IMG/VR virus record: IMGVR_UViG_3300005253_000443 | Coordinates: 1-45,195 of that record | Source of the DNA: a virus | Length of the DNA stretch: 45,195 nt | Reading direction: 5' to 3' (one strand) | Shown: piece by piece, positions 1-45,195 of the stretch | Layout of the letters: each line of letters starts with the position of its first letter | Position numbering within the stretch: position 1 is the stretch's first letter | Notes under the pieces: generated by a model | What the model was told of the DNA's origin: nothing | Databases searched by the model: none | The model's input: only the letters and a program-made list of their open reading frames with translations | Program-made: the position numbers and the translations under genes

Positions 1-121
1 AGGGTTCCGGGCTACCGGGCAACGGTCTTAGCTGGCCGGAAAACCCTTAATGGCTTAGAGAAGGGAAAACCAAGGGATAACGGGAAGGTAGGGCGCTGAG
101 TGATCAGCTTGCACCCATCAA
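1..121. repeat. Terminal direct repeat, left copy
   Basis: The first 121 bases are identical to 45075-45195. An exact repeat at both ends of a contig is the normal sign of a circular assembly whose ends overlap by one k-mer, so the molecule was probably closed or circularly permuted. A genuine short terminal redundancy is the alternative. The helix formed by 45072-45080 and 42-50 only makes sense if the ends are joined. Confidence 0.95.
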
Positions 122-257
122 AGTAGCGATTCTGGGAGATTGTTAATACCGAGCCGGAGTGGCCGTTATGAGTAGGTACTGAAGAGTGAATATAGGGAAC
201 AAAAATCGTCGTGATACGATTTACCCAATATTCTAATTTTAATTATAGAGGTACGAA

Positions 258-482
258 ATGAACGTATTAAAGACAAAAAGAGGATCAATCAGACAAATTC
301 TTGATCGTAAAAAAATCTATAACATCAGTTTCTACGCACGTAAAATTGGTAGACAAATTGATCGTCATGTTTCTAAAAGCGAAATATTAAGTATTCTTCG
401 TAAGATGGAACGAGAAGGTCAATTACGTTATAGTGTCGTAGGCAGTGCTGTCGTAGGTTTTACTCTTAAATGTATTGCTTAA
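258..482 (+). CDS. Small winged-helix-like protein encoded inside the RNA
   Basis: A 74-aa basic protein of unknown function. Residues 9-60 alternate helices and a short beta region (KSEILSILRKMEREGQLRYS) in the manner of a winged helix DNA- or RNA-binding domain; this is inferred from pattern only. The start has a good ribosome site (GAGGT, 8 bases upstream), the same GAGGTACGAA leader used by the gene at 1170. The whole gene lies in the loop closed by the 24-bp helix 177-200/513-536, so translation and RNA folding may affect each other. It could bind the RNA that carries it or regulate early transcription. Confidence 0.65.
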   Translation: MNVLKTKRGSIRQILDRKKIYNISFYARKIGRQIDRHVSKSEILSILRKMEREGQLRYSVVGSAVVGFTLKCIA

Positions 483-618
483 TTAAAAGGGGGTCGCTGA
501 TTTTGAATCGGCGTTCCCTATATTCACTCTTCGGTAGTATGCGATACAATCAGTAAAGCTGAATGGATCAGCTGCTATTGTATTTTGTACAATCCATTAA
601 ATGCCACAGGAGAAAAAA

Positions 619-1101
619 ATGGCAAGAAAAAACAGGGATCAGGGTATTCAACCTGGTGAGGATTCCGTTAAGAACGCCACGGAAGCTAAGAAGGACAGGA
701 ACAAATCACGTCGGGTAGCTAAGAGAAGTGCCCTCTTGATAATCCTGGCTTTCGTAGTAGACAACGATCCTAAGAAAAGTTTGGCTACTGAGGTAGCTTT
801 ACTGACCCCGGGTCAGCGGATGGGCGGAGGTGGTCCTTCAAAGCTGAAAGTCTTTGTTGATCTATTCATTGCGAATAGTGAAGTAAACGGCCTTCAGATT
901 TACCAGGATTTCGGTATTGGTCAAAGTGACATGCGGAAAATCGCACGTAATTTGATCAAGAGACAGAGCCCTGAAAAAAGGATCTGGGTCCATTATGATA
1001 AGGCTTCTGATACCTATTCCGTAAAGGGAGTCGGAAGTGAACCTCCTGAAGGTTGGACCGGTTATCGCCCAGTGGAAGTTGATGACGTAGAAATCATTTA
1101 A
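619..1101 (+). CDS. Basic DNA-binding-like protein, unknown function
   Basis: A 160-aa protein with a Lys/Arg-rich N-terminus (residues 1-37) followed by a globular part. Residues 75-135 contain helices and a final beta pair (IWVHYDKASDTYSV) that resemble a winged helix. I chose ATG 619 rather than the in-frame ATG 601 because CAGGAG lies directly before 619. The coding sequence is markedly more GC-rich than the rest of the genome, which suggests strong expression or a different origin. A terminator follows 20 bases after the stop, so this gene and the RNA upstream may form their own transcription unit. No family recognised. Confidence 0.6.
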   Translation: MARKNRDQGIQPGEDSVKNATEAKKDRNKSRRVAKRSALLIILAFVVDNDPKKSLATEVALLTPGQRMGGGGPSKLKVFVDLFIANSEVNGLQIYQDFGIGQSDMRKIARNLIKRQSPEKRIWVHYDKASDTYSVKGVGSEPPEGWTGYRPVEVDDVEII

Positions 1102-1120
1102 TTTTCACATAATGGTTATA

Positions 1121-1154
1121 GGGGAGCGGGTCGTAAGGTTCGCTCCCTTTTTTA
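1121..1154 (+). terminator. Rho-independent terminator
   Basis: GGGAGCG (1122-1128) pairs with CGCTCCC (1141-1147) around a 12-base loop and is followed by a run of six to seven T. It would end the transcript carrying the structured RNA and the 619-1101 gene. The SD of the next gene begins immediately after the T run. Confidence 0.8.
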
Positions 1155-1169
1155 ATGGAGGTACGAAAA

Positions 1170-1424
1170 ATGGTAGTGACCAAAAAGATGTGGTTGGATT
1201 GGTCTTATACCGAGAAAATGGAAGAGGATAGTCTTGGGTGGGTCTTTGAGGAACCTAAAAGGCATAATGGAATTCTTGAAGTTGGGGACATTATTGAACC
1301 AGATCACGATTTCATTTCTTTTGGAAGATTGAATGGGAAATCACTTTCTGGACCTGATTTTTCTATGGAGGAATTGTTTAGGTTCATTAAGGATGGAACG
1401 TTTCAATTAAAGGATGGTAAATGA
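1170..1424 (+). CDS. Small acidic hypothetical protein
   Basis: An 84-aa protein with no recognised domain, rich in Trp, Asp and Glu near the N-terminus. The in-frame ATG at 1155 is part of the sequence ATGGAGGTACG, which serves as the ribosome site for ATG 1170, so 1170 is the likely start. Its stop overlaps the region where the next gene begins, giving translational coupling. Position in the left early cluster suggests a host take-over or accessory role. Confidence 0.6.
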   Translation: MVVTKKMWLDWSYTEKMEEDSLGWVFEEPKRHNGILEVGDIIEPDHDFISFGRLNGKSLSGPDFSMEELFRFIKDGTFQLKDGK

Positions 1425-1425
1425 A

Positions 1426-1638
1426 ATGAGACCAGAACAAGGACCCTATTACAGACAAGTATTTCTACTTAAGAATCTAAAAGCTCGAATGATAATGAGC
1501 GATCGTACTGGTTTATATTCTCTGAAAGGGGATATAACCGAACAGGAAATGGACGCCTTTAGAATAGCTTTACGTCTTCTTGAACAATTTAATTTAGGCG
1601 ATATTGTTTCAGCTGATTCAGTAGACATACAAAAGTAA
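1426..1638 (+). CDS. Small hypothetical protein before hammerhead 1
   Basis: A 70-aa protein without recognised domain. ATG 1426 is preferred over ATG 1414 because AAAGGA (1409-1413) is at a usable distance from it. The gene starts one base after the upstream stop. Its TAA stop touches the first strand of hammerhead ribozyme 1 (stem II starts at 1638), so self-cleavage at 1671/1672 would leave this mRNA with a short 3' tail ending in a stable stem. Confidence 0.55.
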   Translation: MRPEQGPYYRQVFLLKNLKARMIMSDRTGLYSLKGDITEQEMDAFRIALRLLEQFNLGDIVSADSVDIQK

Positions 1639-1700
1639 GACCGAAACCAGAATCCCTTAAGGGTTCTGGTCACCGATTGTTAATCGGTCTGATGAGGTTT
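1638..1700 (+). ncRNA. Type II hammerhead ribozyme 1
   Basis: All invariant core elements are present and correctly ordered. Stem II 5' part AGACC (1638-1642) pairs with GGTTT (1696-1700, one G-U). The GAAA core is at 1643-1646. Stem III is CCAGAA/TTCTGG (1647-1652/1664-1669), extended by CCC/GGG. The cleavage triplet GTC is 1669-1671. Stem I is ACCGATT/AATCGGT (1672-1678/1682-1688). The CTGATGA core is 1689-1695. Stem II is the open stem, hence type II. Cleavage after C1671 would give a downstream mRNA with a 5'-OH and a 55-nt leader before ATG 1727. Confidence 0.9.
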
Positions 1701-1726
1701 AAAAAAATTATTGGGAGGTAAAGGAA

Positions 1727-1921
1727 ATGATGCTTCACATTGTTACAAAAGATTCTGAGTTAATTGAAACAATCTCTATAGATGATTGTGATTTAGATTC
1801 ATCTATTGATTTTGGTTCTCTTTGTCTTGACATTAAAGAAGCAATTAAAAGAGGAAGACGAATAGAAAAAGATCAAGAGGAGGTTCAAAATGGCGATGAG
1901 CGATCATTATACAAAAGTTAA
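1727..1921 (+). CDS. Small acidic hypothetical protein after hammerhead 1
   Basis: A 64-aa protein, acidic in residues 8-30 and basic/charged at the C-terminus; no domain recognised. The ribosome site GGGAGGTAAAGG lies just before the ATG. The block ATTATTGG(G)AGGTAA is shared with the starts at 2182 and 2313. The gene lies 55 nt downstream of the predicted hammerhead cut and its 3' end overlaps the next gene by 32 bases. Confidence 0.55.
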   Translation: MMLHIVTKDSELIETISIDDCDLDSSIDFGSLCLDIKEAIKRGRRIEKDQEEVQNGDERSLYKS

Positions 1922-2084
1922 AGTCAGTGTTTTACCCAAATGTGGTATTTGCAAAAAGCGTAAAGCCAAATATGATGGTAAAACTACTGGTTCATGGGCC
2001 TATATGTGTCAAGAATGTTTTGACATATACGGACTTGGCTTAGGTTTAGGTCTTGGTCAAGAATTAATTTTAAAAGATACTTAA
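1890..2084 (+). CDS. Zinc-ribbon protein with Gly-Leu repeat
   Basis: A 64-aa protein with two Cys pairs (CGIC at about residues 18-21 and CQEC at about 42-45) that would bind one zinc, followed by a GLGLGLGLG run before the C-terminus. Small proteins with this layout, CxxC then a WAYMC element and a Gly/Leu tail, recur in phages; their role is not known. GAGGAGG (1876-1882) supports ATG 1890. The 5' end overlaps the previous gene in another frame. It is followed directly by hammerhead 2. Confidence 0.75.
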   Translation: MAMSDHYTKVKVSVLPKCGICKKRKAKYDGKTTGSWAYMCQECFDIYGLGLGLGLGQELILKDT

Positions 2085-2093
2085 TCTATTACG

Positions 2094-2155
2094 AGATCGA
2101 AACGCTCTTATTAATTTAAGAGCGTCTATGAGTGTTACTCATACTGATGAGGTCT
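2094..2155 (+). ncRNA. Type II hammerhead ribozyme 2
   Basis: The complete core is present. Stem II AGATC (2094-2098) pairs with GGTCT (2151-2155, one G-U). The GAAA core is 2099-2102. Stem III is CGCTCTT/AAGAGCG (2103-2109/2118-2124), perfect. The U of the cleavage triplet is 2125 and cleavage falls after C2126. Stem I is TATGAG/CTCATA (2127-2132/2138-2143). The CTGATGA core is 2144-2150. Stem sequences differ from hammerhead 1 while pairing is kept, as expected for a selected RNA structure. The leader left on the downstream mRNA is again 55 nt (2127 to ATG 2182). Confidence 0.9.
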
Positions 2156-2181
2156 GAAAAAAATTATTGGAGGTAAGGGAA

Positions 2182-2316
2182 ATGGAAACAAAGAGTTATC
2201 CTGTTCATTGTTTAAAATGCGGTAATAAAACTTATCGCAAGGTTGGTCCTTTAGGTTGCTGTAATAAGTGTACTGGACTACTCGTCTGGACATTTATTGG
2301 AGGTAAAGGAAAATGA
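2182..2316 (+). CDS. 44-aa zinc-ribbon microprotein
   Basis: A 44-aa protein with HCLKC near residues 9-13 and CCNKC near 26-30, a compact four-cysteine zinc ribbon. ATTATTGGAGGTAAGGGAA precedes its ATG. The stop TGA overlaps the next ATG (ATGA, 2313-2316), and the end of this gene encodes the SD of the next one, so the two are translationally coupled. It is the second gene placed 55 nt after a hammerhead cut. Function unknown. Confidence 0.7.
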   Translation: METKSYPVHCLKCGNKTYRKVGPLGCCNKCTGLLVWTFIGGKGK

Positions 2317-2519
2317 AACAACTTATTGCGAGATATCCTTCGGGAGGAGTACAATATGCCTACGACACTAAAATCAACAGGGAACGAGCGGCGACGGCAT
2401 ATGCTTGTTTAGGATTCAATTCTTTAATAGGATTCGATTGGCTTGATACTTCTGATTGTCCTTTCGGATTATCGGTTCGAGTAATATCCGGTATTAAGTT
2501 TCGTCGTATAAATTGTTAA
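2313..2519 (+). CDS. Small hypothetical protein
   Basis: A 68-aa protein with no recognised family. It is preceded by TTATTGGAGGTAAAGG, the third copy of the SD block used at 1727 and 2182, and overlaps the stop of the zinc-ribbon microprotein by four bases. The terminator at 2529-2562 follows ten bases after its stop, so it is the last gene of the left early cluster. Confidence 0.6.
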   Translation: MKQLIARYPSGGVQYAYDTKINRERAATAYACLGFNSLIGFDWLDTSDCPFGLSVRVISGIKFRRINC

Positions 2520-2528
2520 AAGAAATTG

Positions 2529-2562
2529 AGACCTTGAATCACATGATTCAGGGTCTTTTTTT
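2529..2562 (+). terminator. Rho-independent terminator ending the early cluster
   Basis: AGACCTTGAATC and GATTCAGGGTCT (2529-2540 / 2545-2556, one G-U) form a long stem and are followed by seven T. It separates the hammerhead-bearing operon from the virion operon. Confidence 0.85.
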
Positions 2563-2612
2563 ATGCCCTAATCCTATAATAGTATTAAAGCTTATAAATA
2601 TGAAAATTACTA

Positions 2613-2641
2613 TTGTACATAATAATTTTAGGGCGTATAAT
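2613..2641 (+). promoter_or_regulatory. Sigma70-like promoter of the virion operon
   Basis: TTGTAC (2613-2618), a 17-base spacer and a perfect TATAAT (2636-2641). It lies between the terminator and the small terminase gene, with expected transcription start near 2648 and a very short leader. Another TATAAT at 2573-2578 lacks a clear -35 element. Confidence 0.7.
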
Positions 2642-2662
2642 TAAATAGGGTACGTGTATTGA

Positions 2663-3022
2663 ATGACTTTGGATGATAAGAAAGAGCATATTCTCCGATT
2701 AATTAAATTGGGGATGGAGGTTTATCGCGCTGAATTAATCACTGAATGTACAGAGGAAGAAATAGATGATATAGAAAAAGATAAAACATTTAGTAGAAGA
2801 ATAGAAATTCATGAAGCGATATGTGAAAAAGAACTTTTAGAAAAATTGGAAGATGCGATAGATATAGCTGCAGATAAGGGAAAATCTTCGGCCATTCAGT
2901 GGAAATTAGAAAGAATAAATCCAAGAAGATGGGGAAATAAAGAAGCAGAAGGAAGAAATATCGATCTAAAGAATCTGTCTATTGAATTAGTGGGAAAAGA
3001 TACTAATGACAAAAACGATTGA
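2663..3022 (+). CDS. terS: Terminase small subunit (TerS-like)
   Basis: A 119-aa protein that probably recognises packaging sites and loads the large subunit. Residues 3-45 form helices suited to a helix-turn-helix. The stretch IQWKLERINPRRWG (about residues 79-92) is typical of the central domain of many small terminases. It overlaps the large subunit gene by 17 bases. The leader has no strong SD, which fits the very short distance from the predicted transcription start. Confidence 0.75.
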   Translation: MTLDDKKEHILRLIKLGMEVYRAELITECTEEEIDDIEKDKTFSRRIEIHEAICEKELLEKLEDAIDIAADKGKSSAIQWKLERINPRRWGNKEAEGRNIDLKNLSIELVGKDTNDKND

Positions 3023-4283
3023 GATTATTGGAAAAGTTAAAGATACACTTGTAAATAATTGTAACAAGAGGCATAGAATAATCGTAGGTGGGAGAGGCAA
3101 AGGTGCCTCTTGGAGTATTGCAAGAATACTTCTTTTAAAAGGAATGTCAGAGCCTCGCTTTATTGTTTGCGTTCGTGAAGTTCAAAAAACAATTCAGAAT
3201 TCGGTTAAAAAACTTCTTGAAGATACTATTGAATCTCTTGGATTGGGATTTTTTTATAAGCCATATATTAGTGAAATACGAGGAATAAATGGAACCCGGT
3301 TTATTTTTCATGGATTAAGGGAATTTAATGCAGACAATATTAAATCTCTTGAAGGCGCTGATGATGCTTGGGTTGCAGAAGCTCAAACAATTTCTCGTCG
3401 TTCAATTAATATTTTTCGGCCAACCATTCGTAAAGAAGGTTCCACTGTCTGGTGGGATTTTAATCCGAGATATGAAACCGACTCAATCTATATTGATTAT
3501 ATTCTTAATAAAGATTCGAATGCAGAAGTTCTTTGGTTGAATTGGCGTCAAAATCCATGGTTCACTAATTCCATGATTATGGAAAAGGAATCGGATTATG
3601 ACAGAAATCCTGAAGAAGCGGAACATATATGGGAAGGTAAATTACGAGCGATGGGGGATAAATATGTTTGTCCTTCTACTCTTGTAGATATAGCGATTAA
3701 TAATGATATAGAGAAAGTCGATGGAAAAATTATGGTGGGCGCTGATATTGCTCATCAAGGTGGAGATGAAATAATATTTTATCGTCGACAAGGTCTTAAG
3801 ATCATTGATAGCTATATAAGCCGTTTTCAAAATGCTATTATCACACTTCAAGATTTGAAAGCTTTTGTAATTGATAGGTCTATTCCTATTAATATTGATA
3901 ATGGAGATATTGGAAAGGCAATAGCTGATTATTTGGAAAGGGACGGATACCTTGTAAATAGAATTAATTTTGGCGGAAAGCCAATAGATGAAATACATTA
4001 TGAAGATACTGTTACGGAGATGTATTTTAATCTTCGTGATAAGCTTAATCATATAGATATTCCTAATGATCAAGAATTGCGTTCTCAACTCATTCAAAGG
4101 AAATATAATTATATAGGTGGGCGACGCGGATATGAAGTAATGAAGATCGAGTCTAAAGATGATTTTAAGGAACATGCTATTAGTATACATAAATCACCTG
4201 ATAGGGCTGATGCGCTTGTTCTTTGTTTTTATGCAGCAAAAAGTTCGGCCTATTTACAAGACATAGGACATAATATCTTTTAG
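3006..4283 (+). CDS. terL: Terminase large subunit
   Basis: A 425-aa packaging motor with ATPase and nuclease. The Walker A-type GGRGKGAS is at residues 28-35 and a Walker B region ends in DDAWVAEAQ. WWDFNPRYETDSIY resembles the coupling motif of PBSX-type terminases. The nuclease half has acidic residues in MVGADIAHQGGDE, NIDNGDIG and SPDRADA, the usual three-site RNase H-like centre. Length is normal for the Terminase_3/PBSX group. The packaging mechanism cannot be read from this alone, but a circular assembly fits headful packaging. Confidence 0.93.
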   Translation: MTKTIEIIGKVKDTLVNNCNKRHRIIVGGRGKGASWSIARILLLKGMSEPRFIVCVREVQKTIQNSVKKLLEDTIESLGLGFFYKPYISEIRGINGTRFIFHGLREFNADNIKSLEGADDAWVAEAQTISRRSINIFRPTIRKEGSTVWWDFNPRYETDSIYIDYILNKDSNAEVLWLNWRQNPWFTNSMIMEKESDYDRNPEEAEHIWEGKLRAMGDKYVCPSTLVDIAINNDIEKVDGKIMVGADIAHQGGDEIIFYRRQGLKIIDSYISRFQNAIITLQDLKAFVIDRSIPINIDNGDIGKAIADYLERDGYLVNRINFGGKPIDEIHYEDTVTEMYFNLRDKLNHIDIPNDQELRSQLIQRKYNYIGGRRGYEVMKIESKDDFKEHAISIHKSPDRADALVLCFYAAKSSAYLQDIGHNIF

Positions 4284-4292
4284 GAGGATTAA

Positions 4293-4646
4293 ATGGAATT
4301 TCACGGACCAAGAACACAGATACTTGATGAAGGGGTCGCAACTAATCAAACAACCATTGTTTATACAGTACCAGCTAATAAAAAGTTTTTCCTTGTTGAA
4401 AGTATGGTTCATCCGACAACTGTCGCGATAGGAATCGGTTATGTCGAGATACGTAACGGATCAGGCGTGCGTGTTAGACATTTGAATCAGATAAACATAG
4501 ACACTCAAATTGGTGAATCACCCGCTGATCATTTTAATCCTGGATGGCCAATTGAATTACCAGAAGGATATGATATTACTATAGTAAGTAATGCAGCAGG
4601 TTTAACGGTTGAAGGCGATATATTCGGATTTGAGGTTGATGTATAA
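4293..4646 (+). CDS. Beta-rich protein between terminase and portal
   Basis: A 117-aa protein of unknown function, predicted to be nearly all beta strand (alternating hydrophobic residues, TIVYTVPANKKFFLVES, ending in GDIFGFEVDV). Such small beta-sandwich proteins often act as head fibre or decoration proteins. The AGGAGG ribosome site and position inside the head operon support a virion role, which is inference. Confidence 0.6.
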   Translation: MEFHGPRTQILDEGVATNQTTIVYTVPANKKFFLVESMVHPTTVAIGIGYVEIRNGSGVRVRHLNQINIDTQIGESPADHFNPGWPIELPEGYDITIVSNAAGLTVEGDIFGFEVDV

Positions 4647-4648
4647 AG

Positions 4649-5986
4649 ATGCTGTTTGGTAGAGGGAAAAAAGCTAAACATGAAAAACTCATTAAGACAA
4701 TAAAGATACAGGCAATAGAAGGTCAACATGATCAAGTAATTATTGAGTCTATGTTGACTGGTAGAAGATTAAATCTTTCTATTCCTGGGACCACTAATGC
4801 TTATACTAATTATGATAGTCAAGTAACAGAAACATATCGTAAATATAATGCTGAAGCTGATTTTGGAAATCAAGAAACAAGGGCGATTGTTGATTTGCGA
4901 ACTGCTTTTATAGCTGGTGAAGGAATATCTGTTTCTTGTAATGATGAAAATACAGCCATTTGGATTGAGGATTTTTTATTGAAGAATAGATTACAAGGAT
5001 TAGAATTCATAGATGCAGTTAAAGGTTCTGAAATGGCAGGACAATCCTTATGTTTATTAAAACAAAAAGAATGGCATGATGGGTCGATCTATATTAAAGT
5101 TATTCGTGTTCCTTATTCTTTTAAGATGCCGTACAGAGCAGTATATGATGATAATCTGATAAAGGAGAATGTGGTGGATGTCCAAATCAAAAGAGAAGGA
5201 GTTTGGGTATCCGCAAATTTCAAAGATTATGTATATACAAGACTTGGAGGTGATGACGGAAATACCTCTGGTCCAGTAACAAAAATAGGAACAATATTAA
5301 CAGATCTGGAAAATTATGACAGAGCCATTAAAGACATGAGACGCAATAATCATATTTTTGCCCGCATAACTCCGGTCTTCAAAGTGGAGACCGAGTCCGA
5401 GGGCACAGCATTAAGAGCTTTGCTCAATAAAATGAAATGGAAAATAGGTCATGCCTTTATAGGAACGGCAGGTTTTAGATATGAAACTCCTTCACAAGGG
5501 GCTCATGAAAATCTTCAAATTGAATTGGTAAGCACTATTAAGATAATATCATCGGTTACGGGAATTCCTGTTCATTGGCTTGGATATGTTGATTTGATGA
5601 GCAATAGGGCCACAGCCGATACTCTATATGAGTTGATAAAAAATGCGACAATTATTGAACGATCTATTTGGCAAGCATCTTTATATGATATTATAATAAA
5701 GAGTCAAGAATTATATATAAATGCTGGAGGAATTAATCTTAAAAAACTTAATTATGATTTTGAGATAAAGCTTCCTTTAATTGATTTTAGTGAATTTCTA
5801 AATCGTGTTAAGGCACTTAAACTTGCTTATATGGATAGAGCTATTTCTATTGATGATTATAGAAATGCTTTACCCGGTATTGATCCATTAAAGACTAAAC
5901 GTTCTTTAGAGAAAGAAGAAAAGGAAGAAGAAAACAATTTAATTAAAGTTGGTCAAAAATTAAAAGATGATTCACAGGAGGTGTGA
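4649..5986 (+). CDS. Portal protein
   Basis: A 445-aa protein that should form the dodecameric ring at the capsid vertex through which DNA enters. Evidence is position directly after the terminase, length, and an alpha/beta core containing ETRAIVDLRTAFIAGEGI near residue 80 and a later helical part with ITGIPVHWLGYVDLMSNRATA-like residues, as in SPP1/HK97-type portals where the helix follows a Gly-Pro-rich turn. The C-terminus (residues about 420-445) is charged and Lys/Glu-rich. It overlaps nothing; the next gene starts two bases after its stop. Confidence 0.85.
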   Translation: MLFGRGKKAKHEKLIKTIKIQAIEGQHDQVIIESMLTGRRLNLSIPGTTNAYTNYDSQVTETYRKYNAEADFGNQETRAIVDLRTAFIAGEGISVSCNDENTAIWIEDFLLKNRLQGLEFIDAVKGSEMAGQSLCLLKQKEWHDGSIYIKVIRVPYSFKMPYRAVYDDNLIKENVVDVQIKREGVWVSANFKDYVYTRLGGDDGNTSGPVTKIGTILTDLENYDRAIKDMRRNNHIFARITPVFKVETESEGTALRALLNKMKWKIGHAFIGTAGFRYETPSQGAHENLQIELVSTIKIISSVTGIPVHWLGYVDLMSNRATADTLYELIKNATIIERSIWQASLYDIIIKSQELYINAGGINLKKLNYDFEIKLPLIDFSEFLNRVKALKLAYMDRAISIDDYRNALPGIDPLKTKRSLEKEEKEEENNLIKVGQKLKDDSQEV

Positions 5987-5987
5987 A

Positions 5988-6338
5988 GTGGGTGAAGTAG
6001 TAAGTGTACAAGATTATTTTATTAAGAAAGAACCTGAGAAATACGAAAAGATATTCAAGAAAATAGAAAAAAATAAAAAAGGTATTTCTTCTAAAGACAT
6101 GAAGGTTTTAGAAAGGAAAACTAAAGAATTAGAAAGGAAAATTGAGAGATTAGAAGGAGCAATTAAAGAATTAAAACAAGAGGCAGTAGAAGAAGAAAAT
6201 GAATTAGTTCGATATAATAAACAATTAGAAAAAGAAATTGATAATTTAAAAAAAGAGATTGAACAATTAAAAGACAAAAATATTGGTATGGTCTCTTTGA
6301 TTAGAGAATTAAAGAAAGGAGGAGAAAATGCCTCGTAA
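5988..6338 (+). CDS. Coiled-coil protein
   Basis: A 116-aa protein, mostly one long Lys/Glu-rich coiled coil (about residues 30-110, heptads such as LERKIERLEGAIKELKQE). Start is GTG 5988, served by AGGAGGTG at 5976-5983; an upstream in-frame ATG at 5967 would overlap the portal and lacks an SD. The place between portal and protease suggests an assembly or accessory structural role, but no family is recognised. Confidence 0.6.
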   Translation: MGEVVSVQDYFIKKEPEKYEKIFKKIEKNKKGISSKDMKVLERKTKELERKIERLEGAIKELKQEAVEEENELVRYNKQLEKEIDNLKKEIEQLKDKNIGMVSLIRELKKGGENAS

Positions 6339-6375
6339 AGGAAGAAAAGGGAAGGGAAAGGGAGGAAAAAAATAA
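6328..6375 (+). CDS. 15-aa Lys/Gly-rich microprotein
   Basis: The encoded peptide is MPRKGRKGKGKGGKK. It has a strong SD (AAAGGAGGAG, 6315-6324), starts inside the end of the coiled-coil gene and ends in TAATG, whose last bases start the next gene. The coupling on both sides and the ideal SD argue that it is translated. The extreme charge could bind nucleic acid or act only as a coupling leader. No other evidence. Confidence 0.5.
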   Translation: MPRKGRKGKGKGGKK

Positions 6376-6857
6376 TGCCTTGGAGAGGGTATTCTCGACC
6401 TTTAAAAGTATCTACTTCGGAAGGTAAACAAATAATTGCGAATATTCGAAGGATTGGAGAAAACGTGATTATTGAAGTAAGTGAATATATTGAGGAAGTA
6501 AAGAAAGATGATCCTCCTTTTGCGAAGAATGGATTTATTCGGTTCTCTTGCAAATATGAAAAATATAGAGAAACTATAGAAATATTAACAAAATACCTTG
6601 AAGATTTATTCTTAAAAGGAATGGTAAATGAAGATATTTATACAGGCCTCGGAGCTAAACCTAAATCCAGAAAGGTTAAAGAAGATGATTTCCCCAGAGA
6701 AATTAGAATCTCTAAAGGGGAAGGGGATACTCCAAGCGTACCTTCTGGCGCACGAGGGAATAAGTCGTCCGAAGGTTCTGGGGGAGGGGAAACAAGAACT
6801 AAAGTGGCCAAAGTCAACGATACACCGACTGTGTCAAAAGATAAAAGAGGGGACTAA
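6375..6857 (+). CDS. Hypothetical head-region protein with low-complexity tail
   Basis: A 160-aa protein. The first 100 residues look globular (mixed beta and helix); the last 45 are Gly/Ser/Lys-rich and probably disordered. It is coupled to the 15-aa gene by TAATG. Its last 230 bases overlap the start of the protease/scaffold gene in another frame, which is unusual for a phage structural operon. The disordered tail coincides with the overlap, suggesting it is constrained by the other frame. Function unknown. Confidence 0.55.
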   Translation: MPWRGYSRPLKVSTSEGKQIIANIRRIGENVIIEVSEYIEEVKKDDPPFAKNGFIRFSCKYEKYRETIEILTKYLEDLFLKGMVNEDIYTGLGAKPKSRKVKEDDFPREIRISKGEGDTPSVPSGARGNKSSEGSGGGETRTKVAKVNDTPTVSKDKRGD

Positions 6858-7692
6858 ATTTTTTATTCATCACAATGAAGATAATTCACACGATGATAGA
6901 AAATCGGTCGGTGAAGTCCTTGTTTCTGTTCTTGAAAATATAAAGGGAAAATTATCCAGTATAGTGGTGGGATATTTTCCTGATAAGAATATAGTTTCTG
7001 ATATGAATACTTGTTCTATGGAAGCTGATGTTGATACAAGTATGGAAAATATAGTGGGTGATATAAATGAAGTTACAGGAATTGCTCTTGGAAATAGTGA
7101 TAAAGAAAGTCCTGCATTTCCTGGAGCAATAAGACTCAGTACAGTACAGTGCTTTGATATTCAAAAACAAAAACCTGGAGAAGGAGACAAACAAGTGACC
7201 TTTGAAGAACTCAAAACCGGAATTAGAGAATTGAATATTCGTCCTTGGCAAGTATTTACTTTGGACGATTTTAAAAATGATCGCGTAATTGGAAAATTAT
7301 TTGAAGAAAACAGTACGTTAAAAGCGGCGAACGAGAGGCTTGATAAGGACAATAAGGAGATCGTTGGTAAAAACGAAAAAGCTCTTCGATTAGTAGATGT
7401 TTCAAAGGCAGAAGAGAAAATTAAAGAATTAACAGGTGAAGGCTATACCGATAAACAATTAAAGTTTATTATGGGTCGCTTTAATCCTGAAACAATGAAA
7501 GACTTAACGGATAAAGGTCTTGAAACATTTCTCGAAGAAAGTAAAAAGGATTTTGCGGATACTGCTAAATTATTCGGCGTTGCCGAAAAGAGCGATGCTT
7601 CTGCAGGAAAAGAAAAGAAGGAAGGTGAGGAAGAAGAGGGTGATCTTTCTATGGAAGCTCAAGCATTAAAAGAGATTGGAGTTAAAATATAA
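6628..7692 (+). CDS. Capsid maturation protease-scaffold fusion (putative)
   Basis: A 354-aa protein. Residues about 75-170 (FIHHNEDNSHDDRKSVGEVL, then SSIVVGYFPD, MNTCSMEADV, VTGIALGN and PAFPGAIRLS) resemble a protease-type domain found beside phage capsid genes. Residues about 225-330 are helical and charged (coiled coil, then KELTGEGYTDKQLKFI), typical of scaffolding. It lies directly before the decoration and capsid genes. His, Ser and Asp residues are present but I cannot assign the catalytic set. The 5' 230 bases overlap the previous gene; AGGA at 6617 supports ATG 6628. Confidence 0.65.
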   Translation: MKIFIQASELNLNPERLKKMISPEKLESLKGKGILQAYLLAHEGISRPKVLGEGKQELKWPKSTIHRLCQKIKEGTKFFIHHNEDNSHDDRKSVGEVLVSVLENIKGKLSSIVVGYFPDKNIVSDMNTCSMEADVDTSMENIVGDINEVTGIALGNSDKESPAFPGAIRLSTVQCFDIQKQKPGEGDKQVTFEELKTGIRELNIRPWQVFTLDDFKNDRVIGKLFEENSTLKAANERLDKDNKEIVGKNEKALRLVDVSKAEEKIKELTGEGYTDKQLKFIMGRFNPETMKDLTDKGLETFLEESKKDFADTAKLFGVAEKSDASAGKEKKEGEEEEGDLSMEAQALKEIGVKI

Positions 7693-8066
7693 TGGCAAAA
7701 GAAGTAGAACTTTTAAGTCCGACTTATGAAGAAATGAGAGTCATTCCTGCTGGAGCAGTTGTGGCCGGCGAAGTGGTTAAGTACAATAGTGTGCTTGGAT
7801 TCATGCTCATCGACCATTCTGCTGCTCAGGTTGCGGCGGGTGAATCTGCGGCGCTCATTACCAAAGCGGCAAAATGCAAAGTAGTCAAGAACACCGGCGA
7901 AGTCTGGGTCCCGGGTGAACCAGTTTATTGGGACCCCGCTAATAGCGAATTTACTAATACACCCGCCACTTTAGATTTGGCCGGGCACGTAATTGAAGAT
8001 GTGGCATCAGCGCCTATTATTGGATATATCAATTTCGACGGAATGGCCGAACTACTGGTGACTTAA
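7692..8066 (+). CDS. Capsid decoration/cement protein (DUF2190-like)
   Basis: A 124-aa beta-rich protein of the size and pattern of DUF2190 capsid stabilising proteins: VIPAGAVVAGEVVKYNSVLG near the start, then GEPVYWDPANSEFTN and a final IGYINFDGMAELLV strand. It overlaps the stop of the protease/scaffold gene (TAATG) and precedes the major capsid gene, the usual arrangement. Its codons are more GC-rich than the neighbours, consistent with a highly expressed virion protein. Confidence 0.8.
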   Translation: MAKEVELLSPTYEEMRVIPAGAVVAGEVVKYNSVLGFMLIDHSAAQVAAGESAALITKAAKCKVVKNTGEVWVPGEPVYWDPANSEFTNTPATLDLAGHVIEDVASAPIIGYINFDGMAELLVT

Positions 8067-8078
8067 GGAGATAAAAAG

Positions 8079-9137
8079 ATGAATATGAACTTAGAAAGAG
8101 TTTTTGATCTTACGGTTCACATGAATGAAAAAGCGAGTGAGGACTATACTTTTGACAGCAAAAAAGGTATTCGTCTGAATTATAAGCAGCAAGGAATTGT
8201 TCTGCAAAAGTCCATTCAAGCCTTTATGCAGAGCGTGGCTGTTCAAGATGAAAATAAAAAAATCATTCAGGCATTTTCTGGTTCTTCAGACTTGCCCGTT
8301 TTAACGAAAGACGTCTTTAATGTCACGCAGCAAGTTCCGGAATTCGATACTTGGTGGCAGCAAGCTTATAAAGGAATTCAATTAAAGAAAGGGCAACTGT
8401 CATGGGAGATTGCAAATGTCGCAACAGGATTGACCTTTGAGCTTATTCCAGAGGGAGGAAAGGCGAACTTTTATGGAATCTCTGGAACTAAGACTCCAGC
8501 CGCAATAAATAAGTATGGCGCAGGAATTGGTCTTACTTGGGAAATTATTGAAGGAAGAAAACTTTACAAATTCATTGATCTAATGGAGCAGGTTCGCGCA
8601 AGATTGAATGATCTTTGGGCGGATATTCATTATGGATTGTTGGCTACTGCGGGTGCTTTAAATACAATCGCCTGGCAAGGAGTGGCTACCGATCCAATCG
8701 TAGAAAGGGATATCGCGACTATAAATAAAGGTTACGAGGATATAGGAGAAACCGTTAAGGATAGAGGATACGGGGATGTTGCGAATGCGCAAATGTTTCT
8801 ATATGCTTCTCCCAATCTAAAGGCAAGAATTAATCAGGCTATGAGAGCTACTTCTACAGATATTATTCGTGGAAGACAAGTCGGAGCAGCTTCAAGTGTA
8901 TCCGGTCAAATCATAGAATATAATGTTACTCCTATGTATTCTTGGAATAGTAATATTCTTGCGAATAAAGCTCTTTTAGTTTTACCCGGAAGAAAAATTC
9001 AAAATGCAGTTTACCTTCGTGAATTGGGTTTAAGTGAAAAAGATATTTCAACGCTAAGTGAATTACGTACTTATTGGACGGCGTTCGGTGCAATCATAGC
9101 AGACACTGATCAAATAGATGAGTTGTCTTTCACTTAA
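8079..9137 (+). CDS. Major capsid protein
   Basis: A 352-aa protein with HK97-fold features inferred from pattern: an N-terminal region (residues 1-70), an E-loop-like segment rich in Trp and Lys (WWQQAYKGIQLKKGQLSWEI), a long spine-type helix (MEQVRARLNDLWADIHYGLL) and a C-terminal A-domain region with PGRKIQNAVYLRELG. Position after protease, scaffold and decoration genes and a strong SD (AAGGAGATAAAAAG) support the call. Confidence 0.85.
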   Translation: MNMNLERVFDLTVHMNEKASEDYTFDSKKGIRLNYKQQGIVLQKSIQAFMQSVAVQDENKKIIQAFSGSSDLPVLTKDVFNVTQQVPEFDTWWQQAYKGIQLKKGQLSWEIANVATGLTFELIPEGGKANFYGISGTKTPAAINKYGAGIGLTWEIIEGRKLYKFIDLMEQVRARLNDLWADIHYGLLATAGALNTIAWQGVATDPIVERDIATINKGYEDIGETVKDRGYGDVANAQMFLYASPNLKARINQAMRATSTDIIRGRQVGAASSVSGQIIEYNVTPMYSWNSNILANKALLVLPGRKIQNAVYLRELGLSEKDISTLSELRTYWTAFGAIIADTDQIDELSFT

Positions 9138-9148
9138 GGAGAATTAGA

Positions 9149-9586
9149 ATGTCATTAATTGTCGGTCAGAATAGTTGGTGTACAATTTTAGAAGCAGATA
9201 CTTATTTAACTGAAAAAATAGAGGCTGAGGTTTGGTTCGGATTGACCCCTGTGGGTACTCCAGGGGAAACTTCAAAACAGTCGCTTCTTATATCAGCTTT
9301 CTATTGGTTATATCTTGCTCCTGGATTAAATTTGTCACCAACCCTGACCGATATTAATATTTTAAATGCTCAGATTGAAGCAGCTCTTTTTCTAATGGAA
9401 CATTATACAGAGCTTAATGAAAGAAGAGGAGCTATTCACAGTGGACTAACCGCTTTTACCCTTTCTCAAAAAGAAGAAAGATTAGATAAAGTACAAATTA
9501 AGATTCCTGATTATATAATGGGAATGTTGCGTGATTATTCTATTGTGAATACTGTTGCTTTATTGAAAGGTGAGTATGACACGTAA
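9149..9586 (+). CDS. Head-tail connector (adaptor) protein
   Basis: A 145-aa mostly helical protein right after the capsid gene. The N-terminal WCTILEADTYL element and the central helix pairs are typical of phage adaptor proteins of the HK97 gp6 / DnaT-like group, which dock on the portal. AAGGAG precedes the ATG. The next gene starts within its last codons. Confidence 0.7.
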   Translation: MSLIVGQNSWCTILEADTYLTEKIEAEVWFGLTPVGTPGETSKQSLLISAFYWLYLAPGLNLSPTLTDINILNAQIEAALFLMEHYTELNERRGAIHSGLTAFTLSQKEERLDKVQIKIPDYIMGMLRDYSIVNTVALLKGEYDT

Positions 9587-10541
9587 AGATGTCTTATTGT
9601 TTGAGGCGGATTTCAGAAAACGATTTTTACTTTTAAATAAAGAATTACGAAAACTTGAAAAAAGATTGCTTATTATAGTTCGGCAATCAATAAAGGGCGC
9701 AAAATTATCTACGATATATTGGAATCGTATAAAAATTGAAGTTACTAAATTATATGCTGAAATGGGAGCATTATTCATTTCTTGGTCTGAAAAAAATATT
9801 CCTTGGAGATATAAAAAGAGTTTAGTCTTAATGGGAAAAAGAATAGCCAATACTCAATACATAGCAAACATGGCTTCAAAAGGTTTACGCAAATTAGCAA
9901 CGAGTAGATACAGTTTAACTATTATGAGGGGACTATATGATGATGCAGTACAATCTTATTTAAGTGGATTAAATTTAGGTAAAAAAAATCTTTTTACCTT
10001 ATTTCGTAATACTCAACAAATGCTTTATGATGAAGCTTTAATAAATATAAATGTAACTGCTGGATTTGAAATGGGGAATTTGCGTCAAGCTAAGACCATG
10101 CTTACTGAATTATTTAAAACTTCTGAATGGCTAATTGTAGATAATAAACAATTTATTCAAGCTGGTAAAATGCGATATAAACCACATTATTATGCTGAAT
10201 TGGTTGCACGTACAAAATTTCATCAAGCTCATTCACAAGCAGCATTAGCGCAAGGTGCTAATTATGGAACGGACTTGATGCAAGTATCTTCTCATAATAC
10301 TACTACTAAAATATGTATGGATTTTGAAGGAAAAATTTTTTCTATGAGTGGAAAAGATAAACGTTTTCCTCCATTAACTGATTCTCCTCCATATCATCCT
10401 AATTGTCTTCATTTAATTTTTCCTACTTTTGAAAGTGCTATGCAAGTACAGGGAACGTTGGAATCATTTTCAGCATTCAGTAAAGGAAATATATCAACAC
10501 CTCCTTTGCCTCCAAGTTTCATCCCTATAGGAAATAGATAA
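9576..10541 (+). CDS. Minor head protein (head morphogenesis type)
   Basis: A 321-aa protein. The C-terminal 110 residues carry the pattern of minor head proteins of the SPP1 gp7 / Mu gpF group: LVARTKFHQAHSQAALAQ, VSSHNTTTKICMDFEGKIFS, then FPPLTDSPPYHPNCLHLIFP, with Cys and His residues typical of the domain. The N-terminal half is helical and charged. ATG 9576 is preferred to the upstream GTG 9570. The gene begins in the last codons of the connector gene. It is probably internal to the capsid and bound to the portal. Confidence 0.75.
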   Translation: MTRKDVLLFEADFRKRFLLLNKELRKLEKRLLIIVRQSIKGAKLSTIYWNRIKIEVTKLYAEMGALFISWSEKNIPWRYKKSLVLMGKRIANTQYIANMASKGLRKLATSRYSLTIMRGLYDDAVQSYLSGLNLGKKNLFTLFRNTQQMLYDEALININVTAGFEMGNLRQAKTMLTELFKTSEWLIVDNKQFIQAGKMRYKPHYYAELVARTKFHQAHSQAALAQGANYGTDLMQVSSHNTTTKICMDFEGKIFSMSGKDKRFPPLTDSPPYHPNCLHLIFPTFESAMQVQGTLESFSAFSKGNISTPPLPPSFIPIGNR

Positions 10542-10861
10542 TGAGTTTATATTATACTGACGAAATAGAAGTTACTCCAGTTACAAGGGACAATAATTTT
10601 AGAACAGAAACAGAAGGAAATCCGTATAGAAGAAAGGCGTATATAGAAGACGATAGTAAAGTTGAATATGATTCAACGGGAGCACCGATAAATCCTAAAG
10701 CATCTATTTTTACTCCCGTTGATTCAAATATTAAAAATGGTTGTTATGTGAGCATAACAAAATTACATGGAAAAAGTGTTTCAGGTTATCCTAAATTAAA
10801 AGTTAGACAAGTAATTATAGTAGGATCTTTCAAATCAAGTCATTTAGAGATTGTAATATAA
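10541..10861 (+). CDS. Head closure / stopper-type protein
   Basis: A 106-aa beta-rich protein in the connector cluster. Size, position between the minor head protein and the gp10-like protein, and the ending VRQVIIVGSFKSSHLEIVI resemble head-closure proteins that seal the portal after packaging. Stop and next start overlap as TAATG. The call rests mainly on synteny. Confidence 0.55.
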   Translation: MSLYYTDEIEVTPVTRDNNFRTETEGNPYRRKAYIEDDSKVEYDSTGAPINPKASIFTPVDSNIKNGCYVSITKLHGKSVSGYPKLKVRQVIIVGSFKSSHLEIVI

Positions 10862-11337
10862 TGAAAGGTAAAATAAAAATGCGTATGGACTTACGTCCTT
10901 TAAAAAGATTACAAAAGAGAAGTCCAAAATTTTTTGCAAAAGCTATGGAAAAAGGAGCTGTGCAATTATTGAATTGGTCTAATAATGGAAGTATGAAAGA
11001 AAGCAGAAAACCGCCTATTCGTTGGGGAGTATTGCGTGGGTCTTCTTCAGCTTTTGTTGGAAATAAACTTATTTTAATCTTTCCACAATCCATTATATCT
11101 GGTTCAAAAGAAAAAGTTACTCCCGCTCATAGTGGAGCTGTTGCGGGATTAGTTATAACAGTAGTATGGAATACTGATTATGCAATGAAGATGCATGAGT
11201 GGAAGGGTGGTTGGGGGAAGTTTACTGAACGAGATATGGATGCCGGAAATAAATGGATTGAGAAACATTTAAAAAATGATCGTGAAGATTTGATGGAAGT
11301 AATACGAATAGAATTTAAGAAAGAAGTGGGAATGTGA
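10861..11337 (+). CDS. Neck/tail completion protein (HK97 gp10-like)
   Basis: A 158-aa protein with the layout of gp10-type neck proteins: an N-terminal helix with AMEKGAVQLLNWSNN, a beta region, the pattern TDYAMKMHEWKGGWGKFTER where this family has its Tyr/Glu-rich loop, and a C-terminal helix. An alternative start at ATG 10879 has a better-spaced AAAGG. The next gene begins at GTG 11334, overlapping the TGA. Confidence 0.7.
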   Translation: MKGKIKMRMDLRPLKRLQKRSPKFFAKAMEKGAVQLLNWSNNGSMKESRKPPIRWGVLRGSSSAFVGNKLILIFPQSIISGSKEKVTPAHSGAVAGLVITVVWNTDYAMKMHEWKGGWGKFTERDMDAGNKWIEKHLKNDREDLMEVIRIEFKKEVGM

Positions 11338-11723
11338 TATACAATTTGACCCAGTATTTAATTGTAAATCTTCCTTCTATTGCCTTTATTGTGAATGGAT
11401 TCAATCCTGATTCACAAAAAGATGAAGTTATGATAAGTGAAACTGGTGGAGAGACCAAACATTGGTATAATAGAACTGATTGGTCTGTTCAAATAATTTC
11501 ACGAGCTATACAAATGAATATAGCAAAAAAACAAATAGATACTGTTTATGAATTACTTAAGAATAAGTTTGGACTCTTACTTCCTGAGGTTACTGTGGAT
11601 GCATTAGTGTATCCGGCGATGCAGACTTATCAAATATCTCCCATGCAAACCCCAGGATATTTGGGAGTAGATGAAAAACATTTAGAGATGTTCTCTTTTA
11701 ATTCGATCATTACAACCAAATAG
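11334..11723 (+). CDS. Tail terminator-like protein
   Basis: A 129-aa alpha/beta protein of the size of phage tail terminators, which cap the tail tube before head joining. It starts with GTG overlapping the upstream stop. Residues 15-60 (PSIAFIVNGFNPDSQKDEVM, then a strand and helix) and the helix IAKKQIDTVYELLKNKFG fit that fold. Position between neck and tail tube genes supports it. Confidence 0.65.
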   Translation: MIYNLTQYLIVNLPSIAFIVNGFNPDSQKDEVMISETGGETKHWYNRTDWSVQIISRAIQMNIAKKQIDTVYELLKNKFGLLLPEVTVDALVYPAMQTYQISPMQTPGYLGVDEKHLEMFSFNSIITTK

Positions 11724-11735
11724 GAGGTTTATGAA

Positions 11736-12656
11736 ATGATTGGCGGAGCAATTTTTGTAGGAAATTCAAAACTTTTTGAAGGCCCTCTTGGAGTGGTCCA
11801 AGTAGGATTCAAAGGATATGACTTAGGAAAAACGACTGCAGATGCGAACCTGACTCCCGATCAAGACATTAAGGATATTATGTATCAACAAGACGGGACA
11901 AAGGCTGCAGATCATGTAAAGACTGGAGTCGACTATGTTCTCAATGTAACATTCGGTGAGATTTCTACTGGACTGCTTAAACTTATAATGGCCGGGGTCA
12001 CGTCAGAAAACGTGAATCCGGCTGATGATTCTGGTACGATTAATAGAAATATTTATCAGTCTATGAGAGATCAACAAGCGGGAGTATTAAAGGTTGCCGC
12101 CGTGGATGAAAACGGGGAAGCTCTTGCAGACCTCGAGCACATTCTAAATTTCTATGAGGCCATTCCAATCGTAAGTGGCGAATTAATAAATTGGGGAGCA
12201 GACACGCAAAGAAATTTCCCTGTCGAATTCAGAATTAAGTGGCATAAGTTTACAGCCTTAGAATCTACAACGAAAAATGGGGCATTCGGTTATTGGGGAG
12301 ATCCAACAGTGGAAGATGTCCCGCCGATTACGTGGCCTGATGTTGCTGGACCGATTATTGCTACGGCGATCGCAATTAGTGCAACTTCATTGGAAATAAC
12401 TTTCAACGAAAATATCGCGTTTCAATCAATATACGATATTGGAGACTATACCGCAAAGGTGGAGGATGAATTCATACTATCGACGGCTGGAGTAATCGCC
12501 ACAACGAAATTGACGTTGACGTTTCCGGCGGCAACATTCACGGCGGGGGACATAATACTGTTTTACATGACAGCAGACGCACTGGAGGATACTGAAGCAA
12601 CAGCTAATTTGGCCGACGCTGTTGACTCGTATCCTGTAACAAATAGCGTTCCGTAA
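11736..12656 (+). CDS. Major tail (tube) protein with Ig-like C-terminal domain
   Basis: A 306-aa protein. Residues 1-195 form the tube domain, with QVGFKGYDLGKTT near the start and a substrate-like VEFRIKWHKF strand. From about residue 205 an added beta-sandwich (IATAIAISATSLEITFNENI, ending PVTNSVP) resembles SwmB/Ig-like surface domains that decorate siphovirus tails. A strong AGGAGG precedes the start. Codon use in the Ig-like part is more GC-rich than the flanking genes, which may mean separate acquisition. Confidence 0.8.
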   Translation: MIGGAIFVGNSKLFEGPLGVVQVGFKGYDLGKTTADANLTPDQDIKDIMYQQDGTKAADHVKTGVDYVLNVTFGEISTGLLKLIMAGVTSENVNPADDSGTINRNIYQSMRDQQAGVLKVAAVDENGEALADLEHILNFYEAIPIVSGELINWGADTQRNFPVEFRIKWHKFTALESTTKNGAFGYWGDPTVEDVPPITWPDVAGPIIATAIAISATSLEITFNENIAFQSIYDIGDYTAKVEDEFILSTAGVIATTKLTLTFPAATFTAGDIILFYMTADALEDTEATANLADAVDSYPVTNSVP

Positions 12657-12668
12657 AGAGGACCGGTT

Positions 12669-12710
12669 TGAGGGCTCTGAATATTTGGGTTAATATTCAA
12701 CCCTCATTTT
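12669..12710 (+). terminator. Hairpin after the tail tube gene (attenuator-like)
   Basis: TGAGGG (12669-12674) pairs with CCCTCA (12701-12706), with TGAATAT/ATATTCA inside and four T after it. It sits between the abundant tail tube gene and the chaperones and could reduce transcription downstream. Confidence 0.55.
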
Positions 12711-12724
12711 AAAGGGGAGAAAAA

Positions 12725-13054
12725 ATGCAAAAATTTCAAGCGGAGAAACCTGATTTAACTTTAGAATTAACTACTTTATCTGGGGAAGAGTTTACTCTTA
12801 ATCCAGAAAGTCCAGTGAGCGGAAAAATTGCACTGGAAATAACAGAAAGATGGTCTGTATTAGAAAAGAAACAAAAGAAAGAAGAGTTATCCGGAATAGA
12901 GGTAATTGCTGAAGAACTGTCTTATATTTACCCTAAAGAAAAAGAATGGTTCTTGGAGAATTTTGATTTTGGAACACTGAACACTATTCTTACTTATGTC
13001 GCACAGACAATTGGAGGCATTAAAAAAAAGTCTTCGAAATCCAAGGAATCATAG
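12725..13054 (+). CDS. Tail assembly chaperone, short form (gpG-like)
   Basis: A 109-aa protein encoded just before the tape measure gene, the standard place for the lambda gpG analogue. It is acidic and helical with a Lys/Ser-rich end. Shortly before the stop lies A_AAA_AAG (13024-13030), a classical -1 slippery site, with an SD-like GGAGG at 13013-13017. Most ribosomes would make this short product; the rest shift into the longer form ending at 13395. Confidence 0.8.
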   Translation: MQKFQAEKPDLTLELTTLSGEEFTLNPESPVSGKIALEITERWSVLEKKQKKEELSGIEVIAEELSYIYPKEKEWFLENFDFGTLNTILTYVAQTIGGIKKKSSKSKES

Positions 13055-13395
13055 CATTAATTAAAAGCGGCGTTTCTTTAGAGGGCGCAATTACTTTAAT
13101 TAATGAATATGAAAATGATTTATATTGGTTTTTTGAAGAACTCATAGGGGAAATAGAGAAAAGAAAAATATTGAATCAGATTGAACAGGGTGAATTATTG
13201 GGAGTTATTCAAGGTTTGGGTTTTAAGAAGGGACAAACGGTTTTTACAAAATGGAGAAGGAAAAAATTAGAAAGAATCAGGGAGATAGAAGATAAAATCA
13301 ATGAGGATAAATTGAATATATTTGAACGATTAATAAGACACAGTATACCAAAAACTGTATTCGATAATTTAATAAAAAAGAATAAGAGGAAATAA
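12725..13395 (+). CDS. Tail assembly chaperone, -1 frameshift product (gpGT-like)
   Basis: If ribosomes slip back one base at 13024-13030, translation continues with VFEIQGIIALIKSGVSLEGA and ends at 13395, giving about 223 aa. The -1 frame has a TAA at 13021, so it cannot be reached from upstream, and it has no good start of its own (only TTG 13171). The extension is helical and basic toward the end, as in gpT-type extensions that recruit the tape measure. The stop overlaps the tape measure ATG (TAATG). Confidence 0.8.
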
Positions 13396-15860
13396 TGGCA
13401 TTCAAGGCGGGTTCCATTTATGGTGAGGCAAGACTCGACGACAAAAAATGGAATTCTGGATTAAAAAGAATCACTAAGGGAGCGGCTCTTGCTGGAGCTG
13501 CTATTGCCGCTGCTTTTGCCGCAGCATTTGTTTTATCCGTAAAAGCGGCAAATAAATTTCAAAAAGCTATGGCAAATGTATCTACTTTGGTAGATACGGC
13601 AATAGTAGATATGCAGAAATTATCAAAGGCAGTTCTTCTATTGCCTCCAGCTTTGGGGGAAACAACCGAATTAACAAAAGGATTATATCAAGCTTTTTCT
13701 GCGGGCGCAACAACTGCTAAAGAAGCTATGAAAATAACCATTGATTCAGCAAAATTTGCCAAAGCAGCTTTAACAGATACGTTTACTGCTGTAGATGTTT
13801 TAACTACAGCAGTGAATGCATATGGTAAAGAAACTATGGATACTACCAAAGCTTCTGATATATTTTTTCAAACAATTAAATTTGGTAAAATAACAGGCGA
13901 ACAATTAGCTGCGTCTATCGGAACTTCTATTCCTTTGTATGCTTCGGTTGGAATAGAATTAGAAGAATTAACTTCTGGATTAGCAGCCATGACAAAGCAA
14001 GGAGTGGACGCAAATTTAGCTACGACTCAATTAAATGCTATTGTTAATGCTTTCTTAAAACCATCAGGAGCCATGACCGAAGCATTGCAGAATATGGGAT
14101 ATGAAAGTGGTTCCACGTTTTTAAAGGCCGAAGGTTTGGCTGGAGCATTAAAATTAATAGAGACTCAAACTGACGGTGATGCCGCAGCCATGTCAGATTT
14201 GCTTCCTAATATCAGGGCATTGCGTGGAGCCATGGCTTTAACCGGGGTTGGAGGAGAGGAGTTTAATCGGGTATTAGGAGAAATGGAGAACGCAACAGGA
14301 GTAACAGAAGAGGCTTTTGCTAAACAGGAAAAGACATTTGATACATACAAAAATTCTCTCAAAAAAGTTCAAACAGTCGTAGGAAATATAGGAAAACATT
14401 TCGTTGATAAATTGACTGTTGGAGCGACTACTGCTGCAGAAGGAATGTTGGCATTTATAATGTCCTCTCAAGGAATGGAGATTGTCGCTAATATCGTGGG
14501 CACTGTTGCTGGAGGATTTGAACTATTAAAAGGGATTATTATGCCCATTGTAGATGTTCTTTTACCAGTTTTGAATGACTTATGGATAACGATTAAAGAA
14601 AATCTTGTGAAGCTCACTGGAGAATCTACTTCAGGTGCTGGGGCATTTAAAATACTTTCAATAGCTGTTAATTTAGTAATTACTGGTATAACTGTATTAG
14701 GTACAACTATAAGAATGGCTATAAATCTTATAGTGAACTTGACTATTGCAATTAAAGAATCTATTCAAAGTATAGGAACATTTTTTAAGTATCTTACTGG
14801 TAAAGCAACATTACAAGACGTTCTGGACCAATCAGAAAAGATCAATTCTGCTTTTACACTCCTTGGTAAAGATTTTGTTTTTGATATAGGTAACATATTT
14901 AAAACTGTTAAAGATGAGATAAGAACTTTCTCTGGTGAAACAGAAGAATTGGCCACTAATTTAAGCGTAAAGGTTAAGACTGCTTTTAAGAATACTTATG
15001 ATTATGCAAAGAATAATTGGGGTGAATTGACTACTGGCCAACAGGAGTTCATTGGAAATATTCTTGCAGGGATAGATCAATTAAATGACGGATTGAAAAC
15101 AAAAACAAAAGGAGGCACAGAAGATACTGCACAAACTTGGTCTGAACATTGGGATGAACAAATTGAAACTGTTCAATTAGCCTATGACACTATTAACTCT
15201 ATTATTTCTACTTCCTTTGAAGGACTTTCATCTATAAGATCACAATATTTTGAAAATCAAGATGCCGAATTACAATTATGGTATCAGAGTGAACTCTCAA
15301 GTCTGCAACAAAATCTTGACAATAAAATAATAACTGAAGAACAATTTAATATAGAAAAAGAAAAACTTGATAAAGACATGAAGGATAAGAAGAATAAATT
15401 AGGCAGAGATGTTTTTGAATCGGATAAGCAAAATAAAATATTTGGAGTTCTTTCTAATGCAGCTTCTTCTATAATGGGATGGTGGGCGGCGGCCCCTTCA
15501 TTGGGTCCTATTATTGGTCCTATATTTGCTTCTGCTATGACAGTATTAACTGGAGTAATTTCCGCCGCTCAAATTGCCGCAATTTCTGCAAGTAAATTTG
15601 TTCCTGCTATGGAAAAAGGTGGAACTGCTTCAGGCTTGACACGAATTGGAGAACGGGGAGGAGAAATATTAAATCTTCCAGATAACACTGTTGTTATACC
15701 GAATGATATTTCAAGGGAAATTGCAAGGGCTGGCGGATCCTCGTCCCCTGTGATCAATGTTTCTTTTGATGGTGCGAATATTTCTAATGAAATGGATTTA
15801 GATCATGTTACTGATGTTGTGATTAAAAAACTTGGTAAAGAAATGAGGCTTGCTATATAA
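13395..15860 (+). CDS. Tail tape measure protein
   Basis: An 821-aa protein that sets tail length. It has an N-terminal Ala-rich hydrophobic helix (residues about 27-50), then a TP901-type core (NKFQKAMANVSTLVDTAI, and QLAASIGTSIPLYASVGIEL) up to about residue 330. Further hydrophobic segments lie near 355-400 and 430-460, a coiled coil near 610-660, and a Gly/Ala-rich hydrophobic segment near 690-725. At roughly 0.15 nm per residue, an ordinary siphovirus tail of about 120 nm would be expected. Confidence 0.92.
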   Translation: MAFKAGSIYGEARLDDKKWNSGLKRITKGAALAGAAIAAAFAAAFVLSVKAANKFQKAMANVSTLVDTAIVDMQKLSKAVLLLPPALGETTELTKGLYQAFSAGATTAKEAMKITIDSAKFAKAALTDTFTAVDVLTTAVNAYGKETMDTTKASDIFFQTIKFGKITGEQLAASIGTSIPLYASVGIELEELTSGLAAMTKQGVDANLATTQLNAIVNAFLKPSGAMTEALQNMGYESGSTFLKAEGLAGALKLIETQTDGDAAAMSDLLPNIRALRGAMALTGVGGEEFNRVLGEMENATGVTEEAFAKQEKTFDTYKNSLKKVQTVVGNIGKHFVDKLTVGATTAAEGMLAFIMSSQGMEIVANIVGTVAGGFELLKGIIMPIVDVLLPVLNDLWITIKENLVKLTGESTSGAGAFKILSIAVNLVITGITVLGTTIRMAINLIVNLTIAIKESIQSIGTFFKYLTGKATLQDVLDQSEKINSAFTLLGKDFVFDIGNIFKTVKDEIRTFSGETEELATNLSVKVKTAFKNTYDYAKNNWGELTTGQQEFIGNILAGIDQLNDGLKTKTKGGTEDTAQTWSEHWDEQIETVQLAYDTINSIISTSFEGLSSIRSQYFENQDAELQLWYQSELSSLQQNLDNKIITEEQFNIEKEKLDKDMKDKKNKLGRDVFESDKQNKIFGVLSNAASSIMGWWAAAPSLGPIIGPIFASAMTVLTGVISAAQIAAISASKFVPAMEKGGTASGLTRIGERGGEILNLPDNTVVIPNDISREIARAGGSSSPVINVSFDGANISNEMDLDHVTDVVIKKLGKEMRLAI

Positions 15861-17926
15861 TGTCTATTATAAAAAATTGTGACTCTGTCAAACTCAGTTC
15901 AGAAGTCATTAGTCTTCATGAAGCTAATTGTATTTCTAATAAAGGCACCAGACCTATAAATAAAGAAATAATTCATTTTCCTGCTATTGTAGATGGGGAA
16001 AATAATAATAATGTTAGATGGCCCGGAGAGCGTGGGGCCGTAGGAATATTTCAGGACACTACTAATTTGATAATCGACCCTGAAGATTTAACTACTGTTA
16101 ATTGGACTGAAGTAGACGTTACTGCTGTACTAAGTGATGAGTATTATGATGGTAAAAGATTCACAAAGGTGATGAATAGTGGAGCCATATACGGATTTGT
16201 TTATCAATTCCTCTTGGATATTTGGACAATTCTGACTCCATCATTTTCAATAATTGCAAGAAAAGGAAGCACCACAGGAAACATAACAATTTTAACAGTT
16301 AGAAACATAACTATTGCTGTAAATATTTTCAATATGTCAATAGATTGGGATAACTATCCTAATGCTCCGGGCACACCATCTGAAGGTACCTTATATGGTT
16401 ATGACTGGAAGGACCCGAAGACTGTTGAAATAAGAATTATTGTTGATACTCTTATAAACTTAACTGATGATATTCGAATTCATTGTTATGCCGGAACTGA
16501 TACTATTAATGAATATACTTACTGGACAGCAGTTCAAGCAGAAGACCTTCCTTATCCAACACCATACACTCCTACGAGTAGAGTTGTTGGTAAACTTAAT
16601 TATTTATTAACTTTAGTTCCAAAATTCACATTGATTTTTCGAGTGAGGCCGTGGTTTACTTATGATACAATAATTGATAATAGATTTGTGGAATGGTTTA
16701 TCGATGTAACACATAGATTTATTATGTATTACGGTATTAGTGGTAACTACATAGTGATAGCTTGGCAAGATGGTGGAACAGTGAGATATTTAATTAGTCA
16801 AGTACTTGATGATAGCGGTATTAATGATGTGAACCAGTGGATCATGGTGGCTGCCGCGATTGATCTTTCTGCTCAGGGACAAACTGCATCAAGGTTAAAA
16901 GTCTATACTGAAGCTGGAAGTATAGGAGGGGATACTGATTGGGAGTTTACGCCGGATGCTTTTACCGGATCTTTTCCTCTTATGTCTATTGGCCATGAAA
17001 ACAATGCAAAACAAGCCGACTCTTTAATGTGCGATATACTTTATGTTCCTAACGAAGTCTGGACTGAAAAGCAGTTAGATGCGCACTATAATAAAAGTCG
17101 TCCGTGGTGTGTATTGCCTGAGGTGAGTAAAATAGAATACGCTTTAACCGATATTAATAACAACATTTTATTAAATTTAAATGACGATATTATTTTTCAA
17201 CCAGCAAAAGGAAGTTTAACTTTTGAGAAAGAGAAATTTGTCTTTGAAAATAAGATAGTCGAGAGTTCATCTTTACACGGAGCCGTTAAACTTGGAAAAA
17301 CCCGTATAGGATCCAGAGAAATAACTCTTAATTTTTCACAGGCATTAGGAGAGAATGTTTCTAACTTTAGATTTGCTGAAAACAGTTTACTGGACGCTCT
17401 TTATAAGGCAATTTACTTGATTGATAAGATTAATGAAATGCGAATTCCTATTGCAATATTGAATTATAATCTTGATTACGATAAGGGAGCGCATAAAGCA
17501 TCGAGCGATAATGAAATCTCAATTCGATTATTGAAACCTTTCTGGGAAAAAACAACTCCTATAAATAGAACTGAGAGTTTAATTATTGATATAAATGAAA
17601 TTGAAATAAACAATCTTGGTTCAGTAGAAGTTCCTCCAATAATTACTTTTGAAGCTATTGTTGCGGTTGCTCAGATTCAAATGTATATTGACGAAACAAA
17701 AGAAGGCATACAGATAAATGATGCTCTATTCGGAACAATAGGATACCAGACATTAATTATTGATTGTAAAAATGGAACAGTTAAGATTGGTGATTTAGAT
17801 AGAACAAATAATATTTTAACTGGAACAGGTTATTTTCAATTTCCTATTGGTGTTTTTACGCTTAAAATTATTCCAACTACAGCTTGCGATATAACTATTG
17901 AATGGAATGAGAGGTATTATTTGTAA
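15860..17926 (+). CDS. Distal tail protein with inserted LamG-like domain
   Basis: A 688-aa tail tip protein. Residues about 240-400 look like a LamG/concanavalin-type lectin domain (FTLIFRVRPW, WIMVAAAIDLSAQG, then SLMCDILYVPNEVWTEKQLD). Residues about 425-688 match the distal tail (Dit) pattern: FENKIVESSSLHGA, NFRFAENSLLDALYKAI, and a final galectin-like part with TLIIDCKNGTVKIGD and YFQFPIGVFTLKI. The N-terminal 230 residues include another beta-rich, carbohydrate-binding-like part. It follows the tape measure, as expected for Dit. The lectin part probably touches the cell surface. Confidence 0.7.
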   Translation: MSIIKNCDSVKLSSEVISLHEANCISNKGTRPINKEIIHFPAIVDGENNNNVRWPGERGAVGIFQDTTNLIIDPEDLTTVNWTEVDVTAVLSDEYYDGKRFTKVMNSGAIYGFVYQFLLDIWTILTPSFSIIARKGSTTGNITILTVRNITIAVNIFNMSIDWDNYPNAPGTPSEGTLYGYDWKDPKTVEIRIIVDTLINLTDDIRIHCYAGTDTINEYTYWTAVQAEDLPYPTPYTPTSRVVGKLNYLLTLVPKFTLIFRVRPWFTYDTIIDNRFVEWFIDVTHRFIMYYGISGNYIVIAWQDGGTVRYLISQVLDDSGINDVNQWIMVAAAIDLSAQGQTASRLKVYTEAGSIGGDTDWEFTPDAFTGSFPLMSIGHENNAKQADSLMCDILYVPNEVWTEKQLDAHYNKSRPWCVLPEVSKIEYALTDINNNILLNLNDDIIFQPAKGSLTFEKEKFVFENKIVESSSLHGAVKLGKTRIGSREITLNFSQALGENVSNFRFAENSLLDALYKAIYLIDKINEMRIPIAILNYNLDYDKGAHKASSDNEISIRLLKPFWEKTTPINRTESLIIDINEIEINNLGSVEVPPIITFEAIVAVAQIQMYIDETKEGIQINDALFGTIGYQTLIIDCKNGTVKIGDLDRTNNILTGTGYFQFPIGVFTLKIIPTTACDITIEWNERYYL

Positions 17927-19596
17927 TGCCTATATTTTCTACACCTATTGGAATTCAACTTTATATAAAATCTCCATCTGGTGAAAGATTAGCTATTCTT
18001 TCAGACACTGACAATTCAGGTCAAATACTTAATGCTAAAATAAAAGAAAATAAAGTAGGAGGAATAGATAAATTTTCATTCGATATTCCAAGAAATATAG
18101 ATATTCCTATAACAAGGAATACTGAATGTTATTTTTATATATCCGGAGAATTATGGAAATCAGGATATGTTCAAGAAACTCCAGAACCCGATCAAACAAA
18201 TCCGGTCTTAACGGTGAGAGGAGAAGGTTTTCATAAAAGATTATTGAAGAAAGTCATTAATGTGACCCACACTAATCAGACTTTGGATTTTATCATAAAG
18301 GCCGTTGGGAATACATATCTTGGTTTAGAACTCGGAGTGTATTACAACGTAAGTAAGATAACTTCTCCGTCCATTTCAAATATCACTATAGAGTTTAAAG
18401 ATAAGAACCTGTTTAAGGTATTCGAGACACTTCTGCAAATAGCGAACTATGATTACGAAAATGATCGTTACAGATTCTATGTTGATAATGATAAAGATTT
18501 CGTGTTCGAGCAAATAAGCAATTCTATCCAGACTTCCCTGTTTGAAGGATACCAATATCAATCACCTGATATTTCAGTAGATAATTCAAAAATTCTGAAT
18601 AAAATCTTGGCTTTCCGTACGACATCCGCCGATCCAAAAGTGGTAGAGTATGTTGCGACATATCAAGATACAGAAAGCCAGGGACGATTTGGATTGTTTG
18701 AAAAGAAAATCACCTTTCCTGATTATATAGACACTGCAACCATAAGCAATATCTGTAATTTTTTATTAAAAAGAAAAAGATTTCCGCAGACCAAAATTAA
18801 GATAGAAAATTATGAAATTAAAGATATTTTAACTTTTGGTAAATATAATATTTCTAATAGACTTGATACTTACTGGAAAATATTGGCTGATTGCGATTCT
18901 TTAATAGGTTGGGACGTTAGTGCATTGTCAACAACCACCTTGACTCTATCTGTTGATCATGTTTTAACTGGGAAACGATCGTTGAAATTTGTAACTGGTG
19001 TTGGTTCTGTAGGAGAATATGTTATTTTCACCTTAGAAAAAGCAATTCCATTTCCTAAATATGTAAGAACATATATTTATTATGAAAGTGTAACTCCCAT
19101 TATAAAAATTACTTATCTTGACGTGGATAATAATCCTATGGATATAGATTTGGGATCAGCAGATACTGGTTTATTTGGAGATCAGTGGATAAAATATTCG
19201 AAAGAAGTAAAAGAAATATCTGAAGCTATTGGTTTATTAGTAGACGTAAATGGATTACAAGATCAGGATACTATTGTGAATATAGATGTGGTTACAGAAA
19301 CTGAACTGGAAGTTAGAGCAGAAGCCGAAGCTGGAGCTGGAATATTGAATATTAAAAAAATTAAAATAGAAATTATTTCAGATATTGCTTCAACTTTTTA
19401 CATAGACAGATTAGATATGATTGCAAGTATTTATAGTTCTCATAAATTGCAGTTAGAGGAAATTGAATACAACTTGTCTTCTATAGGTTTATTTTCCAAT
19501 ATGAATTTTGGTGAGAAAGAAGATAATATATTTGATGAAATAAAAGATCAAATAAAAGATGGAGATATTGCCTTGTCGATATTCTCTAAGCAATAG
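17926..19596 (+). CDS. Tail hub / Tal-like baseplate protein
   Basis: A 556-aa protein. Residues 1-270 resemble the hub part of tail-associated proteins (IPRNIDIPITRNTECYFYIS, then LTVRGEGFHKRLLKKVI). The segment at about 318-480 is a beta-sandwich like a carbohydrate-binding module (GKRSLKFVTGVGSVGEYVIF) inserted before a final region that resumes the hub pattern (SSHKLQLEEIEYNLS). I see no lysozyme or peptidase motif. Gene order Dit then Tal supports the assignment. Confidence 0.7.
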   Translation: MPIFSTPIGIQLYIKSPSGERLAILSDTDNSGQILNAKIKENKVGGIDKFSFDIPRNIDIPITRNTECYFYISGELWKSGYVQETPEPDQTNPVLTVRGEGFHKRLLKKVINVTHTNQTLDFIIKAVGNTYLGLELGVYYNVSKITSPSISNITIEFKDKNLFKVFETLLQIANYDYENDRYRFYVDNDKDFVFEQISNSIQTSLFEGYQYQSPDISVDNSKILNKILAFRTTSADPKVVEYVATYQDTESQGRFGLFEKKITFPDYIDTATISNICNFLLKRKRFPQTKIKIENYEIKDILTFGKYNISNRLDTYWKILADCDSLIGWDVSALSTTTLTLSVDHVLTGKRSLKFVTGVGSVGEYVIFTLEKAIPFPKYVRTYIYYESVTPIIKITYLDVDNNPMDIDLGSADTGLFGDQWIKYSKEVKEISEAIGLLVDVNGLQDQDTIVNIDVVTETELEVRAEAEAGAGILNIKKIKIEIISDIASTFYIDRLDMIASIYSSHKLQLEEIEYNLSSIGLFSNMNFGEKEDNIFDEIKDQIKDGDIALSIFSKQ

Positions 19597-19605
19597 GAGT
19601 TTTAA

Positions 19606-20217
19606 ATGGGCGTTAAAATCAGTCAATTAACTGAAGCATTTTCAACTATAATAACAGATATATTTCACTTGAGAACCGTTGGAGGAATTGATAGGAAGAT
19701 CAAAGGGGATAATTTTATTAATAGTATTTTAGGTTTTACTACAAAAGGAGATTTTGTCGTTCGAGGTACGAATATTCCTGAAAGATTGGCAGTAGGAATT
19801 TTGGATTCTTATTTGAAAGGTCAAGGAGCAGGGAATCTACCGATCTATGAGAAACTTGCGCTTAGGAATACTGGAATAAAGATTGGCGCTTTTACTAAAA
19901 CTGCTTCTGCAACATTTAATATAACAGATGTTGGATTTGAACCCTCGATAATAATTTTGATAAGCAGCGCACCTGTTACGGACACAGCTTATAGTCTTGG
20001 ATTTGATGATGCAAATGTTCATTATAGTATGAGAAAAGATTATCAGGGTATTGCTCTTGTCTTTAATGCCACTTATTCAATTAAGATTATATCAGGCGCT
20101 GGTAATGATGGATGGTACGGATATATAAGCGCATTTCTATCTAATGGTTTTACCGTGGTACTCACCAAAACAGTAGTGCCGCCAGCTATAACAGTGATGT
20201 ATTTGGCTTTGCCATAA
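19606..20217 (+). CDS. Tail fibre / receptor-binding-like protein
   Basis: A 203-aa protein. The first 70 residues (MGVKISQLTEAFSTIITDIF, later GFTTKGDFVVRGTN) look like the attachment part of phage fibres; the rest is a beta-rich tip domain (KIGAFTKTASATFNITDVGF onward). The place between hub and lysis genes suits a short fibre or receptor-binding protein. No enzymatic motif seen. Confidence 0.6.
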   Translation: MGVKISQLTEAFSTIITDIFHLRTVGGIDRKIKGDNFINSILGFTTKGDFVVRGTNIPERLAVGILDSYLKGQGAGNLPIYEKLALRNTGIKIGAFTKTASATFNITDVGFEPSIIILISSAPVTDTAYSLGFDDANVHYSMRKDYQGIALVFNATYSIKIISGAGNDGWYGYISAFLSNGFTVVLTKTVVPPAITVMYLALP

Positions 20218-20226
20218 AGGATTTTA

Positions 20227-20475
20227 ATGGCTAATCAACAACCATCAGATCATGATATGATACTCCAGATGTACACAGAGTTAATAGGTCTTGGTGATGG
20301 TGGCGGCTTAATCAAGGAACATCATGAAGTAATGATCATCATTCCAACACTGATGACAAAGAATGATTGTATAGAAACAAGAAAGAATAACAAGAGAGTC
20401 AAGTTTGGAATCTGGCAGACTGTCGTTGGAATATTGGGAATAATATCTGGTTATATCATAGGAGTACTTTTATGA
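20227..20475 (+). CDS. Small membrane protein, XhlA/holin-like
   Basis: An 82-aa protein with a soluble N-terminal helix (DHDMILQMYTELIGLG), a charged middle (TRKNNKRVK) and one C-terminal membrane helix (about residues 62-82). This resembles haemolysin XhlA-type proteins that work with holin and endolysin. It overlaps the endolysin start by four bases, supporting a lysis role. Confidence 0.6.
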   Translation: MANQQPSDHDMILQMYTELIGLGDGGGLIKEHHEVMIIIPTLMTKNDCIETRKNNKRVKFGIWQTVVGILGIISGYIIGVLL

Positions 20476-20996
20476 AAAATATAGCGGCGCAGTTCAGGAA
20501 ATGGGCATTGCGATTAGTGGACGCAGACGAGGGATATGAGTGGGGAAAGGAGAATCCGTACGGGGCCGATTGCTCGGGAACTGTCTGTTATCCTTTAATC
20601 AGGATGAAGTATTTTATTAGAACGGATGCCGACGAACTGTATCGAAAAATATATACTCGACTTGTTAAAGAAAAAGACGAACTGGATTTGGATAGGATTC
20701 TGGCCGTGTTCTATATGATGAAGAAGTCTTGGAAGAAACTCGATGGAACTATTATGTCGGCAAAAACAATTCGTCACGTGACTCCAGTGATTGGAAGATA
20801 TTGCGTAGTAGATGCAGATTGGAAAAGAGATCAAATCATTATTAAAACTGCCAAGGCAGTTCGTCTTGAATTAGAAAAAGTAGGAGCTGAAGCAATTTGG
20901 AGAGAATTAAATATCCAGAATGCCAAGAAGTATTCAGGGATTTTGTTCTATAATCCAGACAAAAGATTATTGGAATTATTGAATGATTCAGACTAA
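20472..20996 (+). CDS. Endolysin, NlpC/P60-like peptidase
   Basis: A 174-aa peptidoglycan hydrolase. The segment YGADCSGTVCYPL places a catalytic Cys at residue 34, and HVTPVIGRY gives the His at residue 102, the spacing usual for NlpC/P60-type Cys/His peptidases. It would cut peptide stems in the wall. No signal peptide is present, so release depends on the holin. It overlaps the neighbours on both sides (20472-20475 and 20983-20996). Confidence 0.8.
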   Translation: MKNIAAQFRKWALRLVDADEGYEWGKENPYGADCSGTVCYPLIRMKYFIRTDADELYRKIYTRLVKEKDELDLDRILAVFYMMKKSWKKLDGTIMSAKTIRHVTPVIGRYCVVDADWKRDQIIIKTAKAVRLELEKVGAEAIWRELNIQNAKKYSGILFYNPDKRLLELLNDSD

Positions 20997-21192
20997 ATCG
21001 CGTATCAGTAGAAAGCTCAGCATTACTATCATTGTATTTATCATTCTGTGCGGAGTTTTCCTGCTCATGGTATTCAAACAGGAAATAACAGACGGAATAT
21101 TCATTGCGTGGCTTGGAGCCTTGCTTGGAAATGCGGGTATTTATACCGAGGGAAATATAAGGGCGAAGCAATATAAACAGGAGGGGAAATGA
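20983..21192 (+). CDS. Holin-like membrane protein
   Basis: A 69-aa protein with one strong membrane helix (about residues 12-31) and a second weaker, Gly/Ala-rich segment (about 37-54), then a basic tail (RAKQYKQEGK). Small size, charged ends and place just after the endolysin fit a holin that opens the inner membrane. Its end overlaps the start of the spanin-type gene. Confidence 0.65.
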   Translation: MIQTKSRISRKLSITIIVFIILCGVFLLMVFKQEITDGIFIAWLGALLGNAGIYTEGNIRAKQYKQEGK

Positions 21193-21629
21193 AAAATGCT
21201 AAAGAAATCTTGTTTTCTATTATTCTTGTTCTTTGTATCTTCCTTATTGTTTTCGGGTTCATTAAGTATCGAAGAAGTAAAACAGAAATTGCAGATGTTA
21301 TTACAGAACTCACATCAGCAGAAAATAGAATTGTTGATATTACAAAAGAACTTGAAAACACGGGAAGCACTCTTAATAATTTACGAGATGCAACAGAACA
21401 AGAACGAATCAGCTATAAAGAACTTGAAGAATACAGTAATGAACTTGAAAAAACAATTAGAGAACAAAGAGAAGTATATAGGCAACTTACAGGATCAAAC
21501 AAATCTGATTCAGAAACAATTGAAAGAATTGAAGGACTCAACGAGTCAAGCGAAGACATCATTAGAGAATTACTCCAAAAGATCAAGGATCGAGGATATA
21601 AAAAATGGAATTATTACAGTAGTAATTAG
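21189..21629 (+). CDS. i-spanin-like membrane coiled-coil protein
   Basis: A 146-aa protein with one N-terminal membrane helix (about residues 6-25) and a long periplasmic coiled coil (about 32-130), the layout of inner membrane spanins such as lambda Rz, which link inner and outer membranes during lysis. AGGAGGGG (21179-21186) serves this ATG. A second, equally long frame (21196-21669) overlaps almost all of it. Either frame could be the main product, and both have sensible protein features. Confidence 0.6.
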   Translation: MKNAKEILFSIILVLCIFLIVFGFIKYRRSKTEIADVITELTSAENRIVDITKELENTGSTLNNLRDATEQERISYKELEEYSNELEKTIREQREVYRQLTGSNKSDSETIERIEGLNESSEDIIRELLQKIKDRGYKKWNYYSSN

Positions 21630-21669
21630 TATAGGGATTGGAATTTTAATAGGAATAATCATAGAATAA
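21196..21669 (+). CDS. Second spanin-like protein in an overlapping frame
   Basis: A 157-aa protein in the +1 frame relative to 21189. It has a Sec-type signal peptide (MLKKSCFLLFLFFVSSLLFS), a coiled coil at about residues 25-125, and a C-terminal membrane helix (about 136-156, GIITVVISIGIGILIGIIIE). There is no lipobox cysteine at the likely cut, so it is not a classic u-spanin or Rz1. Its ATG is seven bases after the other start and can use the same SD. The stop overlaps the next gene start. Phage proteins with signal peptide, coiled coil and C-terminal anchor are common in lysis cassettes. Confidence 0.65.
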   Translation: MLKKSCFLLFLFFVSSLLFSGSLSIEEVKQKLQMLLQNSHQQKIELLILQKNLKTREALLIIYEMQQNKNESAIKNLKNTVMNLKKQLENKEKYIGNLQDQTNLIQKQLKELKDSTSQAKTSLENYSKRSRIEDIKNGIITVVISIGIGILIGIIIE

Positions 21670-22490
21670 TGGACGTCGGTTTACTGGCTCCGACTCTCAA
21701 AGGCCAGACCTTAAAGGATTTATCTGTAATGTTTATTCCGGGATTGATAGGACTTTGGAGACTCAACGAAGGAAATGGTCTTATAGCTCGTGATCTTTCC
21801 GGATACGGGAATGATGGTGCATTAGAAGGAACTACTCCAATATGGGTAGATGGAATATCAGGAAAGGCCGTCAATTTCCCCGGAGTTAATGAACGGATAG
21901 ATTGCGGAAACGGCTCGCCTCTTGATCAAATTGGCAATGGTTCTTTTTGGATTCCCTTTTGGATGAAGAGCAAGGATGCAGTGCCGTTACCTTTTGGAAG
22001 ACTATTTGATAAAATACAAGATGGGAATAATTGGATATTTTTTTCTTCAGATAATGTAAGTAACAGATTACGGTTTTATATGAAAAAAACAGTTTTGGTA
22101 CAAGAAGCATTTAGTACAGGTTCTGCTCCTTTTGATACTGAGTTTAATCATATTGTACTTATTATAAATCGAACGACAGACAAAGCTATTGTTTATGTGA
22201 ATACAGTTAAGGATAGTACTGAAATAGACATTAGTTCTTTACCAATTGATTGCTCTAATACAGGAAATGTATCATGGGGAGCAAGAACCAATGGATTAAA
22301 TCCCTACGAAGGTCTCCTTGATGAACTCTATGTCTTCCTTGGCATTCCCACTCAAGAACAAATAGATTATCTCTTTAATAATCCTGGAGGAGCAGCATTC
22401 AGTTATAAAGAGAAAACTTCGAATCTTTATACAATAGTGGATAGAACATCTAATTTATTTACTAAAAAAGAGGGGGATTCTAATTTATGA
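21669..22490 (+). CDS. LamG/concanavalin-like domain protein
   Basis: A 273-aa protein, mostly one LamG-type lectin domain: MFIPGLIGLWRLNEGNG at the first strand, ARDLSGYGNDGALEG, then GKAVNFPG, a typical final LLDELYVFLGIPTQEQI and a short C-terminal extension. This is the form of LamG-3 domains on virion surfaces and fibres. It probably binds host glycans. It lies after the lysis genes with the baseplate-like gene that follows, overlapping it by four bases. Confidence 0.75.
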   Translation: MDVGLLAPTLKGQTLKDLSVMFIPGLIGLWRLNEGNGLIARDLSGYGNDGALEGTTPIWVDGISGKAVNFPGVNERIDCGNGSPLDQIGNGSFWIPFWMKSKDAVPLPFGRLFDKIQDGNNWIFFSSDNVSNRLRFYMKKTVLVQEAFSTGSAPFDTEFNHIVLIINRTTDKAIVYVNTVKDSTEIDISSLPIDCSNTGNVSWGARTNGLNPYEGLLDELYVFLGIPTQEQIDYLFNNPGGAAFSYKEKTSNLYTIVDRTSNLFTKKEGDSNL

Positions 22491-22810
22491 GCGATGAAAG
22501 AATAGAAATTAATCAACCATTTAGATTGATACTTACTTGTTATAAAGACGGAATCATAGTGGATTTAGCAACAACTACTACTCAAAGTATAGAATATAGA
22601 GACCCGAGTGGAACAGAAATAAAAGTGACTGCTTCTATCCTGAATCCTCCAGGAACGAACGGAAAGATATATTATGACTTCGTGCAAGATGACATAAATA
22701 AAATTAATTTATGGAAAGTGAAACCATGGTTAACTTTTGCCGGTCTTGGAGAAATACCGGGAGATCCCGTTGACGTGGAGATATATGATGAATGGGAAAG
22801 TAAGGAATAG
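22487..22810 (+). CDS. Baseplate-type beta protein
   Basis: A 107-aa protein with an N-terminal beta pattern (IEINQPFRLILTCYKDGIIV), then IEYRDPSGTEIKVTA and a WKVKPWLTFAGLGEI strand, resembling BppU-type N-terminal domains and small virion beta sandwiches. It is coupled to the LamG gene (ATGA overlap). Function by position only: surface or fibre attachment. Confidence 0.5.
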   Translation: MSDERIEINQPFRLILTCYKDGIIVDLATTTTQSIEYRDPSGTEIKVTASILNPPGTNGKIYYDFVQDDINKINLWKVKPWLTFAGLGEIPGDPVDVEIYDEWESKE

Positions 22811-22819
22811 GAGATTTAG

Positions 22820-23056
22820 ATGCCGTATCCTAATGAACATGCTGCACGTATACTTAGTCCAGGTGGCTTCAGTGAGTTTAGAAGAAAACAAATAGCTCCG
22901 GGCCTTTCATTAATACTCGGGAAGTTAAAAGGCTCTATTCGTTGGGTCACTCAAGCTTATAGATTCAATAAGAAAAATTATACATCAGAGAAAGCTCGTA
23001 AATGGTTGAAGGATCATAATATTAATTATAAGTCTTTTGAAGTAGCCAGTAAATAA
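22820..23056 (+). CDS. Small conserved phage domain protein
   Basis: A 78-aa protein. The pattern YPNEHAARILSPGGFSEFRR, then AYRFNKKNYT and a helix ARKWLKDHNI, is one I recognise from the start or end of various phage capsid-region proteins, here alone. Function unknown. It is the last right-facing gene; its 3' end overlaps the convergent nuclease gene by 31 bases, so there is no room for a separate terminator. Confidence 0.6.
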   Translation: MPYPNEHAARILSPGGFSEFRRKQIAPGLSLILGKLKGSIRWVTQAYRFNKKNYTSEKARKWLKDHNINYKSFEVASK

Positions 23057-23451
23057 TAAATTTCTTCCCAGTTTATCCCATTCCATAATCTTCTATAGCA
23101 AGAAGATCTAATAAGATCGTTTTCTGTGTAATGTTCTTTTATGTTAAGGTCTTTGAATATCCACAGTCCATTTTCTATATAGACCATCAAAAAAATATTA
23201 CCGTTTAACTCTCTATATCTATTAATCCAATTCATTTGTCCAGGATGAAATGGGATACGTATATAACTATTTCTTTTTATGGGATATTTTGGGATATATT
23301 TTAATTCAATCCAACCTTCACAATTAGAAGTGCAATAAAATATATCCGGGATACCTATTCCTTTTATTCCTGATTCTATAGGTTGTAAAAGTATTTTATT
23401 TCTATTAAACTCATTGTTCATTTTCTTGTATATATCATTTTCTTTTTTCAT
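23026..23451 (-). CDS. VRR-NUC/Holliday-resolvase-like nuclease
   Basis: A 141-aa PD-(D/E)XK-type nuclease. GIPDIFYC and GWIELKYI give the D...ExK catalytic arrangement, preceded by the helix and GIKG turn usual for VRR-NUC domains. It could resolve recombination or packaging branches. AAAGGAGGCAAAATG marks the start. Last gene of the left-facing arm, it overlaps the end of the right-facing arm. It is coupled to the methyltransferase gene by a short overlap. Confidence 0.7.
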   Translation of the reverse strand: MKKENDIYKKMNNEFNRNKILLQPIESGIKGIGIPDIFYCTSNCEGWIELKYIPKYPIKRNSYIRIPFHPGQMNWINRYRELNGNIFLMVYIENGLWIFKDLNIKEHYTENDLIRSSCYRRLWNGINWEEIYYLLATSKDL

Positions 23452-24137
23452 TTTGCCTCCTTTACATTAATTTTTGCAATTCTTATAGACATAGGATCAT
23501 TATCTATAAAGATTATATCACGACCTCCAGATGCTGTATTTGCTCCTTTGCCCAATGCGCCGCTTCCACAACAAGCATCAAGTATTAAATCTTTTTTATT
23601 AGAAAAAGTAGCGGCAAGTAATTTACCTAAATATTCGGGCTTTTGAGATTGGTGTATAGTTAATTTTCTATCTAAATGTGCCCTATGTCTTGGTGCCACA
23701 TATTTATTATCACTAATTAAGTTACCAATGGTTTTATTATTTTGAGATATAATATTTTTAATATTAAGATTAAAACAATAAATTATTTCAATTTGATTGG
23801 GCAAACAAGAATTAGATTTAAAACCACTAATCCAACTTGATTTCCAATATATAATTTTATCTGGATATTGTATTTGCTCTTGACCAAGTTTATACATTAA
23901 ATTTATTTGTGAAAAGAAGCAAAGAGGTTTATTATAACTTAATAAGTATTTTAAAATGTCTAAAGGTAATTTTATATCTCTATCATCTAAAATTCTTACT
24001 TTGCCATATATTTTATTCTCTGAGGCACTGTCTTGTATTTTCCCTGTCCCATAAGGTGGATCACATATAATAAGTGCAATTTTATTGGGCAATTTATAAT
24101 TTAAAATATTATCAATTATAAATTTTATCATGTCCAA
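23448..24137 (-). CDS. DNA methyltransferase (amino-MTase, beta-type order)
   Basis: A 229-aa S-adenosylmethionine-dependent DNA methyltransferase. Catalytic motif IV DPPYGTG is near residue 26 and the SAM-binding motif I (LILDACCGSGALGKGA) near residues 188-203, followed by FIDNDP. Motif X-like HQSQKPEYLGKLL lies between, giving the order IV-target-X-I of beta-class enzymes. DPPY indicates N6-adenine or N4-cytosine methylation. It may protect phage DNA from restriction. No cognate endonuclease is adjacent. The start could be ATG 24137 or 24131. Confidence 0.85.
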   Translation of the reverse strand: MDMIKFIIDNILNYKLPNKIALIICDPPYGTGKIQDSASENKIYGKVRILDDRDIKLPLDILKYLLSYNKPLCFFSQINLMYKLGQEQIQYPDKIIYWKSSWISGFKSNSCLPNQIEIIYCFNLNIKNIISQNNKTIGNLISDNKYVAPRHRAHLDRKLTIHQSQKPEYLGKLLAATFSNKKDLILDACCGSGALGKGANTASGGRDIIFIDNDPMSIRIAKINVKEAK

Positions 24138-25905
24138 ACTCTTTTGTTTCTCCCCAATTAGGACCTTCTTCTACATCAGCTATTAATGGCACTTTCAGTT
24201 TGATGCAGTTTTCCATTATGTATTTTAATTCTGTGGTAGCTTCGTTTCCTTCTTTTGTTTTAGGTTTAGAAGAATCTAACTCATCATGGACTGTTAGATG
24301 GGGAACAAGAACATTAAATATACCAGCTTTATAGGCATCTCGCATAGCTTTCTTTAATATATCAGCTGCCGAACCCTGCATTAAACGATTAAACATGCTG
24401 TATTCTTTACGGAAGTCTCTCATTTCTTGAGTAATACGTGCTCTTCTTTTTAAAAGAGTGCATAAATAACCACGACTCTTTGCAACATCTATTATAAATC
24501 TCCGAGTAGTTTTAAGAAAGGGAACCTCTCTATTATATGCGTTAATTAGACTTTCACATTTATTTTTTGACCAACCAAATTCACGAGACATAGTGTCAAC
24601 TCCCATAAAATAAACTGTGCCAAAATTAAGTTTTTTAGCATCTTTGCGACTTAATTCGGTAAGATTCATTATGAATTCATGATAATCTGTTTTAGGATCT
24701 TCATTATATTGTTTCTTTATATTTTCGCTTCCTTTTCCCTGAGCATAATGAGCTATTAATCTATATTCAATTTGATTATAGTCTACTTTAATCCATGTAT
24801 GATCTTGTTCAGGTATGAATACAGATCTACAAAGTTTACCAAATGTTTCTTCTCTTGAAGGTATCTGTTGCAAATTAGGATTAGAACATGAAAATCTTCC
24901 TGATTTCGCACCATATTCTTCAGTCTTCATAGAATGAAAATTACAGTGAATACGACCAGCAGTATTATGTCTTGTAAAGGCATTAATAAAAAAAGTAGAA
25001 AGTATTTTATTCGCTTCTCTAATTTCTAATATTTCTTTTGATATAGAATGGTCAATTAAGGGTAATGAATGTTTATCTAAATTAGGATTTCCTTTTTTAG
25101 TTAATGGATAAGAAATTCCTAATTGATTTAACATTATAGCAATTTGTTGTGAACTATTATAATTAAATTTTCCATATTTTTCCCATAAAATAGAACTTTT
25201 TGATTTAATGAATAAAGATAATTTTGTTATTCCTTGTTTTATAGCCTTTTCATCTATTCTTACTCCCACTTGTCTCATTTGTAATAATAAAGGGAACAAT
25301 TCCATTTCTAAATGATACAAGTTTAACAGCCCTTGTTTTTTCATTATTCGCCATTGTTGTCTAAATATTTCTAAAGGTTTTTTAACATCTCCGATTGCAT
25401 AATTTCGTACAATAGATGCTCTCATTAAATAAAGATGATTACGAGGATCTCCTTTTAAATTATTCCGTTTGCAAAATTCTTCTATTAATGTCCATTCTTT
25501 ACCTATTTTTAAATATTTATTAGCTTGAAAATCTAAACTATAATGAATTTGATTTTCATCTATTAAAGATTCAGCAACTTGTATATCGTGCAGTTCTCCT
25601 TTTACTTTTATATTAAGCCAAGAATTAATCCAATCTAAATCATATAAAATAGCCGTTCCTAATTTTTTACAGGGTAAAGATAAGACATCTTTAAGGTAGG
25701 TCATGTTTTTTTGTTTAGTTTCGATGGTTATTCCTTTATGACCTAAATCATAATATTCAGAAAAACCTTGTTCGTTGGCTATAGCCATTCCCAGAACATC
25801 TCCGTCACGGCGATACACTCCTGGTCCCAATTCTTTTAATTCAGGGTCATACGTTTCGATATCAAAAGATATTATCTTACTATTATTTAAATCGGGATAA
25901 TTCAT
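24112..25905 (-). CDS. polA: DNA polymerase, family A
   Basis: A 597-aa replicative polymerase with 3'-5' exonuclease. The exonuclease D15/E17 pair is in SFDIETYD. Polymerase motif A is VDYNQIEYRLIAHYAQG, motif B is RKDAKKLNFGTVYFMG (with Lys and Tyr of the O helix) and motif C is LTVHDEL. There is no N-terminal 5'-3' exonuclease domain, as in T7-like and other phage enzymes. It overlaps the methyltransferase gene and begins right at the Nmad2 stop, so the three are probably co-transcribed. Confidence 0.95.
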   Translation of the reverse strand: MNYPDLNNSKIISFDIETYDPELKELGPGVYRRDGDVLGMAIANEQGFSEYYDLGHKGITIETKQKNMTYLKDVLSLPCKKLGTAILYDLDWINSWLNIKVKGELHDIQVAESLIDENQIHYSLDFQANKYLKIGKEWTLIEEFCKRNNLKGDPRNHLYLMRASIVRNYAIGDVKKPLEIFRQQWRIMKKQGLLNLYHLEMELFPLLLQMRQVGVRIDEKAIKQGITKLSLFIKSKSSILWEKYGKFNYNSSQQIAIMLNQLGISYPLTKKGNPNLDKHSLPLIDHSISKEILEIREANKILSTFFINAFTRHNTAGRIHCNFHSMKTEEYGAKSGRFSCSNPNLQQIPSREETFGKLCRSVFIPEQDHTWIKVDYNQIEYRLIAHYAQGKGSENIKKQYNEDPKTDYHEFIMNLTELSRKDAKKLNFGTVYFMGVDTMSREFGWSKNKCESLINAYNREVPFLKTTRRFIIDVAKSRGYLCTLLKRRARITQEMRDFRKEYSMFNRLMQGSAADILKKAMRDAYKAGIFNVLVPHLTVHDELDSSKPKTKEGNEATTELKYIMENCIKLKVPLIADVEEGPNWGETKEFGHDKIYN

Positions 25906-26508
25906 TTATAGACCTATTCTCCATGATTCATCTCCTTTCTTCCATTTGTTAGAAGGACATCCAGATATTCCTTTTTTAAAATTTTTTAAATAGGATAATA
26001 ATTCCTCTATTTGATCTTCATTGAATTTAGAAGTGAATCCTCTTCCGACTCTTAAAAACTTGAATGGATTAACAATCATATTCATTCCAAAATAATAAAA
26101 ATTTATGGAAATTAAAACGTTTATCCCACTAAGATCCCTAATCTTATTTTTCATATTTGTAGATCCGTCTTTATGACTATGTCTTGAAAATAGTTGAATG
26201 TGTCCTTCATTAATTTTAGGATAAATATTGTCCCCTTTTCTATAAATATCTTTTTTTGCATTCATAATAGGTCTTTTAATTTTGAATCTTTCATCATTAT
26301 AATAATCTTCAAAAGTCATTACTTCTTTTACCTTCATACAATATATAATTTTATTTTCTTCTTTACTGGGACTTAGACCAATTACCCAATCGCCAATATT
26401 TGCTTTTCTTCTTATTGCAGGTTTACAATTTGCAAGTGTGAGATATTTCCAGAAAGGATTCGGAGCGAATCCTGCATCCCTTACCTCTATATGACAAAAT
26501 AATAACAT
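25906..26508 (-). CDS. Nmad2-type nucleotide modification associated protein
   Basis: A 200-aa protein with the hallmark pattern of nucleotide modification associated domain 2: RDAGFAPNPFWKYLTLANCK, then IRRKANIGDWVIGLS, YCMKVKEVMTFEDYYNDERF and PIMNAK with GDNIY. This family occurs near DNA base-modification genes; its biochemical role is not established. Its location directly before the DNA polymerase gene is in keeping with a role tied to modified DNA. AAAAGGAGATAAC precedes the ATG. Confidence 0.8.
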   Translation of the reverse strand: MLLFCHIEVRDAGFAPNPFWKYLTLANCKPAIRRKANIGDWVIGLSPSKEENKIIYCMKVKEVMTFEDYYNDERFKIKRPIMNAKKDIYRKGDNIYPKINEGHIQLFSRHSHKDGSTNMKNKIRDLSGINVLISINFYYFGMNMIVNPFKFLRVGRGFTSKFNEDQIEELLSYLKNFKKGISGCPSNKWKKGDESWRIGL

Positions 26509-26519
26509 GTTATCTCCTT

Positions 26520-26912
26520 TTATAAAAATGAATATCTATTAAGTAATTCTTTAGTATCTTTATAATCCTCTCCTCCTTTCTTAAGATATATTTTTTTCAC
26601 ATCATTTCTTATTTGTTCGGCCAAATCCTCGGCATTTGTTTTATTATTATTATTAACAACAATAAACCAATGATTATATGGAGAATCAATTTCTCTACAA
26701 TCATATCCACATTCTTTAACTAAAGGACAACCATCGCACTGAGGATCATCCCAGAAATAACAAAAAGAACAGAAAGAAGGATAGTGTATCAATCCTGGAA
26801 ATATACTTAATATAATCTTCATATTTTTCTTATATGAGATATTGTAGTCCCATACATCAACAATTAATTCCCATTTTAATAAAGCACTTATATATACTTC
26901 TTCAAGGTCCAT
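26520..26912 (-). CDS. Cysteine-rich hypothetical protein
   Basis: A 130-aa protein with a Cys cluster in the middle (CSFCYFW, QCDGCPLVKECGYDC, about residues 47-72) that probably binds zinc or an iron-sulfur cluster, flanked by helices. Proteins with an HYPSFCSFC/CDGCPL pattern occur in other phages without a known role. It overlaps the zinc-finger gene upstream by 11 bases. Confidence 0.6.
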   Translation of the reverse strand: MDLEEVYISALLKWELIVDVWDYNISYKKNMKIILSIFPGLIHYPSFCSFCYFWDDPQCDGCPLVKECGYDCREIDSPYNHWFIVVNNNNKTNAEDLAEQIRNDVKKIYLKKGGEDYKDTKELLNRYSFL

Positions 26913-27270
26913 TATGCCTTCTCCTCTCTTGATATTCTTTTTTATTTCTTTTATTTTTAGCTTTAAGATAACAAATTTTAGTGCAATATATTTGATATTT
27001 TTTTCCAGTAGGAAATAATTTATGACATTCTTTGCATGTTTTTATATCATCAGTTCTTATATAATGATATTTATTTTTACATTTAGAAGAACAAAATATT
27101 TTATCCGATCTTCGAGTATAGAATATTTTTTCACATTTTTTACAAATCTTTTTTAATATAGGTTTTTGCTTATAATATTTTTTATGTTTAGCACATATTT
27201 CAGAACAGTATTTTACTCTATTAGTGAGTGCACTAAATATATGTCCACAAATATTACATTTTTTTAACAC
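26902..27270 (-). CDS. Protein with three tandem zinc fingers
   Basis: A 122-aa, strongly basic protein made of three similar units: CNIC...CSEIC (residues 5-30), CKKCEKIF...CSSKC (43-64) and CKECHKLF...CTKIC (79-99). Each unit has four Cys in a C-x2-C...C-x3-C arrangement and a Lys-rich linker. This suggests nucleic acid binding, perhaps as a transcription or endonuclease-associated factor. It is the first gene after the promoter and hairpin in the 27271-27410 gap. Confidence 0.7.
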   Translation of the reverse strand: MLKKCNICGHIFSALTNRVKYCSEICAKHKKYYKQKPILKKICKKCEKIFYTRRSDKIFCSSKCKNKYHYIRTDDIKTCKECHKLFPTGKKYQIYCTKICYLKAKNKRNKKEYQERRRHNGP

Positions 27271-27302
27271 ATTATGTTCCTTATGCCCTTAATTTATGTA
27301 AA

Positions 27303-27337
27303 ACCTTAGCTTAATGGGCCTAAATAAGCCATAAGGT
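27303..27337 (-). other. Hairpin in the leader of the zinc-finger operon
   Basis: ACCTTA-GCTTA (27303-27313) pairs with TAAGC (27325-27329) and TAAGGT (27332-27337), giving 11 bp with a two-base bulge. It would form at the very 5' end of the transcript from the promoter at 27339-27367, where such structures often protect mRNA or bind a regulator. Confidence 0.5.
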
Positions 27338-27338
27338 A

Positions 27339-27367
27339 GTTATACAAGTCTAAACCTTTTAAGTTAA
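27339..27367 (-). promoter_or_regulatory. Internal left-facing promoter
   Basis: On the minus strand TTAACT (27367-27362), a 17-base spacer and TATAAC (27344-27339) form a plausible sigma70-type promoter. It would transcribe the zinc-finger, Cys-rich, Nmad2, polymerase, methyltransferase and nuclease genes. The palindrome at 27389-27413 lies 22 bases upstream of the -35 box. Confidence 0.5.
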
Positions 27368-27388
27368 GGTAACGAAAATTTTAATTTA

Positions 27389-27413
27389 TAATTACTTATA
27401 CTATAAGTAATTA
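27389..27413. repeat. Isolated perfect copy of the 25-bp palindrome
   Basis: TAATTACTTATA, a central C, and TATAAGTAATTA form a perfect 12-bp dyad. It matches the nine palindromes in 43911-44842. It overlaps the last codon of the deaminase-MazG gene and lies just upstream of the left-facing promoter, so it may be an operator read by the same protein that binds the 44 kb array. Confidence 0.85.
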
Positions 27414-28073
27414 TTGTATGCCTCCATTATTTAATCGTAGTTGAATCCTCATATATTTCTTATTTCTAATATCTCTTAATATATTGTAGAAATTTGTATT
27501 CTGTTGCCAGCATATAAGTTTTATCTGATCTAACATTAATTCAGCATCAATTATTTCATCTACAAAATCATGTTCGTTCATATTTTTTTCAGGTCTATAA
27601 AAATAATCACTTATAGCTGTTACAAGTTCACATAATTCACCTTGCGCTACAGATAATTGTTTAGCTTGTTTATTCTTATCTAACAAATCAAAGTATAAAT
27701 TTCTTTCTAATCGAATATTTTTAAATTCTTGTTCTTTATGTTTTGGTCCGAATACAACAATTTCCTTTACCCAATTTTTTAATATTCGTTGACAAGGCAC
27801 GCATGGAAATAGATTTAAATATGCCGTCTTGGCGAAACCGTGATCTAACGACGTTAAATGATTGCAAGCTTCTATTTCTGCATGTGTTGTCACACAGATA
27901 CGTTTTTCTTTATTATAGCAATCTTTATCGCAGTTTAGGACCCTGTTTATTCCTACCGACAGTATGTTGCATAGTGAGTCGGTGATTATGCAAGCTACTT
28001 GTTTGTCCAAACAATTACTTTTTTCTTTTAATTTGTTTAGTAGGTGCATTATTTCATATTCATTAAAATTCAT
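27411..28073 (-). CDS. dCMP deaminase-MazG-like pyrophosphohydrolase fusion
   Basis: A 220-aa bifunctional nucleotide enzyme. The N-terminal half has the zinc deaminase motifs HAE (residues 64-66) and PCVPC (Cys 91 and 94), as in dCMP deaminase making dUMP. The C-terminal half has a MazG-type metal site: ELCE (E146, E149) and EIIDAE (E173, D176), which would hydrolyse a dNTP to the monophosphate. The pair could turn a dNTP into dNMP and then deaminate it. ATG 28073 overlaps the upstream stop as ATGA and has AGGATGG before it; ATG 28082 is the alternative. Confidence 0.8.
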   Translation of the reverse strand: MNFNEYEIMHLLNKLKEKSNCLDKQVACIITDSLCNILSVGINRVLNCDKDCYNKEKRICVTTHAEIEACNHLTSLDHGFAKTAYLNLFPCVPCQRILKNWVKEIVVFGPKHKEQEFKNIRLERNLYFDLLDKNKQAKQLSVAQGELCELVTAISDYFYRPEKNMNEHDFVDEIIDAELMLDQIKLICWQQNTNFYNILRDIRNKKYMRIQLRLNNGGIQ

Positions 28074-28951
28074 ATTAACCATCCTAATATCCTTTTAAGA
28101 AAGGGATCGATCAATCTATTTAAAAAATTAGTAGGCCCATGTAATCTAATTTGTTTTTCATAAATAAGTAAATCTTCCAATTCTTTCCATGTTAAATTAG
28201 TCATAATGGGCATACATTCAGATTCTATAAGATAATTAGATGACATATCTTCTTGCATATTAATAACATTTAAAAATTGTTTTTCATATAAATGTAAACT
28301 GCCTATAAAATGAGTATAAGATCCGAGTTTAAGATCAAAATATTTTATGCTCTTTAATTTTACTAACATTAATTCTTGAACTATAGTAAAGAATGCGATA
28401 TCGTACGGAGTTCCTAACCAAATATCATTTGATCTCATATAAGTAGTCAGGAATAATTTATCTTCTCTGATAAAAAATTGAAGACTTATTGTACAAGGAT
28501 TATCTTTAGAATAAAGTCTTGTATTTTCCCTTGTATAAATAGTCATAATAGCTTTACGTGTATCAGAATCTTTTAATAATTGTTCTTTTGCGTAACCAAA
28601 TTGAGTTAAACTATATTTATTAAGATCAAAGAAAAGTTTTTTTCCATAACATGAATTAATTGTTATGCCATCATCAGAAACCTTTTTCCAAAATTCAGAA
28701 TAAAAAGCTATGAAATCTAATCTATTTGATCCTGACATGTAAAAACAAAATTCTCCAGCTAAATATTTTTTAGATAAATTTCTTCCTTTTAAACTTATAA
28801 TTCGTCTTCTTGGATTTGTTAAAACAAGTTGAGCGTTTAAACATTCATTGATTTTTAATCCCCTTGGAGAACAAATAAAATCAGGATTAAACATTAATTG
28901 ATTTAAAGCACGATGATAAAGTTCATTTATTCCTTCAGTCCTTATTTTCAT
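28070..28951 (-). CDS. Thymidylate-synthase-fold enzyme, likely dCMP hydroxymethylase
   Basis: A 293-aa enzyme of the thymidylate synthase superfamily. It has the catalytic Cys (NPC, C153), phosphate-binding RSNDIWLGTPYDIAFF (R173, D176), and HLY (H220, Y222), plus the EFCFYMSG and FWKKVSDDG/YGKK regions. The residue that is Asn in thymidylate synthase (N177 in E. coli) is Asp here (D184). T4 dCMP hydroxymethylase has Asp at that position, and it sets cytosine specificity. So the product is probably 5-hydroxymethyl-dCMP, although a dCMP methylase activity is possible. Its neighbours are other dNTP-pool enzymes. Confidence 0.75.
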   Translation of the reverse strand: MKIRTEGINELYHRALNQLMFNPDFICSPRGLKINECLNAQLVLTNPRRRIISLKGRNLSKKYLAGEFCFYMSGSNRLDFIAFYSEFWKKVSDDGITINSCYGKKLFFDLNKYSLTQFGYAKEQLLKDSDTRKAIMTIYTRENTRLYSKDNPCTISLQFFIREDKLFLTTYMRSNDIWLGTPYDIAFFTIVQELMLVKLKSIKYFDLKLGSYTHFIGSLHLYEKQFLNVINMQEDMSSNYLIESECMPIMTNLTWKELEDLLIYEKQIRLHGPTNFLNRLIDPFLKRILGWLI

Positions 28952-29228
28952 TGGTTTTCTCCTTTTCCTTTATCCTTTGGATTTCGAACATACAATCGCA
29001 AATTGCATGGGCTAAATGTAATTTTCCAGATTCATTATCATAATCTTCACCCTCAATTACGGCACGTATATGTCTAATAGCTGCATCAAAATGTTCTATT
29101 GGCTTAGTAGTTTTCCATCCTTCTATAGAACCGTGTTTTTTTATTCCGTAAGCTCTCACAAATACCGTTTCATAAAGAGCCGACGTGTAAAATAAACTGG
29201 GATCAGGCTTTCCTTCATCAAATTTCAT
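28935..29228 (-). CDS. dATP/dGTP diphosphohydrolase-like protein (DUF5664-like)
   Basis: A 97-aa helical protein. MKFDEGKPDPSLFYTSALYE, YGIKKHGSIEGW, AIRHIRAVIEGEDYDNESGK and LHLAHAICDCMF match the compact family annotated as dATP/dGTP diphosphohydrolase N-terminal domain, with Glu/His/Asp residues suited to metal-dependent nucleotide hydrolysis. It overlaps the hydroxymethylase gene by 17 bases, supporting a joint role in shaping the dNTP pool. Confidence 0.7.
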   Translation of the reverse strand: MKFDEGKPDPSLFYTSALYETVFVRAYGIKKHGSIEGWKTTKPIEHFDAAIRHIRAVIEGEDYDNESGKLHLAHAICDCMFEIQRIKEKEKTNENKD

Positions 29229-29253
29229 AATAGTGGATTCCTTTCTTCGGGAG

Positions 29254-29463
29254 TTAATATATATTAGCTCTCAATTCCAATAATGATTCATTTAATTGTT
29301 TTACCTCATTTTCAGAAGGAATTAATATAGAACCATTTTGAATTTTTCTTGATTGCGATTGTGGATTTAAATTACATTCCATTATAGATAATTGATTCAA
29401 TACATATTTACGTAATCTCTCGAACTCTTTCTGTTTGTATTCAGCAATCAGCTTGTCTGCCAT
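29254..29463 (-). CDS. Small helical hypothetical protein
   Basis: A 69-aa charged protein that should form two helices (KQKEFERLRKYVLNQLSIME and NEVKQLNESLLELRANIY). Function unknown. It overlaps the UvrD-like helicase stop by one base (start 29463), so it is coupled to it. Confidence 0.5.
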   Translation of the reverse strand: MADKLIAEYKQKEFERLRKYVLNQLSIMECNLNPQSQSRKIQNGSILIPSENEVKQLNESLLELRANIY

Positions 29464-30863
29464 TACTCACTCCTCCATTTATTTAAAATTTCATATTTAT
29501 AAGGTGATTCTGCTTCAACAATAAATAATTTTTTCTTAGTACGAGTGCATCCAACATAAAATACTCTATATTCGCTATCGTTGTTATTTTGTAAATTGAT
29601 ATATACCTGCTTCGTGATATCCAAAAGGATGACCACATTATCAGCTTCGTCACCCTTAACGGAATGTATTGTATTAATTTTAATTTTACAAACATGAATA
29701 TCAGTTTTATGAAAAATAATATCTCTATAATATTTAATCTTTTTTTCTTCCCATTCAAAATTATTATACCAAGGATTTCGTAAATCATAATTCTGTTTAA
29801 TAAAAGAACGTAATAATAGTGCTTCCTTTTTACCCATTTTATTAGTTCTTCTAATTTTTTCAAAAAGATTAATAGCCTTAATATCTTTTTCATTAACTGA
29901 TAATTCTCCATTAAGTGTATAGATTAATCCCTGACTTTGAATATATTCAACTATTTTTTGTAAAAAACAATGATTTCTGCTTAAAAACATCCATGTTTCA
30001 TTAGATGTTATTTTTATTTCTTCTAATCCTAAAACCCATTCCATATTTCCAATTAGTCCAGTACCATGATAATTTTTATCAATTCGTTTTTGAATAAGAC
30101 TTGCTATTCTTTTTGCAAAAATCACTATATTATCTGGAAGTCTATAACTATGCGTAAGAATTTCTATTGATCCTTCCAATCCCAGAAAATAATTAACATC
30201 CGCCCCAGACCATTCATAAATTGCTTGATCATCATCACCAGCTATATAAACCGTTTCACAATTTCTGAAGGCTATCCAAATCATAGTCCACTGTAAAGTA
30301 GTTAAATCTTGTGCTTCATCTATTAAAGCTACCTTTACGGGAATAGCTTTTTGTCTTTTATTGAACAGCTCTATCATGTCAGTGAAGTCAATTATTTGAT
30401 AAAATTCCTTGAATCTCCTATAATTCTTGTTTACAAATTGTACTAAATCAGTATTAAGATCGTATAAATACGAACTCGCTATTTTAGGATTATTACGATG
30501 AAGTAGATTAAAAAGCAAATACCTATCATCATTATTTTTTAAATCTTCCGTATAGTATCCCGTAAAATTCATCTTCATTTTATTACTGAACATTTTGTAG
30601 TAACGTTTATTGATTACTTGATCTCTTGTTAAATGCAATTCCCTAAAAGCCAAAGAATGCAACGTACGAAAATACGGAAACGATTTTTCCTTGAGACCGA
30701 ATTGTTTAATTGATCTGTTCTTTCCTTGATTGGCTCCCTCTTTTGTAAAAGAAACATATGCTATTTCTTCTGGTCTATATTCCTGTAATTCTTTTTCAAG
30801 TATTTCTAAGAGTCTTGTTGTTTTTCCAGTTCCTGGTGGACCAAATATAATATTAATTTTCAT
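29463..30863 (-). CDS. UvrD/Rep-like superfamily 1 helicase
   Basis: A 466-aa ATP-dependent DNA helicase. Walker A GPPGTGKTTR is at residues 8-17, then YVSFTKEGANQ, FRTLHSLAF (Ia), Walker B LIDEAQDLT, AGDDDQAIYEWSGAD (motif III), TIHSVKGDEADNVVIL and YVGCTRTKKKLFIV (motifs V-VI). It is shorter than UvrD, like phage Dda-type enzymes. It could assist replication fork movement or recombination. It overlaps the HD phosphohydrolase gene by four bases. Confidence 0.9.
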   Translation of the reverse strand: MKINIIFGPPGTGKTTRLLEILEKELQEYRPEEIAYVSFTKEGANQGKNRSIKQFGLKEKSFPYFRTLHSLAFRELHLTRDQVINKRYYKMFSNKMKMNFTGYYTEDLKNNDDRYLLFNLLHRNNPKIASSYLYDLNTDLVQFVNKNYRRFKEFYQIIDFTDMIELFNKRQKAIPVKVALIDEAQDLTTLQWTMIWIAFRNCETVYIAGDDDQAIYEWSGADVNYFLGLEGSIEILTHSYRLPDNIVIFAKRIASLIQKRIDKNYHGTGLIGNMEWVLGLEEIKITSNETWMFLSRNHCFLQKIVEYIQSQGLIYTLNGELSVNEKDIKAINLFEKIRRTNKMGKKEALLLRSFIKQNYDLRNPWYNNFEWEEKKIKYYRDIIFHKTDIHVCKIKINTIHSVKGDEADNVVILLDITKQVYINLQNNNDSEYRVFYVGCTRTKKKLFIVEAESPYKYEILNKWRSE

Positions 30864-31471
30864 ACTATTCTTTCAGTGATATAATTTATTTTAAATTCAG
30901 GCAATAGATTAGCGCAATTATGAATTACAACTGATATTCCGCCAGTGTTATTTCCTAATTCAATTTCTTCTAAACAAAATAAATAAAGTTCGAATAGGTC
31001 ACAAGCCTTAAAAAGCATCCATGCTTCTTTAGAAAAATTACTGGGTATATATTCATCTAAGAAAGATTCAAGATAAGGATACTTATTGCAAATAATTTCT
31101 TTTTCTATATGTGCCCATTTTTGCTTAGTCGTTTTACTATGTATTTTTACTGTTAATAGAACGTCACCTGTAATAGTTTCTATTATATCATGCCTATAAA
31201 CATAATATATTTCTTTTTTAGTTATTTGAATATTTTCATATTCAGATATAGTTTCAAATAATAAGCCGGTATAATAGCAATGTTCAGCAACTGAATAGGG
31301 TTGTAGCAATCTAAAAGAAGATAATCTATGAGCATTTTTTAATAATCTTAAATGCTTAAATATTTTATCTTCTCCTAATATAGATTTTTCACATTCAACT
31401 TGGGTTAAAATCTTATGATTTCTTTTAATTGTAGCAAGATAATCTTGTTCTTTAGAAAGCTTCTTCATCAT
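30860..31471 (-). CDS. HD-domain phosphohydrolase (YfbR/DatZ-like)
   Basis: A 203-aa protein with an HD metal site: YSVAEHCYYTG gives the first His, and VYRHDIIETITGDV supplies the HD pair with the ETxTGD stretch; the distal Asp lies in ACDLFELY. The pattern is that of YfbR-type 5'-nucleotidases and phage dATP triphosphohydrolases (DatZ). In this nucleotide-metabolism arm it probably dephosphorylates dNMPs or a specific dNTP. The exact substrate cannot be read from sequence. Confidence 0.75.
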   Translation of the reverse strand: MMKKLSKEQDYLATIKRNHKILTQVECEKSILGEDKIFKHLRLLKNAHRLSSFRLLQPYSVAEHCYYTGLLFETISEYENIQITKKEIYYVYRHDIIETITGDVLLTVKIHSKTTKQKWAHIEKEIICNKYPYLESFLDEYIPSNFSKEAWMLFKACDLFELYLFCLEEIELGNNTGGISVVIHNCANLLPEFKINYITERIV

Positions 31472-33002
31472 AATTCTCCTTAAATTCTATTTTAAAATCA
31501 TCTATAGATTTTTCTTCTAAAAATTTATCCAAAGCAACAAATGGTAATTCCCATACTCTTGTTGAATTATTAGTATCTATTCTAAATCTTGCAGGTTTTC
31601 CTCCTAATTCTCTTAATTTTGCATGAATTTCAGTAACACTATAATTTCTAAATTGTTTTTGATGATATAAAAAAGAAATAAGATTCTTAGGTTTGAATAT
31701 GTAATTGAATTTATCTTCATCTTTAAATACTCTATTTATCATAACTTGTTCTTTATTTTGAGCAAGAGCACGTTTTTCTAAAAATTCAATCAAATGTTCT
31801 TTAAATAAAGAACCTAACGATATGTCATCTTCTTTTTTTATGATTTTCACTATAACATTTTTTAATGCCCTATTTATTATTTTAGACCAATTCAGATCCT
31901 TTATTTTTATCGGAAGCATATGTAAATGCCTGAAACATAATATTCTAAATTGCATTTGATTTATTATATCTTTTTCAGAAAAAAATCTAAGTAATTCTCC
32001 ATTAACTTTCCATTCATAATAGGGGGGATCTGTCTCGTACTTAATAAACTCTTCATACGACAGTTCAGAAATTTCTTCTCCTCCAATTCCATATATTCTT
32101 AATTTACAAATAATCTTATCACAAATAGAAATAAGTGGTTCATTAGTACATTTATAAGTATAATCTCTTTTTTTATGAGAACCAATAATTGTTTTTTGCA
32201 ATCTCTCTGTATCAATAGGTTTATCAAGAAGAGAATTTGCTTCTATTATTTTATATTCAAAATCGTCTCCAAACTTCGTCTTATAATATCTTGCCAAGGA
32301 AAATAAATATTCATTTCTAAAATCTGTTATTTTCCATAAATAAATAGATTGTAAACAAGGAGGGCCATCAGAAAGAGGGAGATTACTAAAAAATTCAATT
32401 AGTACTTCTTCTGTTTGTAATTTTTCTTTTATCATATTTAATGCTAAATTAAATTCTATAGGTTGTGATTCCTTATTATACATGTATTGTTTAGTGTTTT
32501 CAACATCATAATATGGAAGGTTAATCCAATTTCCTGCTTGACCTTCCATTAAAGTATTTTGTTTAGGAAATATTTCAGTTTTATTATCAAGCATTAAAAT
32601 AATTTTAAATAAGGTCATAAAAGATTTTACTTGCTTCGCCTTTATACTTTTTTCTAAAAATAAATACAAATGAAGTCCCCCACTTTTAGAACGAAAAGGA
32701 AATAAGGGTATATCGTTTTTGTAGATAAAATCAACATACTTCCTGTAATTTTCATTGTAGATATCCATATCAATAACAGCAAATTTACAATTATGATTTT
32801 TATCAATTGGTATTATTCCCAATCCTTTTTTTCCTTCTAAATGTTCTCTATATAAAATATCTGTTATTTTAGATACCTCAGTATAATTATCTCCCTTTTC
32901 TTTTTTATTATCTGTATACTTGTATATATGTTGTCCATAAGCTTCCATATTTCCACTAAAAACTTTTTGAAAATCGCTTAGATTTAATAATGAAACACTC
33001 AC
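31452..33002 (-). CDS. Archaeo-eukaryotic-type primase (TOTE-like)
   Basis: A 516-aa primase-polymerase. KFAVIDMDIY holds the DxD metal pair, FRSKSGGLHLYLFL the SxH nucleotide-binding motif, and TEIFPKQN with GNWINLPYY follow as in the primase of TOTE conflict-type and related AEP families. The C-terminal 300 residues are helical with a winged-helix-like end (about residues 420-490) that may bind DNA or a helicase. This would prime replication for the family A polymerase. No DnaB-type helicase is seen in the window. Confidence 0.8.
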   Translation of the reverse strand: MSVSLLNLSDFQKVFSGNMEAYGQHIYKYTDNKKEKGDNYTEVSKITDILYREHLEGKKGLGIIPIDKNHNCKFAVIDMDIYNENYRKYVDFIYKNDIPLFPFRSKSGGLHLYLFLEKSIKAKQVKSFMTLFKIILMLDNKTEIFPKQNTLMEGQAGNWINLPYYDVENTKQYMYNKESQPIEFNLALNMIKEKLQTEEVLIEFFSNLPLSDGPPCLQSIYLWKITDFRNEYLFSLARYYKTKFGDDFEYKIIEANSLLDKPIDTERLQKTIIGSHKKRDYTYKCTNEPLISICDKIICKLRIYGIGGEEISELSYEEFIKYETDPPYYEWKVNGELLRFFSEKDIINQMQFRILCFRHLHMLPIKIKDLNWSKIINRALKNVIVKIIKKEDDISLGSLFKEHLIEFLEKRALAQNKEQVMINRVFKDEDKFNYIFKPKNLISFLYHQKQFRNYSVTEIHAKLRELGGKPARFRIDTNNSTRVWELPFVALDKFLEEKSIDDFKIEFKENYDEEAF

Positions 33003-33032
33003 GCATATACCTTATTCGTAAAAGTAGTAGAT

Positions 33033-33059
33033 ACCCCTCCCCATTAATAGGGGAGGGGT
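33033..33059. other. Very GC-rich perfect hairpin between SSB and primase genes
   Basis: ACCCCTCCCC (33033-33042) and GGGGAGGGGT (33050-33059) form a perfect 10-bp stem around ATTAATA. In the direction of transcription (minus) it is followed by TATCTACTACTTTT, an imperfect T tract. It is probably a weak terminator or mRNA-stabilising stem that lets the SSB-like gene be expressed above the primase gene. Confidence 0.7.
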
Positions 33060-33085
33060 TATTAATAAACTCAAGGATTGTGAGA

Positions 33086-33847
33086 TTAAAAAGGAGTTGT
33101 TTCTCCATTTTCCATATTGTCATTTTCTTCTTCCCTTGTATCTTCCAACTGAGAATAATCTACATTTTTAAGAGATATAAGACTTTCTTTTATTGGAAAG
33201 ATAAATTCAGTAAATTCTTGTTCAGTAATAAAACGTATTCTTTTAATCATACTTTTTCTATCTCCAATTTGATACCATACTCCTTGTTGATTTGTACGTT
33301 TTATTGTTTCCAATTCCCATACACTTGCATAATAAGGCGCACGTGATCCACTCGGGAGACGTGTCATCATAATTTGTGTATTCCAATTTTTGGCATGTTT
33401 TATTCCAGTACTTGTGAGACTAATAATAGTTGGGCCTTCATCGAAATGTTTAAGTACCAATACATAAAATGCATGATGTTCGGCTACTTCATTTCCGTTA
33501 GGGAGTTTCCATGAAGTAAATGTGCCTTTATCAACATGCAAACTTTCTGGTTCATGTCTGCCCATTAATCCTCCACGATTTGGTGCCCATTCTAACCAAA
33601 TCTTTTTATATATTAATGGGATTACTTGAATTGTCGTACCATATAAACGTTCTGTTATGGTATTAAAAAACATTCCTGGTTTTGCTCCTCTGACATAAGC
33701 ATCGTTATCTTCTTGCGCTTGAGGAGTGAGTATTTGAAGAATTCGTATAAAAGGTATTGTATAATCTTGTGAAGTAATACCTTCAAACCCTTCACCAGCA
33801 TGTTCTTCTAAAAAACCTACCGTCTTTTTCTTTATTTCTTCTACCAT
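33086..33847 (-). CDS. Single-stranded DNA-binding protein-like
   Basis: A 253-aa protein. A beta-rich body (about residues 20-215, with aromatic strands such as TTIQVIPLIYKKIWLEWAP) ends in a strongly acidic tail finishing ENGETTPF. An acidic tail ending in Phe is the partner-binding signature of SSB proteins. Strong SD (AGGAGGTTTT), the hairpin after the gene, and position with primase and helicase support this role. The OB fold itself I cannot prove. Confidence 0.65.
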   Translation of the reverse strand: MVEEIKKKTVGFLEEHAGEGFEGITSQDYTIPFIRILQILTPQAQEDNDAYVRGAKPGMFFNTITERLYGTTIQVIPLIYKKIWLEWAPNRGGLMGRHEPESLHVDKGTFTSWKLPNGNEVAEHHAFYVLVLKHFDEGPTIISLTSTGIKHAKNWNTQIMMTRLPSGSRAPYYASVWELETIKRTNQQGVWYQIGDRKSMIKRIRFITEQEFTEFIFPIKESLISLKNVDYSQLEDTREEENDNMENGETTPF

Positions 33848-33855
33848 AAAACCTC

Positions 33856-34407
33856 CTAAGATTTTATCTTCGTTTCTTTATAAATGAATGGATTCACTTC
33901 TTTGGGTATATCATTTATTTCCAGTTCTTGCAGACTACCTTTTTTTAATCCCAATTTTGCGTTCAAAAATGCCTTGAATGAATTAGTGTTTACTTTATGT
34001 TCATTAAAAAAAGGAATTCCTTCTTCTTGTAGATACTTAAATAAGCTTAATTCTGGTTCTTCTATTTTAAGTTCTTGTATTATTAAATTGTCACCTCCAT
34101 TTTCTATCAACCATTTTAAGACAAGACTACGTTTAGTTTCATCTTTTGGTATAGCCGCTGTGAATTTTTCTATGATGTCGATTTTTTCCCCTGTTTCTAA
34201 AGTTATAGAAGAAAGTCCACGACTTAAAAGTAATTGGGGAATTTCTTCTCTACTAAGAATACGTTCTTGTTTTATTATTTCTTTTAGCTTTTCCTCCGCA
34301 AAAGATATGTCCTTTCTTTTTTGAATCAAGCTTGTTACTTTTCCACTCAACTCAACAAGAATATCATCTCCCTTTTCTTTTCCTTCCATAAAACTTGTAT
34401 TATTCAT
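33856..34407 (-). CDS. Conserved phage replication-cluster protein
   Basis: A 183-aa protein with an N-terminal coiled coil (residues 14-55), then REEIPQLLLSRGLSSITLETGEKIDI, a beta hairpin and KWLIENGGDNLI. I have seen this layout in proteins next to phage SSB-like genes, but no function is known. It lies between the SNF2-like helicase (ATGA-type overlap) and the SSB-like gene, so it may act with the replication fork. Confidence 0.55.
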   Translation of the reverse strand: MNNTSFMEGKEKGDDILVELSGKVTSLIQKRKDISFAEEKLKEIIKQERILSREEIPQLLLSRGLSSITLETGEKIDIIEKFTAAIPKDETKRSLVLKWLIENGGDNLIIQELKIEEPELSLFKYLQEEGIPFFNEHKVNTNSFKAFLNAKLGLKKGSLQELEINDIPKEVNPFIYKETKIKS

Positions 34408-36035
34408 TCTTTTATTCCTCCAATAAATGATTTTAATGTATTGTTACGAAAATAATCCAACAAACTTTTTTTGGCTTGCAAGATTTCATATACCTTTTCA
34501 TCGACAGTGCCTTCCATAATTATGTCCTTATAGAGTACTGGGAATTGTTGTCCGCTACGATGACTACGATCTTCACTCTGTTGTCTATCTTCAATTGAAA
34601 AAGAATTTGAATAATAATAATGAAAATGAGATTTCTGCAAATTCAATCCGACACCCGCTGTTCGAGTGTTAGCAACTAATATACTTATTTTTCCTTCCTT
34701 GAAATCTCTTATTATATCAGGTCTTTTCTCTTTCCATACTCCCCCATAATACAGCTCGACTCTCTTTTCTGGAAAGACCTTCTTTAATTCATTATAAATC
34801 AGTTTTATTTCAGCTACAAAACGAGCCCATATTATAATTATTTCAGTTCCTGTTTCTTCGAGATCACGTTTAAGTATATTCATTTTAGGATTAGAAGACA
34901 TTATTTGCTCAACTCGTGGTTTTCCTTCTACATCATAATACGGGAAAAATCCTCCCGTGACTTGTTGTAATCTTCCAACAAGGGATACTTTATTCATTAT
35001 TGTTAATTCATGCTCGTTGTATATAGAAAGGAATTCCTTTTTCAATTCCTTATATATTCTTTTCTGTTCTGCATTCATTTCACAATACAGACGTTCATAT
35101 ATTTTTGGCGGTAAATCTAAACATTCATCTTTACGAACAATGAAACTGACCGGTCTGATCAAGTCCTTGAGCTCGTCCAGATGTTTATAAGGAGCTAATA
35201 TTTGTGGATTATTTAAAATAAATTGAACATTACTTTCAGAGGTTAACATTATATAGGCTATTGTACTTACGGCTTTACCTTCTTCATGATATTTATGAAT
35301 ATTTTTCATTTCATCATAACGCATTCCTCTATTAAATATTCTACCAGTACCTGGATGCGTATCTCTTACTTCTATTCCATAACGTGCTCTAAAAGCGTAA
35401 TAGTTGCAATTAAAATAATCGTGTTTCAGAAATTCAAACATAGCCCATAAATCATAAGGAGTATTAGTTACCATCATCCCTGTTAATATCAATCGATATT
35501 TGCTATAAGGTTGAATGTCTATTATTTTTTTACCCTTTTTTATTGTCTTAGCAAGATTGTATAATATGTTGATAGTTCTATTTGCTGCGGGATTCTTAAT
35601 CCTTGTACATTCGTCTATTATAACCATAGTGTCATTGTTCGTGACATACTCGATAAATTTTCGGATATGATTCTTAGTTTGAAATACTTCTACATTCACG
35701 CAGAACCATTTAAGTTGACCAGAAATTTCAGCCGTAATAAAATCTTCCTGTGCTTCTTTTCTAAATCGTGATCCGCTATTTGTCCAAACTTGTATCTTGA
35801 AGGGAACAGGGCTATGCTCAGGAATTTGTCCACTTGCCCATTGCTTTTGAACCCCATTCGGTGCTATTAAAAGGACAGCATTTATTTTACCCTCGAGGAA
35901 TAGATTACTTGCTATGTCTATGGCCGTCTTACTTTTCCCTGTTCCCATTTCCATAAATAAAGCAGCGTAATCTTTTCCGTAGAGTTTTTCACAAGCAGCA
36001 ACTTGGTGCTTGTAAGGTTTGGTCTTATATTTCAT
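34404..36035 (-). CDS. SNF2-like superfamily 2 helicase
   Basis: A 543-aa ATPase. Residues YKHQVAACEKLYG form the Q-type motif; MEMGTGKSKTA is Walker A; VIIDECTRIKNP is Walker B (DECT). The second RecA domain has ILVANTRTAGVGLNL and RQQSEDRSHRSGQ, the SNF2 motif V/VI pair. Phage SNF2-like helicases act in DNA branch or recombination processing. Starts and stops overlap with both neighbours. Confidence 0.9.
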   Translation of the reverse strand: MKYKTKPYKHQVAACEKLYGKDYAALFMEMGTGKSKTAIDIASNLFLEGKINAVLLIAPNGVQKQWASGQIPEHSPVPFKIQVWTNSGSRFRKEAQEDFITAEISGQLKWFCVNVEVFQTKNHIRKFIEYVTNNDTMVIIDECTRIKNPAANRTINILYNLAKTIKKGKKIIDIQPYSKYRLILTGMMVTNTPYDLWAMFEFLKHDYFNCNYYAFRARYGIEVRDTHPGTGRIFNRGMRYDEMKNIHKYHEEGKAVSTIAYIMLTSESNVQFILNNPQILAPYKHLDELKDLIRPVSFIVRKDECLDLPPKIYERLYCEMNAEQKRIYKELKKEFLSIYNEHELTIMNKVSLVGRLQQVTGGFFPYYDVEGKPRVEQIMSSNPKMNILKRDLEETGTEIIIIWARFVAEIKLIYNELKKVFPEKRVELYYGGVWKEKRPDIIRDFKEGKISILVANTRTAGVGLNLQKSHFHYYYSNSFSIEDRQQSEDRSHRSGQQFPVLYKDIIMEGTVDEKVYEILQAKKSLLDYFRNNTLKSFIGGIKE

Positions 36036-36334
36036 TTCTTTTCATTTTCAAAAGGTACTTCCTTTATTCTATAAGTCTTCGGTTCTAAGCTATAGAACTG
36101 AACTTCTTCAAGACTTAATTCTTTTCCTTTCCTTTCAGAGGGGACTCGAATCTGTACTTCCGTGTATTTAGAAGCATGACAACTTAACCAATATGGCAAC
36201 ACTCCCAAGACATGCTTTCCTTTAACATCCTTAACTTCAGCTCTGGTCAATATTTTAGTGTCTTCATCAATAAGACCTATTTCTTTTAAATATTCTACTA
36301 AACTTTGATACCGTGTAATCACTAATTTTTCCAT
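36032..36334 (-). CDS. Csx16-like protein, possible anti-CRISPR ring nuclease
   Basis: A 100-aa alpha/beta protein. LVITRYQSLVEYLKEIGL, DVKGKHVLGVLPYWLS, EVQIRVPSERKGKELSLEEV and a final KTYRIKEV follow the pattern of the CRISPR-associated Csx16 (VVA1548) family: R-h-x-(a/s)-hh-x-hh at the start, GxhVhGxLP in the middle and RGKELS later. Csx16-type proteins have been connected to cyclic oligoadenylate degradation in type III systems, so a phage copy could switch off that defence. Homology is recalled from pattern; activity is inference. Coupled to the SNF2-like gene by ATGA. Confidence 0.5.
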   Translation of the reverse strand: MEKLVITRYQSLVEYLKEIGLIDEDTKILTRAEVKDVKGKHVLGVLPYWLSCHASKYTEVQIRVPSERKGKELSLEEVQFYSLEPKTYRIKEVPFENEKK

Positions 36335-36339
36335 GTTCT

Positions 36340-36543
36340 TTATTCTCCTTCTTCTTTTATAAGTTTATAATAAATGTTATTCAACTTGTATGATTGCTTT
36401 AATGTCAATTCCATACAAAAAGTACACCATCTATCTCTTATCGAATGTATAAAAACCAATTCCCAACCATTTAATTGATCTTCGTATTTTATACAGTATT
36501 CAATTCTTGCGGTCCATCTTTCTTTTCTTTCTTCAGAAATCAT
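36340..36543 (-). CDS. Small hypothetical protein
   Basis: A 67-aa protein rich in Trp, Tyr and Glu with the stretch WELVFIHSIRDRWCTFCMEL and a helical C-terminus. No family known. It lies six bases upstream of the Csx16-like gene in the same operon. Confidence 0.5.
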   Translation of the reverse strand: MISEERKERWTARIEYCIKYEDQLNGWELVFIHSIRDRWCTFCMELTLKQSYKLNNIYYKLIKEEGE

Positions 36544-36562
36544 ATTTCCAATCCTTATTATT

Positions 36563-36823
36563 TTATAAATCTGCTAATTCTCTTTTCCAATCCTCTATTA
36601 ATTTTATTAATTTTTCTTCACTATATGATCTAACAATATCTTTTAAATCAAGATATATATAACCTATAAATATTGGATTTTGTTTAGGATCATAATAATT
36701 ATTCTCAACTGTTCTAAAACCAAATTCTATAATATTAGCATTTTTCAATGCTTTTAAAAAATTATTTGCTTGTTCAATTGCAGTTTGAAGTTTTATTCCT
36801 TTTTCTAATTTTTCTTTTGTCAT
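36563..36823 (-). CDS. Small hypothetical protein
   Basis: An 86-aa protein with a helix (KLQTAIEQANNFLKALKNA), a beta region (IIEFGFRTVENNY, PIFIGYIYLDLKDI) and a final charged helix (EEKLIKLIEDWKREL). No family known. It starts with a good SD (AAGGAGAAAAAA) and follows the DUF3326 gene. Confidence 0.5.
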   Translation of the reverse strand: MTKEKLEKGIKLQTAIEQANNFLKALKNANIIEFGFRTVENNYYDPKQNPIFIGYIYLDLKDIVRSYSEEKLIKLIEDWKRELADL

Positions 36824-36836
36824 TTTTTTCTCCTTC

Positions 36837-37844
36837 TTAAATCATCTCTTCTGATAATAAAACGTTAGTTTTTTCTAATGGTCTTCTTATTGATGAAATC
36901 ATTATACCCGCCTTTTTAGCGCTTATAATTCCGGCAACTTCCAGATAATTTTTAGCAATTATAAAACTGTTTGGCATTTTATCTTTGAGAACTGTTCTAT
37001 TTTCTTCAACTGCAATTACAGGAATATTTGCTTTTATACAAGCTACATGAGGTCTACCGAACACGTTCACAGGTGTGACCAAAAAATCTATATCGGTATT
37101 CCAATAAGCATCGTTTTTCAAAGAAATTCTTGGAGCTACGTGTCCTCCCTTCAGACAGCAATGCAGATAACACATTGATACCATCTCTGCCGCTTTCCTT
37201 GGATCAATTATTTCATTAAACGTTTTAAATACTTCACTGTTTTCAACCGGCGCATGAATCACCGGCTTGTTCAGTTTTTCAGACATCAACTTACTTAATT
37301 TCGCCTCTACTCCACCCCATATATTTGTTCCCCCATCTTTAGTTAAATAATCCTTAATCTCCTCATCATTAGCTTCGATTGGTGTATTAACTACTAATAC
37401 ATCAAAATCATATTGAACTACTTGTTCTATTGCTTCATCAAGATTATATATATCACCTGATGCTTTTTTGTCGATCATAGACGCAACCATTCTTAAAGGA
37501 ATTTTTAGTTCCACTATTTCGATGTCTGCTCCTATTGTTGCTCGTGCTCCAGAAACAGCGTTAATTGTTTCAGACTTTACTGGACTGTTTACAGCCAGTA
37601 GGATTTTATTGCTGTAGACTTCCTCAAGACCAATTTGACCTTCGAGGAACCTGTCGAGAATGGAACCCTCTACATACAACATATTTACCGTCATTTCATT
37701 TATGTCAGAAGCATTAACTACATTAGGATGTACAAATAATACATCACAAAGAGAAGCTATCAACTTGGCTACTGGAGTCGCATCACCTGCATGACCTCCT
37801 ATTTCTGCACCTATACCCGTTGGAACTATGAAGACAACATTCAT
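36837..37844 (-). CDS. DUF3326-like protein
   Basis: A 335-aa protein. The N-terminus (FIVPTGIGAEIGGHAGDATP, then VAKLIASLCDVLFVHPNVVN, and MLYVEGSILDRFLEGQIGL) is the signature of DUF3326, a family of unknown function known mainly from cyanobacteria, plants and archaea. Later conserved-looking parts are GGTNIWGGVEAKLSKL, PVIHAPVENSE and GGHVAPRIS. I chose ATG 37844 because GGAG lies six bases before it and homologues start with this stretch. It is coupled as TGATG to the SpeD-like gene. A nucleotide- or metabolite-binding enzyme is likely from the Gly-rich start, but no reaction is known. Confidence 0.75.
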   Translation of the reverse strand: MNVVFIVPTGIGAEIGGHAGDATPVAKLIASLCDVLFVHPNVVNASDINEMTVNMLYVEGSILDRFLEGQIGLEEVYSNKILLAVNSPVKSETINAVSGARATIGADIEIVELKIPLRMVASMIDKKASGDIYNLDEAIEQVVQYDFDVLVVNTPIEANDEEIKDYLTKDGGTNIWGGVEAKLSKLMSEKLNKPVIHAPVENSEVFKTFNEIIDPRKAAEMVSMCYLHCCLKGGHVAPRISLKNDAYWNTDIDFLVTPVNVFGRPHVACIKANIPVIAVEENRTVLKDKMPNSFIIAKNYLEVAGIISAKKAGIMISSIRRPLEKTNVLLSEEMI

Positions 37845-38215
37845 CATATTCTCCATATTGATTCTATATGTACAATTCTTCCTCCAAACCATTCGCGAGA
37901 AAACTCGGCCGCAATATCAGAGTCAAAATCTTTACATGAGAAGATGTTGATAAATACTTTCTGTAAAAGGCTTAATGTGTGAATTGTAATATTACTTGTC
38001 AGCATAAATTGAATTGCAGATGTTCCTTTTAAATGTGGTTCAGTTTGTTGTTCTTCTTTTGAAACTCCTACATCATCCCAGAAATATCGTTCACATTTCT
38101 GCATCTTGATTATCCCACATATTCTTTCAAAATATGCATCCAGACTTTTTCGGTTGAACGTAAACGCATAACAATCGTGTAAGTCTACAATCAATTCTTT
38201 CCCATAGCTATCCAT
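37844..38215 (-). CDS. SpeD-like (AdoMet decarboxylase family) protein
   Basis: A 123-aa protein matching the short bacterial AdoMet decarboxylase proenzyme in length and pattern. Ser74 in LTSNITIHT is where the pyruvoyl-forming Ser is expected, His79 the processing His and Cys94 in FSCKDFD the catalytic Cys. The usual Glu and His flanking the Ser are Thr and Asn here, as in other phage SpeD-like proteins. It may make decarboxylated AdoMet for polyamines, or it may have switched to another amino acid. AAGGAGAGAAA precedes the ATG. It is translationally coupled to the DUF3326 gene. Confidence 0.75.
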   Translation of the reverse strand: MDSYGKELIVDLHDCYAFTFNRKSLDAYFERICGIIKMQKCERYFWDDVGVSKEEQQTEPHLKGTSAIQFMLTSNITIHTLSLLQKVFINIFSCKDFDSDIAAEFSREWFGGRIVHIESIWRI

Positions 38216-38224
38216 TTTCTCTCC

Positions 38225-38857
38225 TTAATACAGACAGTATTTAGTAGTATATAAATCAAAGAGCTTCGTATCTTCATGCAAGAAGGACATGGCTTTTTTA
38301 ACTTCCTCAATTATTTCTTCTTCTAACTTATCCCAATTTTCAACTTCATACGGTATGGTATGAACATTAACAATTGGTCCTCCCAGTCCGATAAATTCTG
38401 CGACGATATACTCAAATTTCTTTATACGCTCGATGTAGCAATACAGTTTGTGTTGCATTCCTTTAAGGTACGAATCACGTCCTTTGTAGTTTCCGGTAGT
38501 TTTTATGTCCTTAATAATGTCAGGAAACCAAACATCTACTTTTCCGAATAGACAGTATTCCATTCCACTAATCTCGATAAACTTCTTAACTTTTTTCTGA
38601 AACACTCCTCCCTTACAGAGTCTTGCAATCGTGCGAAAAAAATTTGAAGAAATCATTTTTTCTTCTTTATCCATCTCTAAAACATTATAAAGAAATTTCT
38701 CAAAATCCATTCCCCTTTTTACAGATTCATTTGGAGTATTCCAAATCCTTGCAAGAGTATTAGTTAAATCGTCCAATGCCTTTTCTTTCCAATCTGGTGG
38801 ACAATTTTTGTACCAGTCTATATTACCAAATAAGGTCGCAGTAATGAGTCTACTCAA
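38225..38857 (-). CDS. PD-(D/E)XK exonuclease (Cas4/RecB-like)
   Basis: A 210-aa nuclease. GMDFEKFL supplies the first acidic helix, KVDVWFPDIIKDIKTTGNY the D...DxK catalytic core, and LKGMQHKLYCYIE the conserved QhxxY helix typical of RecB/Cas4-type enzymes. It starts at TTG 38857, served by AAGGAGGAACG; no nearby ATG in frame has an SD. Likely role: processing of DNA ends for recombination. It overlaps the HTH gene by eight bases. Confidence 0.75.
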   Translation of the reverse strand: MSRLITATLFGNIDWYKNCPPDWKEKALDDLTNTLARIWNTPNESVKRGMDFEKFLYNVLEMDKEEKMISSNFFRTIARLCKGGVFQKKVKKFIEISGMEYCLFGKVDVWFPDIIKDIKTTGNYKGRDSYLKGMQHKLYCYIERIKKFEYIVAEFIGLGGPIVNVHTIPYEVENWDKLEEEIIEEVKKAMSFLHEDTKLFDLYTTKYCLY

Positions 38858-39140
38858 TGCGTTCCTCCTTCTTAATTATTTTTCCATTTTCATCATAATG
38901 ATAAATGTTGTCCTGTGGGTGCGCCCCAGCATATGTGAAAGGAAATTCGATTAATTCTTCTATCGGGATAAGCACTCGATCTGCGATCTTAATACTTTGC
39001 ATTTTCCTAACAGCATTTCCAAGATTAATTAAACTATATATCGTCTGGCTGCTTTTATTAGTTAATGCGCTCATTTGATTAACCGTAAAATATTTTTTTC
39101 CTCCTATATCTAAAGGTTTGATTTTAACACTAATGTCCAT
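38850..39140 (-). CDS. MerR/excisionase-like HTH protein
   Basis: A 96-aa protein. FTVNQMSALTNKSSQTIYSL is a MerR/Xis-type winged helix start, then NAVRKMQSIKIADRVLIPIE provides the wing. The C-terminus is charged. It may regulate the left-facing genes or bind the repeat region. It is the only clear HTH protein in this part of the arm. Confidence 0.65.
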   Translation of the reverse strand: MDISVKIKPLDIGGKKYFTVNQMSALTNKSSQTIYSLINLGNAVRKMQSIKIADRVLIPIEELIEFPFTYAGAHPQDNIYHYDENGKIIKKEERIE

Positions 39141-39149
39141 TTGTACTCC

Positions 39150-39368
39150 TTATATCTTTATTAAATCTTCAGGTCTTGTTGCAGCAGAGGTATATGGTTC
39201 ATCCCCTGTAGTCATCTTTCCAATCATATTATCGTATTTTACAAATACGTATTTATCATTAATAGATGATACAACACCATCCTCACAGTGTCTGTGGAAT
39301 TTATTACCACTTGCATGAGACGGTATATATCGTACTCTTTCTCCTTTCTTGAAATCATTTGTTTTCAT
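39150..39368 (-). CDS. Conserved small phage protein, KOW/SH3-like
   Basis: A 72-aa protein with KKGERVRYIPSHASGNKFHR, then CEDGVVSSINDKYVFVKYD and a final ATRPEDLIKI. This beta-barrel-like pattern (HA-G--H--CE-G-V--N---V-V-Y) is widely shared among unrelated phages; no function is known. AAGGAAGG precedes the start; it overlaps the upstream gene's end. Confidence 0.7.
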   Translation of the reverse strand: MKTNDFKKGERVRYIPSHASGNKFHRHCEDGVVSSINDKYVFVKYDNMIGKMTTGDEPYTSAATRPEDLIKI

Positions 39369-39606
39369 TTAAGACCTTCCTTAATTTTTCTACGGCTTCT
39401 TTTTGAAACTTCACTTTATCCATAATAAAACAATCGCCCGATATATCATAATCAAGATCGTGAATTATGTCATAAAGTATAGGAGCCAATAAATCAAAAA
39501 TCTTTGATAATTCAGGAAAACCTGTTATGATATATCGCTCTTCGCTTACTTGTTCTAAACCATCACATATGACATTAGCACTGAATCCCCAATGACCCCC
39601 ACTCAT
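39355..39606 (-). CDS. Small hypothetical protein
   Basis: An 83-aa protein starting MSGGHWGFSANVICDGLEQV, a pattern I have seen in small phage proteins of unknown role. It is acidic in the middle with a basic C-terminal helix (KFQKEAVEKLRKVLNENK). Coupled to neighbours by four- and 14-base overlaps. Confidence 0.55.
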   Translation of the reverse strand: MSGGHWGFSANVICDGLEQVSEERYIITGFPELSKIFDLLAPILYDIIHDLDYDISGDCFIMDKVKFQKEAVEKLRKVLNENK

Positions 39607-39878
39607 TTTTCTTCCTCCAGTTTTTCTATATCTATAGATGTTTTTACTAATGCTTCCATTATTAAATACATGTCATCTAATATTTTTATAATAAGTTCTT
39701 GAGTCTTTGAACCCTTATACAATTTATCAGGATTGATTGAAGTCATAATTTCTTCTTTTAATTTATCCATTTCTATCTTTATTTGTTCCAGGGCTGGTTC
39801 TAATACTTCTTTTTGTTGTCCAAATGTTATTGATGTCACCAGAAGAATTAATATAAGAATCACGAATAATTTTTTCAT
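39603..39878 (-). CDS. Small exported protein
   Basis: A 91-aa protein with an N-terminal signal peptide (MKKLFVILILILLVTSITFG, probable cut after Gly or before QQK) and an acidic helical body. ATG 39878 has GGGAGGAAGA before it, and it overlaps the stop of the 57-aa gene upstream as ATGA. Exported phage proteins of this size can block superinfection, but nothing specific shows this. Confidence 0.6.
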   Translation of the reverse strand: MKKLFVILILILLVTSITFGQQKEVLEPALEQIKIEMDKLKEEIMTSINPDKLYKGSKTQELIIKILDDMYLIMEALVKTSIDIEKLEEEK

Positions 39879-40048
39879 TCTTCTTCCTCCCTTATTATCT
39901 GTGCTCTCTCGAAGTCTTTTTCGTTGCAATCAGAAAGGTATACGCAACCTTCGTTTCTTGCGGATTTCGGTGCCAATTCTTTTCCTTGTCCTCTTCTACG
40001 TTTCCCATTTGGAAAAAGTTCACTTTTTGATTTTCCACTATTTTTCAT
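39875..40048 (-). CDS. 57-aa basic hypothetical protein
   Basis: A 57-aa protein, basic in the first half (KRRRGQGKELAPKSARNEG), with two Cys (CVYLSDC) and an acidic end. It begins inside the previous gene (ATG 40048, ten bases before its stop) and ends in ATGA with the exported protein gene, so it fits an unbroken chain of coupled genes. Confidence 0.55.
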   Translation of the reverse strand: MKNSGKSKSELFPNGKRRRGQGKELAPKSARNEGCVYLSDCNEKDFERAQIIREEEE

Positions 40049-40217
40049 ATTTCATCCCCATGCGCTTCGCGAACCGGAGTAATGCAGAAAAAACTTCTGG
40101 TTCAAGATATATAGTATCAGTTGGATGGTAAAAATCATTGGCTTTTAGGATGATTCTACCATAGTTATCGAAGTCTACATATACTCCGTCACCAATATAA
40201 TCTTCGTTATCATTCAT
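40038..40217 (-). CDS. 59-aa acidic hypothetical protein
   Basis: A 59-aa protein beginning MNDNEDYIGDGVYVDFDNYG, then a hydrophobic beta/helix part and KRMGMKYEK end. The beta pattern DGVYVDFDNYGRIILKANDF is common in small phage proteins. ATG 40217 overlaps the stop of the upstream gene (ATGA). Function unknown. Confidence 0.65.
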   Translation of the reverse strand: MNDNEDYIGDGVYVDFDNYGRIILKANDFYHPTDTIYLEPEVFSALLRFAKRMGMKYEK

Positions 40218-40663
40218 GTTTTACACCTATAAGTCAAGGTTTTAACTTCTCCCTTATCAACAGGTATTATGGTCTCCTCAAAACTACATCCATCTTTTAG
40301 GGACTTTAGTTCTTCGGGGATTTTCCCGTAAAGAACCTGTAACTCAATACTTATCGGTGCAAATTCACCTTCCCAAATAAAAGTTAATTGATAATCCTTA
40401 TTGAAAGAGCTCCAATATGAATTGATATCTTTGAGTTCATCGTTCCAAATACCTAATTGTTCTTTTAGTTCTTTTCTCAATTGGTGAAGTTTTTCTACCG
40501 TGTTTATCGGGAAACGTATTGTTTCTATCAAGGTCATGAAATCTTCTTTGAACTCTTTCTCTTTGAAGTATTCAAGAAAATTGTTAAACTCTAAGATCTG
40601 TTTCCTTTTAAAGATGTTCTCTTTAATTTTTGACTCAATCTTTTCTTTTTGTTCTTTATTCAT
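40214..40663 (-). CDS. Hypothetical coiled-coil protein
   Basis: A 149-aa protein. Residues 1-95 are Lys/Glu-rich helices, the rest mixed with TFIWEGEFAPISIELQVLYG and a final beta strand with one Cys. No family recognised. It overlaps both neighbours by four bases. Confidence 0.55.
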   Translation of the reverse strand: MNKEQKEKIESKIKENIFKRKQILEFNNFLEYFKEKEFKEDFMTLIETIRFPINTVEKLHQLRKELKEQLGIWNDELKDINSYWSSFNKDYQLTFIWEGEFAPISIELQVLYGKIPEELKSLKDGCSFEETIIPVDKGEVKTLTYRCKT

Positions 40664-40842
40664 AATCCTCTCCTAAATTCATCATATTCTTTTTCTTTAT
40701 CCAATTCAAATTCATAAATTGGATAAACCGCAGTGTATTTTCTTTTCTTTGTAAATGCTCGACGAGCATTCTCAAGTGTAGAAAATACACCTAATATTGT
40801 TTCTTTAGTTGCACTCATTTCTGATAAAACAAAAACATTCAT
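40660..40842 (-). CDS. 60-aa hypothetical protein
   Basis: A 60-aa protein with pattern FSTLENARRAFTKKRKYTAV, seen in short phage proteins of the 'expected length and turn' type that read as beta-alpha-beta units with a conserved FSTLExA helix start. Function unknown. It is coupled to both neighbours by ATGA-type overlaps. Confidence 0.5.
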   Translation of the reverse strand: MNVFVLSEMSATKETILGVFSTLENARRAFTKKRKYTAVYPIYEFELDKEKEYDEFRRGL

Positions 40843-41039
40843 TCTTGTTTTTCTTCCTCTTCTTTAATTATAATAGGCTTTTTACCTATTTTACGAGGTA
40901 AAGAAATAGAACGCCCATTTGCAAAATGATGTACAATAGTGGTCATAGCCTCGCCCATCGTGTAATTTTCTCGATCACACTTAGCCCGAAATTTGTAGAA
41001 ATCATTTTCAGAAACTATCGCAAAAATCTTTTTGATCAT
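40839..41039 (-). CDS. Ribbon-helix-helix-like protein
   Basis: A 66-aa basic protein: KKIFAIVSENDFYKFRAKCD, then a second helix (MGEAMTTIVHHFANGRSI), the order strand-helix-helix of RHH DNA-binding proteins. ATG 41039 is used because GGAGG lies just before it; the longer in-frame start at 41102 lies inside the upstream gene. It may repress phage promoters such as those with dyad operators. Confidence 0.6.
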   Translation of the reverse strand: MIKKIFAIVSENDFYKFRAKCDRENYTMGEAMTTIVHHFANGRSISLPRKIGKKPIIIKEEEEKQE

Positions 41040-41040
41040 T

Positions 41041-41961
41041 TTAGAAACCTCCGTTATACCTTCGTTTTTTACTTCCTCCACGTTCATACTTATCAAATTC
41101 ACAAAGCTGATGTTGCACGTCCCTTAAGTCAAGATGTTGAAAATAATAAAAGAATGGATCGACCTTAATGTTTTCAACCATTCTCTGTGTTTCTTTAATC
41201 CATCTACGTATGTCAGAACTTACGAATCTCTTCCATTCCACTAATAGTTCTTTTGTCAATTCTATAGAATTAGGAATTTTGTCATTAGAAGCTTTCCCAT
41301 ACAATAAGCGATTCATTCCTCGTACAGCTCCAAGTCCTAATTGCGTCCAAGTAGATTTATCCCATGCCTTCTTTAAATATCTTGTACTATAGGTGAAATC
41401 AACAGTATATTGATAAGCCATAAATGGCCCTATTCCTGGAAGATCTATTAAGAGATAATATAGTTTTTCCATCGTATTGGTGCATCGAATAATCGTATCG
41501 GGTTGTGTACTCATTTTCTTTCTAATCTCAAATAAAAGGTTAAATAGATAAGAGACCTTATCAGTCCAACCATAAGAATCTGTTTTACTATTCACGATAA
41601 ATGCATTAGTAAATATTTTCTCCTTATTTTGTTGCATTTTTCTAAGTATGTTGTAAGCTTCGGTTTGATTTCCTATTAAACATTTCGCATCTTTCAGTTT
41701 CTGCAGTGTCTCTATTTTACTAATATAACGGCACATTATAATCGTTTTCCATAATTCCTGATTGTCCTCGTTTGGTTCTATTGCGTTCCTAATTATCCAT
41801 TCACTCGTCTTGTCAAGAAAACGGAATACATTACAGAAACGGTAAAATCGTAAAATACGATCTTTAGTCCACGGCTTAGGAACGCCCGCCTTTTTCAGGA
41901 CATAGATTTGATGACGTTTAAAAGCAAGCTCGCAGAATTCTCTAATTCGTTCTTTATCCAT
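41041..41961 (-). CDS. 5-hmdU kinase-helical / aGPT-pyrophosphorylase-like protein
   Basis: A 306-aa protein. The N-terminus (KRHQIYVLKKAGVPKPWTKD, then RFYRFCNVFRFLDKTSEWII, residues 15-57) is the pattern of the helical domain of 5-hmdU DNA kinases and alpha-glutamyl/putrescinyl-thymine pyrophosphorylase relatives. Residues 173-187 (DLPGIGPFMAYQYTV) form a helix-hairpin-helix as in DNA glycosylases, and GAVRGMNRLLYG (211-222) is also family-like. Members act on 5-hydroxymethylated bases already in DNA to build hypermodified bases. The exact chemistry here is unknown, and no separate kinase is recognised. Confidence 0.7.
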   Translation of the reverse strand: MDKERIREFCELAFKRHQIYVLKKAGVPKPWTKDRILRFYRFCNVFRFLDKTSEWIIRNAIEPNEDNQELWKTIIMCRYISKIETLQKLKDAKCLIGNQTEAYNILRKMQQNKEKIFTNAFIVNSKTDSYGWTDKVSYLFNLLFEIRKKMSTQPDTIIRCTNTMEKLYYLLIDLPGIGPFMAYQYTVDFTYSTRYLKKAWDKSTWTQLGLGAVRGMNRLLYGKASNDKIPNSIELTKELLVEWKRFVSSDIRRWIKETQRMVENIKVDPFFYYFQHLDLRDVQHQLCEFDKYERGGSKKRRYNGGF

Positions 41962-42160
41962 TCAGTTTCCTTTTTCTTCTCTGCTTTTTTGTGAAATGAC
42001 CTCGTGTACGGGTAGGATTTGATTCAATCCAATACATTCGTGTTAAGGTCATACCGCACTTTTTGCATTGACCTTGTGAAAATCCCCGCTTAAGTTTTAC
42101 AGTATTGGTATCGATTTCATGTACACAGATTTTGCCTATTCTATATTGGGATTCTTCCAT
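41954..42160 (-). CDS. Small zinc-finger-like basic protein
   Basis: A 68-aa protein with C, H, then CKKC (one putative zinc site, residues about 11-36) and a strongly basic C-terminus (GHFTKKQRRKRKLNG). ATG 42160 follows GGAG; it overlaps the 3' end of the glycosyltransferase gene and the next gene's start. It could bind nucleic acid as a partner of the modification enzymes on both sides. Confidence 0.6.
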   Translation of the reverse strand: MEESQYRIGKICVHEIDTNTVKLKRGFSQGQCKKCGMTLTRMYWIESNPTRTRGHFTKKQRRKRKLNG

Positions 42161-42948
42161 GTTTTTCTCCATGCTATGCGAACATTAATTCTTGATTCTT
42201 GCCAAGTGCCTGTTTCTTTTTGATATAAAGTAACAAGATCAGGAAACTTTTTGTAAAGACCAACTGCTGATTTAGATTGATTCTCCGCTGTCCTCATTTC
42301 CTTACAACCTCCAGAAGTTTGTGACCTATCATCTCGACAATAAGTATTCAAACAAAGATTCTTATGCCCGGCCTGAAGTAGGCTCAGTATAAAGTAGTAG
42401 TCAGTCATGAATGGAAAACCAGCATCACTGAATCGTATTTTACTGGTTTTGATGATGGGCATGTACAAACAGTAAACCTGAATGATGCGAGTATTAATGT
42501 CGTAGGACTTTGTCTTTTCCATACTGAATTGTCGAGCCGTTATTCCTACTACAGGAAATTCTTGACTACAGAAATGTTCTAAGTCCGTAACCATTTTTGC
42601 AAAATCATTTCTTTCCGACCGCATTCGAATATAGGTTTTTGCATCAGGTTTACTATTCAATTGTAAATCATCATCAATCATTATAAGTTTCTCGACTTCG
42701 TGATCTCTTGCGTAATCTAAGATTGCGTCTCTTGTCTCTGGTATTCCCTTACTTTTGGGAATATGTAAAAGAATTAAGCTGCATCCATATTTTAAAGCTA
42801 CTTCATTATAATTATCTTTTTCTTCCTCACGTATAAATAAAAACGTGTCCCTCATACTAACAGGATCTATATAAGCTATTGTATGGTTATCATTATATTT
42901 CATCAGACGGTTCGCTCTCCTGTAGGATGGGATTATAATCTTGCTCAT
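42136..42948 (-). CDS. GT-A glycosyltransferase, TET-associated type (putative DNA base glycosyltransferase)
   Basis: A 270-aa protein. IIIPSYRRANRLM at the start, KGIPETRDAILDYA, and MIDDDLQLNSK (D92-D94, the DxD sugar-nucleotide/metal site) fit GT-A-fold enzymes, specifically the group found with TET/JBP and base-modification genes in phages. A histidine and DD pair appear later (YCRDDRSQTSGG). It would attach a sugar to hydroxymethylated bases in DNA. AGGAGATGAT precedes the ATG. No TET/JBP dioxygenase is found, so the hydroxymethyl group probably comes from the hydroxymethylase at 28070-28951. Confidence 0.7.
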   Translation of the reverse strand: MSKIIIPSYRRANRLMKYNDNHTIAYIDPVSMRDTFLFIREEEKDNYNEVALKYGCSLILLHIPKSKGIPETRDAILDYARDHEVEKLIMIDDDLQLNSKPDAKTYIRMRSERNDFAKMVTDLEHFCSQEFPVVGITARQFSMEKTKSYDINTRIIQVYCLYMPIIKTSKIRFSDAGFPFMTDYYFILSLLQAGHKNLCLNTYCRDDRSQTSGGCKEMRTAENQSKSAVGLYKKFPDLVTLYQKETGTWQESRINVRIAWRKTWKNPNIE

Positions 42949-42960
42949 ATCATCTCCTAT

Positions 42961-43116
42961 TTAATCTTTATAGTCCCCTAAAAGTTTAGTACATTTATAA
43001 CACGACGGTATATAATCACGTTCAGTATCTACAAGTATAGGTTCACATTCATTATCTGGTTTACAATCAAGGCAATAGCGTTTATGGTTTTTAGTCCATC
43101 CTATAATATTACTCAT
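42961..43116 (-). CDS. 51-aa zinc-ribbon microprotein
   Basis: A 51-aa protein with CLDCKPDNEC and CYKC (one zinc ribbon) between a basic N-terminus and a short C-terminus. AGGAGATGAT precedes ATG 43116, and the gene overlaps the end of the membrane protein gene by four bases. It is similar in style to the zinc ribbons of the left early cluster. Function unknown. Confidence 0.65.
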   Translation of the reverse strand: MSNIIGWTKNHKRYCLDCKPDNECEPILVDTERDYIPSCYKCTKLLGDYKD

Positions 43117-43442
43117 ATCATCTCCTTCGCTAATCCAATCATGCGCCTGTGCTTGTCCTTCATTTCTTCAGCTTCTTTTTTCAATTCTACTGTTTCTTCT
43201 GTCAATGTCTTTATTTTCTCGTCACGATTTTTAAGTTGAAATTGAATGAGTTCCCCAAGTCTTTTTCCACTTTTAATTTCCCGACGCCACTGAAGTCGTT
43301 CATAATATCTACCAATAAAGAACCCAGGTAATCCAAACAGGGTGACCCCGGTATATACTAAGAGGTAAGGCAAGAGGAGAACAAGATAATGATAAGAAAC
43401 GCCGAGGATAAGCCAGACGTATTCAAGAACCATTTGCAACAT
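43113..43442 (-). CDS. Membrane protein with cytoplasmic coiled coil
   Basis: A 109-aa protein. A long hydrophobic region (about residues 5-40, one or two membrane helices) is followed by a charged coiled coil (about 55-100, RDEKIKTLTEETVELKKEAE). ATG 43442 follows AGGAGT and lies in the last codons of the upstream gene; the longer frame up to 43562 would overlap that gene. Function unknown, perhaps a membrane anchor for a phage process. Confidence 0.6.
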   Translation of the reverse strand: MLQMVLEYVWLILGVSYHYLVLLLPYLLVYTGVTLFGLPGFFIGRYYERLQWRREIKSGKRLGELIQFQLKNRDEKIKTLTEETVELKKEAEEMKDKHRRMIGLAKEMI

Positions 43443-43623
43443 TCTTAAAGGACTCCTGTATAGTATTGTAGATTTTACAAAGGACTGGAACATTCTTGCG
43501 GAAAGAACAATATTCTTTGAAATGAATTGTGGGCACAAAATGAACTGCCGACCAATTTCCACGAATGAAGTATAATATTCGCCCTTGTCTCTTAAAGACT
43601 ATGACCTTAACTTCTTCTTTCAT
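43423..43623 (-). CDS. 66-aa hypothetical protein, first of the left arm
   Basis: A 66-aa protein, beta-rich at the start (KEEVKVIVFKRQGRILYFIR). Good SD (AAGGAGAAGGAG) about ten bases before ATG 43623. It is the first gene behind the promoter at 43677-43705, so it is expressed early. No family recognised. Confidence 0.6.
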   Translation of the reverse strand: MKEEVKVIVFKRQGRILYFIRGNWSAVHFVPTIHFKEYCSFRKNVPVLCKIYNTIQESFKNVANGS

Positions 43624-43648
43624 TTTTAATATCTCCTTCTCCTTTAAA

Positions 43649-43674
43649 AGTATATAGTATAATTACTATATACT
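43649..43674. promoter_or_regulatory. Dyad operator over the left-arm transcription start
   Basis: AGTATATAGT (43649-43658) and ACTATATACT (43665-43674) are perfect 10-bp arms around six bases. The dyad covers the expected start of transcription of the left-facing promoter (near 43670), a usual place for a repressor site. Confidence 0.65.
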
Positions 43675-43676
43675 AT

Positions 43677-43705
43677 AATATAATATATATAAGGCCAGTT
43701 GTAAA
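43677..43705 (-). promoter_or_regulatory. Main left-facing promoter
   Basis: On the minus strand TTTACA (43705-43700), a 17-base spacer and TATATT (43682-43677). It is the only good sigma70-type promoter in front of the left-facing arm and lies 54 bases upstream of the first ATG. Confidence 0.7.
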
Positions 43706-43820
43706 GGCTTTTTTATAAAAATCTTTATTAGTTACAGCTAATTAAGTTAATCTATATGGGTCCACCTATGTTAGTAAAAAAGCTTGCCGTATAGCCAATT
43801 ATAAAAACGCTTTAACTTTA

Positions 43821-43849
43821 TGTATATGTATACAGCGTATACACATACA
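43821..43849. repeat. Long dyad hairpin
   Basis: TGTATATGTATAC (43821-43833) and GTATACACATACA (43837-43849) are 13-bp arms with one mismatch around AGC. It is the first dyad of the control region. Confidence 0.75.
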
Positions 43850-43954
43850 CCGATGACATCCTTAAGGGGGGGAAGCACTGTCATTTTTATTAGTTGAGAC
43901 TAAGTAATTTAATTTGTTATAGTATAAGTAATTAAATGAATTCGTGTTTAACCT

Positions 43955-43996
43955 CCATGACAATCCTTGTATGTATATTATACATACGTGTCATGG
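43955..43996. repeat. Nested dyad (cruciform-like)
   Basis: CCATGACA (43955-43962) pairs with TGTCATGG (43989-43996), and inside GTATGTAT pairs with ATACATAC around a short loop. The outer and inner arms together give about 16 bp. Confidence 0.75.
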
Positions 43997-44162
43997 CGTT
44001 ATTTGTTGTGGTGTAAGTAATTATTTACTTTCTGTGACAATGTAGTCGGCGTTTTTTTCTGTAAAACACGAGGCATATTACGCTAATTAAAATAACTTTT
44101 ATGATCGCTTTTTGTATAATTATTTACAGTGTATATAAATAGCGTATTAAGAAAATACGTCC

Positions 44163-44187
44163 AAACCCTACACGAGGTATAGGGTTT
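44163..44187. other. Hairpin with short T run
   Basis: AAACCCT and AGGGTTT (44163-44169 / about 44180-44186) flank an 11-base loop and are followed by two to three T. A weak terminator in either direction, or part of the dyad-rich region. Confidence 0.4.
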
Positions 44188-44222
44188 TACCTACTTACTT
44201 ATAGTGTAAGTAATTAAAATAG

Positions 44223-44327
44223 TGTACAAGTCATTTGTACAATTAGTATGGTGATTATACTTTTGGTATAACGCTCTTTAATTACTTACAACATAAGTAA
44301 TTAAAACATGTACAAGCCATTTGTACA
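44223..44327. repeat. Pair of TGTACAA dyads
   Basis: TGTACAAGTCATTTGTACA (44223-44241) and TGTACAAGCCATTTGTACA (44309-44327) are 19-bp near-identical dyads (one base differs), each followed by ATTARTAT. A second site type for a protein different from the one that reads the 25-bp palindromes is likely. Confidence 0.75.
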
Positions 44328-44396
44328 ATTAATATAATGATGTCTTTAATTACTTACAATACAAGTAATTAAAACATAGTTATACCAAAAGTATAA
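44255..44396. repeat. Inverted pair of TTATACTTTTGGTATAA
   Basis: TTATACTTTTGGTATAA (44255-44271) and its exact reverse complement TTATACCAAAAGTATAA (44380-44396) flank two iterons and one TGTACAA dyad. They could form a 17-bp stem across 108 bases or be two oppositely oriented sites. Confidence 0.8.
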
Positions 44397-44431
44397 TAAT
44401 TGGTATTTTTACTCCAAATAAAAAAAGCACT

Positions 44432-44528
44432 GACTACGCTGACTACAACGACTACAGGTTTTTAATTTGTTATGGTATAAGTAATTAAAAAATTTATGCG
44501 TAGTCAAATCTGTGACAGCGTAGTCAAA
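44432..44528. repeat. GACTAC short repeats and inverted GTAGTC copies
   Basis: GACTAC occurs three times with 9-bp period (44432, 44441, 44450). GCGTAGTCAAA, its inverted form, occurs at 44498-44508 and 44518-44528. They flank the iteron at 44463. Confidence 0.75.
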
Positions 44529-44684
44529 TGTGCTCTAAGGGTACTATAAAAGTAGTATAATTACTTACAGTATAAGCAATTAGCTACTTTGAATTTAAAA
44601 TAAACAAGGTTTAAAAACAAAGTAAAATCATATTCCGTAATACCCTTCCTAATCTTATTTTATCTTTACCATTCAAGACTGTAT

Positions 44685-44762
44685 TGTACCCTTATAGGGG
44701 GAAATAAAAACAATATAATTACTTACAACATAAGTAATTAGCCACCTTGTACCCTTATAGGA
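44685..44762. repeat. Direct repeat TTGTACCCTTATAGG
   Basis: The 15-mer occurs at 44685-44699 and 44748-44762, with one iteron between. The second copy runs into the very strong SD of the leader peptide at 44775. A partial inverted copy (AAGGGTAC) is at about 44537. Confidence 0.75.
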
Positions 44763-44774
44763 GGAGGAGGAATT

Positions 44775-44843
44775 ATGAATCATGTTACGAAACAAGTGTA
44801 TAGCAGTTTGCTGATTGTAATTTGTTGCTATACAAGCAATTAA
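44775..44843 (+). CDS. 22-aa leader peptide with very strong SD
   Basis: ATG 44775 is preceded by AGGAGGAGGAGG and opens a 22-codon frame ending at 44843 (MNHVTKQVYSSLLIVICCYT, then Ser-Asn). The peptide is hydrophobic in the middle. Its coding sequence contains the ninth palindrome and an inverted GTATAGCA/TGCTATAC pair, so translation could change RNA folding before the structured RNA. It could also be a chance SD in a repeat. Confidence 0.4.
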   Translation: MNHVTKQVYSSLLIVICCYTSN

Positions 44844-44965
44844 ATAGGGAATGATTTTTCTAACTTTTTTTGTATCATTCTTCCTCAATTTTTAAGTCTA
44901 TTTTTATAAATATGACCTATTTTGACTCAATCGTCATTTTTGTGTTTTTACAAGTTAAAAAAGTT

Positions 44966-44994
44966 TTGAACTGGGTCTGTACTATGTCTATACG
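44966..44994 (+). promoter_or_regulatory. Promoter candidate for the structured RNA
   Basis: TTGAAC (44966-44971), a 17-base spacer, and TATACG (44989-44994). Transcription would start near 45001 and run through the circular junction into the structured RNA and the small genes at 258 and 619. The -10 box is only moderately good. Confidence 0.5.
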
Positions 44995-45071
44995 ATCAAT
45001 ACAGACATTATTTTTTTGTTGTTTTTACTAATTTCGGTCCAGTTTCTGCATGTATATATACAGTAGATAAG

Positions 45072-45195
45072 TTAAGGGTTCCGGGCTACCGGGCAACGGT
45101 CTTAGCTGGCCGGAAAACCCTTAATGGCTTAGAGAAGGGAAAACCAAGGGATAACGGGAAGGTAGGGCGCTGAGTGATCAGCTTGCACCCATCAA
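45072..45195 (+). ncRNA. 5' part of the candidate structured RNA (repeat copy)
   Basis: Because the assembly overlaps its own start, the first 121 bases of the RNA appear again here. TTAAGGGTT (45072-45080) is the true 5' strand of the first helix, pairing with AACCCTTAA (42-50, or 45116-45124 in this copy). The rest duplicates 1-121. Confidence 0.55.
45075..45195. repeat. Terminal direct repeat, right copy
   Basis: Identical to 1-121. Bases before 45075 cannot be compared because the left copy starts at base 1. See the left copy for interpretation: the unique genome would be 45,074 bp. Confidence 0.95.

Follow-up and report, generated by a model that had tools for sequence, protein, structure and literature searches.

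The window, by which we mean the whole 45,195-nucleotide stretch analysed here, is a complete tailed-phage genome: the same 121 bases stand at both of its ends, and the genome junction is crossed at 100% identity by a second contig (L004). It encodes a terminase, tape measure, DNA polymerase, helicase and primase. Its links to cyanophages are distant (30.6% to Microcystis phage MACPNOA1, and 35.7% to the polymerase of Pseudanabaena phage Pan1), and it also encodes proteins resembling gp33 and gp34 of the cyanophage Pam3. Just upstream of the terminase genes lies a unit of six small ORFs bracketed by intrinsic terminators (Table 1). Two of the six products have the look of zinc ribbons, and a known function was found for none of the six. 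Two type II hammerhead ribozymes, HHR1 and HHR2, are located in intergenic positions within this one transcription unit; HHR1 begins on the last base of a TAA stop codon and HHR2 starts 9 nt past the stop codon of the ORF before it.

Table 1 Features of the ribozyme-bearing unit, in positions of the window
Feature	Position	Strand	Details	Basis
Intrinsic terminator	1120-1149	+	Upstream of operon; 13-bp stem then T run	
ORF, 89 aa	1155-1424	+		
ORF, 74 aa	1414-1638	+	Stop TAA 1636-1638, overlapping HHR1	
HHR1, type II hammerhead ribozyme	1638-1700	+	Stem II 1638-1642/1696-1700; GAAA 1643-1646; stem III 1646-1655/1661-1670; H17 = C1671; stem I 1672-1678/1682-1688; CUGAUGA 1689-1695; predicted cut C1671/A1672	Direct reading, folding, structural scan, pair counts
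HHR1 stem I hairpin	1672-1688	+	7 bp, GUU loop; predicted 5' end of downstream mRNA after cleavage	Folding
Leader repeat, copy 1	1675-1729	+	Stem I to ATG; SD GGGAGG 1713-1718	Repeat comparison
ORF, 64 aa	1727-1921	+	Start 55 nt past HHR1 cut	
ORF, 64 aa	1890-2084	+	Putative zinc-ribbon protein, phrog_23287	
HHR2, type II hammerhead ribozyme	2094-2155	+	Stem II 2094-2098/2151-2155; GAAA 2099-2102; stem III 2102-2110/2117-2125; H17 = C2126; stem I 2127-2133/2137-2143; core 2144-2150; predicted cut C2126/U2127	Direct reading, folding, structural scan, RF02276 25.2 bits
HHR2 stem I hairpin	2127-2143	+	7 bp, GUU loop; predicted 5' end after cleavage	Folding
Leader repeat, copy 2	2130-2184	+	SD GGAGG 2169-2173	Repeat comparison
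ORF, 44 aa	2182-2316	+	CxxC...CxxC putative zinc microprotein; start 55 nt past HHR2 cut	
ORF, 68 aa	2313-2519	+	SD block 2294-2313 ahead of start	
Intrinsic terminator	2528-2557	+	Operon end	

Several other regions of the genome stood out. Nmad2 nucleotide-modification and 5-hmdU DNA kinase domains and an HMC-type glucosyltransferase (25906-26508, 41041-41961 and 42136-42948, − strand) suggest that the phage DNA may be hypermodified, and a DUF3326 protein (Pfam PF11805, E = 5e-67) is encoded at 36837-37892 (− strand). Folding of positions 1-560 predicts a highly structured RNA (MFE z = −5.2) in which a long-range helix of about 24 bp (~176-204 with 505-535) surrounds a 74-aa ORF (258-482); this region had no match in Rfam and is possibly a large structured RNA or an intron-like element with an internal gene. 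Finally, 43800-45070 is AT-rich and nearly devoid of genes and carries many copies of a palindrome like AATTACTTACANTATAAGTAATTA, a possible replication origin or regulator-binding array.

Both hammerheads contain the CUGANGA and GAAA core, the A15.1-U16.1 pair and a base other than G at H17, and in folding three stems surround the junction, backed by compensatory change in pair counts. In the predicted fold, loops close stems I and III and stem II is open; with their NUH cleavage site, they thus share the features of type II hammerheads and of Rfam family RF02276. For each copy, the MFE and centroid structures are both the canonical hammerhead (z = −3.79 and −3.86, with 0 of 200 shuffles as stable). 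The two copies have identical cores, whereas at four of the six outer positions of stem I the bases have changed and all still pair, and their stem III sequences are unrelated with pairing kept in both. A structural descriptor (GAAA, stem III hairpin, UH, stem I hairpin, CUGANGA and stem II, in that order) run over both strands of the 45 kb matched these two sites only, both on the + strand, compared with 4 matches in total in 400 order-2 Markov strands of 45 kb (about 0.01 expected per strand). A chance origin of the two hammerheads is excluded. No type I or III hammerhead was found elsewhere in the genome. A sequence-only reading of this DNA had proposed two complete type II hammerheads, with intact cores, three stems, an open stem II and stems that differ in sequence yet still pair, and folding and the both-strand scan agree with it on each point. 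Neither copy matched Rfam at the gathering score: the type II model RF02276 (Hammerhead_II), whose cut-off is 37 bits, gave HHR2 only 25.2 bits (E = 1.4e-4) and did not report HHR1.

The same reading had counted 55 nt between each cut and the next start codon (ATG 1727 and ATG 2182) and had noted a repeated SD block. The count is exact in both copies (1672-1726 and 2127-2181). From loop I to the ATG, the two leaders form a diverged 55-nt direct repeat (78%), so the equal spacing in the window is due in part to common descent of the leaders. The SD block lies within this repeat, and a third, ribozyme-free copy precedes the last ORF of the unit.

To find related hammerheads, we used patterns derived from the window. 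No divergent relative covering the hammerhead locus itself was found: the second contig is identical, searches with the terminase and DNA polymerase returned the same virus (100%) or contigs lacking the pattern, a nucleotide search of a phage collection gave no match, and no match to the covariance model described below was reported in the distant relative MACPNOA1. A pattern fixed on a UGUUA loop found three true relatives (L007, L009 and L011), the remainder being chance matches, and its 14 matches in a scan of bacterial genomes included none with hammerhead structure. With the loop loosened (CGAAA..TC-N6-TNNNA-N6-CTGATGAGG), at least 66 viral loci matched. The middle three loop bases vary freely in this wider set, and UGUUA as a conserved tertiary motif was rejected. 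True and chance matches separate, as true ones form the whole hammerhead structure and most rejected ones have 1-6 of the 7 stem I pairs, generally without the other stems; in a few rejected matches (the L039 copies, L068 and L082), all seven pairs form and stem III is imperfect, and a covariance model recovered these afterwards.

That covariance model, R1, was built from 42 hammerheads found by pattern. Among the matches listed, it recovered 67 full-length copies in 39 viral contigs, including the window, and 16 of the 39 contigs carry two to five copies. Most copies have a 7-bp stem I with a 3-nt loop, a uniformity that is partly selected because the window-derived pattern fixes a 17-nt stem I. 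HHR1 and HHR2 score 56.3 and 60.9 bits, values that are circular because identical copies sat in the training alignment, and R1 E-values are rough. The stems covary strongly among relatives. In a set of five hammerheads, no stem I or II pair is broken and 16 cells show double changes, a level that 0 of 500 shuffles reached (24-39% paired when the pairing is slid), and across the 42, 99.1% of cells are paired with 238 double changes (29-39% on sliding). Unlike members of RF02276, these hammerheads mostly fall below its cut-off: in 12 loci tested, Rfam at the gathering threshold recovered 2 of 28 copies, the other 26 scoring, like the window pair, beneath it. The type II model at this score thus misses most short-loop copies, and phage ribozymes of this sort are under-counted.

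Two sets of relatives showed further features. In two related mosaic phages (L007:4694-4766 and L011:6035-6107), the hammerhead is shared as far as the cut site, and again across the core and stem II, but stem I has been exchanged almost wholly with pairing restored, and different genes follow, as though recombination had used the hammerhead as a joint. Another contig (L039:10786-13096) carries five hammerheads in 2.3 kb, each followed by a start codon within 50 nt; stem I is identical in all five, and two of the genes encode pentapeptide-repeat-like proteins.

The published type II consensus includes, in the majority of examples, a pseudoknot of at least 4 bp between loop I and the tail 3' of stem II, and this contact was important for fast cleavage in the type II examples tested (PMC3088659). 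The short-loop group departs from that consensus. Loop I is 3 nt in the window, with no tail pseudoknot above chance, and in the group the longest Watson-Crick match was 3 bp in 9 of 61 copies (7.8 expected with shuffled tails) and at least 4 bp in none; a loop I-tail pseudoknot is therefore not supported, and cleavage speed at physiological Mg is uncertain for this reason. What the group has instead is a U opening loop I, present in all copies and partly selected by the pattern, and an almost unvarying A next to a stem II of 4 bp, found directly 5' of that stem in 42 of 42 aligned copies at a position outside the search pattern. The A is not solely an effect of the stop codon, as it is mostly kept when the stop lies further upstream. 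It is reasonable to predict that the U and the A make a contact resembling the reverse Hoogsteen pair seen in hammerheads of types I and III (PMC6155905). We do not claim it as new, since PMC3088659 describes many hammerheads without a pseudoknot and refers to U/A-type contacts in its Figure S5.

The position of the hammerheads relative to genes is more constrained than chance would give. With ORFs called mechanically in loci that end at contig ends or flanks, 56 of 67 hammerheads start between −15 and +6 nt from the end of the upstream stop codon, compared with 10.6% of random positions in the same loci, and this stop codon often overlaps stem II. From the cut to the next SD-supported start, the median distance is 55 nt (interquartile range 49-63.5, n = 60). 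Neither stop-codon position nor start distance formed part of the search pattern. The window pair is typical on both counts (+1 and −9 nt relative to the stop codon; 55 nt from each cut to its start codon), and this phage is not special in its spacing, which equals the median over 60 cases. Each cut piece would hold one to two genes in the cases inspected; the genes downstream are mostly small and uncharacterised but include a transposase and an ATPase, and one contig looks Mu-like.

Tandem hammerheads in such settings have been described before. In Perreault et al. (2011; PMC3088659), prophages carry multiple hammerheads around single genes or short gene blocks, and the authors proposed that long phage transcripts are processed into shorter mRNAs. 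As in the window, the sets of Clostridium scindens, Azorhizobium caulinodans and Agrobacterium tumefaciens described there place several hammerheads on one polycistronic RNA, flanking single genes; all cut in vitro, and the A. tumefaciens set also cuts in E. coli. Genes in those sets include ardA, compared with the small uncharacterised proteins of the window, whose phage has distant cyanophage links, and the text passages covered here give no stop- or start-codon spacing. Such motifs were later noted to lie close together and to flank ORFs for small uncharacterised proteins (PMC6155905), and ribozymes were found to be enriched near other ribozymes and Mu-like phage genes, associations whose reason was still called unknown in 2023 (PMC10085705). 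Earlier papers thus already contain this kind of ribozyme, its tandem arrangement around small uncharacterised genes and the idea of transcript processing, and the sequence-only reading's view that a spaced tandem pair of mRNA processing sites for microprotein genes looks new does not hold.

We consider it likely that the two hammerheads in the window are intercistronic cutting sites that divide the RNA of one unit and place a terminal hairpin on both products of each cut. This best-supported reading draws on the structure and its chance controls, the covariation, the position between stop and start codons, the recurrence of multiple copies in contigs, the bracketing terminators and the published activity of natural tandem sets in vitro and in E. 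coli (PMC3088659). From what is observed in sequence, structure, covariation, codon position and recurrence, we infer that the hammerheads would share a transcript of about 1155-2560 and that each would cut its own RNA, while it is being made or shortly afterwards, in the space separating a stop codon from the following ribosome-binding site. Three pieces would result, carrying the genes at 1155-1638, 1727-2084 and 2182-2519. An upstream piece would end in the stem III hairpin plus one base bearing a 2',3'-cyclic phosphate, and a downstream piece would open with the stem I hairpin, its new 5' end bearing a 5'-OH and lying 55 nt ahead of the start codon. Bacterial mRNA decay runs through 5'-monophosphate-stimulated RNase E and 3' exonucleases, so both cut ends should be protective: they are likely poor substrates for 5'-monophosphate-dependent and 3' exonucleolytic decay, and cutting would likely uncouple the stabilities of cistrons that share one promoter. 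The sequence-only reading held that the phage seems to cut a polycistronic early mRNA, each new 5' end capped by a stem I hairpin. The predicted cutting is the better supported reading and the hairpin cap is correct from the structure; the word 'early' is not supported for a unit between two intrinsic terminators just upstream of the terminase genes.

An unlikely alternative is that cleavage acts as a translation switch, freeing or hiding the SD of the next gene. The short, constrained distance from the hammerheads to the downstream SD would suit such a role, and in folding the CUGAUGA released by cleavage could pair with a UUAUUGG adjoining the SD. Predicted accessibility of the SD-AUG region nonetheless hardly changes on cutting, with means of 0.45-0.46 uncut and 0.46 cut for HHR1 and 0.49-0.56 uncut and 0.48 cut for HHR2, and the cut leaders fold no better than shuffles (z = −0.67 and −0.52). 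An SD-release switch is not supported.

Somewhat less probable still is that cleavage is followed by ligation, with tandem hammerheads acting as interchangeable halves, so that pieces are re-joined to skip cistrons or form circular mRNAs, here by joining the flanks or circularising the 455-nt middle piece. Stem II stays alike between the tandem copies of a single phage, including where their stems I and III have drifted apart. Stem II is 66% identical among tandem copies in the same phage compared with 13% between phages, and cross-pairing is possible in 73% and 14%, respectively. Because stem II alone joins the halves, and matches while stems I and III change, the halves could be exchanged. 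The flank-joining chimera of the window is predicted at −5.4 kcal/mol, against −2.9 and −2.8 for the copies' own stem II, but the circle chimera is weak (−0.3), and a common stem II may simply reflect descent by duplication; the match could be descent or constraint. Retrozymes and viroid-like RNAs, in which an RNA segment is likewise bracketed by two direct hammerheads, yield unit-length circular RNAs of mobile elements. Unlike retrozymes (PMC4918200), the window segment belongs to an operon and codes for two small proteins, with no mobile element observed. Perreault et al. sought spliced or circular products and found none (PMC3088659). If re-joining did occur, the operon would be a self-editing transcript.

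That the two are inactive remnants, or mere terminator-like or processing hairpins resembling hammerheads, is very improbable: scores below the Rfam gathering cut-off and the absent pseudoknot would fit, but all core bases are intact in both copies and the core is kept in dozens of relatives, stems I and III have changed with compensation, and no U-tract follows the hairpins.

The closest known systems to the window pair are bacterial and prophage type II hammerheads, which often cluster around genes in phages (PMC3088659). As far as the main texts covered here show, what is new comprises the two members described here and, in a short-loop group that Rfam largely misses, the measured anchoring to stop codons together with the distance to the start. 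The role of tandem phage hammerheads has been in question since 2011. If selection favoured the cutting of mRNA between cistrons, a quantitative pattern like the measured stop/start layout would be expected, and this layout offers a direct test of that role.
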